From the NCBI GenBank assembly GCA_937925815.1, contig CALAMQ010000053.1:1-36301 (forward strand): a stretch of DNA of 36,301 bases, given 5' to 3'. Position 1 is the stretch's first letter. Every line of letters starts with the position of its first letter. This document shows positions 1 through 36,301 of this stretch, piece by piece. The notes below the pieces were generated by a model that had not been told where the DNA came from, did no database searches, and saw only the letters and a list, made by a program, of their open reading frames with translations. Source of the stretch: an uncultured Granulosicoccaceae bacterium. Its GTDB lineage: Bacteria > Pseudomonadota > Gammaproteobacteria > CALCKW01. The position numbers and the translations under genes are program-made.

Positions 1-473
1 GGTTGCGTGTGAGCGAGGAGCGCGGCCTGCCGCGCATGCAGACGATCCAGAACGAATACTCGTTGCTGTGTCGGATGTTCGACACCGATCTCGCCGAACT
101 CGCGCACAACGAACAACTCGACCTGCTCGCTTTCTCTCCGCTGGCCGTTGGCCTTCTGACCGGAAAATACAGCCCCGACACAACCCCTGCCGGGTCCAGG
201 CGCAGCTTGGTGCCGGATCTCAGCGGCCGCCTCACCGACCGCGTCTGGGGCGCCGTCGACGCCTACCGCGACATCGCGGCCAAACACGGCTTGCCAATGA
301 TCGGGCTCGCGCTTGGGTTTTGTAAGCAACGGCCGTTTATGGGTTCGACCATTTTTGGCGCGACCACAGTTGAACAGCTCCAGAGCTTGCTCGACGCCGC
401 CGACACCGAACTCAGTGATGACGTGCTCGCTGACATTGATCGGGCGCACCGCGCGCACCCGATGCCCTATTGA
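1..473 (+). CDS. Aldo/keto reductase, C-terminal part (partial)
   Basis: The window opens inside this gene; the reading frame runs from base 3 and stops with TGA after ...HPMPY. What is seen is the C-terminal half of an aldo/keto reductase TIM barrel: the segment QNEYSLLCR, then [16 protein letters not shown], then the NADPH-binding region [13 protein letters not shown] near the end. These are typical of the Tas/YajO-like (AKR11-13) group, which reduce aldehydes and ketones with NADPH in the cytoplasm. The catalytic Tyr/Asp/Lys/His part lies upstream of the window, so activity cannot be judged. It ends 37 bp before rluF on the same strand, so the two may be co-transcribed. The substrate is unknown. 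Confidence 0.85.
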
Positions 474-510
474 TCCAGCCTGCCCTGGCACGCAACTCAG
501 ACTCAAAAAG

Positions 511-1416
511 ATGACACTGCGCAAATCCATTCGCCTCAATAAATTCATCAGCGACAGCGGCATCAGTTCGCGCCGCGACGCGGATCGCTTTATCGAGCAA
601 GGCAATGTGCGCATCAACGGCAAGCGCGCGAGCATCGGTGATCAGGTATTCCCCGGCGACAAGGTCAAGGTCAACGGCCAGGACATCGAACCCTGGGACG
701 AAGAAGACCTGGTGTTCATTGCGCTGAACAAGCCGGTTGGCATTGTCAGCACGACCGAGCGCTCCGAGAAAGACAACATTGTCGACTTCGTCAACCACAG
801 CACCCGCATCTTTCCCATCGGGCGCTTGGACAAAGATTCCCAAGGCCTGATTTTCCTGACCAACAATGGCGATCTCGTCAACAAGATCCTGCGCGCCGGC
901 AATAACCACGAAAAGCGTTACCGCGTGACGGTCACGCGACCCTTCTCGGATGATTTCATCACCGGCATGGCGAGTGGCGTGCCCATCCTCGGCACCGTCA
1001 CCAAGCGCTGCAAGGTCGAGCGTGTCTCCGCGCGCGAGTTCAGCATCACACTGGTGCAAGGCCTCAACCGCCAGATACGGCGCATGGTTGAACACTTCGG
1101 CCACGATGTGCACAAGCTCGAACGGGTCGAGATCATGAACATCGGCTTGAAGGGCTTGCCACCGGGCGAGTGGCGGGATCTTGACGAGCGCGAAATGGCA
1201 AGCCTTGAGAAAGCGATTGAACATTCATCGTCCGAGGCGCCGAGCAAGCGCAAGACGCCGCGCAGTCAGCCCAAGCAAAAGAACAAACACAAGTCTGCTA
1301 CCGCCAAGACATCAGGATCTGGATCGGGGAAATCCACAAGCAGTGCACAGCGCGGACGGCCCACGCCGCGTGCAGCCAGCACCCGCCCGCCTCGGCAGCG
1401 CAAAAAGCGCCGCTGA
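511..1416 (+). CDS. rluF: 23S rRNA pseudouridine(2604) synthase RluF
   Basis: 301 aa from ATG 511. An S4 RNA-binding domain lies at about residues 7-55 ([18 protein letters not shown]), followed by the RsuA/RluB/RluF catalytic domain with [10 protein letters not shown]. The catalytic Asp is D107, the same number as in E. coli RluF. The phrases [23 protein letters not shown] and [12 protein letters not shown] match RluF rather than RluB or RsuA. RluF isomerises U2604 of 23S rRNA. The last 55 residues are a Lys/Arg/Ser-rich tail, as in E. coli RluF, probably aiding RNA binding. The frame is open upstream to 313, but ATG 511 matches the family N-terminus and falls after the preceding stop. A strong bidirectional terminator follows. 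Confidence 0.93.
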
Positions 1417-1436
1417 TTCGTTCTCTGCCGCCAAAA

Positions 1437-1462
1437 AAAAACGGCCCCGAGAGGCCGTTTTT
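1437..1462. terminator. Bidirectional rho-independent terminator between rluF and sdhB
   Basis: A perfect 10-bp stem, AAAAACGGCC (1437-1446) and GGCCGTTTTT (1453-1462), encloses the 6-nt loop CCGAGA. It gives a T run on the plus strand after rluF and, because an A run precedes it (from 1433), a T run on the minus strand after sdhB. The two genes converge here, so one element can serve both. Confidence 0.88.
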
Positions 1463-1482
1463 CTATGGTCGCTGATGCTCCA

Positions 1483-2265
1483 TCAAAACTGACGCATCAC
1501 CATGGTCTTCTTGATCTCACCAATCGCTTGCGCCGGGTTCAGCCCTTTGGGGCACGCACTGGTGCAGTTCATGATGGTGTGGCAGCGGTAGAGCTTGAAC
1601 GGGTCTTCCAAGTCGTCCAGGCGCTCGCCGGTGTGCTCGTCGCGCGAATCAACAATCCAGCGGTAGGCGTTCAAGAGCGCTGCGGGTCCGAGGTAGCGGT
1701 CGGAGTTCCACCAGTAGCTCGGGCAGCTGGTCGAGCAACACGCGCACAGAATGCACTCGTAGAGGCCGTCGAGTTTTTCGCGGTCTTCCGGGCTCTGCAA
1801 ACGCTCGCGCCCGCTTGGCGCTGGGGTGTCCGCTTTGAGCCAGGGCTCGACCGAGGCGTACTGGGCGTAGAAGTTGGTGAGGTCTGACACGAGGTCGCGC
1901 ACGACCGGCTGGTGCGGCAGTGGGTAGACCACGATATCGCCGTCGAACTCGTCGATGCCAGCGGTACACGCGAGCGTGTTTGACCCGCCGATGTTCATGG
2001 CGCACGAGCCGCAAATGCCCTCGCGACAAGACCGGCGAAAGGACAGCGTTGGGTCGATGTCGTTTTTGATCTTGATCAACGCATCGAGCACCATCGGCCC
2101 ACAGGTATCGAGGTCGACGTGGTAGGTGTCAACGCTCGGGTTTTCACCGCTGCCCGGGTCGTAGCGGTACACCTTGAACGTGCGTGTACGCGTTGCGTCG
2201 GCAGGCGCCTCGAAGGTCCTGCCGCCTTTGACCACGGAGTTGGGTGGCAATGTGAATTCGGCCAT
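1483..2265 (-). CDS. sdhB: Succinate dehydrogenase iron-sulfur subunit SdhB
   Basis: 260 aa, the last gene of the sdh operon. The N-terminal plant-type ferredoxin domain carries the [2Fe-2S] ligands C80, C85, C88 and C100 (CREGICGSC ... LAC). The C-terminal domain has [16 protein letters not shown] (from C171) and [17 protein letters not shown] (C228, C234, C238), which bind the [4Fe-4S] and [3Fe-4S] clusters. It carries electrons from the SdhA flavin to ubiquinone at the SdhC/D membrane anchor in complex II. The family's usual length is 230-260 aa. The start lies 12 bp after the sdhA stop, indicating one transcript. Confidence 0.97.
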
Positions 2266-2277
2266 CGTCTTCAGTCC

Positions 2278-4068
2278 TCAGTAGACACGCTTTTTCGGGG
2301 GAAAGACGTCGACATCGTCGCTCAAGGTGTGCATATGCACCGGGCGGTCGTCGTAGCTGACTGCCCCCTTCTCGTCCACCCACGCAAGCGTGTGCTTCAT
2401 CCAATTCTCGTCATCCCGATCCGGCGTGTCTTCCCGCGCGTGAGCGCCGCGACTCTCTGGACGCCGCTCGGCACCACCGACAATGGTGACAGCCTGGGCG
2501 AGCAGATTCTCGAGCTCGAGGGTTTCCACAAGATCCGTGTTCCACACCAGTGATCGGTCAGTGACGTCAATATCTGAAAAGGCATCGAAGGCCGCGGCCA
2601 CCTTTTGCACACCCTCGGACAGCGAATCGCCGGTCCTGAACACTGCCGCGTGCTGCTGCATTGAACGTTGCATGCTCAAGCGCAGGTCTGCGGTGCGGGT
2701 GTCGCCTTTGGCGTTGCGCAGCTTGTCGAGGCGTCCGAGGCTGAATTCGGTTGCCTGATCCTGGGTCAGTGGCTTGTGGGTTGCGCCAGCAGCCACCGTC
2801 TCGGCGGCGCGCAATGCCGCAGCGCGGCCGAACACCACCAGATCGAGCAGTGAGTTTGAGCCGAGGCGGTTGGCCCCGTGCACCGACACACAGGCCGCTT
2901 CACCAATGGCCATCAAACCGGGCACCACAGTGTCCGCGTTGCCGTCTTTGAGGGTCACGACTTCACCGTGGTAGTTGGTCGGGATGCCGCCCATGTTGTA
3001 GTGAACGGTTGGCAGAACCGGGATGGGTTCTTTGGACACGTCCACGCCTGAGAAAATCTTGGCGCTCTCGGCAATGCCCGGCAGTCGTGCGTTGATCACG
3101 TCGCTGCCAAGGTGCTGCAGGTTCAAGTGGATGTGGTCAGCGTCTTTGCCGACGCCTTTGCCGTCGTTGATTTCCATGGTCATCGAGCGGCTGACGACAT
3201 CGCGCGAGGCGAGGTCTTTGGCGTTGGGTGCGTAACGCTCCATAAAGCGCTCGCCCTCGCTGTTGGTGAGGTAGCCACCCTCGCCGCGCACGCCTTCGGT
3301 GATCAACACGCCGGCACCGTAGATGCCGGTTGGATGGAACTGCACGAACTCCATGTCCTGCAGCGGCAAGCCCGCGCGCAACACCATGGCCCCACCGTCA
3401 CCGGTGCAGGTGTGCGCTGAGGTGCATGAGAAATAGGTGCGGCCACAGCCGCCTGTCGCAAGCACGGTCTGGTGCGCGCGAAAGACATGCATGTCCCCGG
3501 TGGCGAGATCCCAAGAGACAACCCCGCGACACTCGCCGTTGTCCATGATCAGGTCAACTGCAAAATGCTCGATGAAAAATTGCGCTTGGTGTTTCAGTGA
3601 CTGCTGGTAGAGCGCGTGCAAAATCGCGTGGCCGGTGCGGTCAGCTGCGGCACAGGTGCGCTGGGCCGCCGGGCCCTCGCCGTAGTTTTGCGTCATGCCG
3701 CCAAACGGGCGCTGGTAGATGCGGCCGTCTTCGGTGCGCGAGAACGGCACGCCGTAGTGCTCGAGTTCAAGCACCGCGGGCACCGCTTCGCGGCACATGT
3801 ATTCAATGGCATCTTGATCACCGAGCCAGTCTGAGCCCTTGACCGTGTCGTACATGTGCCAGCGCCAATCGTCCGGCCCCATGTTGCCCAGGGACGCACT
3901 CATGCCGCCCTGTGCCGCGACCGTGTGCGAGCGCGTCGGGAAGACCTTGGTGACACAGGCTGTGTTCAGACCCGCCGCTGCCATGCCAAGCGTGGCACGC
4001 AGGCCCGCGCCACCGGCACCGACTATGACCACGTCGTAGTGGTGTTCGATGATGTTGTAGGCGCTCAT
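2278..4068 (-). CDS. sdhA: Succinate dehydrogenase flavoprotein subunit SdhA
   Basis: 596 aa. The Rossmann motif GAGGAGL (about residues 17-23) binds FAD, and the SHTVAAQGG segment supplies H48, the expected covalent FAD-linking His. [11 protein letters not shown] and the later [18 protein letters not shown] are the standard substrate and capping-domain signatures of succinate dehydrogenase. It oxidises succinate to fumarate on the cytoplasmic face of complex II. Its start is 2 bp from the sdhD stop and its stop 12 bp from the sdhB start, so translation is probably coupled. Covalent flavinylation normally needs an SdhE/SDHAF2 partner, which is not encoded nearby. Confidence 0.97.
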
Positions 4069-4070
4069 AT

Positions 4071-4460
4071 TCAGGCTCCGATGGCAATTTTGATGACGGA
4101 GAAAATGCCCGTCACAGCGAGAATCACGCTGACAAAGTGGCTGGCGATCACTGCCGCCGTGCGCACTGCATGATTGGACACGTAGTCTTCAATGATCACC
4201 TGAAGGCCAAGTGCGTAGTGGTAGAACACCGCAATCAGCGTGAGGATCATCATCACCGCACTGAACGGCGAGCTCAGCCACGCAACGAAATCGGCGTGGG
4301 TCATGCCCGGCATTGACGCAATCCCAAAGCAAAACCACAGGGTCAGCGGAATCAACGCCAACGCGGTCAGGCGCTGCATCCAAAAATGGTGTGTGCCGGA
4401 TTTGGCCGAACCCCATCCTTTTGCCCGCGAGAGCGGCGAGCGCATTTCTGATGTACTCAT
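4071..4460 (-). CDS. sdhD: Succinate dehydrogenase membrane anchor subunit SdhD
   Basis: 129 aa from ATG 4460 ([10 protein letters not shown]), preceded by GGAGA. The frame is open further upstream into sdhC, but the ATG with its ribosome site is the natural start. Three hydrophobic helices follow [17 protein letters not shown]. The motif [15 protein letters not shown] holds the likely haem b ligand (H81) and the Tyr of the ubiquinone pocket (Y93), as in SdhD of gammaproteobacteria. Together with SdhC it anchors complex II and forms the quinone site. It starts 13 bp after sdhC and ends 2 bp before sdhA. Confidence 0.93.
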
Positions 4461-4473
4461 GAGACGTCTCCGG

Positions 4474-4854
4474 TTAGATCGCGACAAGCCACGTGATGAC
4501 AGTGAGCGCGATGGCCACCCCAATCACAACGTGACCACTCTTGCGAGTTGACTCGAGGTCCAGACCACGCCCCGCATCCCACATCAGGTGCCGGATGCCG
4601 TTGCAGAAGTGGTAATAGAGCGCCGCGGTGAAACCAAACAACACCAAGCGGCCAAAGAAGCTGCTGAACACCCACTGGGCTGAGGCGAAACTCGCTTCAC
4701 CCGTGGCAGCGCACGCAATCACCCACACAATCAGGAGCCCACCGAGGCCTAGGGCCGCGCCGGTTCCACGGTGGAGAATGGACAACACGGCCGTCAACGG
4801 CAGCTTGTAGATTTGCAAGTGCGGCGACATCGGCCGCTTGTCTGTCCACGTCAT
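4474..4854 (-). CDS. sdhC: Succinate dehydrogenase cytochrome b556 subunit SdhC
   Basis: 126 aa. The N-terminal RPMSPHLQIYK and SILHRGTG segments are the SdhC signature; S25 and R29 correspond to the Ser and Arg that line the ubiquinone site. The YYHFCNGIRHLMWD motif supplies the haem b ligand H82. Three transmembrane helices are visible. It is the first structural subunit gene of the operon, 57 bp after the small SDHAF4-like gene. The usual family length is 120-130 aa. Confidence 0.95.
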   Translation of the reverse strand: MTWTDKRPMSPHLQIYKLPLTAVLSILHRGTGAALGLGGLLIVWVIACAATGEASFASAQWVFSSFFGRLVLFGFTAALYYHFCNGIRHLMWDAGRGLDLESTRKSGHVVIGVAIALTVITWLVAI

Positions 4855-4911
4855 GAACGTCTACCTTGTTTGATAAGACTGAAAAATGGGAGCGAGCAGG
4901 CCCTGAACGGG

Positions 4912-5109
4912 CTAGAAATCGATGCAGCGACCCTTGCTCTCCCAATCGCCATAGCGAGTGGGTTCGAGTCCTTTTGGCCCGCCGCGTTCCACCGGTGCTT
5001 TGTCGGTGTCTGCAGTAAGCTGCTCAGATGTGTCATTTGATTGCGACTCTGGCGCTTCAGATTGCGCCGCAGGATCAATGCCGGATTCGCTTTCCTTGGG
5101 ATCTTTCAT
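4912..5109 (-). CDS. DUF1674 / SDHAF4-like succinate dehydrogenase assembly factor
   Basis: 65 aa from ATG 5109, with AGGTG nine bases upstream; a GTG at 5136 in the same frame is less likely. The N-terminal 40 residues are polar, acidic and low in complexity. The C-terminus, GGPKGLEPTRYGDWESKG followed by RCIDF, is the diagnostic end of the DUF1674/SDHAF4 family. In mitochondria SDHAF4 binds flavinylated SdhA and protects it until it joins SdhB. Its place just ahead of sdhC supports the same role here. The family is best known from Alphaproteobacteria and mitochondria, so finding it as the first sdh gene of a gammaproteobacterium-like genome is notable. Confidence 0.85.
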   Translation of the reverse strand: MKDPKESESGIDPAAQSEAPESQSNDTSEQLTADTDKAPVERGGPKGLEPTRYGDWESKGRCIDF

Positions 5110-5144
5110 CGATTCACACACCTGTGTCGTATACACAACAAACT

Positions 5145-5172
5145 AGTCTATCCTGCGGCGCACCATTGGAAA
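5145..5172 (-). promoter_or_regulatory. Candidate sigma70 promoter for the sdh operon
   Basis: Read on the minus strand, TTTCCA (5172-5167) and TAGACT (5150-5145) are separated by 16 bp. Each matches four of six consensus bases. It sits about 35 bp before the SDHAF4-like start, within the 162-bp divergent region shared with ygfZ. The call rests on sequence resemblance only. Confidence 0.3.
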
Positions 5173-5271
5173 AGCGACGAAATAAAACTCCCCAATTAAC
5201 GGCATTTCAATGCCTTTGATTGCACTTTACTGCAGCGCATCTGATCAACAGCACGCCACTGGAACACAAAT

Positions 5272-6237
5272 ATGCTTTGGGACACTCTGAACACTATTGA
5301 CCCCAACACCGCAGCCGCACAGTCACTGTTCGCCGCGGCCCTGGGCGGTTACACGGTCGTGCGCGTCAGCGGACAAGACGCTTCAGACTTTCTCCAAGGG
5401 CAGTTTTGCAATGATGTCGCCAGCCTCAGCGAAAACGGCGTGCAGCTCAACGGGTACTGCTCACCCAAAGGTCGTTTGCTGGCGATCTTCCACCTGATGA
5501 AGTCTGACGGCGGTTACCTGATGCTGCTGCCGAGTTCTGAGGTTGAGCGGGTTACCAAACGACTCAACATGTTTGTGCTGCGCGCTGACGTTAAATTCGA
5601 ATCCGATCCATCCGTGTCCGTTTTGGCGTTGCGTGGCGAAGAGCTCGTTGGCAGCGCCGTATCCGACATCGTGCCGGATCACGACGGTGCTGGCCTGATC
5701 GCGCGTGGAGTGCACAGTGTGCGTCTTCGCGATGATGTGACATCGATCATCGCAATCGGCTCACCCGTGGCTCTCAATGCCGTCCTTGAGACATTCGACG
5801 ATGCCGCAGCCTGCGGTGAAAACGGGTGGCGAACCACTCGTATGCAATCCGGTGAGCCCGCGCTGCGCGATGCGGCGGTGGAACGCTTCGTACCGCAGAT
5901 GCTCAACATGGATTTGATCGACGGCCTGAGTTTTAGCAAGGGCTGCTACCCGGGCCAAGAAATCGTCGCGCGCACCAAGTATTTGGGAAAACAAAAACGC
6001 CGGCTGATGCGCTGGACCGGCACTGGCGTCACAGCAGCGCCAGCACCCGCTTCAAGTTTGGTCACCGCTGACGGCGAGAATGCCGCCGAGGTCCTTGAAA
6101 GCCTGACCACAGACGGCGTTTGCACCGTCTTGGCGGTGCTCAGGTTGGAGCACCTCAACCAACCGCTGTATGACGCTGAGGGCGCAGAATTCGCCCCCGC
6201 CGATTTGCCCTACGACCCGCTCGTTGGCACCGACTAG
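5272..6237 (+). CDS. ygfZ: YgfZ/GcvT-like folate-binding protein (Fe-S cluster maintenance)
   Basis: 321 aa from ATG 5272. The N-terminal GcvT-type fold includes DFLQGQFCNDV and GYCSPKGRLLA. The family signature KGCYPGQE lies at residues 223-230, with the conserved C225 (C228 in E. coli). YgfZ binds tetrahydrofolate and supports maturation or repair of certain Fe-S enzymes, including MiaB-dependent tRNA modification. E. coli YgfZ is about 326 aa. It is divergent from the sdh operon; in E. coli ygfZ is divergent from sdhE, so the link between YgfZ and complex II assembly is kept here with a different partner. Confidence 0.92.
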   Translation: MLWDTLNTIDPNTAAAQSLFAAALGGYTVVRVSGQDASDFLQGQFCNDVASLSENGVQLNGYCSPKGRLLAIFHLMKSDGGYLMLLPSSEVERVTKRLNMFVLRADVKFESDPSVSVLALRGEELVGSAVSDIVPDHDGAGLIARGVHSVRLRDDVTSIIAIGSPVALNAVLETFDDAAACGENGWRTTRMQSGEPALRDAAVERFVPQMLNMDLIDGLSFSKGCYPGQEIVARTKYLGKQKRRLMRWTGTGVTAAPAPASSLVTADGENAAEVLESLTTDGVCTVLAVLRLEHLNQPLYDAEGAEFAPADLPYDPLVGTD

Positions 6238-6276
6238 GTCACCAACTGACGGGCAGACAACCGCCGGCCGCCCTGC

Positions 6277-7626
6277 TCAGCGCAAGTAGACGGTGCGGAA
6301 CTCGACGCGTCGGTTCAAGCGACGCCCCTCGACAGTCGCGTTCTGGTAGGCCGGGCGAGATTCGCCGTATCCCACCGCGCGCAGCCGCGAGGCGCTGATG
6401 CCGTTTTGCACCATGTACTGCACCACCGAGCGCGCACGCTGCTGGGAGAGGTCGAGGTTGTCACGGGCCGGACCGGAATTGTCGGTGTGCGCTTGCACTT
6501 CGAGCAGGACCGAGGGATAGCGCAGCAATTCGGCAATCACGTTGTCGAGCACGTCCATTGCAGCCGGGCTCAGCGTCGCCGAGCTGCTGTCAAAGAACAA
6601 GCCTTCGACCACGCCGTTGAAACTGCAACCGCGGTCATCAACTGCCCGACCCACTTCAGTGCTGTCGCATTGATCGAACTCATCGAACACGCCATCGCCG
6701 TCTGTGTCTTGCGGCTCTCGCGACGTCTCGACTTCGGTGCCGCTGAGACTGTCGACTGGATCGGCCGCCACAACTGCGGTGTCCGCCCCTTCAACTTGCA
6801 TTTCTGACTCAACCGCCATCTCGGCTTCTACTGACTCGAGCTCTTCAGCGGCCATCGACGACAAATCGTCTTCGGGATCCACCGCAGCGATCGCCCCGTC
6901 AACCGCCTCATCAACTGACTCGGCAATCGCGTCGTCCGGCAGTGGCGCTGGCACATCCGCCTCGGCGACAGCGTCGTCCGGCGCAGTTGTTGGCTCAGAC
7001 TCTGGATCTGCCACGTTGACGCGCTGCGACTGGAAGTAATCAACTGACGGTGGTGCCGGGTCTGGCACGCCGCCAAAGCGCTTGACCACGCCGAGTGAGA
7101 CCAGTGCCGCGTCCTCGTCAAAGGTCTCGGCTTCAAAGCGCCAGTTAAAGCCCGCGCCAATGTGGCCCGACACCCCAAGACCCAACGTCAGGTGCGCGTC
7201 ACTGAGTTGTTCAAACGGGATTGTGCCTTCGTTTTGCATCGATCCCGCGCCAGCCTTGGCGTAGACGGAGATGCTGTCGCGGAAGTAGCGGCCGAGCGTA
7301 GAGCCGGTGTTGTATAGATGTACAACCAGATGCGCGCCGTAACTCTCATACGCGAGCTCATCGGCGGTGCCAATCTTTGCACTGCCGAGGTCGGCACTGA
7401 AAATCTCGAGCGACAGGCGTTCGGTCAGGTCGCGACCAATCAAGAATTTTGTGCCGGTGTCTTGGTCGTCTGTGACGACAAATCCCGAGTCATTGGTGTT
7501 CGGCTGCACTTGACTTATACCGCCAGCCGCGCCGACGTACCAGCGCCCGTGAAACACTTCATCAGAGGCCAGCGCGGTTGCACCCCATGCCAAGGCCATA
7601 GAACACACCAACAATCGAATTTTCAT
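6277..7626 (-). CDS. OmpA-family outer-membrane protein with acidic linker
   Basis: 449 aa. A signal peptide (about residues 1-20, ending ATALA) is followed by a beta-barrel-like domain to about residue 195 (GRWYVGAAGGIS ... LVSLGVVKRFGG). Residues of about 200-320 form a linker rich in Ala, Asp, Glu, Ser and Val and almost free of Lys or Arg. A calcium-binding type-3 repeat (DTDGDGVFDEFDQC) precedes the OmpA C-terminal peptidoglycan-binding domain (about 335-449), with VLLEVQAHTDNSG and LNRRVEFRT. It should sit in the outer membrane and hold peptidoglycan. It converges with ygfZ, 39 bp apart. The ligand or porin function is unknown. Confidence 0.88.
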   Translation of the reverse strand: MKIRLLVCSMALAWGATALASDEVFHGRWYVGAAGGISQVQPNTNDSGFVVTDDQDTGTKFLIGRDLTERLSLEIFSADLGSAKIGTADELAYESYGAHLVVHLYNTGSTLGRYFRDSISVYAKAGAGSMQNEGTIPFEQLSDAHLTLGLGVSGHIGAGFNWRFEAETFDEDAALVSLGVVKRFGGVPDPAPPSVDYFQSQRVNVADPESEPTTAPDDAVAEADVPAPLPDDAIAESVDEAVDGAIAAVDPEDDLSSMAAEELESVEAEMAVESEMQVEGADTAVVAADPVDSLSGTEVETSREPQDTDGDGVFDEFDQCDSTEVGRAVDDRGCSFNGVVEGLFFDSSSATLSPAAMDVLDNVIAELLRYPSVLLEVQAHTDNSGPARDNLDLSQQRARSVVQYMVQNGISASRLRAVGYGESRPAYQNATVEGRRLNRRVEFRTVYLR

Positions 7627-7953
7627 TGTTTACTCACAACAGTTGCGATTTTGGCCTTCACGTCGCGATTCTCAACCGGCGCGCGTTCCGAACCCACACC
7701 ATAAAAGTAGACCGAATACAGAATTTGACGAGTCCACGGCCAAGAGCGAACGCAGCAAGCCTATGCGCCCTGCCGGCACAACCACCCGTTGGGCGATGCA
7801 AGTGAGTAATCACTGGCTACAAGATGCCGAGATGATCGCTTGAGCACACCTGTCACAGACCCTAAATGAGTGCCCAAAATGCGCGGGATCGGGGTACGTC
7901 GCGGGCACCCCTTCCAGACTGTTGCGGCTCCGGACAGAGCCGTGAAGTGGTCG
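7627..7953. other. Intergenic region between the OmpA-like gene and lysS
   Basis: These 327 bp lie downstream of lysS and upstream of the OmpA-like gene, both on the minus strand, so they should hold the lysS terminator and the OmpA-like promoter. A small hairpin, CGGCTC (7925-7930) with GAGCCG (7937-7942), lies 12 bp past the lysS stop but has no T run. No convincing promoter pair, small gene or RNA was found. Confidence 0.5.
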
Positions 7954-9444
7954 TTACTCAGGGCGCATGTGTGGAAACAAAATCACATCGCGGATGGACG
8001 CTGAATCAGTGAGCAGCATCACCAGCCGATCAATGCCAATGCCCAGTCCAGCGTTGGGCGGCAAGCCGTACTCGAGCGCACGGATGTAATCGGCGTCGAA
8101 GTACATCGCTTCTTCATCGCCGGCGTCTTTGCGGTTGACCTGGTCGTGAAAACGCTCCGCCTGGTCCTCCGCGTCGTTGAGCTCAGAAAAGCCGTTGGCG
8201 ATCTCTCGACCAGTGATAAAGAGCTCAAAGCGGTCGGTGAGCTCTGGGTTGCTGTCTGAGCGCCTGGACAGCGGCGACACCTCAATCGGGTGTTGGGTGA
8301 TGAAGGTGGGTTGCCGCAGTTTATCTTCGACCGTCTCTTCAAACGCCGTGAGCTGCAGTTCACCGAGACTCTGCCCCTCAGGTGCAGGCAAAGCGCGCTC
8401 TTTGAGCCACGCCGCAAGCTTTGTTGCATCGTCGGCGGTGGCGTCGTCGATGTCATCGTTGTAGGCCACCACTGCATCGCGCATGGTGATGCGCTCAAAA
8501 GGCTTAGCGAAATCCACGGTTTCACCTTGGTATTCCACACAGGCTGAACCGCACACCGATTGCGCGATGTGGCGCAGCATGTCCTCGGTCATGTCCATGT
8601 AATCGACGTAGTCAACGTAAGCTTCGTTGCACTCCATCATCGTGAACTCAGGGTTGTGCCGGGTCGATAGGCCCTCATTGCGAAACACCCGATTGAGTTC
8701 AAACACGCGGTCAAAGCCCCCGACCAGCGCGCGCTTGATCGGCAGCTCTTGCGCGACCCTCAGGTACAGATCCCGATCGAGCGCGTTGTGGTGCGTGACG
8801 AAGGGCTTGGCCGAGGCACCGCCGGGAATGCTCTGCATCATCGGTGATTCAATTTCGAGGTAATCACGGTCCACAAGATACCGGCGCATGGCGTCGATTG
8901 TCGCGGCACGCTTGATGAAAGTCTCACGCGACTTTTGCGTCACGATCAAATCGACGTAGCGCTGGCGGTAACGCAGCTCTTGGTCGGTCATGCCGTGAAA
9001 TTTCTCGGGCAGTGGGCGCAGCGACTTGGTCAGCAGTCGCAAGCTGTCTACGCGCACCGAGAGCTCGCCTTTTTGTGTGATAAACAAGCTGCCGCTCGCG
9101 CCGAGAATGTCACCGACATCGTGCGTCTTGAATTCCGCGTAGTCAGCCTCGCCGAGCGCGTCGCGCTGCAAGAATAGTTGGATGCGGCCAGTGGTATCTT
9201 GCAGGCTTGCAAAGCTCGCCTTGCCCATCACCCGCTTGGCCATCATCCGGCCAGCGACGCTGACGGTGACGGTGTTTTCTTTAAACCAGTTTGGATCGCG
9301 CTCGGCGTACTCCGCTTGCAAGCTCGCCGCTTCGTGCTCGCGCTTGAAATCGTTCGGGAAGGGGTTGCCCGCGTCGCGCAGCTGCTGGAGCTTTTGCCGG
9401 CGTTGCGCGATCAGCTGGTTTTCATCTTGTGGTTGATCAGTCAT
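7954..9444 (-). CDS. lysS: Lysyl-tRNA synthetase, class II
   Basis: 496 aa. An OB-fold anticodon-binding domain (about residues 55-145, [14 protein letters not shown]) precedes the class II catalytic core. Motif 2 is [18 protein letters not shown]; motif 3 is [14 protein letters not shown] near the C-terminus, ending LFPHMRP. The enzyme charges tRNA-Lys in the cytoplasm. Family length is about 500 aa. It starts 6 bp after prfB, the same prfB-lysS operon found in E. coli and many other gammaproteobacteria. Confidence 0.97.
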
Positions 9445-9450
9445 TGGTGG

Positions 9451-10552
9451 TCATTCCAAGCCAGCTTTGAGGCTGGCTTCAATAAAGGGGTCGAGGTTGC
9501 CGTCGAGCACGCTTTGAGTGGAGCTGATTTCGACTCCAGTGCGCAGGTCTTTGATCCGCGATTGATCGAGGACATAAGAGCGAATTTGATTGCCCCAGCC
9601 GACGTCAGATTTTGAATCCTCAATGACTTGAGCGTCACCACGGCGTTTTTGCAACTCCAGCTCGTAGAGCTTGGCTTTGAGTTGCTTCATCGCCTGGTCT
9701 TTGTTTTTGTGCTGCGAGCGATCGTTCTGACACTGCACCACCACACCGCTTGGGTTGTGCGTAATACGCACCGCCGACTCGGTTCGGTTGACGTGCTGAC
9801 CACCGGCACCGGAGGCCCGGTATACGTCAATGCGCAAATCAGCGGGATTGATATCGACTTCGATGTTGTCGTCAACTTCTGGTGAGACAAACACGGCGGC
9901 AAACGAGGTGTGGCGCCGATTGCCCGAATCAAACGGAGACTTTCTCACCAGTCTGTGCACACCGAGCTCGGTGCGGAGCCAACCGTAGGCGTATTCACCG
10001 TCGACTTGGATGGTGGCGGATTTGACGCCCGCGACCTCGCCCGGCGAGCACTCCATCAGCTGTGCTTTGAACCCACGTCGCTCACACCAGCGCAAGTACA
10101 TGCGCAACAACATCTCGGCCCAGTCCTGCGCCTCGGTGCCACCGGCGCCCGCCTGAATGTCGACAAAGCAGTTGTTGGCGTCTTGCTCACCGCTGAACAT
10201 GCGGCGAAATTCCAAGCCGCTGACCTTGCCGTCGAATTGCGTGACGTCGTCAGTGACAGATTGAAAAGTCTCTTCGTCGTTCTCTTCTCGCGCCATTTCG
10301 AGCAGTTCGACGGCGTCGGTCAGTCCGTCTTTCAATTCGTCGAGCGTGTCGACTACGGCTTCGAGAGACGCGCGCTCACGACCAAGCGCCTGCGCGCGGT
10401 CCGGGTCGTTCCAAACGTCTGGTTGCTCGAGTTCCCTCAGCACTTCCTCGAGTTGTTCGCGCTTGTCCGCGTAGTCAAAGGTACCCCCTAAGCGCTTCGC
10501 AGCGCTCTTGCAGGTCTTGGATTTGGTTGCGAATCGGGTTGGTGTCTAGCAT
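9451..10552 (-). CDS. prfB: Peptide chain release factor 2, made by programmed +1 frameshift
   Basis: The gene begins at ATG 10552 and reads 25 codons ([10 protein letters not shown] ... ALRGYL) to an in-frame TGA at 10477-10475. A +1 shift then continues as GAC TAC GCG to the stop at 9451, giving 366 aa (365 in E. coli). After the shift, SPF falls at residues 205-207 and GGQ at 250-252, exactly as in E. coli RF2. Residue 246 is Ala, the common form. RF2 releases peptides at UGA and UAA codons. The shift is the known autoregulation: low RF2 slows termination at the UGA and favours frameshifting. Gene callers that miss it start at GTG 10443 and lose 36 residues. Confidence 0.97.
10475..10490 (-). 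promoter_or_regulatory. prfB programmed +1 frameshift site
   Basis: The minus strand reads AGG GGG TAC CTT TGA C. It contains the Shine-Dalgarno-like AGGGGG three bases before the slippery CTT, then the UGA stop followed by C. All elements of the conserved RF2 recoding site are present; TAC replaces the TAT of E. coli. Confidence 0.97.
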
Positions 10553-10579
10553 CGTCCCACTGACCGGTCAAAACTCCCC

Positions 10580-10608
10580 AGCATACGTCAGTTTGCTGTA
10601 TTTCTCGA
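10580..10608 (-). promoter_or_regulatory. Candidate sigma70 promoter for prfB-lysS
   Basis: On the minus strand TCGAGA (10608-10603) and TATGCT (10585-10580) are separated by 17 bp, each matching four of six consensus bases. It ends about 28 bp before the prfB start. The rest of the 10553-10842 region, which also holds the start of the divergent lipoprotein gene, shows nothing else recognisable. Confidence 0.35.
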
Positions 10609-10842
10609 CCACGAATCGCCGCTTTGATCCCTGCCTTGTGAGCGCAGGCACCGGGCAAACGCCCTCGAAGCAGACGGTACAAATCCCACCGAGAGCGGCT
10701 GCCATGGAACAAAAATGGGGCGCACGCGATCTCAATCTAACGTATCGGCAACAGCGGTCGAGAGATCGATCCGGTAGGCTGTGCGTATCACGCACGCGGA
10801 TGTCTCTGTGTCCGCGGCGCGCCAACCACGTGGAGTAGATGT

Positions 10843-11496
10843 ATGAAAATTGTGATTGTCGCCCTCTCAATTGCCGCCCTGACGGCCGGCTGCGCCACCG
10901 AAGGTGGCCTGAGCAAGAGCCAAACTGGGGCCGTGATCGGCGCCGTACTCGGCGCCGCCGCAGGCAACCAAACCGGGGACAGCAGCAAGGAACGCCGCAA
11001 TGACCGCGTCGTTGGGGCAATCATCGGTGCCGCCGCCGGCGCTGGCGTGGGTCAGGTGCTAGACCGCCAAGAGGCCGAGCTCAACCAGGCGCTCGAAGAC
11101 GAGAAAATCGCCCGACAAGTTGAAGTGCAGCGCGTGCGTGAAGACCTGCTTCGCCTCACACTCGACAGCGAGATCTCGTTTGATTTTGACAGCGCCGTGA
11201 TCAAACCCGCGTTCCGCGACAGCCTCAATAAGGTCGCAGACGTGCTCACTCGCTACAACCAAAGCCAGGTGCGCGTGGTCGGACACACCGATTCAGTCGG
11301 CAGCGCCACTTATAACCAGAGCTTGTCTGAACAGCGTGCTGCCGCCGTCGAGCGCTACCTGATCAGCTCTGGTGTCGCCGCTTCGCGCCTGAGCAGTTCT
11401 GGCGCCGGTGAATCCCAACCACGCGATACCAACGACACGGAAGCTGGTCGGCAGCTGAACCGCCGCGTTGAGATATTTATCTCACCAAACGCCTAG
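10843..11496 (+). CDS. OmpA-family lipoprotein with glycine-zipper (YiaD-like)
   Basis: 217 aa. A lipoprotein signal ends in the lipobox LTAGC with C17 as the acylated residue. It is followed by glycine-zipper stretches (AVIGAVLGAAAG and AIIGAAAGAGVG, about residues 27-70), a short charged helical segment, and an OmpA C-terminal domain (about 105-217) with ISFDFDSAVIKP, VVGHTDSVGSATYN and LNRRVEI. It should be anchored in the outer membrane and bind peptidoglycan. GTGGAG upstream of ATG 10843 is the likely ribosome site. The layout resembles E. coli YiaD; the precise role is unknown. Confidence 0.9.
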   Translation: MKIVIVALSIAALTAGCATEGGLSKSQTGAVIGAVLGAAAGNQTGDSSKERRNDRVVGAIIGAAAGAGVGQVLDRQEAELNQALEDEKIARQVEVQRVREDLLRLTLDSEISFDFDSAVIKPAFRDSLNKVADVLTRYNQSQVRVVGHTDSVGSATYNQSLSEQRAAAVERYLISSGVAASRLSSSGAGESQPRDTNDTEAGRQLNRRVEIFISPNA

Positions 11497-11525
11497 TCGA
11501 GGCCACGCCCTCACCGCGGGAACAC

Positions 11526-11548
11526 CCCACCGGCTTGTCGCCGGTGGG
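11526..11548. terminator. Hairpin between two convergent genes
   Basis: A perfect 9-bp stem, CCCACCGGC (11526-11534) and GCCGGTGGG (11540-11548), with loop TTGTC, lies 29 bp after the lipoprotein gene and 47 bp after the end of the minus-strand prolyl-tRNA editing gene. It is very stable but lacks a T run on either side, so termination would need another factor or be partial. Confidence 0.5.
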
Positions 11549-11595
11549 TCAGCGGCCAGATGAACAGGCGTCTACACAGCAGTGCTGTTTTGAGC

Positions 11596-12153
11596 TCAGC
11601 TTGGGTCGAACGCCATCACCGTGGGTGTGTGTTGCCAAGCTTCGAGAACCCTCAGCAAATCCGCTGTGCGCATTCGCGTGCTGTGGGTATTGCGACAAGG
11701 GTGGAGCCACATCCACTGATCATCCAAGACGCTCGCGTCGATCACCACTTGCACTGCCCCAGCGGCATCATTGAACACCGCAAGCGGCGTCACTGAGCCT
11801 GGTACCACGCCGAGGTAGCGCGCCATGCGCTCCGTGCTGGCAAACGCAAACTGTCCTCCCGGCACGGCCAAACGCTCGCGCAGGGATTTGAGATCAACCT
11901 GGCGGTCCTGTTCGAGAACCACCAAGAACATCCGCCCCTTCTTGTTGCGCAGAAACAGGTTTTTGGTGTGCGCACCGGGCTGGCTGTACTCGATCTGTTT
12001 CGCGTCCTCGACGGTATACAAGGCTGGATGGGTGATGGTGTCGTGGTCTACCCCCAGCGATTCAAGCGCTGACAAGACCTCGTCCACTGTCGCCGCAGGG
12101 CGCCCACTTTCGAGCACCAGTTTATCGGGGTCTGGACGCTCGGCGTGTGTCAT
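11596..12153 (-). CDS. prdX: YbaK/ProX-type prolyl-tRNA editing domain protein
   Basis: 185 aa from ATG 12153; an in-frame GTG at 12177 would add eight residues, and neither start has a clear ribosome site. The sequence has the features of the free-standing editing-domain family: HPALYTVEDAKQI, GAHTKNLFLRNKKG with the conserved Lys, FAFASTERMARYLGVVPGSVTP and the C-terminal WLHPCRNTHSTRM segment. Members of this ProX/PrdX (ProXp-ala) group remove Ala wrongly attached to tRNA-Pro in the cytoplasm. The symbol is the family name and the exact tRNA substrate is inferred. It lies downstream of the oxidoreductase fusion gene on the same strand, 136 bp away. Confidence 0.85.
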   Translation of the reverse strand: MTHAERPDPDKLVLESGRPAATVDEVLSALESLGVDHDTITHPALYTVEDAKQIEYSQPGAHTKNLFLRNKKGRMFLVVLEQDRQVDLKSLRERLAVPGGQFAFASTERMARYLGVVPGSVTPLAVFNDAAGAVQVVIDASVLDDQWMWLHPCRNTHSTRMRTADLLRVLEAWQHTPTVMAFDPS

Positions 12154-12289
12154 GGCTTGCCGTTGACTGATGCACACGCCTGGTACTTTCCAAGCGCGTG
12201 CATCAGTTGTCTGAAGCTCACACAGTGCGACACTGACAGTTCAGCTTTGTCTGCCACCCCGGGTAACTCCGAACCAGCTCCTTTCACGA

Positions 12290-14425
12290 CTACCCACGTC
12301 TCCACGCGTGAAACTTCCCAACCCACTCAAGCAATTTTGTCGGCTGGTTAGCACGGCGCCACTCTCCGGCAACGTACTTGTTGGCCTCAGCGAGAGTTGG
12401 GTAAATGTGAATTGTGCCGAGCACTTTGTTCAGCCCAAGCTTGTGCTTCATTGCCAAAACATATTCTGCAATGAGGTCACCTGCGTGCTCACCGACGATT
12501 GTCACGCCGAGGATTGTGTCTTTCCCCGGCACGGTCAGTACCTTCACAAAACCGTGTGCCTCACCGTCAGCAATGGCTCGGTCGAGATCGTCAATGCCAA
12601 AGGTTGTGACATCAAAGGCAATGTTCTGCTCGCGCGCTTCGATTTCGTTGATACCAACGCGTGCCACTTCGGGTTCAGTGAAGGTCGCCCAGGGGATGAC
12701 ACGGTAATCCACTTTGAACGATTTAAAGCCGCTGAACAGCCCGTTAACCGCGGCGTACCATGCTTGATGAGCTGCGGTGTGGGTGAATTGGTAAGGGCCT
12801 GCAACGTCGCCAACGGCATAAATATTCGGGAAGTTGGTGCGCAGGTAGTCATCCACCGCAACCGTGCCACGCGGCGTCAACGCAACACCTATATCTTCAA
12901 GTCCAAAACCCGACGTGCGCGCCTTGCGACCAACCGCCACGAGAATGGCGTCAAAAGGCACTGTAAAAGTCTCGCCGTCGCGCTCGCAGACCAAGACCTT
13001 CTCACCATTTTCCACCCGAGTGGCCGTGGCGCGGGTATCGGTCAAGACGGTGACACCGTCGCGTTCAAAATTCGCTTGCACCAGCGCGGAGATTTCCTCG
13101 TCCTCGCGAATCATGATGCGTGGCAGCATTTCAACTTGCGTCACGTCTGACCCGAGTCGCGCAAAAGACTGAGTCAGCTCAGACCCGATCGGACCACCAC
13201 CGAGAACCACAAGCCGCTTCGGCAACTCTGTGAGGTTCCAAATCGTGTCGGAGGTCAGGTATCCCGTTTCATCAAGGCCTGGAATTGGCGGCACAAAAGG
13301 CTCGGCACCTGAGGCGATGACAATGGTGCGTGCGGTCAAGACCGTGCCGTCGATGTCGACCGCCCACGGCGAGACAATCTTGGCACTGCCCTGCATCACC
13401 TCGACGCCAAGGCCGGTATAGCGCTCGACAGAGTCATGCGGCTCAATCCGTTCAATGACCTTGTGAACCCGTTTCATTACAGCGCCGAAGTCGACATCAG
13501 GTGAGACCTCAGACAACCCGAACTCGGGGTTTCTAGACAACAACTTGCGCTGCTTGGCCGACCGAATCAGCGCCTTGGATGGCACGCAGCCAAAATTGAG
13601 GCAGTCACCACCCATCTTGTGTTTTTCAACCAGCGTCACTTTCGCTTTCACCGCCGCCGCGATGTAAGCCGAAACCAGACCGCCTGAGCCCGCACCGATC
13701 ACAATCATGTCGCGGTCAAACTTCTCTGGTTTTTCCCAGCCCTCGTACACACGGCGGGCGCGGAAGGCATCGACAATCTTCTTGGCAACCAGCGGAAAAA
13801 TGCCGAGCAGTGCAAAGGAGAAAAGCAAACCCGGTGACAAGATGCCAGCGAGCGAGTCAATTGATGCCAATTGGGTGCCGGCGTTGACGAAGACAAATGT
13901 GCCGGGCAGCATCGCCAATTGACTGACGAGGTAGAAGGCGCCGGTGGCAATACCCGTGAGTCCCATCGCCAAGTTAACCAACCAAAATGGGAATAAAGGC
14001 ACGAGGCGCAGTGTTACAAGGTAAAAGGGGCCGTCTTTCTCAACACCGTCGTTGATCGCTCCCAAGCGGTCTCCAAATTTTGATTGGACGGTATCGCGCA
14101 AAATGTGCCGTGACACCAGAAACGCAAGCGTCGCACCGATGCTCGATGCAAAGGACACCAGAAGCAGCCCCCACCACAACCCAAAGAGCGCGCCGCCGAG
14201 CAAAGTCAGCACCACAGCCCCCGGCAGAGACAGGGCCGCAACCAAGACGTAGACGGCCAGAAAAGCCGCGCTGCCGGCCAGTGGATTTTGATCCACCCAA
14301 CCTTGCAACGCCGCTTGTTGCGATTTGATATAGTCAAATTCGAAGAACCGACCCAAATCGAGTGAAAAGTAAGCCAGCGCAAGTCCTGCGATGACGGCGA
14401 CAATAGTTAGTTTTTTCGTATTCAT
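12290..14425 (-). CDS. TVP38/TMEM64 membrane domain fused to a MerA-like disulfide oxidoreductase
   Basis: 711 aa from ATG 14425 (a GTG at 14431 is also possible). Residues of about 1-225 are a TVP38/TMEM64 (DedA-related) membrane domain with several helices, including LSLPGAVVLTLLGGALFG and RLVPLFPFWLVNLAMG. From about 240 there is a complete class I pyridine nucleotide-disulfide oxidoreductase: FAD motif GAGSGG, redox pair GGDCLNFGC (C275, C280), NAD motif GGGPIGSE, YAVGDVAG and the C-terminal catalytic HIYPTLAE. The Cys-rich N- and C-terminal mercury-binding elements of MerA are missing, so a mercuric reductase role is not supported. Similar fusions occur in other bacteria; substrate unknown. 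It is divergent from recJ. Confidence 0.9.
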   Translation of the reverse strand: MNTKKLTIVAVIAGLALAYFSLDLGRFFEFDYIKSQQAALQGWVDQNPLAGSAAFLAVYVLVAALSLPGAVVLTLLGGALFGLWWGLLLVSFASSIGATLAFLVSRHILRDTVQSKFGDRLGAINDGVEKDGPFYLVTLRLVPLFPFWLVNLAMGLTGIATGAFYLVSQLAMLPGTFVFVNAGTQLASIDSLAGILSPGLLFSFALLGIFPLVAKKIVDAFRARRVYEGWEKPEKFDRDMIVIGAGSGGLVSAYIAAAVKAKVTLVEKHKMGGDCLNFGCVPSKALIRSAKQRKLLSRNPEFGLSEVSPDVDFGAVMKRVHKVIERIEPHDSVERYTGLGVEVMQGSAKIVSPWAVDIDGTVLTARTIVIASGAEPFVPPIPGLDETGYLTSDTIWNLTELPKRLVVLGGGPIGSELTQSFARLGSDVTQVEMLPRIMIREDEEISALVQANFERDGVTVLTDTRATATRVENGEKVLVCERDGETFTVPFDAILVAVGRKARTSGFGLEDIGVALTPRGTVAVDDYLRTNFPNIYAVGDVAGPYQFTHTAAHQAWYAAVNGLFSGFKSFKVDYRVIPWATFTEPEVARVGINEIEAREQNIAFDVTTFGIDDLDRAIADGEAHGFVKVLTVPGKDTILGVTIVGEHAGDLIAEYVLAMKHKLGLNKVLGTIHIYPTLAEANKYVAGEWRRANQPTKLLEWVGKFHAWRRG

Positions 14426-14470
14426 GCGCACTCAGACTCGTGATTTGGGTGTTCGTTTCGACTACCGCGT

Positions 14471-14487
14471 TCCTACTTATATATACC
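14471..14487. promoter_or_regulatory. AT-rich block between divergent recJ and the oxidoreductase fusion gene
   Basis: The short divergent region (14426-14487) contains the AT-rich string ACTTATATATA, with TATATA usable as a -10 element on either strand. On the plus strand TTCGAC lies 17 bp before it, but the resulting transcript would begin inside the first recJ codons. It is noted as the only promoter-like sequence here, with low confidence. Confidence 0.25.
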
Positions 14488-16203
14488 GTGACTATCAATC
14501 GAATCGTCCGCCGCAGCGTCCCAGACAACTCTGGCACCCTACACCACAATCCGGTTCTCAACCGGGTGTTTGCTGCACGCGGAATCAGCGACCCCGAAGA
14601 CCTCGACGTGTCGCTGAAACTGACCCTGCCACCGACAGAGCTGGGCGGCATCGGCAGAGCCACGGCCCGTTTGCGCCGAGCCCTGGAACTGGGCGAAACG
14701 ATTGCAGTTGTGGGTGACTTTGACGCAGACGGCGCGACGAGCACCGCACTTGCATGTTCAGCCCTGACGGCAATGGGCGCGGCCCAAGTGAGTTTCGCGA
14801 TCCCTAAACGGGGGCGCGACGGCTACGGTTTGTCGATCGATATTGTCAACGATGTCGCGCAATCGGGCGCGACCCTGATCATGACTGTAGACAATGGTGT
14901 TGCAGCGCACCAGGGCATAGAGCATGCGTCCGAGCTTGGGATAGACGTGATCGTCACCGATCACCACCTGCCAGGAGACAAACTGCCCTCACCTGTGGCG
15001 ATGGTAAATCCCAATCTGCTGGGGGACACTTTCGCAAGCAAGCATCTCGCTGGCGTCGGCGTGACCTTCTACGTAATGGCAGCGCTTCGCACCGAGCTTC
15101 GCAATGCCGACTGGTTCAATAGCCGCGCCATCCCAGAGCCCAATCTCGCCGAGTGGCTGGATCTCGTCGCGGTGGGCACAGTCGCGGACCTGGTCCCACT
15201 GGACGCCAACAACCGCCGCTTGGTTGAACAAGGTATGCGACGGATACGCGCGGGCCAATGCCGACCCGGTATCAGTGCGCTGATCGCGTTTGGGCGGCGT
15301 CCCCAGTCGGATGTTGTCTCGAGTGATCTCGCGTTCAGCGTCGCGCCACGGTTAAACGCCGCCGGACGTTTGGATGACATGGCGCGCGGGGTCAACTGCC
15401 TGCTCTCAACGACAGCTGCCACCGCACGCGAACTCGCACAGACTCTGGACAACCTCAACAACGAACGGCGCGTGATCGAGACGCAAATGCGCGACAGCGC
15501 CGACCTCGCTGTGCAAAAGTTACAGGCCAACGGCCGTGCTTTGCCGATTGCTCTGTGCCTTCATCACCCAGATTGGCACCCAGGTGTTGTCGGCATCCTC
15601 GCCGGACGCATCAAAGACCGCCACAACCGACCAACCATCGCATTCGCCGCCTCGCCAGACGGCAAATTGGTTGGATCGGCGCGCTCAATTTCAGGCTTTC
15701 ACATCCGCGACACACTCGCTGACATAGCCAACCAACACCCAGACCTCGTCGAGCGCTTCGGTGGGCACGCAATGGCCGCGGGCCTGACCATCCCAGCGCA
15801 CCGGCTCGGCGAGTTCGAAGCGGCATTTGTCAACGCAAGCGAATCGCGACTGGGCGCTGACCCCGGGGTGCGAGACATGTTCTCAGATGGCGAGCTCAGT
15901 CACAGCGACATGACTCTTGACCTCGCCAAATCGCTGCGCTTTGCCGCCCCGTGGGGTCAAGCGTTCCCTGAACCGTGCTTTGACGGTGAATTTGACCTCT
16001 TGCGTAGCCGCGTGGTCGGCGAGCGCCACTTGCAATGTGAGCTGGCAGTCGTCGGCGGGCAGTCCGTCTCGGGCATCGCATTTGGTCAAGCGGCCCACCA
16101 GGGCATGCAACGCGCCCACCTGCTCTACCGCCTAGAGATAAATCACTGGCGCGGTCGCGACGCGCTGCAGCTCAACATCAGCCACGTTCAACCGCTCGGC
16201 TGA
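14488..16203 (+). CDS. recJ: Single-stranded-DNA 5'-3' exonuclease RecJ
   Basis: 571 aa from GTG 14488, close to the 577 aa of E. coli RecJ. The frame extends to a GTG at 14440, but those 16 residues look like translated promoter. DHH-family motifs are present: VVGDFDADGATST (motif I, Mn2+ binding), VDNGVAAH, VTDHHLPG (the DHH motif) and AVGTVADLVPLD. The DHHA1 and OB-type region follows, with HPDWHPGVVGILAGRIK and RSISGFHIRD, then GGHAMAAGLT. RecJ degrades single-stranded DNA 5' to 3' in recombinational and mismatch repair. No Shine-Dalgarno sequence is visible, so the exact start is uncertain. Confidence 0.95.
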   Translation: MTINRIVRRSVPDNSGTLHHNPVLNRVFAARGISDPEDLDVSLKLTLPPTELGGIGRATARLRRALELGETIAVVGDFDADGATSTALACSALTAMGAAQVSFAIPKRGRDGYGLSIDIVNDVAQSGATLIMTVDNGVAAHQGIEHASELGIDVIVTDHHLPGDKLPSPVAMVNPNLLGDTFASKHLAGVGVTFYVMAALRTELRNADWFNSRAIPEPNLAEWLDLVAVGTVADLVPLDANNRRLVEQGMRRIRAGQCRPGISALIAFGRRPQSDVVSSDLAFSVAPRLNAAGRLDDMARGVNCLLSTTAATARELAQTLDNLNNERRVIETQMRDSADLAVQKLQANGRALPIALCLHHPDWHPGVVGILAGRIKDRHNRPTIAFAASPDGKLVGSARSISGFHIRDTLADIANQHPDLVERFGGHAMAAGLTIPAHRLGEFEAAFVNASESRLGADPGVRDMFSDGELSHSDMTLDLAKSLRFAAPWGQAFPEPCFDGEFDLLRSRVVGERHLQCELAVVGGQSVSGIAFGQAAHQGMQRAHLLYRLEINHWRGRDALQLNISHVQPLG

Positions 16204-16292
16204 GCACGCGCCCGGCGCCAGGCACGCCGAACTGACAACCGACCGTGATAACCTTTACGGCTCGCCAATCACACTCGGGCTTTCAACGCCAC

Positions 16293-17849
16293 ATGTGGTC
16301 CCAATCCACTTTGCGTGAGTCACTCTACCTCGTCCTGTTAGCGGCGCTGTGCTTCACGTTGCAGCTCGGTTCAGCACCGCTTTTCGACGGCGACGAAGGG
16401 CGTGCCGCGGTGACCAGTTGGACCATGTGGCAAAGCGGCAACTTCCTCACGCCGCATTTCAACGGTGTGGCCCTGCTCACTGAACCACCGCTTTTTTACT
16501 GGCTGCAAGCACTGAGCAGTGCAGTGTTTGGGCTCGACGAGCCGGGGTTCCGCTTGCCGTCCTCGCTGGCCGCGTGCGTCTGGATGCTCACACTCTACGC
16601 CTTCTGCCGCACGCGCATGGGCGCGAGCAGCGCCCGCGCAGTTGCGATGTTTATGGCAGCAAGCTTGGCTGTGTCCATCATCGGGCGGTCGGCGACGCCA
16701 CACGCGCTGATGAATCTCTGGGTCACGCTCGCGCTGCTCGACGCTTACCGCTGGAGTGAAAACCCGCGCCGGTCGGTCGAGCTGAGGCTCTACCTCTGGA
16801 TGGCGCTCGGGATACTGACCCAGGGCTTCGCCGCGGTGTTGATTCCAATACTTGTCACCTCTATCTACTTCGCGGCGGGTGGGCGGCTCAGCGCCGCGCG
16901 TCCGCTGCTGCTCAGTGTCCGAGGCTGGGCGCTTTTTCTTTTGCTCAGCGCGCCTTGGTTTGGGCTCATGCTGGTTCAGCACGGGTCCGATTTTGTCGAG
17001 GCTTTTGTGTTGCACCAATGGGGTGGCCTCTTCCCCGAGGGCAACACACCCACATCCAGTTCGCCAATGGCCTTTCTCGGCACGCTGCCGTTGGTGGTGG
17101 TGCCATTCAGCGTTCTCGCGCTCGTTGCGATGTGGCGTGCCGGCCAGAGTTGGCAAAACCCCCTGCACCGCTTCGCGCTGTCTTGGCTCGCGGTCGTGCT
17201 CGTTGTCTTTTCACTGCCAGGTGCCGAATTACCGCATCAGTTGTTGCTCGGGGGCAGCCCGCTGTTTATTTTGATGGCGCGCTTTCGCGAGACGTTGAAA
17301 AACCGCTGGATTTTGCTCTCTCCGCTTCTGGGTTTTGCAGCGCTTGCCGCCGCTTACCCGTTCTGGCTGGTGTTTCGCGAGGTGGACCAAACTGATCCCT
17401 ATCGTTTAGCCACCGCGTCGCTCGCAACTGAAAGCTTCACAACTCCACTCTACCTCAGCGGCGCCGCCCTTTTTTTGGTGCTGTCTTTTGCGCTGTGTGT
17501 GGTGCGCAAGCTACACACCGGCGAAGCGTTGCTGGCAGCGGGTTTTTTGCAAGCCTGGTTCGTTGGGCTCTGCCTGCTGCCAGCTATCGCTGACTCGAGG
17601 CAACTGCCAGTTAGACAAGCCGCACGCCACGCGGCACAGCACGACTTGCCGGTTGTAGTGTGGGCCACGCGCTCACCGAGTTTCAGCGTCTACCGGCGCG
17701 AAATCACACCCCACCGGCCACCGGAGGCTGGCGAGTGGGTGTTCAGTCGGTTGGGACGATTGCCGCAAGACGGCGCAGAAATCGCCTACCAACGCGGCGG
17801 TTATATTCTCTTTAAACCCGCGCCAGGCGTGCAGTTCCCGATCAACTAA
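16293..17849 (+). CDS. ArnT-like family 39 glycosyltransferase, integral membrane
   Basis: 518 aa from ATG 16293; a GTG at 16245 in frame would add 16 polar residues. After the first membrane helix comes the GT39/ArnT catalytic loop: LFDGDEGRAAVTSW, then FLTPHFNGVALLTEPPLFYWL, with the DE pair expected to be catalytic. About ten further hydrophobic helices follow, then a short soluble C-terminal part. Family members use polyprenyl-phosphate sugars as donors and modify lipid A, proteins or other envelope molecules in the periplasm. It lies 89 bp after recJ and ends 29 bp from the convergent GGDEF gene. The acceptor and sugar cannot be told from sequence. Confidence 0.85.
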   Translation: MWSQSTLRESLYLVLLAALCFTLQLGSAPLFDGDEGRAAVTSWTMWQSGNFLTPHFNGVALLTEPPLFYWLQALSSAVFGLDEPGFRLPSSLAACVWMLTLYAFCRTRMGASSARAVAMFMAASLAVSIIGRSATPHALMNLWVTLALLDAYRWSENPRRSVELRLYLWMALGILTQGFAAVLIPILVTSIYFAAGGRLSAARPLLLSVRGWALFLLLSAPWFGLMLVQHGSDFVEAFVLHQWGGLFPEGNTPTSSSPMAFLGTLPLVVVPFSVLALVAMWRAGQSWQNPLHRFALSWLAVVLVVFSLPGAELPHQLLLGGSPLFILMARFRETLKNRWILLSPLLGFAALAAAYPFWLVFREVDQTDPYRLATASLATESFTTPLYLSGAALFLVLSFALCVVRKLHTGEALLAAGFLQAWFVGLCLLPAIADSRQLPVRQAARHAAQHDLPVVVWATRSPSFSVYRREITPHRPPEAGEWVFSRLGRLPQDGAEIAYQRGGYILFKPAPGVQFPIN

Positions 17850-17878
17850 ACGCGCTCACCGAACACAAGCTGCACGCG

Positions 17879-20524
17879 TCAATGCGTTTGTGCAGGCTCG
17901 ATGAGATCGCGCGACGACACCGCCGCGCCCGAGACGTGATCCACGCCAACATCGCGTAACGCTGGCAGCAGTGACGGGTCGGCTAGGCCTTCGACGTGCA
18001 CCGCCAAGCCATCACTGCGTGCGGCATCAACGCGTGCCCGCAAGGCACGTTTACTCGCCTGCTGGCGAAGTGCCTGCGTGGCAGCCTCGGCCGACACGAC
18101 CACACCAAATTGTCCACTGAATCGTGCGCCAAGGGTGTCATCAGCGACTGCGAAGCGCCCGATCTGCGCCAGCGCCGCAATAGACGTCTCCGGTGCCGCA
18201 GTCAAGGTCGTTAGCGGCAGTTCGAAGCGCAGACCGTCTTGCCAGTTGCTTCGCTCCAGGCAGTCTGCCACCGACTCAATTAACTTGGACTCCTGCAAGA
18301 ACACTCCAGGCAAAGACAGCTGCACCCAGGCGAGATGCTCACGCGCATGGCTGTGCACATCCAACCAAGCCAGCACGCGCTCCAACACCTGCCGCTCCTC
18401 AACGCGTCGGCCGGTGCTGCCCGTGTCACCCCTGCTTGCAACTTGAAAGGGCGCCAACCGGACATCCGCGGCAACCGGTAAGCTCGCTATGCGTTGAATG
18501 TCCGCGGACGGTGAATCAGCCAGCGGCAACAGCATTTCGCGCATCAATTGAATTGATCCGCTCGCCACGGGTGCCTCACCCTGCACGCCCGGTTGATTGT
18601 CTTGGCTAACAGCGGTTCGACCACGCCCGGCGTGTTTGACGTCGTAGCAGGCCAGATCCGCATTTCGCATCACGGTTGCAAGGTCATTGCTGTCGACGTT
18701 AATCGGCGCCAGACCGATACTGGCACCGACTTGAAATTCGTCACCGTTCACCTTTAGCCGATATGCCAGCACGGCGTCACGCAGGTCTTCAGCCAACCGC
18801 TGTGCCTTTTGCATGGAGCAATTGTAAATCAGGACACCAAATTCATCCCCGCCCAAACGCCCGACCACGTCCGACTGCCGGAGGCTATCCATAAACAGAC
18901 TGCCAAGCTCGCGCAACACGGCATCACCAGCCTGGTGACCGCCGCGGTCATTGACCGCTTTGAAATGGTCGAGATCCACATAACACAGCACATGCCGTGT
19001 GTTGTGGCGTTTGGCGTCGTCGATAGCGTTGGCAAGCAAGCGTTCAAACTCACGCCGATTGACAAGCCCGGTCAGCGCGTCGTGGGAGGCGTGAAATTGC
19101 ACTTGTGCGGCGAGCTCTCGATCGCGTGTCATATCACGGCCAACACCTCTAAATCCACAAAACACACCGTCCGCGTCGAGCACCGCGTGGCAACTGTGCA
19201 CAAGAATGCGTGGATTGGATCCAGACATCATCCAGCGATACTCAAAATCCAATTGTGTTTGCCCGCTGCGCAAGGCGGTCAAATGGCGAACCCACTCTCG
19301 GCTGGTCGGCTGCGGCAAATAGCGCGAGTGAAAAGACTCGATAGACAACCCCAGAATCTCTTCAGGTTGAACACCGAAAACCGATTCAAAGCGATCAGAG
19401 AGATAGCAAAACCGCAGATCTGCGTCGAGTTCAAAGAAAAAATCAGCTGCGCTCTCGGCAAAATCGTGAAAGCGCTCGCGCTCGGCAGTCAATCCCGCCA
19501 GTTGCTGTAACACAGGCTGCTGATCGTTTAAGTACAATGCAAGCCTGGGAAGACCTGCGACCTGGACCCAACTGGCCGTCAGTTGGAGCGGCAAGTCACC
19601 GCCGCCTTGTCGGCGCCAGCGACACGACACAGCGTCGCGGTTATCGGCGCACTCGGCGAGTTGTGCGAGCAGCGACATAGGCAACACCGTGTGCTCACAC
19701 AGCGCTTCAGCTGATCCATAACCGAGCAAACTTGCCGCCGACGCGTTGGCGTGTGTCACGCGCTGACCATCCATCAGCAAGGTGCCCGTTGGCGAGCTGT
19801 CGAGCAACAGCTTCGCTATCGATTCGGGTCTGGCCAGTGGTTCTGGAGAGGCCTGTGGGACCGCGCGCTCGGAGGCCGCAACGCTCAGTGGCACCAGCAT
19901 TACACAGCGCTGGCGATGCCACCGCAGCGGCATACACCAACAGGCAGCACACCGATCACCATCGAGGGTGACTGTGACCTGAGCAGGCTGTGGCAGCAAG
20001 TCGAGGTCTTGGCGCTCGAACCACGCACGCCATTGACCGATTTCAGGCAGTTGAGACAATACGGTGGCGTGCCCACCAAGACCGCGTAACCAAGCGTGAG
20101 CGCTCTTGTCTGCGCGCAATATCGACGCTGGCCGCACCACCGCGACACCGAATGCACGCGCGAACAATGATTCCGGTGCAACGCTGCGCAAATGCGCAAG
20201 CAGGTTTGGCGCAGACACCACTTCAATGTCAACGCCGTCTTGGGACTCTGTTGGCTGCTGCACCATCCAGGCACCGGCACGACCGTGCGCCACCATTGGC
20301 GTCACGCTGTGGACAGCCTCAAGCAGAACCAGCCGCTGCGAGGCTTCCCACTCCGTTGAGCGTGAAGCCCTTAACAACTCGGAGTCTGTGCGGCCAATCA
20401 CCTCCGCGGGATCTCGGCCACCGAGTAAGGTCGCGTAGCTCGGCGAACAGGCACGGTACACCAGCGCACGGTCTTTGCGCGCGCGCACCCGGCCTGACGA
20501 CTCCTCGCTCTGACTGCTCTTCAC
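17879..20524 (-). CDS. PAS-PAS-GGDEF diguanylate cyclase with degenerate EAL domain
   Basis: 881 aa from GTG 20524. No transmembrane segment is obvious. A possible PAS-like region (about 20-60) is followed by PAS domains at about 232-340 and 351-470, then a GGDEF domain (about 475-640) with intact GGDEF at 558-562 and the inhibitory-site RxxD (R549, D552) five residues before it. It should therefore make cyclic di-GMP and be product-inhibited. The C-terminal 220 residues resemble an EAL domain: the end VEGLADPSLLPALRDVGVDH aligns with the usual EGVET...GCD segment. The EAL triad and metal ligands are not recognisable, so it is probably a non-catalytic sensor. The start abuts the plus-strand region leading to the aminotransferase. 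Confidence 0.88.
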   Translation of the reverse strand: MKSSQSEESSGRVRARKDRALVYRACSPSYATLLGGRDPAEVIGRTDSELLRASRSTEWEASQRLVLLEAVHSVTPMVAHGRAGAWMVQQPTESQDGVDIEVVSAPNLLAHLRSVAPESLFARAFGVAVVRPASILRADKSAHAWLRGLGGHATVLSQLPEIGQWRAWFERQDLDLLPQPAQVTVTLDGDRCAACWCMPLRWHRQRCVMLVPLSVAASERAVPQASPEPLARPESIAKLLLDSSPTGTLLMDGQRVTHANASAASLLGYGSAEALCEHTVLPMSLLAQLAECADNRDAVSCRWRRQGGGDLPLQLTASWVQVAGLPRLALYLNDQQPVLQQLAGLTAERERFHDFAESAADFFFELDADLRFCYLSDRFESVFGVQPEEILGLSIESFHSRYLPQPTSREWVRHLTALRSGQTQLDFEYRWMMSGSNPRILVHSCHAVLDADGVFCGFRGVGRDMTRDRELAAQVQFHASHDALTGLVNRREFERLLANAIDDAKRHNTRHVLCYVDLDHFKAVNDRGGHQAGDAVLRELGSLFMDSLRQSDVVGRLGGDEFGVLIYNCSMQKAQRLAEDLRDAVLAYRLKVNGDEFQVGASIGLAPINVDSNDLATVMRNADLACYDVKHAGRGRTAVSQDNQPGVQGEAPVASGSIQLMREMLLPLADSPSADIQRIASLPVAADVRLAPFQVASRGDTGSTGRRVEERQVLERVLAWLDVHSHAREHLAWVQLSLPGVFLQESKLIESVADCLERSNWQDGLRFELPLTTLTAAPETSIAALAQIGRFAVADDTLGARFSGQFGVVVSAEAATQALRQQASKRALRARVDAARSDGLAVHVEGLADPSLLPALRDVGVDHVSGAAVSSRDLIEPAQTH

Positions 20525-20740
20525 TTGTCGCGTATCCCACTTCGACTCCGTCTCTCAGCCGGCTTACAGGCGCAGCGAGAGACCACTCGCCAGCCTACGC
20601 CTGACGACGCCGAGACGGCGTGTCCCAGTTCACATCTCTCTGTGCTGATCACCTCGCCAATGGCCAAGCTGACGCCGACGCGATTGCCAACCGCGTCGAC
20701 CCACGCCAAACTGCGGCCCTTGCACAGGCTGGAGCGCACC

Positions 20741-22102
20741 GTGACCCGCAATCTGCACCAACTCGACCAACAACACGTCATTCATCCCTACACCAACTTG
20801 GCCGCGCACCGCGAGAGCGGTCCGTTGATGTTGTGTCGCGGAGAGGGTGTGTATGTATTCGACGACGAGGACAACCGGTTTATAGAGGGCATGGCGGGGC
20901 TCTGGTGCGCATCGTTGGGGTACAGCGAGACCCGCCTAGCAGAGGCCGCCGCACGCCAATTCGCCACCCTGCCTTTCTCCCACCTCTTCGCCCACCGCGC
21001 AACCCCACCCGCCATTGAGCTTGCTGCCGCTCTCGCCGATATGACCCCACCCGGTCTCAACCGCGTGTTTACCGTGAACTCTGGCTCCGAGGCTGTGGAC
21101 GCGGCCATCAAGATGGTGTGGTTCTACAACAACGCGCTGAATCGACCGGACAAGAAAACGTTCCTCGCGCGCAACCGTGCCTACCACGGCGTCACGGTCG
21201 CGGCCGGCAGCCTCACCGGCCTGCCCTACGTACACAACGGATTCGACTTGCCGCGTGGCACGATGGTCCACCACCTGAGCACCCCGCACCACTACCGCTA
21301 CGCCGAGCCGGGTGAATCAGAAGAGGCCTTCACAGATCGCTTGGTGGAAGAGCTGCGCGCCACTATTGAACGCGAGGGTGCCGAGACCATCGCGGCGTTT
21401 ATAGCCGAACCCGTCATGGGCGCCGGTGGCGTCTTGATCCCGCCAGTTGGTTACTTTGAAAAAATGCAAGCCGTGTTGCGCGAGAACGACATACTGTGCA
21501 TCAGCGACGAGGTCATCAACGGCTTTGGTCGCACTGGCGAACTCTTTGGTTGCAGCCGATTTGGTTTTCAGCCGGACATAATCACCTGCGCCAAGCAATT
21601 GAGCTCAGCCTATATCCCAATTGGCGCCGTGGTCGCCGCCGACCACGTCTACAACGCCCTAGAAGAATACAGTGGCGCACTTGGCATGTTTGGCACTGGC
21701 AACACCTACGGCGGCCACCCGGTTGCCTCGGCGGTGGCTCTGGAAACATTGAAGATCTACGCCGAGCGGGACATCGTTGGCATGGTGCGAGCGCGAGAGC
21801 CACAGTTTCTAGCAAGACTTGCCGCACTCTCGGAACACCCCTTGGTTGGCGACGCCCGCGGCGTCGGCCTGATCGGGGCAGTGGAGTTGGTCAAAGACAA
21901 GGCGACGCGAGAACAGTATCCACCCGAGCAAAAAGTCGCAGCGCAAGTCGCGGCCGCCTGCGTAAATCACGGTTTAATTCTGCGCCCAACCCCCGGTGAC
22001 GCGGTCGCCATGTGTCCGCCGCTGATCATCTCCGAATCAGAGCTCGATGCGTTGTTCGACGCACTGACAGCCGCTTTGGATGACGTCGCGGCGCGACTCT
22101 AA
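20741..22102 (+). CDS. Class III PLP-dependent aminotransferase
   Basis: 453 aa from GTG 20741, which has GGAG six bases upstream and matches the family N-terminus (NLHQLDQQHVIHPYTNL). The frame is open back to 20525, but those 72 residues look non-coding and include no family sequence. The fold-type I core shows GMAGLWCASLGY, NSGSEAVDAAIKM, AYHGVTVAAGSLTG, FIAEPVMGAGG, SDEVINGFGRTG and ITCAKQLSSAYIPIG, where K285 forms the Schiff base with PLP. Such enzymes move amino groups from omega-amino acids, polyamines, taurine or similar donors to pyruvate or 2-oxoglutarate. The substrate is not determined. The 20525-20740 stretch is the divergent promoter region shared with the GGDEF gene. Confidence 0.92.
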   Translation: MTRNLHQLDQQHVIHPYTNLAAHRESGPLMLCRGEGVYVFDDEDNRFIEGMAGLWCASLGYSETRLAEAAARQFATLPFSHLFAHRATPPAIELAAALADMTPPGLNRVFTVNSGSEAVDAAIKMVWFYNNALNRPDKKTFLARNRAYHGVTVAAGSLTGLPYVHNGFDLPRGTMVHHLSTPHHYRYAEPGESEEAFTDRLVEELRATIEREGAETIAAFIAEPVMGAGGVLIPPVGYFEKMQAVLRENDILCISDEVINGFGRTGELFGCSRFGFQPDIITCAKQLSSAYIPIGAVVAADHVYNALEEYSGALGMFGTGNTYGGHPVASAVALETLKIYAERDIVGMVRAREPQFLARLAALSEHPLVGDARGVGLIGAVELVKDKATREQYPPEQKVAAQVAAACVNHGLILRPTPGDAVAMCPPLIISESELDALFDALTAALDDVAARL

Positions 22103-22249
22103 ACGCTTTGCAGTGCCTAATACGTGTTTCCGCGTAAATATCGACGCGGCGCGCTTGGCTGTGGAACCGTTGGCATTGGTGGTGATCTGAACACCCAAGC
22201 TTCTCTTTCACACCGTTGAACCAACGCGCGCGATCTACACTGAGACACC

Positions 22250-24130
22250 ATGACATCGATTCCCCAGCAAGCCACAACTCCCACCCTGAGAAGGCTTGTC
22301 CAGCTCGCCTGGACCTTGCTACTTGGCGGGGTGCTGCTGTTCTCAAGCGCGCACGCAAACAGCCTGTTAAACAATATTTTTGGCGGTGGCCAAGACGAGC
22401 TCATGGACCCCAACGACGCTTTCGCAATTGGTCCAGTGTTGGCCGACGAGCGCAGCGTACTGCTCTCAATCACAGCAGCAGAGGGCTATTTCCTCTATCG
22501 CGACAAATTCGCGTTCCAATCAGCAACGGACGGAGTGCAGTTGGGTGAGCCAGTGATTCCACCTGGCAAGGTCAAACAAGACGAGTTCTTCGGTTTGGTC
22601 GAGACCCACCGCGGACAGCTAGACATCACCGTCCCGCTGCTTGCCAACGCCAACGGCGCCCAGTCGATGGAATTGCTGATCGTAAATCAAGGCTGTGCCG
22701 ACATCGGCGTTTGCTTCCCGCCGCAACAACGCTCGGTAACAGTGGATTTGCCACCCGGCGCGGGTCTTGGCGAGAGCACTGCCACCGCCTCGAGCAGCCT
22801 CGCGGCCGCTGCGCCCACTGCGACTGAATCGGCCGCAATCGCCTATGTCTCTGAGCAGGACGCGTTGGCGAGTCAACTGAGCCAGGACGCCCTGTTGCCA
22901 ACCTTGGTGTTGTTTTTTGGACTGGGTTTGCTGCTTGCTTTCACGCCCTGCGTCTTCCCGATGATCCCCATCCTGTCCGGCATCATCGCCGGCCAAGGCC
23001 CCGAGGTGACAACGCGACGCGCGCTGGTGTTGTCGCTGGTTTACGTGCTCGCGATGGCGCTCACATACTCGGTTATTGGGGTCTTAGTCGGCCTCTCGGG
23101 CAGCAACATTCAAGCGCTGTTTCAAACACCTTGGATCATCTACAGCTTTGCCGCGGTGTACGTGCTCCTGAGCTTGTCGATGTTCGGCTTCTACGAATTG
23201 CAAATGCCCACAGCCGTGCAATCTCGTTTGACCCGGCTCAGCCATGGTCAGCACAGTGGCACCTACGCGGGCGTTGGTGTGATGGGCGTTCTCTCCGCGT
23301 TGATCGTCGGCCCCTGCATCACCGCGCCCTTGGTCGGCGCGCTTATCTATATCAGTTCCACCGGCGATGCGACCGTCGGCGGGCTCGCCCTGTTTGCACT
23401 GAGTCTCGGCATGGGCGCGCCGCTCCTGGCAATTGGTGCCTCGGCCGGCAAGTGGTTGCCGCGTGCTGGCGCATGGATGGAGACGGTCAAAGCCGTGTTC
23501 GGCGTGCTGTTGCTCGCGATGGCCATCTGGATGCTCGATCGCACCGTGCCAGGTCAAGTCACATTGGCGCTGTCCGGTGTGCTCGCAATCTGCACAGGCG
23601 TCTACCTCGGCGCCTTTGATCCCGCACTCGAGCCATGGCGAAAACTGTCCAAGGGCTTAGGAATGGTGTTGGCGTTGGTTGGCGGGCTCTGGGTGATCGG
23701 CGCGGCAACCGGTGACGGGCGATTGACAGCGCCGCTTGCGGGCCTGGGCGGTGGCGTCGCGCCGCAAGCTGAGCACGTCACTTTCCAACAAGTTGCCTCG
23801 AGCAATGAACTCGAGCAAGCACTGGCACTGAGCGGCGGTCGCGCCACCCTACTCGATTTCTACGCTGATTGGTGCGTAGCCTGTAAAGAGATGGAGGCTT
23901 TCACGTTTACCGACGCAGCAGTCGCGGCAAAAATGCGGGAATTCCAGTTGCTACAGGTCGATGTCACAGACAACAACGAAGACCACCAAGCCTTGCTGAA
24001 ATCGTTGGGACTGTTTGGACCGCCCGCGATTCTGTTCTTCGATCCAGAGGGCGGTGAGTACGCGAACGCGCGGGTGGTGGGTTTCCAGAACGCCGAGCGC
24101 TTTCTCGCCCACCTCTCTCGAATCCAATAG
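22250..24130 (+). CDS. dsbD: Thiol:disulfide interchange protein DsbD
   Basis: 626 aa from ATG 22250. After a signal sequence (about 1-36, ending SSAHA) comes the periplasmic alpha domain with C149 and C155 (GCADIGVC). Next are eight or so membrane helices carrying the central pair C234 (TPCVFPMIPILSG) and C356 (GPCITAP), then a C-terminal periplasmic thioredoxin domain with WCVACKEME (C542, C545). DsbD passes electrons from cytoplasmic thioredoxin to DsbC, DsbG and cytochrome c maturation proteins. All six redox cysteines are present. The short 22103-22249 region carries its promoter. Confidence 0.95.
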   Translation: MTSIPQQATTPTLRRLVQLAWTLLLGGVLLFSSAHANSLLNNIFGGGQDELMDPNDAFAIGPVLADERSVLLSITAAEGYFLYRDKFAFQSATDGVQLGEPVIPPGKVKQDEFFGLVETHRGQLDITVPLLANANGAQSMELLIVNQGCADIGVCFPPQQRSVTVDLPPGAGLGESTATASSSLAAAAPTATESAAIAYVSEQDALASQLSQDALLPTLVLFFGLGLLLAFTPCVFPMIPILSGIIAGQGPEVTTRRALVLSLVYVLAMALTYSVIGVLVGLSGSNIQALFQTPWIIYSFAAVYVLLSLSMFGFYELQMPTAVQSRLTRLSHGQHSGTYAGVGVMGVLSALIVGPCITAPLVGALIYISSTGDATVGGLALFALSLGMGAPLLAIGASAGKWLPRAGAWMETVKAVFGVLLLAMAIWMLDRTVPGQVTLALSGVLAICTGVYLGAFDPALEPWRKLSKGLGMVLALVGGLWVIGAATGDGRLTAPLAGLGGGVAPQAEHVTFQQVASSNELEQALALSGGRATLLDFYADWCVACKEMEAFTFTDAAVAAKMREFQLLQVDVTDNNEDHQALLKSLGLFGPPAILFFDPEGGEYANARVVGFQNAERFLAHLSRIQ

Positions 24131-24220
24131 GGCCCGTGGCACTGGGGTTGCCGCGATGCCAAGTGCTGCGGCGCTAAAAGCGGCCACGGCACGGGGAAGA
24201 AAATCGAGAGGCGCCTTCCT

Positions 24221-24274
24221 TGGCAGCTCACCAGCAAGCGAATGTCGCTGCCAGCGCAGGGAGTCCGTTCCCTG
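24221..24274. other. Hairpins in the dsbD / phosphatase convergent region
   Basis: Between two convergent genes (24131-24328) there are inverted repeats: TGGCAGC (24221-24227) with GCTGCCA (24247-24253), and CAGGGA (24257-24262) with TCCCTG (24269-24274). Neither has a T run. They may act in termination, but this is a weak call, and nothing else is seen in this gap. Confidence 0.3.
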
Positions 24275-24328
24275 GACCTCTCTGAATTGACATCATTCAA
24301 TTTGCAGGCCAACACCCACCGATGTGGA

Positions 24329-24952
24329 TCACATCAACGCGTCTCCGCCCGGTGTGAAGGCGATGAATTGTCGCCCACCGTCTGCATCCACCGACACCGT
24401 AAATTGCGCACAATTGTCAGCGAGCGGATCCTGCCAAACGTGATCGAGCGGCCTGTCGGCAATGGCACAGTAGACCGCCTTTATCAGCGCGCCATGGCTG
24501 ACCGCTAGCACCTTTGCACCGCGGTGCGCGGCAGCAATTGCGTCAATCGCCGCAAGCCCGCGCTGTTGCAGTTGCAAAAACGTCTCAGCGCCGTCGAGAC
24601 TGAATTGACCGGGCCTGTGCTTAAAGTCTTCAAACTCTGCCGGCCATATCTCTGCCACATACTGTCGCAAGTGTCCCTGCCATGGACCGAGGTGGATCTC
24701 CCGCAGTGCATCTCGATACACCGGTGTGCAGCGACGCCCGCGCAATAATCCCTCAAGTGTCTGGCGGGTTCGCAACGCACTGCTGCAATAGACGGCATCA
24801 AAATCACTCAGCTCCAGCCGCGCGCCGAATGCACGCGCCTGTGCCCACCCAGTTTCAGTCAACCGCGACTCTGCTTGCCCTTGGACACGTTCGGTTGCAT
24901 TCCAGTCTGTCTGCCCGTGCCGGACAAGGTGTATTTCTGTCTGTGCCTGCAT
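24329..24952 (-). CDS. Histidine phosphatase family protein
   Basis: 207 aa from ATG 24952 (a GTG four codons earlier is possible). The catalytic LVRHGQTDWN supplies the phosphorylated His (H12), followed by SSALRTRQT (the Arg), REIHLGPWQG and the second His in AVSHGALIKA. This is the phosphoglycerate mutase-like superfamily. By length and motif it resembles GpmB- or CobC-like phosphatases. CobC (alpha-ribazole phosphatase of B12 synthesis) would be interesting beside the corrinoid genes, but no cobalamin synthesis genes lie here and the substrate cannot be told. It is divergent from the GlxA-type regulator, 101 bp away. Confidence 0.88.
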   Translation of the reverse strand: MQAQTEIHLVRHGQTDWNATERVQGQAESRLTETGWAQARAFGARLELSDFDAVYCSSALRTRQTLEGLLRGRRCTPVYRDALREIHLGPWQGHLRQYVAEIWPAEFEDFKHRPGQFSLDGAETFLQLQQRGLAAIDAIAAAHRGAKVLAVSHGALIKAVYCAIADRPLDHVWQDPLADNCAQFTVSVDADGGRQFIAFTPGGDALM

Positions 24953-24998
24953 TGATCCACTCACTACACATGATGGCCGGAGTTACGCCATTGTCCGG

Positions 24999-25004
24999 TA
25001 TACT
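24999..25004 (+). promoter_or_regulatory. Candidate -10 element of the GlxA-type regulator
   Basis: TATACT matches five of six bases of the -10 consensus and lies about 37 bp before the strong ribosome site AGGGAGG (25041-25047). No matching -35 element is found at 16-18 bp, as is common for activator-dependent promoters. Confidence 0.3.
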
Positions 25005-25053
25005 CGGGCGAAAAACACCCACGTCCAATGACCGGTCACTAGGGAGGCTTCCG

Positions 25054-26040
25054 TTGCCCCGGCCCACGTCAACACAGCAACAGCGCGCGCACCGTGTCGC
25101 CGTGATATTGGTGCCAGAGTTTTCCTTGTTGGCTTTCAGTTGCACAACTGACCCGCTGCGCTCAGCCAACCGCGTATCGGGCGACACCCTGTACGAGTGG
25201 CGTGTCTACACACTCGACGGCAAGGCACAGCGCAGCAGCAGCGGAATCGAAATCGCAAGTGACGGTCAACCCGATCTCAGCTGGCCAGACACGGTTTTGG
25301 TATGCGGGGGATTGGACCTCAACCGCAGCCTGTGCGAACCCTACCACCGCACGATGCACCGATATGCCAATCGCGGCATCCGCATAGGCGGCGTCAGCAC
25401 AGGTGGGTATTTGCTGGCAAGCGCAGGGCTACTCGACGGATACCGATGCACCTTGCACTGGGAGTACATCGGAAGCTTTGCCGAGGACTACCCCAACCTC
25501 GACATCAGCGACCAGGTCTATGTCATTGACCGCAACCGGGTCACGAGTTCTGGTGGCACCGCCGCGATGGACATGATGCTCGCTATCGTCGCCGCAGAGC
25601 ACGGCGAGGAACTCGCCACACAAATTGCCAGCCAGTTCATCCACGAACGTGCCCGCACTGGATCGGAGCATCAGCGCATTGCCGAAGACACCTTAAACGC
25701 CAGGCAATCCCAGAAAATGGCCGATGCCATTTCATTGATGCGCGAGAACATGGAGACACCTCTGACACCGCGCGAGTTGGCGCAACAAGTCAATCTCTCG
25801 TTGCGCCAGCTTGAACGGCTGTTCAGAAAATACAAGGACGACACGCCCCAACACTACTACCTTTTGCAAAGGCTCGAGCAAGCGCACCGCTACATCATCC
25901 AAACTGGCATGCCGCTTATCGATGTCGCAGTTGCAGTGGGCTTTGTCTCACAGTCCCATTTCACTAAGTGCTATCGCGACAAGTATGGCCGCACGCCCTT
26001 GCAAAACCGTCGGCTACACGACCAACTCCAACCCGAATGA
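25054..26040 (+). CDS. GlxA-family transcriptional regulator (DJ-1/PfpI domain plus AraC HTH)
   Basis: 328 aa from TTG 25054, which has a near-perfect ribosome site AGGGAGG six bases upstream. The frame is open to 24682 but without family sequence. Residues of about 15-190 form a DJ-1/PfpI-like amidotransferase fold (VAVILVPEFSLLAFSCTTDPL ... GVSTGGYLLASAGLL), with Thr in place of the usual nucleophile Cys, so it is probably a ligand-binding domain. The C-terminal 100 residues hold the two AraC-type helix-turn-helices (LTPRELAQQVNLSLRQLERLF; IDVAVAVGFVSQSHFTKCYR). Relatives such as GbdR and CdhR respond to glycine betaine and carnitine metabolites, which would suit the nearby methyl-transfer genes. 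The ligand is not known. ghrA-like follows 13 bp later. Confidence 0.9.
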   Translation: MPRPTSTQQQRAHRVAVILVPEFSLLAFSCTTDPLRSANRVSGDTLYEWRVYTLDGKAQRSSSGIEIASDGQPDLSWPDTVLVCGGLDLNRSLCEPYHRTMHRYANRGIRIGGVSTGGYLLASAGLLDGYRCTLHWEYIGSFAEDYPNLDISDQVYVIDRNRVTSSGGTAAMDMMLAIVAAEHGEELATQIASQFIHERARTGSEHQRIAEDTLNARQSQKMADAISLMRENMETPLTPRELAQQVNLSLRQLERLFRKYKDDTPQHYYLLQRLEQAHRYIIQTGMPLIDVAVAVGFVSQSHFTKCYRDKYGRTPLQNRRLHDQLQPE

Positions 26041-26053
26041 CGCGGCAACGGCC

Positions 26054-26989
26054 TTGAACATCCTGATCAGCATGCCACCACAGCAGGCCGACAAAGCGGC
26101 GCAATGGGCCACGGCCATGCAATCGCGCCTGCCCAGCGCCACAGTGTCCATCGACAACGGCGGCGAGATCACGCAGACAGTCGACTACCTGCTCACTTGG
26201 CAACCGCGAGCGGATTTATTGTCCCAACTCACGCACGCGCGTGCACTGTTCACGGCCAGTGCCGGTGTCGATGCCCTGTTACACGACCCAAATTTGCCAG
26301 CGTGCCCAGTCATTCGGCTTCGAGATGCCGGCATGGGTGAGCAAATGGCGGACTATGCGCTCTATGCCTGTCTGCATTACGCACGCGGATTTGATCGTAT
26401 GCGGGCCGAACAAACCCGGAGTCAATGGACACCATCCGCTGGCGCGACATCACGCAAGCCCACAGCGGGCGTGCTTGGCCTTGGCACCTTGGGCTGCGTC
26501 GTGGCAAAAGCATTGGTGGCGCACCGCTTTCCTGTGCGTGGGTGGTCGCGACGTCAGCGTGAGCTTGACGGTGTGCTCAGCTTTGCCGGATCCGAACAGC
26601 TGCCAGACTTTCTAGCGGCCTGCGACATTTTGATTTGTCTGCTGCCGCTGACGCCAGACACCCATCATCTGATGAACGCCAACGCGTTTGCGCAATTGCC
26701 CAGCGGCGCCTGTGTGGTCAACCTTGCCCGCGGCGACATTCTTGTCGAAGCAGACTTGCTGGCAGCGTTGGACAGCGGGCACCTGCGCGGCGCGATGCTC
26801 GACGTATTTGCTGAAGAACCGTTACCCAGCAGCCACCCGTTCTGGCACCACCCCAGCGTGACTGTGACCCCACACATCGCCGCTGAAACCTTGGTTGAGC
26901 CCGGAGCAGATCAAATTGCACGCAACATCGAGCGCTTGGAACAGGGTAAACCCGCGATTGGATGCGTGGACAGGACCGCGGGTTACTGA
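26054..26989 (+). CDS. GhrA-like glyoxylate/hydroxypyruvate reductase
   Basis: 311 aa from TTG 26054 (MNILISMPP), 13 bp after the regulator gene; E. coli GhrA is 312 aa. The TTG start has no strong ribosome site, and ATG 26072 is an alternative. The NAD(P)-binding motif GLGTLG follows AGVLG. Catalytic residues are in the expected places: Arg in NLARGDILVEADLL, Glu in DVFAEEPLP, and His in VTVTPHIAA. The family reduces glyoxylate and hydroxypyruvate to glycolate and glycerate using NADPH. Coupling to the GlxA-type regulator suggests that regulator controls it. It overlaps the end of the minus-strand CNB gene by 7 bp. Confidence 0.85.
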   Translation: MNILISMPPQQADKAAQWATAMQSRLPSATVSIDNGGEITQTVDYLLTWQPRADLLSQLTHARALFTASAGVDALLHDPNLPACPVIRLRDAGMGEQMADYALYACLHYARGFDRMRAEQTRSQWTPSAGATSRKPTAGVLGLGTLGCVVAKALVAHRFPVRGWSRRQRELDGVLSFAGSEQLPDFLAACDILICLLPLTPDTHHLMNANAFAQLPSGACVVNLARGDILVEADLLAALDSGHLRGAMLDVFAEEPLPSSHPFWHHPSVTVTPHIAAETLVEPGADQIARNIERLEQGKPAIGCVDRTAGY

Positions 26990-27450
26990 CCGCAGAGGTC
27001 GGCCCAATGCACCAAGCGCTGCTGATCACTGTCGCGCAATCGGCGGCTGAGCTCGCGTGCGATATTCATCTGTAAGAGTGTGAATTGTTCGGCATTGTGC
27101 CGCCAAAGCGCTTGCATGGCCTCGGGTCCAAGCTCCACAGCGCGGCAGTCAGTCTGCGCAATGACCGTATTCTGCCGTGGCTGTAAATCGACGTAAGCGG
27201 CCTCCCCAAAGGAATCACCCACCTCAATCTGCCTTAATACGTAGCTCCAGTCTGGCGAGGCAAGCGATGACACCGCCGTGCCTGACAACATGACATACAA
27301 ACTGTCACCGTCATCGCCCTGGCGGAAAAAGGCGTCGCCTTTTGGCCGGGACACCAGCGGTGCGACAGCCCCAATGACCCGCAAGCTATCGACCAGCAAG
27401 CCGCCAAATAGCGCCATTTGCTGCAGTTCATCGTCGGGGATTTCTACCAT
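26983..27450 (-). CDS. Stand-alone cyclic-nucleotide-binding domain protein
   Basis: 155 aa from ATG 27450 (MVEIPDDELQQMALFGG). The frame is open to 27537, but the added residues look like a spurious hydrophobic leader. The single domain shows the cNMP-binding beta-roll, with FFRQGDDGDSLYVMLSG, GDSFGEAAYVDLQPRQNTVIA and the closing helices. The conserved phosphate-binding Arg is plausibly the R of QPRQNT. No DNA-binding domain follows, so it is not a Crp-type regulator. Ligand, partner and role are unknown. Its 3' end overlaps the ghrA-like gene by 7 bp. Confidence 0.75.
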   Translation of the reverse strand: MVEIPDDELQQMALFGGLLVDSLRVIGAVAPLVSRPKGDAFFRQGDDGDSLYVMLSGTAVSSLASPDWSYVLRQIEVGDSFGEAAYVDLQPRQNTVIAQTDCRAVELGPEAMQALWRHNAEQFTLLQMNIARELSRRLRDSDQQRLVHWADLCGQ

Positions 27451-27645
27451 TGGGATCGTCGGATCAGGTTTTGCAGCCAAGGGGAGAGCACAAGCCAGGC
27501 CAACCCAAAGGCGCCAAACTTGCGGCAGAGCGACCACTAGAGTGAGTAGTTAGGCCACTGACAGCACTTTGGGAGTGTAGCCAGCTCGGCGCAAGGCGAC
27601 GTGCCTATACAATCCGCGCACATGCTCACCCCGGAGAGTTCAACG

Positions 27646-29046
27646 ATGGCCATTAGCGTATTCGACCTGTTCAAAATTGGCATTGGTCCGTCCAGCTCCC
27701 ACACCGTTGGTCCCATGCGCGCAGCTGGCATGTTTCTCACGGCTCTGGATGAAAAAGGGCTGCTGACGCGCACCCACTCTGTGAGAACCGAGCTTTTTGG
27801 ATCACTCGGCGCCACCGGACGCGGACACGGCTCAGACAAGGCGGTGATCCTGGGGTTGATGGGCGAGACCCCAGAACTCACTGACACCCGCACCGTCAAC
27901 GATCGCGTGCGAGCAACCCGCGAATCGGGTGAATTGTGTCTCGCTGGGCATCACCGCATCAGCTTTGATGAAGCAACCGACCTGATCTTGCACCGGGACA
28001 AATGTTTGCCGTACCACAGCAACGGCATGCAGATGGTGGCAAGCAGTGAAGAAGGTGCCACCTTGCATGAGGCGGTGTACTTCTCCGTCGGTGGCGGATT
28101 TGTCGTCGATGAGTCAGTCGCTGAGGGCGACAATCCGCTGGTCGAAGACACAACCGAACTGCCCCACCCTTTCTCTACAGCCGAGCGATTGCTCGAACAC
28201 GCCGTCGAACACAACTTGTCAATCAGCAGCATCATGATGGCAAACGAGCGCGCGTGGCGCAGCGAAACAGACATTCGCCAAGGCCTGCTGCACATTTGGC
28301 AAGTGATGCAAGATTGCGTCAACCAAGGGGTGGCAACAGAAGGGGTGTTGCCCGGCGGCATGAAGGTCAAACGTCGCGCTTGCGCTTTGCACCGCAAACT
28401 GACCAGCGAAGCACCAGAGGCCGGTTTGCCTATTGGCGTGCTTGATTGGGTCAACCTCTATGCACTTGCTGTCAACGAGGAGAACGCCGGCGGCGGTCGG
28501 GTGGTCACGGCGCCGACAAATGGCGCCGCAGGCATTATCCCAGCGGTGCTGCACTATTACGTAAAACACTGCCCAGGCGCCAACGAGGAAGGCGTTGTGC
28601 GCTTTTTACTCACGGCCGCTGCGATCGGCATTTTGTTCAAGGAAAACGCGTCGATCTCCGGTGCAGAAGTGGGATGCCAAGGCGAAGTGGGGTCCGCCTG
28701 TTCAATGGCCGCAGGCGCGTTGACCGAGGTGCTCGGAGGCACGCCGGCGCAAGTGGAAAATGCCGCCGAGATTGGCATGGAGCACAACCTCGGATTGACC
28801 TGCGACCCGATTGGCGGCTTGGTGCAAGTGCCGTGCATCGAGCGCAACGCGATGGCCGCGGTCAAAGCCATCAACGCCAGCCGCATGGCGATGCGCGGCG
28901 ACGGCACCCACTTTGTGTCGCTCGACAAGGTCATCAAAACCATGCGCGAGACCGGCTTGGACATGTCAAACAAATACAAAGAGACCGCCCGCGGAGGCCT
29001 TGCGATACACGTGCTCGAAGTGCCAGTCAACGTGGTTGAGTGTTGA
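27646..29046 (+). CDS. sdaA: L-serine ammonia-lyase (serine dehydratase), iron-sulfur type
   Basis: 466 aa from ATG 27646, with GGAGAG eight bases upstream; E. coli SdaA is 454 aa. The N-terminal domain opens with [19 protein letters not shown]. The catalytic domain has the [4Fe-4S] cysteines C344, C386 and C397 ([27 protein letters not shown]). It deaminates L-serine to pyruvate and ammonia. TATACAAT (27606-27613) upstream may be its -10 element. Its neighbours are the GhrA-like gene and the corrinoid genes, so serine made from C1 units and glycine could be consumed here. The link is inferred from position. Confidence 0.95.
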
Positions 29047-29272
29047 ACGCAACTCAAGCGTGAAACGCGTATAAAAAGAGTTGGGCAAAGCGGTGAATTT
29101 CGGTCTAAACCCTGCAAAAGCGTACACAGTGGCGCAGTTCACACCGCCGCCGCAGTGTATGTCGCAATCGGTTACCCACGGGTCGCCGAGGAAGCAGCCG
29201 CAATACCCGGTCACACATAGAGTCCGCTGTCACAAGCCCGGTTAAAAAACCGGCCCAAATGAGCCTTGAAGC
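29047..29272 (+). promoter_or_regulatory. Leader of the corrinoid gene cluster
   Basis: These 226 bp separate sdaA from the corrinoid protein gene. A hairpin, CCGGTT (29238-29243) with AACCGG (29248-29253) and loop AAAA, lies 19 bp before the ATG. TATAAA at about 29070 could be a -10 element, with no good -35. I looked for the B12-box and glycine riboswitch cores and found neither. The hairpin sits where it might modulate translation. Confidence 0.4.
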
Positions 29273-29992
29273 ATGTCCGACGATATCCAAGATCACGGTG
29301 ATGATGAAGAAGAAGAGATCATCCTCTCTGAGCTAGAAACCGATGAATTGGTCGAGCAAATGCACGACGACCTCTACAACGGCATGAAAGAGGAAATTAT
29401 CGAAGGCACCAACATTCTGCTCGAGCGTGGCTGGGGACCAGACAAAGTGCTGGCCGAGGCGCTGGTCGAAGGCATGCGAATCGTCGGCATCGATTTTCGC
29501 GACGGCATTCTATTCGTGCCCGAAGTACTCATGGCCGCCAACGCCATGAAAGGCGGCATGGCAATCCTGCGCCCCCTGCTCGCTGAAACCGGTGCCGAAA
29601 CAGTTGGCAAAATGGTCATCGGCACAGTCAAAGGCGACATCCACGATATCGGCAAAAACTTGGTGTCGATGATGATGGAAGGTGCGGGCTTTGAAGTCAT
29701 CGACATTGGCATCAATAACCCCGTCGAGAATTACCTCGAGGCCATCGAGGAACACAAGCCCGACATCCTCGGCATGTCAGCGCTGCTCACCACCACCATG
29801 CCGTATATGAAGGTGGTCATTGACACGCTCAAAGAGCAAGGCATGCGCGACGACTACATCGTGCTCGTCGGCGGCGCCCCACTCAACGAGGAGTTTGGGC
29901 AGGCCATTGGCGCAGACGCGTATTGCCGGGACGCAGCCGTTGCGGTTGAGACGGCCAAAACCATGGTGTCAGAGCGGCGCGCGGCGCGCTGA
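29273..29992 (+). CDS. Corrinoid (B12-binding) methyl-carrier protein, MttC/MtbC type
   Basis: 239 aa. Residues of about 25-105 form the helical cap domain (MHDDLYNGMKEEIIEG, AEALVEGMRIVGIDF, FVPEVLMAANAM). Residues of about 110-235 are the Rossmann-type cobalamin domain, with the signature GDIHDIGKN (H124 as the lower cobalt ligand), the SALLTTTM segment and GGAPLNEEF. Such proteins carry a methyl group on cob(III)alamin between a substrate methyltransferase and a pterin methyltransferase. The first 22 residues are strikingly acidic (DDIQDHGDDEEEE), which is unusual. This is the first gene of the six-gene run; no substrate methyltransferase gene is adjacent. Confidence 0.93.
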   Translation: MSDDIQDHGDDEEEEIILSELETDELVEQMHDDLYNGMKEEIIEGTNILLERGWGPDKVLAEALVEGMRIVGIDFRDGILFVPEVLMAANAMKGGMAILRPLLAETGAETVGKMVIGTVKGDIHDIGKNLVSMMMEGAGFEVIDIGINNPVENYLEAIEEHKPDILGMSALLTTTMPYMKVVIDTLKEQGMRDDYIVLVGGAPLNEEFGQAIGADAYCRDAAVAVETAKTMVSERRAAR

Positions 29993-30030
29993 CGCGCGAC
30001 GGCTACGCACTGACGCGGATTTCAGTCGTC

Positions 30031-30696
30031 ATGCAAGCCGACTCATCGTCATCAACTCCAGGCTGCTCCGCGACAGAGCAGCCTGAGAAAACCACGCTGA
30101 TCATTGCGTGCGGTGCGCTCGCACATGAAATCACGGCGTTGCAAAGGCAGGGTTCTTGGCATCACATTGCAGTGCAATGCCTGCCCGCAGAATTGCACAA
30201 CCGACCAGACAAAATTCCAAGTGCGGTACATGAAAAAATTTGCGCTGCCCGCGGCCGGTTTGAACATGTGTTTGTCGCCTACGCCGATTGCGGCACTGGC
30301 GGCCAGCTCGACGCCGTGCTGCGCGCAGAGGGTGTCGAAAGATTGCCGGGCGACCACTGCTACGGTTTTTTTGCCGGCAACGCAGAATTTGCGCGCATCA
30401 GCGAGGATGAATTAGGAACCTTCTACCTCACCGACTTCTTGGCCCGGCATTTTGATCGACTTATCTGGCAGGGCATGGGACTGCAAAAAAATCCCGAACT
30501 GCTGCCCATGATGTTCGGCAACTACACACGCCTGCTCTACATGGCGCAAAAACCCAACGACGATCTCAAGCAACGCGCGATGGATGCCGCGGCGCGGCTG
30601 GGCTTGCGTTATGAATTCCTAGACACCGGCTACGGTGAGCTGGAAACAGGCTTGCACACTTTGGCACAGAGACCGATAACATGGCGAAGCAAGTAA
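30031..30696 (+). CDS. DUF1638 domain protein
   Basis: 221 aa from ATG 30031, 38 bp after the corrinoid gene. After a polar N-terminus come TLIIACGALAHEI, VQCLPAELHNRPDKIP, VFVAYADCGTGGQLDAVL and HCYGFFAGN, which are the conserved blocks of the DUF1638 family as I recall it. Conserved Cys and His residues in each block suggest metal or corrinoid contact, but no function has been shown. The family recurs beside corrinoid methyltransferase genes. It overlaps the next gene by 16 bp, implying coupled translation. Confidence 0.82.
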   Translation: MQADSSSSTPGCSATEQPEKTTLIIACGALAHEITALQRQGSWHHIAVQCLPAELHNRPDKIPSAVHEKICAARGRFEHVFVAYADCGTGGQLDAVLRAEGVERLPGDHCYGFFAGNAEFARISEDELGTFYLTDFLARHFDRLIWQGMGLQKNPELLPMMFGNYTRLLYMAQKPNDDLKQRAMDAAARLGLRYEFLDTGYGELETGLHTLAQRPITWRSK

Positions 30697-30980
30697 CAAT
30701 TTGGTGGCGGGACATTCCCTCCCAGGTCACAGTCAAAAAAGGGCGGAAGGCTGGAAAGGCGTTACTGTCTTCGCGTTTTCAGGAAGCCATCGACAAGGCC
30801 GCCATGCGTGCCGGCAAGGCCACCACTGACGAATACCTCGAAGATTGGCGACGCGAGGAGAAAGAGGTCGAGGGCGATTTGCAAGCCATCGCCGACGCTG
30901 CGGCCGCCGAGATCGAGGCCACATTCAGCGACGACGACCTCGACAAACTGATTCGCCAACAGGGCCGAGCTGAAGGCTGA
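30681..30980 (+). CDS. Small PF13769-like conserved protein ('virulence factor' family)
   Basis: 99 aa from ATG 30681, inside the last codons of the DUF1638 gene. The opening ITIWWRDIPSQVTVKKGRK-like segment and the phrases FQEAIDKAAMRAG and DEYLEDWRR match the small 'virulence factor' family PF13769, whose name is historical and carries no evidence of virulence here. It is a predicted soluble, largely helical protein with an acidic second half. Its fixed place among corrinoid, folate and activase genes suggests a helper role in methyl transfer. Function unknown. Confidence 0.75.
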   Translation: MAKQVTIWWRDIPSQVTVKKGRKAGKALLSSRFQEAIDKAAMRAGKATTDEYLEDWRREEKEVEGDLQAIADAAAAEIEATFSDDDLDKLIRQQGRAEG

Positions 30981-31033
30981 CCCCTGCCCGCTGCAGCCCA
31001 ATTCGCCACTATTACACCGCCGAGCCCGTGACC

Positions 31034-31957
31034 ATGAACGCCGCCGAAAAACCCACCATCGAATCCCACATCACCGACCTGATGCGCGACTTCACCCTGG
31101 AGACAACTCCGGGTCAGGCTGCAAAAATTGAAAGTTACGACGGTGTGTTGCGCAGGGGTACGACCGTCGCTGTCACCTTCCTACCGGGCTCTGACTACCG
31201 CGACACAATCAAAACGGCCGCACGACTGCGAGCGGCGGGGTTTGAGCCCGCGCCACACTTCGCGGCACGTTCGATTGCAAACGCCGCGGAGTTTGAGGAC
31301 TTTGTCGCACGCTGTGTCGGCGAAGCCGGTGTTGACCACGTGGTTGCGCTCGCAGGTGGAGTTGATAACCCCGTTGGCCCCTATGACAGCTCGATGGCCA
31401 TTTTGGAAACGGGCATTTTTGACAAACACGGAATCAAAAACGTTGGTGTGGCAGGCCACCCAGAGGGCAGCCCGGATATTAGCGATGCGCTGTTGGCGCA
31501 AGCAATCGCATGGAAGAACGCGCTCGCCGAACGATCAGACGCAGATTTCTACATCGCGACCCAATTCGTGTTTGAAGCAGCACCTGTTATCGCCTGGGAC
31601 AAGGCCATTCAAGCAGACGGCAACCGCCTGCCGATCCACATCGGCGCACCGGGCTTGGCCACAATCAAGACCTTGCTTGCCCACGCCAAAGCTTGCGGCG
31701 TTGGTCCGTCAATGCGTTTCTTGTCGAGGCAAGCGATGAATGTCGCCAGGCTGATGTCCGTGAGTGCACCGGACAAGCTGATCACGGCTCTGGCGACGTA
31801 CAAGGCCAATGATCCACATTGCGGCATCAGTCACGTCCACATGTACCCGCTCGGAGGCTTCAAGAAAACCGCCGACTGGAGCTACGCCGTCGCCGACGGC
31901 GCGATCACGATGAACGCCAAGGAAGACGGCTTTGCCGTCACAGCGCAGGGTGGCTGA
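31034..31957 (+). CDS. Methylenetetrahydrofolate reductase-like protein (MetF family)
   Basis: 307 aa from ATG 31034 (a GTG at 31028 is also open). The MetF TIM-barrel pattern is visible: TTVAVTFLPGSDY, HFAARSIANAAEFEDF, DHVVALAGGVDNPVGPY, VGVAGHPEGSPD and ATQFVFEA. These are the flavin- and folate-binding parts of 5,10-methylene-THF reductase. It diverges from housekeeping MetF at the start (no SFEFFPPK motif), so it belongs to the divergent group found in methyltransferase clusters. In this context it may run toward oxidation, turning methyl-THF into methylene-THF for C1 catabolism. Direction is inferred. Confidence 0.82.
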   Translation: MNAAEKPTIESHITDLMRDFTLETTPGQAAKIESYDGVLRRGTTVAVTFLPGSDYRDTIKTAARLRAAGFEPAPHFAARSIANAAEFEDFVARCVGEAGVDHVVALAGGVDNPVGPYDSSMAILETGIFDKHGIKNVGVAGHPEGSPDISDALLAQAIAWKNALAERSDADFYIATQFVFEAAPVIAWDKAIQADGNRLPIHIGAPGLATIKTLLAHAKACGVGPSMRFLSRQAMNVARLMSVSAPDKLITALATYKANDPHCGISHVHMYPLGGFKKTADWSYAVADGAITMNAKEDGFAVTAQGG

Positions 31958-32053
31958 CAACACAGCTGAGCCCAATTCAATTCAGGCGTGAATTCATCAC
32001 ATCACACGATCACGCGCAGTTGCTAGTCTGCGCTGAACACCATTGAGATCATC

Positions 32054-32962
32054 ATGAGCGAAACAGTCCTCACAGCAGCCAGCGGAAAAGAATGGGTCAT
32101 CGGTTACGAACGCCCATTTACCATCATTGGCGAGCGTATCAACCCGACCGGCCGCAAAGTACTGGCCGAAGAAATGAAAAGCGGCGATTTTTCCCGAGTC
32201 GAATCGGATGCACTTGCGCAAGTCAACGCTGGCGCACACATGCTCGATGTCAACGCTGGCATTCCCCTGGCAGATGAACCCGGCTTGCTCGCCAAATCGA
32301 TTGAGCTGGTGCAAGCACTCTGCCCTGACACGCCCATTTCTATTGACTCATCCATACACGAAGCATTGGAAGCAGGCCTCGAGGCGTGCAAAGGCCGCCC
32401 CCTGCTCAACTCCGTCACAGGCGAAACGGACCGCCTAGAAGCGGTGTTGCCTTTGGTCAAGAAATATGATTGTGCCGTTGTTGCAATATCGAATGATGAG
32501 ACCGGCATCTCTGAGGATCCTGAAGTTCGCTATGCAGTGGCCAAGAAAATTGTCGATCACGCGGCCGACTACGGCATAAAACCCGCGGACATCGTGATCG
32601 ATCCTCTTGTCATGCCCATTGGTGCGCTCGGTCAGGCTGGTCGACAGGTGTTCGACATTTTGCATAAGATCCGCAAGGAGCTGCGTTGCAATACCACGTG
32701 CGGTGCATCAAACATCAGCTTCGGGCTACCCAACCGTCACGGCATCAACGCACACTTTCTCGCCATGGCCGCTTCACACGGCATGACGTCCGCAATCATG
32801 AACCCGCTGCATGAACCCGAGGCGCAGGCCATCCGTGCGGCCAATGTGCTCATGGCGCGTGATGCGGACTGCATGGCTTGGATAAAGCAATACCGTGAGC
32901 CACCTGCCGCAGGCAGCGATGGTGCGCGCGGTCGCCGTGTCAGTCGCCGCAAACGGGGTTAA
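32054..32962 (+). CDS. Pterin-dependent methyltransferase (methyl-THF:corrinoid type)
   Basis: 302 aa from ATG 32054. It shows the dihydropteroate-synthase-like barrel of methyltetrahydrofolate:corrinoid methyltransferases: TIIGERINPTGRK, HMLDVNAGIPLADE, ISIDSSIHEAL, LLNSVTGET, IVIDPLVMPIGALG and the closing NISFGLPNRHGIN. Acetogen AcsE and the MtvA/MtgA proteins share this core. It should pass a methyl group between the corrinoid protein and tetrahydrofolate. Residues after about 285 form a Gly/Arg/Lys-rich tail ending RRVSRRKRG, not part of the core fold. It lies 96 bp after the MetF-like gene and 79 bp before the activase. Confidence 0.93.
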   Translation: MSETVLTAASGKEWVIGYERPFTIIGERINPTGRKVLAEEMKSGDFSRVESDALAQVNAGAHMLDVNAGIPLADEPGLLAKSIELVQALCPDTPISIDSSIHEALEAGLEACKGRPLLNSVTGETDRLEAVLPLVKKYDCAVVAISNDETGISEDPEVRYAVAKKIVDHAADYGIKPADIVIDPLVMPIGALGQAGRQVFDILHKIRKELRCNTTCGASNISFGLPNRHGINAHFLAMAASHGMTSAIMNPLHEPEAQAIRAANVLMARDADCMAWIKQYREPPAAGSDGARGRRVSRRKRG

Positions 32963-33041
32963 GCGCCAGGGGTGAGGTCACTCAACCTCGCTGGCAAACA
33001 CGTTTTGGCACCGCCAACCCTGGACGCACACGGGAACACAG

Positions 33042-35117
33042 ATGAGCGATTCAACCGACCACCCCGCTGGACAAGCCTATTCCGCTAGCACCAGTGTGTC
33101 TGGAGATGAGGCACTTGTGGTGTTCACCCCGTCTGGGCGACGAGGGCGTTTCCCGATTGGCACCCCACTGCTCAAGGCAGCGCGGGCGCTCGGTGTGGAC
33201 ATAGATTCGGTTTGCGGTGGGCGCGGGCTGTGTGGCCGCTGCCAAGTGCTGTGCATGGAGGGCAGCTTTCCCAAGCACCGGATTGAGTCTTCAACTGCCA
33301 GCCTGTCAGCGTTCACTCAAACTGAAGTCCGCTTTGAGAAGGTCAAAAAGACCGCACTGGATGGGCGTCGATTGAGCTGCCAGACAACGCTGCTCGGTGA
33401 CGTGGTGATCGACGTGCCACCGGATAGCCAGGTGCACAAGCAAGTCATACGCAAAGACGCCGCTTATATCGACATAGAACTCGACCCTGTGGTGCGCTTG
33501 TATTATGTCGAGGTGCAAGAACCTGACATGCACGACCCGAGCGGCGACTTGCGCCGACTCAAAGCCGCACTCGAATTTGAATGGCGCCTCGAAAGCTTGA
33601 ATACAGACGCAAGCTTGCTCACGCACCTGCAAGGTGTTCTGCGCAAGGGCAACTGGCGTGTGACTGTTGCGGTATTCAAAGACGAAACAATCATGGGCGT
33701 GTGGCCAGGCTTTCGCGACAAAGCCTACGGCCTTGCAGTGGATGTGGGCAGTACCACCATTGCTGCTCACTTGTGCGATTTGGCCACCGGGGATGTCGTG
33801 AATTCTGCCGGCATCATGAACCCGCAAATTCGTTTTGGCGAAGACCTCATGAGCCGCGTGTCTTACGTGATGATGCACGAAGGCGGCGACCGCGACATGA
33901 CCTCGGTTGTGCGTGAATCTTTGAATACCTTGATCGAGGAAATTTGCAAAGGCACCGACGCGACCCCAGACACCATTTTGTCGCTGACTTTCGTTGCCAA
34001 CCCCGTCATGCACCACCTGCTGCTCGGCATCAACCCCATCGAACTCGGCGGCGCACCCTTTGCACTGGCGATCGACGAGGCCTTGAACTGCTTTGCGCGC
34101 GACCTTGAGCTGCGGGTACACAACAACGCTCGTGTTTACATGCTGCCTTGCGTTGCCGGACACGTGGGTGCCGACACCGCAGGTGTGATGCTGTCCGAAC
34201 AGCCAGACACTTTTGATGAAGTCAGCTTGCTCGTGGACGTCGGCACCAACGCCGAGATCGTGCTGGGTAATCGACAAAAATTGCTCGCGTGCTCGAGCCC
34301 GACCGGGCCTGCATTTGAAGGTGCCCAGATCAGCGGCGGACAACGCGCAGCACCGGGCGCTATCGAGCGCGTGCGCATCGACCGCGAGACGCTAGAACCG
34401 AAATTCTCGATTATCGGAGTCGAAGCGTGGTCAGATGACCCAAGTTTCGATGCAACCGTTGGCGAGACCGGGGTCACTGGCATCTGCGGCTCCGGCATTA
34501 TTGAAGTGATCGCCGAGATGTACCTCGCTGGCATCATCAATCAAGACGGCGTGATCGACGGCAGCTTGTCTGCAACCAACCCCAGAGTGTTTGAAGACGG
34601 GCGCACACACAGCTACCTGCTGTTTGACGGCGCAGTGCGAATCGTGATCACCCAGAACGACGTGCGCCAGATACAGCTCGCCAAAGCCGCGCTCTACGCA
34701 GGCGTCAAGCTGCTGATGGAGCACATGGGCGTGGACACCATTGACCGCATTCGACTGGCGGGCGCTTTTGGTTCGCACATTGACGTCAAATACGCGATGG
34801 TTCTCGGACTGATTCCCGATTGCGACCTCGATGAAGTACGCTCCACCGGCAACGCCGCCGGCTCCGGTGCGCGCATTGCACTGCTGGACCGCAAATCGCG
34901 TCACCGCGTCGAAGAAATGGTGCGCAACGTCGAGAAAATCGAAACGGCCGTCGAGCCGCGCTTCCAAGAACACTTTGTCAACGCCATGGCCTTCCCGAAC
35001 AAGGTAGACCCTTTCCCTAAGTTGCAGAACGCGGTGACCCTGCCACCGAAGAAAGCGGTTGAATTCGCAGTTGAAGGTCGCAGCCGGCGACGTCGCAAGC
35101 GGCCTGCAAAAGACTAA
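33042..35117 (+). CDS. Ferredoxin-ASKHA corrinoid activation protein (RamA/RACE-like, DUF4445)
   Basis: 691 aa. An N-terminal plant-type [2Fe-2S] ferredoxin domain (about 23-120) has C58, C64, C67 and C113 (CGGRGLCGRC ... SCQ). A linker and intermediate domain follow, then the ASKHA ATPase-like core from about 230 (GLAVDVGSTTIAAHL), with VDVGTNAEIVLGN, SGGQRAAPGAIERV, GICGSGIIEVIAEM and LAGAFGSHIDVKYA. Such proteins use ATP to return inactive cob(II)alamin to cob(I)alamin on corrinoid methyl carriers. The C-terminal tail GRSRRRRKRPAKD is highly basic. It is the last gene of the cluster, and its presence shows that the corrinoid protein here is meant to be reactivated. Confidence 0.93.
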   Translation: MSDSTDHPAGQAYSASTSVSGDEALVVFTPSGRRGRFPIGTPLLKAARALGVDIDSVCGGRGLCGRCQVLCMEGSFPKHRIESSTASLSAFTQTEVRFEKVKKTALDGRRLSCQTTLLGDVVIDVPPDSQVHKQVIRKDAAYIDIELDPVVRLYYVEVQEPDMHDPSGDLRRLKAALEFEWRLESLNTDASLLTHLQGVLRKGNWRVTVAVFKDETIMGVWPGFRDKAYGLAVDVGSTTIAAHLCDLATGDVVNSAGIMNPQIRFGEDLMSRVSYVMMHEGGDRDMTSVVRESLNTLIEEICKGTDATPDTILSLTFVANPVMHHLLLGINPIELGGAPFALAIDEALNCFARDLELRVHNNARVYMLPCVAGHVGADTAGVMLSEQPDTFDEVSLLVDVGTNAEIVLGNRQKLLACSSPTGPAFEGAQISGGQRAAPGAIERVRIDRETLEPKFSIIGVEAWSDDPSFDATVGETGVTGICGSGIIEVIAEMYLAGIINQDGVIDGSLSATNPRVFEDGRTHSYLLFDGAVRIVITQNDVRQIQLAKAALYAGVKLLMEHMGVDTIDRIRLAGAFGSHIDVKYAMVLGLIPDCDLDEVRSTGNAAGSGARIALLDRKSRHRVEEMVRNVEKIETAVEPRFQEHFVNAMAFPNKVDPFPKLQNAVTLPPKKAVEFAVEGRSRRRRKRPAKD

Positions 35118-35194
35118 GTCAGCCAGCGGCTCTGGCTAAACGGCTCCAGCGTGCTTGAAACTGGGCGCTGGCACACTTTTTCGGCATCGACCTT
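35118..35194. other. Spacer after the activase gene with weak hairpins
   Basis: AGCCAG (35121-35126) and CTGGCT (35132-35137) form a 6-bp stem just after the stop codon, and a second inverted repeat, CCAGCG with CGCTGG, lies a few bases on, followed by CACACTTTTT. Either could help terminate the activase transcript or a minus-strand transcript arriving from the repeats. No gene is seen. Confidence 0.35.
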
Positions 35195-35292
35195 TTGCGT
35201 GTGAGCGTTTCGCGTTGTGTAGCGATTGAGGTACCTGGCATTCTGTGCCGGTTGGGATATGGCGGACGTTGGGTAGGACGGGATATGGACTC

Positions 35293-35312
35293 AAAAACGC
35301 TAGGGCGTTTTC
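35293..35312 (-). other. Hairpin in repeat copy B
   Basis: Minus-strand GAAAACGC and GCGTTTTT enclose loop CCTA. It is the counterpart of the hairpin at 35487-35506 in copy A. The outermost pair is G-T on the minus strand, which RNA can form as G-U, but A-C on the plus strand. Confidence 0.6.
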
Positions 35313-35486
35313 TCACCCTTCGGGCGTCGCTCTGCTCCGTCCACCGAGCAGTGCTGGGTGTCGAACCCTCTTTCGGATTCGACACCCTCTCTCTTGTGAG
35401 ATTGTCGCGTTGTTTTGCGCTTGGGGGGCCCGGCATTCTGTGCGGGCTGGGATAATGGCGGAGGCTGGGTAGGTCGGGATTGATTT

Positions 35487-35506
35487 GGAAACGCTAAGGC
35501 GTTTCC
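35487..35506 (-). other. Hairpin in repeat copy A
   Basis: Minus-strand GGAAACGC and GCGTTTCC form a perfect 8-bp stem with loop CTTA. Compared with copy B, one pair has changed from A-T to G-C, which keeps the stem. Confidence 0.65.
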
Positions 35507-35650
35507 TCACCCTACGGGCGTCGCTTTGCTCCGTCCACCGAGCGGTGCTCGGTGTCGAACCCTCTTTCGGGTTCGAACCCTCTCTCTTTTCGGGTAAGTC
35601 GCGCTGATTAGCTTCTCAGGTGACGTTGAGAGATGCGCAGGTGTTGGGGA

Positions 35651-35743
35651 TGGCGGAGAGAGAGGGATTCGAACCCTCGATGGAGCTATAAACCCCATAC
35701 TCCCTTAGCAGGGGAGCGCCTTCAGCCACTCGGCCACCTCTCC
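35651..35743 (-). tRNA. tRNA-Ser (anticodon GCT)
   Basis: 93 nt on the minus strand, with encoded CCA. The acceptor arm begins GGAGAGG and ends CTCTCC-G-CCA. The D arm reads GCCGAGTGGCTGAAGGC, and the anticodon stem CTCCC/GGGAG holds loop CTGCTAA with anticodon GCT at 35709-35707, reading AGC and AGU codons. A long variable arm, as required for serine tRNAs, precedes the T arm GAGGGTTCGAATCCCTC. It lies downstream of csrA on the same strand, as in E. coli and Pseudomonas. Confidence 0.97.
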
Positions 35744-35754
35744 GTATCATGAGG

Positions 35755-35760
35755 ATTATA
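35755..35760 (-). promoter_or_regulatory. Consensus -10 element of tRNA-Ser
   Basis: The minus strand has a perfect TATAAT 11 bp before the tRNA 5' end, placing the transcript start only a few bases upstream of the mature tRNA. No good -35 match is found at 16-18 bp, so an upstream activator such as Fis, or readthrough from csrA, may contribute. Confidence 0.6.
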
Positions 35761-35831
35761 CACCATGCCGGAGGGCTGCTACAGCATCAACGGCATGTTT
35801 AAGGTGTGATTTTTTGGGGAGGGGGGAATGG

Positions 35832-35863
35832 AACAGCACCCAAGCGATTCTCGGGTGGCTGTT
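35832..35863 (-). terminator. Hairpin just after csrA
   Basis: Minus-strand AACAG-C-CACCC and GGGTGCTGTT pair with a single bulged C and an 11-nt loop, beginning right after the csrA stop. The following bases are C-rich and then A-rich, without a T run, so termination may be partial and some csrA transcripts may read into tRNA-Ser. Confidence 0.5.
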
Positions 35864-35864
35864 A

Positions 35865-36074
35865 TCAACTTGCCTGTGAGATGTCACCCGGCGGTTGATC
35901 TGCTTCTAATTGTTCTTGCTTGATGCGGTCGTAGATTTCTTCGCGGTGAACTGACACTTCCTTGGGCGCGTTGACCCCAATTCTCACCTGATTTCCTTTC
36001 ACACCCAGCACGGTCACGGTGACTTCGTCCCCGATGACCAATGTCTCACCGACCCGCCTGGTCAGAATCAACAT
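35865..36074 (-). CDS. csrA: Carbon storage regulator CsrA/RsmA
   Basis: 69 aa. The sequence [16 protein letters not shown], then [21 protein letters not shown] and the RNA-contacting [10 protein letters not shown], is unmistakable; L4 and R44-type positions that bind GGA motifs are present. CsrA is a dimeric RNA-binding protein that represses or stabilises mRNAs by covering ribosome sites. E. coli CsrA is 61 aa; the extra C-terminal residues ([12 protein letters not shown]) are common in marine relatives. AAAGGAGAG lies upstream of the ATG as a strong ribosome site. tRNA-Ser(GCT) follows. Confidence 0.97.
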
Positions 36075-36301
36075 ATCCGTACTCTCCTTTTTCGTTCTTT
36101 TTCAGCAAGCGTGGATGTCCTCTACGGATCGCTGTAGCCGCCGCTGACGGAAGCGTGGTAAATCTGTATTCGTTTGTACGCGGTCTAAGAACTGTGTCGG
36201 ACAATCGCCGGCGACCTTTAATCGTACACTTTCCAAAAACGAGACAATCGGTCACAAAAAGCTGCCAGACCGGGATAAGTGTATACCACTAGGATTTAGT
36301 T
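36075..36301 (-). promoter_or_regulatory. Upstream region of csrA
   Basis: These 227 bp contain the csrA ribosome site and presumably its promoters. On the minus strand a loose candidate -10, TACGAT, follows TTGTCT at a short 15-bp spacing. No convincing promoter or other gene was identified before the window ends. Confidence 0.3.

Follow-up and report, generated by a model that had tools for sequence, protein, structure and literature searches.

A probable MtgBCDE-type methyl-transfer core in the genome of a Granulosicoccaceae-like gammaproteobacterium

Among the described systems that move methyl groups through a corrinoid protein, one of the closest to the locus reported here is MtgBCDE of Ruegeria pomeroyi DSS-3, in which mtgC and mtgD mutants lose both methionine synthesis and growth on betaine (Mausz, 2025; PMC12478193). 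According to the same account, SdaA, RamA and DUF1638 increase on betaine and related substrates, up to seven MtgB paralogues occur in MtgBCDE bacteria, and the roseobacter-type system has a phylogenetic origin separate from that of the anaerobic type (PMC12478193). Absence of MetH is usual, though not universal, in such bacteria (108/156 in a published survey). A split methionine synthase with separate homocysteine, pterin and B12 parts has been reported from Phaeobacter inhibens (Price, 2018; PMC5764234). Two further systems share components with the present locus: MtgABC/MtgB of Desulfitobacterium hafniense and allied anaerobes, with a PF06253 first enzyme, a separate corrinoid protein, a THF methyltransferase and a reductive activase (PMC12478193), and the cmu pathway of Methylorubrum extorquens CM4 (plasmid pCMU01), which also transfers methyl from a corrinoid to THF and includes a similarly divergent MetF2, stated to be essential for chloromethane use (PMC3621897).

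The stretch of DNA analyzed here (the window) is the whole of contig C53 (36,301 bp), part of a 183-contig draft assembly that is 99% complete. On the plus strand, between positions 29273 and 35117, it holds six open frames encoding MtgC, a DUF1638 protein, a PF13769 protein, MetF2, MtgD and a RamA-type activase, with intergenic distances of +38, -16, +47, +96 and +79 bp in that order. All six families scored above curated cut-offs in a profile search (PF02219 of MetF2 only weakly), and the frames and family matches together confirm the six co-directional genes of a preliminary description of this DNA. With a probability of roughly 0.8, the block is the common core of a system of the MtgBCDE type, which would act as a hub for glycine-betaine demethylation and double as methionine synthase; the proposed reactions, donor and sharing of MtgC follow Ruegeria and Phaeobacter genetics. 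The gene-level features by which such systems are recognized were found in this genome: a stand-alone carrier, a separate MtgD, a PF06253 MtgB, a stand-alone MtgE and no MetH. The likeness to R. pomeroyi covers stand-alone MtgC, MtgD, PF06253 MtgB paralogues and stand-alone MtgE and extends to RamA, DUF1638, SdaA and a second MetF (MetF2, SPO1862; likened by name), whereas the layout differs, the R. pomeroyi genes being dispersed (PMC12478193) and those examined here forming one run of six with sdaA upstream and mtgB and mtgE apart. P. inhibens shares the three separate parts as well as RamA-like and DUF1638 reactivation proteins (PMC5764234), but here MetF2, SdaA and GbdR-like genes point to catabolism too. 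The cluster is of a type already described in marine bacteria; the preliminary description remarked on an oxygen-sensitive cob(I)alamin system in a probably aerobic cell, a point that, like that of the donor, has largely been answered in print (PMC5764234, PMC12478193).

The first gene, mtgC (29273..29992, +), encodes a stand-alone cobalamin carrier of 239 aa (PF02607 and PF02310) that carries the DxHxxG motif as DIHDIG. Unlike the D. hafniense type, this protein falls below both anaerobic MtgC models (NF047996, 211.7 against a cut-off of 370; NF047995, 176.5 against 310), as it does below the cut-offs for methylamine MtbC (183.6 against 350) and TIGR02370 (181.9 against 215.3). It also differs from CmuA, a fusion of methyltransferase and corrinoid domains (PMC3621897), in being a carrier only, with B12 domains and no fused methyltransferase domain. 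The product of mtgD (32054..32962, +) is a methyl-THF:corrinoid methyltransferase (PRK07535, 362 bits, cut-off 259) of family PF00809, whose only other member in the genome, on contig C9, is FolP-like by score. The run closes with a RamA/RACo-type ATP-dependent corrinoid reductive activase (33042..35117, +; PF14574, PF17651, PF17650 and PF00111), the N-terminal 2Fe-2S (Fer2) domain of which has a CX5CX2C motif and one Cys downstream.

Further upstream lies a gene for an AraC-family, GbdR-like regulator (24682..26040, +; PF01965 and PF12833), whose real start is probably internal to the called frame. It is followed by a gene for a GhrA-like 2-hydroxyacid dehydrogenase (glyoxylate/hydroxypyruvate reductase; 25811..26989, +; PF02826) that reaches 278 bits against PRK15469 GhrA, under the cut-off of 403, and whose real start is probably near 26050 because the frame overlaps the preceding gene. 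GbdR is the choline/glycine-betaine regulator family, and it provides the best NCBIfam model for the window regulator (329.8 bits); the regulator on the C49 side scores 419.6 bits, and since both fail the equivalog cut-off of 480 they are termed GbdR-like only. Between the two blocks stands a gene for a small CRP-like cyclic-nucleotide-binding protein (26983..27537, -; PF00027), and next to mtgC lies sdaA (27601..29046, +), encoding an L-serine ammonia-lyase that converts serine to pyruvate and ammonium (TIGR00720, 697.7 bits, cut-off 345). The regulator and CRP-like genes occur at the same places in genomes G001, G002 and G003, in all of which sdaA adjoins mtgC; it is also upstream of mtgC in locus L022.

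The product of metF2 (31028..31957, +) is a divergent member of the methylene-THF reductase family (PF02219, a weak match scoring 27.1 bits for a cut-off of 24) and a probable methyl-THF oxidase, sharing 38.8% identity with the MetF-family protein encoded on pCMU01. The flavin-site Asp of the xGD motif, which we take to correspond to E. coli Asp120, is found in none of 15 MetF2 sequences (Gly in 11, Ala in two, Glu in two) and is Ser in the pCMU01 protein; it is kept in the genome's own canonical MetF, separately encoded on contig C91, and in all three aligned MetFb proteins. Across loci the MetF slot is filled either by MetF2 or by a canonical-type MetF (MetFb) with a MetV-like partner, and in the fetched loci a MetV-like gene was never found together with MetF2. 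This alternation was not found described in the literature searched (mainly titles and abstract openings), and the main text of PMC12478193 contains none of the terms 'virulence', 'MetV' and 'Granulosicocc'. The broader rule that MetF2 and canonical-type MetF never co-occur was abandoned, as locus L044 combines MetF2 with an opposite-strand MetFb match (291.6 bits).

The window itself contains no MttB-type gene, as the preliminary description had stated: a PF06253 (MttB) search of C53 gave no match, a result that speaks for that contig alone since the window is one contig of 183. The description had also placed the first enzyme elsewhere and proposed a whole-genome search, which returned seven PF06253 matches, all on other contigs; these represent six genes because the pieces on C38 and C51 share an exact 141-bp contig-end overlap. 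With six MttB-family genes in the genome the cluster can no longer be said to lack its methyltransferase, and the donor is not wholly obscure either, as the C49 MttB type recurs near mtgC and GbdR-like regulators adjoin both the C49 gene and the window block. MttB is encoded near mtgC in 44 of 80 related loci (C49 the nearest for 43, C118 for one). Forty-nine loci encode MtgD together with RamA, and in 39 of these the fetched DNA also includes an MttB gene. The C49 protein matches PDB entry 4yyc_A at 772 bits, followed by 2qne (437) and 9yce (436), the last named glycine betaine methyltransferase, and 4yyc_A, 2qne_A and 9yce_A cover most of its length. It is likely to be the MtgB orthologue and, judging by homology and regulator type, most likely acts on glycine betaine; further donors besides betaine are likely.

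A main donor other than betaine (carnitine, proline betaine, trimethylamine, chloromethane, a methylated sulfur compound or a methoxyaromatic) would agree with the divergence of the genome's MttB proteins (25-52% mutual identity), with the best PDB match of C118, trimethylamine methyltransferases 7xcl/7xcm (205 bits), and with the resemblance of MetF2 to a protein of the chloromethane plasmid. It is nevertheless improbable, given the predominance of the C49 type among loci with a nearby MttB gene, the GbdR-like neighbor of C49 and a carrier free of any CmuA-type fusion. The NCBIfam models do not separate the paralogues, only trimeth_pyl matching the six MttB sequences and always under its cut-off of 525. 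Contigs C51, C179 and C49 were checked for a start joining the window end, and no overlap was found. On the strand of the C25 MttB gene, and about 1.4 kb away from it, lies a gene for an FAD+GCV_T protein resembling dimethylglycine/sarcosine dehydrogenases, and a 447-aa ORF on the opposite strand separates the two; a search for the reductase subunit of the glycine-betaine monooxygenase route gave eight weaker matches and none above cut-off. CobN is present in the genome.

Neither MetH nor MetE was found in the 99%-complete draft, and MtgC with MtgD is therefore the only candidate methionine synthase core; MetH is likely missing from the organism, though the draft is in 183 contigs. The single PF02574 protein, a 343-aa stand-alone, MtgE-like product of contig C10, passes the NCBI betaine-homocysteine model and could act, as the model's name implies, as a classical betaine-homocysteine methyltransferase. 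PF02310 proteins comprise MtgC and a 727-aa frame resembling methylmalonyl-CoA mutase by eye. MttB is carried by five of 37 genomes (this one included), and the PF02574 frames of those five are all short (304-447 aa). The preliminary description did not mention a methionine role. A role restricted to methionine synthesis, in which the reactivation proteins attend a split synthase and no catabolic demethylation takes place, would suit a contig free of MttB in a genome where no MetH or MetE was found elsewhere, and the same parts in P. inhibens came from methionine phenotypes (PMC5764234). Such a restricted role is unlikely, however, in view of the six MttB genes, of SdaA and the GbdR-like gene nearby, and of a divergent MetF2 in the operon besides the canonical C91 MetF, which biosynthesis alone should not require.

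In the favored MtgBCDE-type reading, an MttB-family enzyme encoded elsewhere (most likely that of C49, with glycine betaine) would methylate Co(I) on MtgC, MtgD would pass the methyl group to THF and MetF2 would convert methyl-THF to methylene-THF, destined for C1 oxidation or glycine-to-serine conversion; SdaA, encoded next door, could then turn serine into pyruvate. The preliminary description had likewise envisaged methyl transfer to THF and subsequent oxidation, which is what the gene families suggest. In the reverse direction, methyl-THF would methylate MtgC via MtgD and the MtgE-like enzyme of C10 would make methionine, while RamA with DUF1638 would re-reduce the oxidized Co(II) carrier.

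Comparison of gene order across genomes indicated that the arrangement is not due to chance: the six gene kinds are all present in 37 of 80 fetched homologous loci and the five other than MetF in 45, in a tally where contig ends cut through many loci. In 16 related loci no mtgD follows mtgC, even though 9 kb or more of downstream sequence is available. That the block is a non-functional relic of decay or misassembly, as might be imagined from MttB genes located elsewhere and pieces on C38, C51 and C179 cut by contig ends, is hardly credible, since the ten-gene series that starts with the AraC gene and ends with ramA keeps an identical order in G001 and G003, as do eight of its genes in G002 (to its contig limit), which already contradicts decay, the six frames are open and MtgC is 90-96% identical across three genus relatives.

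These results extend the marine betaine-demethylation/methionine system to a further gammaproteobacterial lineage (Granulosicoccaceae-like), in which the genes form a compact run accompanied by a GbdR-like gene and one for serine deaminase; methionine synthesis there seems to depend entirely on the system. The locus offers a test case for the part of DUF1638 and PF13769 in sustaining a Co(I) carrier in a respiring cell, for how six substrate enzymes could share a single carrier and for why methyl-THF oxidation comes in two alternative forms.

The DUF1638 protein (30031..30696, +; PF07796, 106.5 bits) has five residues invariant in 67 aligned sequences (C27, H56, C87, H109 and C110). Its predicted structure (pLDDT 92.5) has a Rossmann-like fold, with Cys27, Cys87, Cys110, His56 and His109 placed by the model near the ends of sheet strands. 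With an E threshold of 0.001, Foldseek gave no relative (the top match had E 3.9e-3 and TM 0.23), and searching PDB sequences yielded no match up to E 1. VIA-align produced a broad tied list (receiver domains, glutamate racemases, periplasmic binding proteins, lumazine synthases and others) with Z of at most 7.7 and a warning of a common arrangement, and no function was adopted from it. The small PF13769 ('Virulence factor') protein (30681..30980, +; 81.9 bits) has 99 aa and no Cys; for its predicted structure (pLDDT 93.0) Foldseek likewise gave nothing within the 0.001 threshold (top match E 0.42). In the literature searched, mainly titles and abstract openings, neither the DUF1638 combination of invariant Cys/His with no recognized fold relative nor the name PF13769 was encountered. 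It is tentatively suggested that DUF1638, as a metal- or Fe-S-site protein, might work with RamA, and perhaps PF13769, in an air-tolerant reactivation that keeps one carrier usable by six MttB enzymes and methionine synthase, and that MetF2, its flavin Asp lost, might be a tuned methyl-THF oxidase exchangeable for an acetogen-like MetV and MetF.

Of the respiration markers named in the preliminary description, SdhA, SdhB, an Sdh cytochrome subunit and DsbD were found. When riboswitches or other RNA control were sought in the window at Rfam gathering thresholds, the sole match was a tRNA-Ser(GCT) gene (35651..35743, -), which lies downstream of the run and outside the system.

The six plus-strand open reading frames that span positions 29273-35117 are those reported in the preliminary description, at exactly those coordinates and with matching Pfam families; its interpretation was partly right and incomplete. 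In order, and spaced by 38, -16, 47, 96 and 79 bp, they are mtgC (corrinoid carrier with Pfam B12 cap and B12-binding domains), the Pfam DUF1638 and PF13769 genes, metF2 (31028-31957; a divergent MetF with a weak Pfam MTHFR match of 27.1 bits), mtgD (Pfam pterin-binding methyltransferase, passing the NCBI model for methyl-THF:corrinoid methyltransferases) and ramA (Pfam RACo/RamA activase with a 2Fe-2S domain). Upstream lie an AraC-type regulator gene (24682-26040, plus strand), GhrA-like dehydrogenase (plus strand) and CRP-like (minus strand) genes recognized by profile matches, and sdaA (27601-29046, plus strand). The genus order (AraC, GhrA-like, reversed CRP-like, sdaA, mtgC, DUF1638, PF13769, metF2, mtgD, ramA) is complete in two relatives (G001 and G003), and a third (G002) has eight of the ten genes on a contig that stops inside metF2. 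The block 5' of mtgC, kept in all three, suggests that methyl groups are routed via serine to pyruvate. Among the matches listed, the closest named relatives as judged by MtgC are Granulosicoccaceae-titled MAGs (89% identity). The window spans one entire contig (36,301 bp), on which a tRNA-Ser(GCT) gene (35651-35743, minus strand) lies just 3' of the cluster.

The cluster is a compact version of a system described in Ruegeria pomeroyi and Phaeobacter inhibens. According to the available text of these sources, proteomics and mutants tie MtgC and MtgD of R. pomeroyi to betaine demethylation and methionine synthesis, and RamA, DUF1638, MetF2 and SdaA increase on N-osmolytes (Mausz et al., 2025, PMC12478193); P. 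inhibens grows aerobically with a split methionine synthase, for which RamA-like and DUF1638 proteins are needed (Price et al., 2018, PMC5764234). A corrinoid system in a respiring cell, which had been thought of interest in itself, thus has precedents. The system is already known in kind, and raises two small questions, the exchange of genes at the MetF position and DUF1638, for which the literature search found no published description. The reading considered here is a betaine demethylation hub that doubles as a methionine synthase; the failure of the window's MtgC to pass the anaerobic MtgC models was counted against it.

The substrate methyltransferase once regarded as missing is encoded on other contigs. 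A profile search of the draft genome, a 99% complete assembly of 183 contigs and 3.56 Mb, for the MttB family (PF06253) gave no match on the window's contig, as had been observed, and seven matches in total; the pieces on C38 and C51, whose contig ends overlap by an identical 141 bp, were counted as one gene, which leaves six MttB genes, that on C179 being truncated where its contig ends. The C49 protein, a candidate glycine-betaine methyltransferase (mtgB), scores 772 bits against PDB 4yyc_A, presumably a Sinorhizobium meliloti protein, and about 437 bits each against 2qne and 9yce, which we take to be Desulfitobacterium proteins, the latter entry being named glycine betaine methyltransferase. 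Directly 5' of mtgB is the gene for a 394-aa protein that matches neither a Pfam nor an NCBIfam family (G000:C49 4706-5890, locus L013), a homologue of which is directly 5' of mtgB in G001 and a few genes off in G003.

MtgC served to find related loci in named genomes, and the best 80 of 586 were sampled; because flanks did not exceed 10 kb and contigs often end early, counts of MttB co-occurrence are lower bounds. MttB lies within the retrieved stretch in at least 44 of these 80 loci, including at least 39 of the 49 with both MtgD and RamA. By BLAST the nearby MttB is closest to the C49 protein (44-76% identity) in 43 of the 44 and to the C118 protein in one (L051). The six-gene run is common and not universal among these 80 loci: mtgD is absent from at least 9 kb 3' of mtgC in 16, and no DUF1638 match was found in nine. 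In three of the four genus genomes (own, G001 and G003) mtgB is on a separate contig amid other genes, outside the neighboring kilobases of the cluster, the contigs of G002 being too short to show the linkage; this separation in the lineage was counted against the reading. In a genome of another family (G020) mtgB adjoins ramA in convergent orientation; an MttB-like frame of G020 (C17:45546-47111), 54% identical to C49, is read across one TGA and is possibly a pseudogene or a sequencing error.

With respect to the methyl donor, GbdR, described by NCBIfam as a choline-metabolism regulator, is the best model both for the gene adjoining mtgB (419.6 bits) and for the window's AraC gene (329.8 bits), each below the cut-off of 480, a shortfall also counted against the reading. 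The C25 MttB gene shares its strand with a gene about 1.4 kb away that encodes an 852-aa FAD/aminomethyltransferase protein akin to dimethylglycine or sarcosine dehydrogenases; an unclassified 447-aa opposite-strand frame separates the two. Together, these GbdR-like and dehydrogenase-like neighbors indicate glycine betaine and the products of its breakdown as the probable donors. Since the six MttB proteins are only 25-52% identical to one another, some may act on other donors. Those of C118 and C179 group apart from the others, sharing 44% identity between them and 25-31% with the rest; the closest PDB entries to the C118 protein, whose frame has no in-frame stop, are the trimethylamine methyltransferases 7xcl and 7xcm, presumably of the pyrrolysine type.

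The genome encodes one PF02574 protein (MtgE, stand-alone, 343 aa), no PF01717 (MetE) match, two PF00809 proteins, of which that on C9 looks by score like a dihydropteroate synthase, and two PF02310 proteins, MtgC and a 727-aa frame that to the eye looks like methylmalonyl-CoA mutase; by this inventory no MetH was found in the 99% complete draft. MttB matches occur in five of the 37 genomes examined (own included); every PF02574 frame in these five is short (304 to 447 aa), and no MttB match occurs in genomes with a frame of MetH length, in agreement with a survey in which metH was lacking in 108 of 156 MtgBCD genomes (PMC12478193, available text). The NCBI model names MtgE a betaine-homocysteine methyltransferase, which was counted against the reading.

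The MetF position was tallied in the 51 loci (from the best 80 of 586) with PF13769 and MtgD, gene families being identified from one example each. Canonical-type MetFb occurs in 28, in each case together with a DUF5981 (MetV-like, Cys-rich) gene, MetF2 in 14, none with the MetV-like gene, and neither MetF type within the retrieved stretch in nine. In one MetF2 locus (L044) an opposite-strand gene that lies between metF2 and mtgD also matches MetFb (291.6 bits versus about 590-670 for most others); strict exclusion from MetF2 loci thus holds only for the MetV-like gene. No published account of this exchange was found in titles and abstract openings. With residue roles assumed after the Escherichia coli enzyme, MetF2 retains the Glu and Gln of canonical MetF (15/15 each) and lacks the flavin-motif Asp (0/15), which the canonical MetF of this genome retains. 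The pCMU01 protein whose gene adjoins one fitting CmuB shares 38.8% identity with MetF2 and likewise lacks this Asp (Ser instead); the available text of PMC3621897 gives the pCMU01 MetF2 as essential for chloromethane use and just 25% identical to E. coli MetF. This likeness supports a probable oxidative role for MetF2 in the cluster.

The predicted fold of PF13769 is confident (pLDDT 93.0), and a structure search found no relative; for DUF1638, whose model is also confident (pLDDT 92.5), sequence and structure searches recognized no solved relative. In 67 DUF1638 sequences C27, C87, C110, H56 and H109 are invariant and C50 nearly so. The secondary-structure string of the model places C27 and C87 after strands 22-26 and 79-83, respectively, and C50 at the end of strand 46-50; in a parallel sheet the three cysteines would lie on one side, an arrangement that would suit a metal site.

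Follow-up and report, generated by a model that had tools for sequence, protein, structure and literature searches.

A two-unit array behind a tRNA-Ser(GCT) gene as a probable degenerate member of the RtT family

The DNA analysed here (36,301 nt from an uncultured Granulosicoccaceae bacterium; the whole stretch is hereafter called the window) carries a tandem array behind its tRNA-Ser(GCT) gene that we assign, on its sequence, to the RtT family (RF00391) as a divergent member, and not as an independent analogue of E. coli rtT. The array is probably a degenerate two-unit representative of a family in which units made of tRNA pieces would carry an insertable cassette, grow in tandem and be maintained mainly as structure-selected repeats. 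For decades, rtT has been an orphan RNA known from a single E. coli operon, and no description of a wider RtT family was found in the open-licence papers searched. If this reading holds, the family would extend several-fold beyond what the current Rfam model shows and would accompany many kinds of tRNA, with copies that track their own tRNA; the origin and function of rtT would become testable by comparison of close genomes that have or lack units, and sRNA annotations in tRNA tails may in fact mark repetitive elements.

The array behind tRNA-Ser(GCT) and its units

A tandem repeat of period 194 (2.0 copies, 35210-35588, score 565) was found by TRF in the tail of tRNA-Ser(GCT), and a second repeat search of the window returned a unit spacing of 194-195 in the same register. 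The array stands above chance because its tail recurs elsewhere in the genome by blastn, a covariance model matches it independently and its units have RNA folding z-scores of -4.9 and -5.1; the two copies of about 194 bp described in an earlier note on this DNA are therefore real. All four T-arm boxes listed in that note were recovered where it had placed them, but the first box of each unit (35586-35569 and 35393-35375) proved to be an antisense copy rather than a second sense T arm. The note had missed the extension of these antisense copies into the acceptor stem, as well as the copy of the tRNA 3' end that closes each unit (35480-35456 and 35286-35260). Both window units (194-195 nt, n = 2) consist of an inverted T arm with the acceptor 3' strand, a GGTTCGA half arm, a cassette and a 3'-end copy, as follows.

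35651..35743, minus strand: tRNA-Ser(GCT) with CCA, T arm GAGGGTTCGAATCCCTC (ARAGORN; Rfam tRNA, 57 bits)
35462..35596, minus strand: RtT-type unit 1, as delimited by R1 (47.0 bits, E 3.6e-10)
35569..35586, minus strand: unit 1 inverted box GAGAGAGGGTTCGAACCC, an antisense copy of the T arm and the acceptor 3' strand of the tRNA (sequence)
35555..35562, minus strand: unit 1 sense half T arm GGGTTCGA, predicted to form hairpin P2 with the inverted box (sequence, fold)
35481..35554, minus strand: unit 1 cassette, 74 nt, hairpins A-B-C-D (sequence)
35456..35480, minus strand: unit 1 tRNA 3'-end copy, degenerate, ATCCC-gacctacccagc-CTCCGCCA (sequence)
35270..35401, minus strand: RtT-type unit 2, as delimited by R1 (37.2 bits, E 1e-7)
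35375..35393, minus strand: unit 2 inverted box GAGAGAGGGTGTCGAATCC (sequence, fold)
35361..35368, minus strand: unit 2 sense half T arm GGGTTCGA (sequence)
35287..35360, minus strand: unit 2 cassette, 74 nt (sequence)
35260..35286, minus strand: unit 2 tRNA 3'-end copy, degenerate, AT..CCC...TCCGCCA (sequence)
35191..35259, minus strand: truncated start of a third unit's flank (77% identical to 35386-35454)
35865..36074, minus strand: 69-aa ORF upstream of tRNA-Ser(GCT) on the same strand (ORF list), which we take from its protein to be csrA
33042-35117, plus strand: long ORF that converges on the tRNA array and stops 73 bases from the array's truncated end; presumably a ferredoxin-domain corrinoid activation protein, by our own reading

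The predicted partners of the inverted T-arm and acceptor copy are sense pieces of the same unit, namely the 3'-end copy (stem P1) and GGTTCGA (stem P2). In the fold of unit 2, GGGTTCGACACCC, made up of the half arm and the start of the cassette, is the partner of the inverted box (GGGTGTCGAATCC), and P1 is therefore weak in this unit. At Rfam gathering scores, the tRNA alone was matched in the window. Below the cut-off, the Rfam models Plastid-psbl-rps4 and Plastid-ycf2 matched the antisense of the tRNA (35654-35708, plus strand), and these two models look like antisense tRNA models.

Kinship with E. coli rtT

R1, a covariance model, was trained on 41 units that follow Ser, Arg, Lys, Gln, Glu and Pro tRNAs; all Tyr units and all loci of the source genome's genus were left out. 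R1 matched four E. coli tyrT units at 73-79.5 bits and the two window units at 47.0 and 37.2 bits. In E. coli, the order of the tyrT/tyrV tail is GGGGAAGGATGAGAAGCTTCGACCAAGGTTCGA, hairpins, GACCCGAAGGGCGA, then GAGTAATCC TTCCCCCACCACCA, and the annotated end of E. coli rttR is the CCA of the 3'-end copy (L082:1167). The Rfam RtT model gave no match in the window down to an E of 10, and its best score in the source genome was 24.3 bits, below the cut-off of 45; this miss reflects the reach of the current model, and the kinship rests on the R1 matches. The comparison with E. coli rtT drawn in the earlier note was borne out, as the anatomy and the covariance-model family are the same, but its view of an independent case behind a serine tRNA has to be given up, because R1 places the window units in the E. 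coli rtT family.

Features held in common with RtT of E. coli tyrT are the inverted T-arm box, GGTTCGA, hairpins A-B, GCCCGNAGGGYGA, hairpin D and AATCC plus the tRNA 3' end with CCA, as well as the tandem arrangement with the tRNA on the 5' side. The window differs in having a Ser tRNA where E. coli has Tyr, in an inverted box that keeps TTCGA in place of the usual TGAGA, in its degenerate 3'-end copies and in not being detected by the Rfam model. RtT RNAs of A. pleuropneumoniae have been seen on Northern blots; Arrc20 and Arrc21 of this family, likened here by description, are Northern-positive and also adjoin tRNA genes, but are reported upstream of tRNA-Asn and tRNA-Lys (PMC4986893). A tandem GA motif has been reported in RtT (PMC7657543), and for Salmonella rtT a 122-bp VNTR or a neighbouring size is listed, the table being ambiguous to read (PMC2658671).

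Distribution and match of units to their own tRNA

The pattern GGTTCGA-N22-50-GCCCGNAGGGYGA was present in 53 of 369 genomes of the class, and the reversed-pattern control gave 0 matches in the 369. Some pattern matches, for example those at L067, L083-L087 and L109, had neither hairpins nor a tRNA and were left out as chance. R1, the E-values of which are rough, matched 48 of 114 gammaproteobacterial genomes at E 1e-4 or better; the Rfam RtT model at its cut-off matched 7 of 114 drawn with the same settings. Within a phylum-wide sample, 46 of 199 genomes had R1 matches, 26 of the 46 lying outside the class. Among R1 matches with enough flank, 161 had a same-strand tRNA upstream and 41 did not, the latter being over-represented since dispersed copies were fetched on purpose. 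Units occurred with Ser, Arg, Lys, Tyr, Gln, Glu and Pro tRNAs and with one tmRNA, 76 nt downstream of that gene (L076). The longest array seen was in Photorhabdus akhurstii, with nine tandem pattern matches behind tRNA-Lys (L140).

Each unit was then scored against its own tRNA and against foreign isotypes for the 115 units that come first behind their tRNA (Ser 56, Arg 15, Tyr 14, Lys 14, Gln 7, Glu 5, Pro 3, tmRNA 1), many of which are from related species and do not count as 115 independent cases. The inverted box scored a median of 14 against its own tRNA, compared to foreign-isotype medians of 6 to 10 by group and to a median of 6 (95% at 9) for shuffled boxes. This effect was clear for Ser units (median 14 own, 7 foreign) and weak in the Gln (8 vs 6) and Glu (7 vs 6) groups; the inverted box of window unit 1 scored 17 against its own tRNA, with foreign tRNAs at about 7 for Ser units. 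The 3'-end copy scored 17-19 own versus 6-8.5 foreign in every tRNA group, and in the single tmRNA unit it was not distinct (7 vs 6). Inverted boxes and 3' copies thus track the sequence of their own tRNA.

Other tRNA tails of the source genome and its genus

The window tail recurs behind tRNA-Ser(GGA) and tRNA-Ser(TGA) on contigs C19 and C174 of the source genome, G000 (blastn, E down to 7.6e-57). In the tRNA-Ser(GGA) array (L011), the 3'-end copies match the tRNA at 18/18 and 17/18 nt, and on C19 the 74-nt cassettes also stand head to tail with a period of 74. The same module, with different stems, follows tRNA-Arg(CCG) and tRNA-Arg(ACG). Behind tRNA-Ala(GGC) (L047, G000:C41:7050-7950), about five tandem units of about 104 nt each close in a copy of the tRNA-Ala 3' end; these have uninterrupted T-arm copies and an inverted piece, CACCGCCGACCTC, and are without the four-hairpin cassette. 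No 3'-end copies were found in the remaining tRNA tails examined in this genome, for which at least 33 tRNAs are listed.

Partial tRNA-Ser genes with a cassette joined at the T loop were present at L011 2954-3092 (minus strand), L057 and L059. These chimeric genes lie 5' of intact tRNA-Ser genes in G000 and G001; the one at L059, in G002, has no intact tRNA in view. In the congener G003, no unit follows tRNA-Ser(GCT) or tRNA-Ser(GGA), and tRNA-Arg(ACG) stands directly behind tRNA-Ser(GCT). In the comparison with related genomes that the earlier note had proposed, repeats are thus missing behind tRNA-Ser(GCT) in G003, but the architecture of the boxes and the structure show strong conservation elsewhere.

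Conservation of a multi-hairpin structure

Across the alignment of 41 units, 80.9% of the cells in paired columns could pair, and double changes were found in 24 of 34 pairs. There were 214 such double-change cells, compared to 87 in shuffled alignments, and 0 of 500 shuffles reached the observed value. Sliding the partners by one column lowered pairing to 51% or less, although part of this excess is expected, as the structure was drawn by hand on the same alignment; the double changes are the stronger evidence for structure. About 26% of P1 cells were unpaired. The invariant columns were GGTTCGA, GCCCGNAGGG.GA and CCA. RNAalifold on a MAFFT alignment was also tried as the source of the structure and gave just 11 pairs because stem length varies, and the hand-built structure was used. 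By their folding z-scores (-4.9 and -5.1) and the covariation in the family, the window units share the conserved multi-hairpin fold.

Wobble pairs were counted in the model alignments, the automatic stem caller being unreliable. P2 had 41 GU versus 2 AC cells, an excess that is modest because the GGTTC 3' strand is fixed by the search motif and about four fifths GU would be expected from transitions alone, and P1 had 108 GU versus 79 AC cells. These counts weakly favour the sense strand, in P2 and less so in P1. Hairpins A and B showed no GU excess, unlike tRNA acceptor stems (36 GU vs 2 AC), and maintenance of these hairpins as palindromes at the DNA level is therefore possible.

The units are tandem and partly decayed, as would be expected from chance or from simple slippage within a GC-rich tail that has no conserved module. 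That account is exceedingly improbable, given the independent R1 matches to both E. coli rtT and the window units, and a chance origin was ruled out by the reversed-pattern control, the specificity for the own tRNA and the covariation shuffles.

Transcription and a possible regulatory role

In 64 of 115 units, a terminator-like hairpin lies between the tRNA and the unit, an observation that speaks against a single regulator co-transcribed with the tRNA in all cases. No such hairpin was found at this position in the window, in E. coli tyrT or in 13 of 14 tRNA-Tyr units, and the window array would accordingly be expected to be co-transcribed with its tRNA and may be cut after each CCA in the manner of a tRNA, as the annotated boundaries of E. 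coli rttR suggest.

The earlier note had proposed an RNA regulator or a decoy for tRNA-processing enzymes. According to such a reading, the tRNA primary transcript would be processed to release the units, whose inverted T-arm box or folded RNA would act in trans (on the stringent response, on tRNA-processing enzymes or as an sRNA sponge), which would keep the structure conserved. Stem covariation, the sense-strand preference of P2 wobble pairs, the lack of a terminator in the loci just named and the expression of RtT RNAs in E. coli and A. pleuropneumoniae, in the latter on Northern blots (PMC4986893), are consistent with this role. Nevertheless, we consider it rather doubtful in view of the terminator-like hairpins in front of so many units, the absence of units behind tRNA-Ser(GCT) and tRNA-Ser(GGA) in G003, the copies dispersed away from tRNAs in G124, G127, G376 and G390, and the fact that no common target or function is visible. 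Most likely, RtT units are repeats selected for their structure that make use of the T arms and 3' ends of tRNAs and are transcribed in some hosts; they would persist mainly in this capacity, with regulation as an occasional secondary use.

The cassette as a discrete module

G124 (one contig) contains a dispersed repeat of about 180 bp without the cassette, present in many copies (L226-L229, L243-L262), of which 14 aligned copies are without the cassette and 8 are with it. Empty copies read TTCTGA or TCCTGA followed directly by (A/G/C)ATCG, and filled copies have 72-73 nt (CAAAATCGCC...GGAGTCA) between TGA and ATCG. The joint is GA^ATC both in this repeat and in the tRNA setting, where the context is TTCGA^ATCC. 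The cassette is therefore a discrete block that is present or absent as a whole, through insertion or excision, as observed in this one genome. Filled and empty repeats have common flanks, so the copying of one filled repeat may explain most filled copies; a second type of right flank (L258 as against L227) could represent a second insertion or a recombination.

Taken with the unit anatomy, these observations suggest how an array may arise. Each unit spans the tail from the tRNA CCA to a repeated tRNA 3' end, and the 74-nt four-hairpin cassette, a repetitive module that can be present or absent as one block, sits at the point where the T loop would close (TTCGA^ATCC). Arrays would then grow by tandem duplication of whole units, so that each copy would end again in the 3' end of its own tRNA.

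The same junctions invite another explanation at the DNA level only, in which site-specific integrases that target T arms left partial tRNA copies behind and the hairpins were kept by recombination rather than selection. As in integrative elements at tRNA 3' ends, the 3'-end copies restore the tRNA end and the T-loop junction resembles attL/attR; the shared GA^ATC joint and the chimeric tRNA-Ser genes of G000, G001 and G002 also fit. We regard this as distinctly unlikely: no integrase gene is linked to the module (the genes of the window being known here from the ORF list), the stems covary in one fixed order across divergent genomes, and P2 wobble pairs favour the sense strand. RtT units also differ from integrative elements in their 74-nt module and inverted T-arm copy, and neither an integrase nor cargo was seen with them.

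It is possible, and we suggest it tentatively, that the RtT cassette is a new kind of gene-less miniature mobile element of 72-74 nt and four hairpins. Such an element would insert precisely at GA^ATC beside a hairpin, with a preference for T loops, and would recruit the 3' end of the host tRNA as a closing stem, E. coli rtT RNA being one of its products.

REP/BIME elements, whose palindromes of 20-40 nt have a conserved GTAG or CGTC tag at their foot, are likewise short palindromic repeats, and RtT copies are dispersed in G124, G127, G376 and G390. RtT differs in its conserved core (GCCCGNAGGGYGA plus GGTTCGA, with GTAG and CGTC absent among the invariant columns of the 41-unit alignment) and in that most of the copies found are tied to the 3' ends of tRNAs. 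An enterobacterial BIME-based cluster has been reported to resemble rtT (PMC2965389). Dispersed cassettes occur in G127, G376, G390 and G426 as well as in G124; in G127 (L232-L235), ACTTTCTTTGGTTACTTTCTTTGGC follows three of the four, and a close variant of it follows the fourth.
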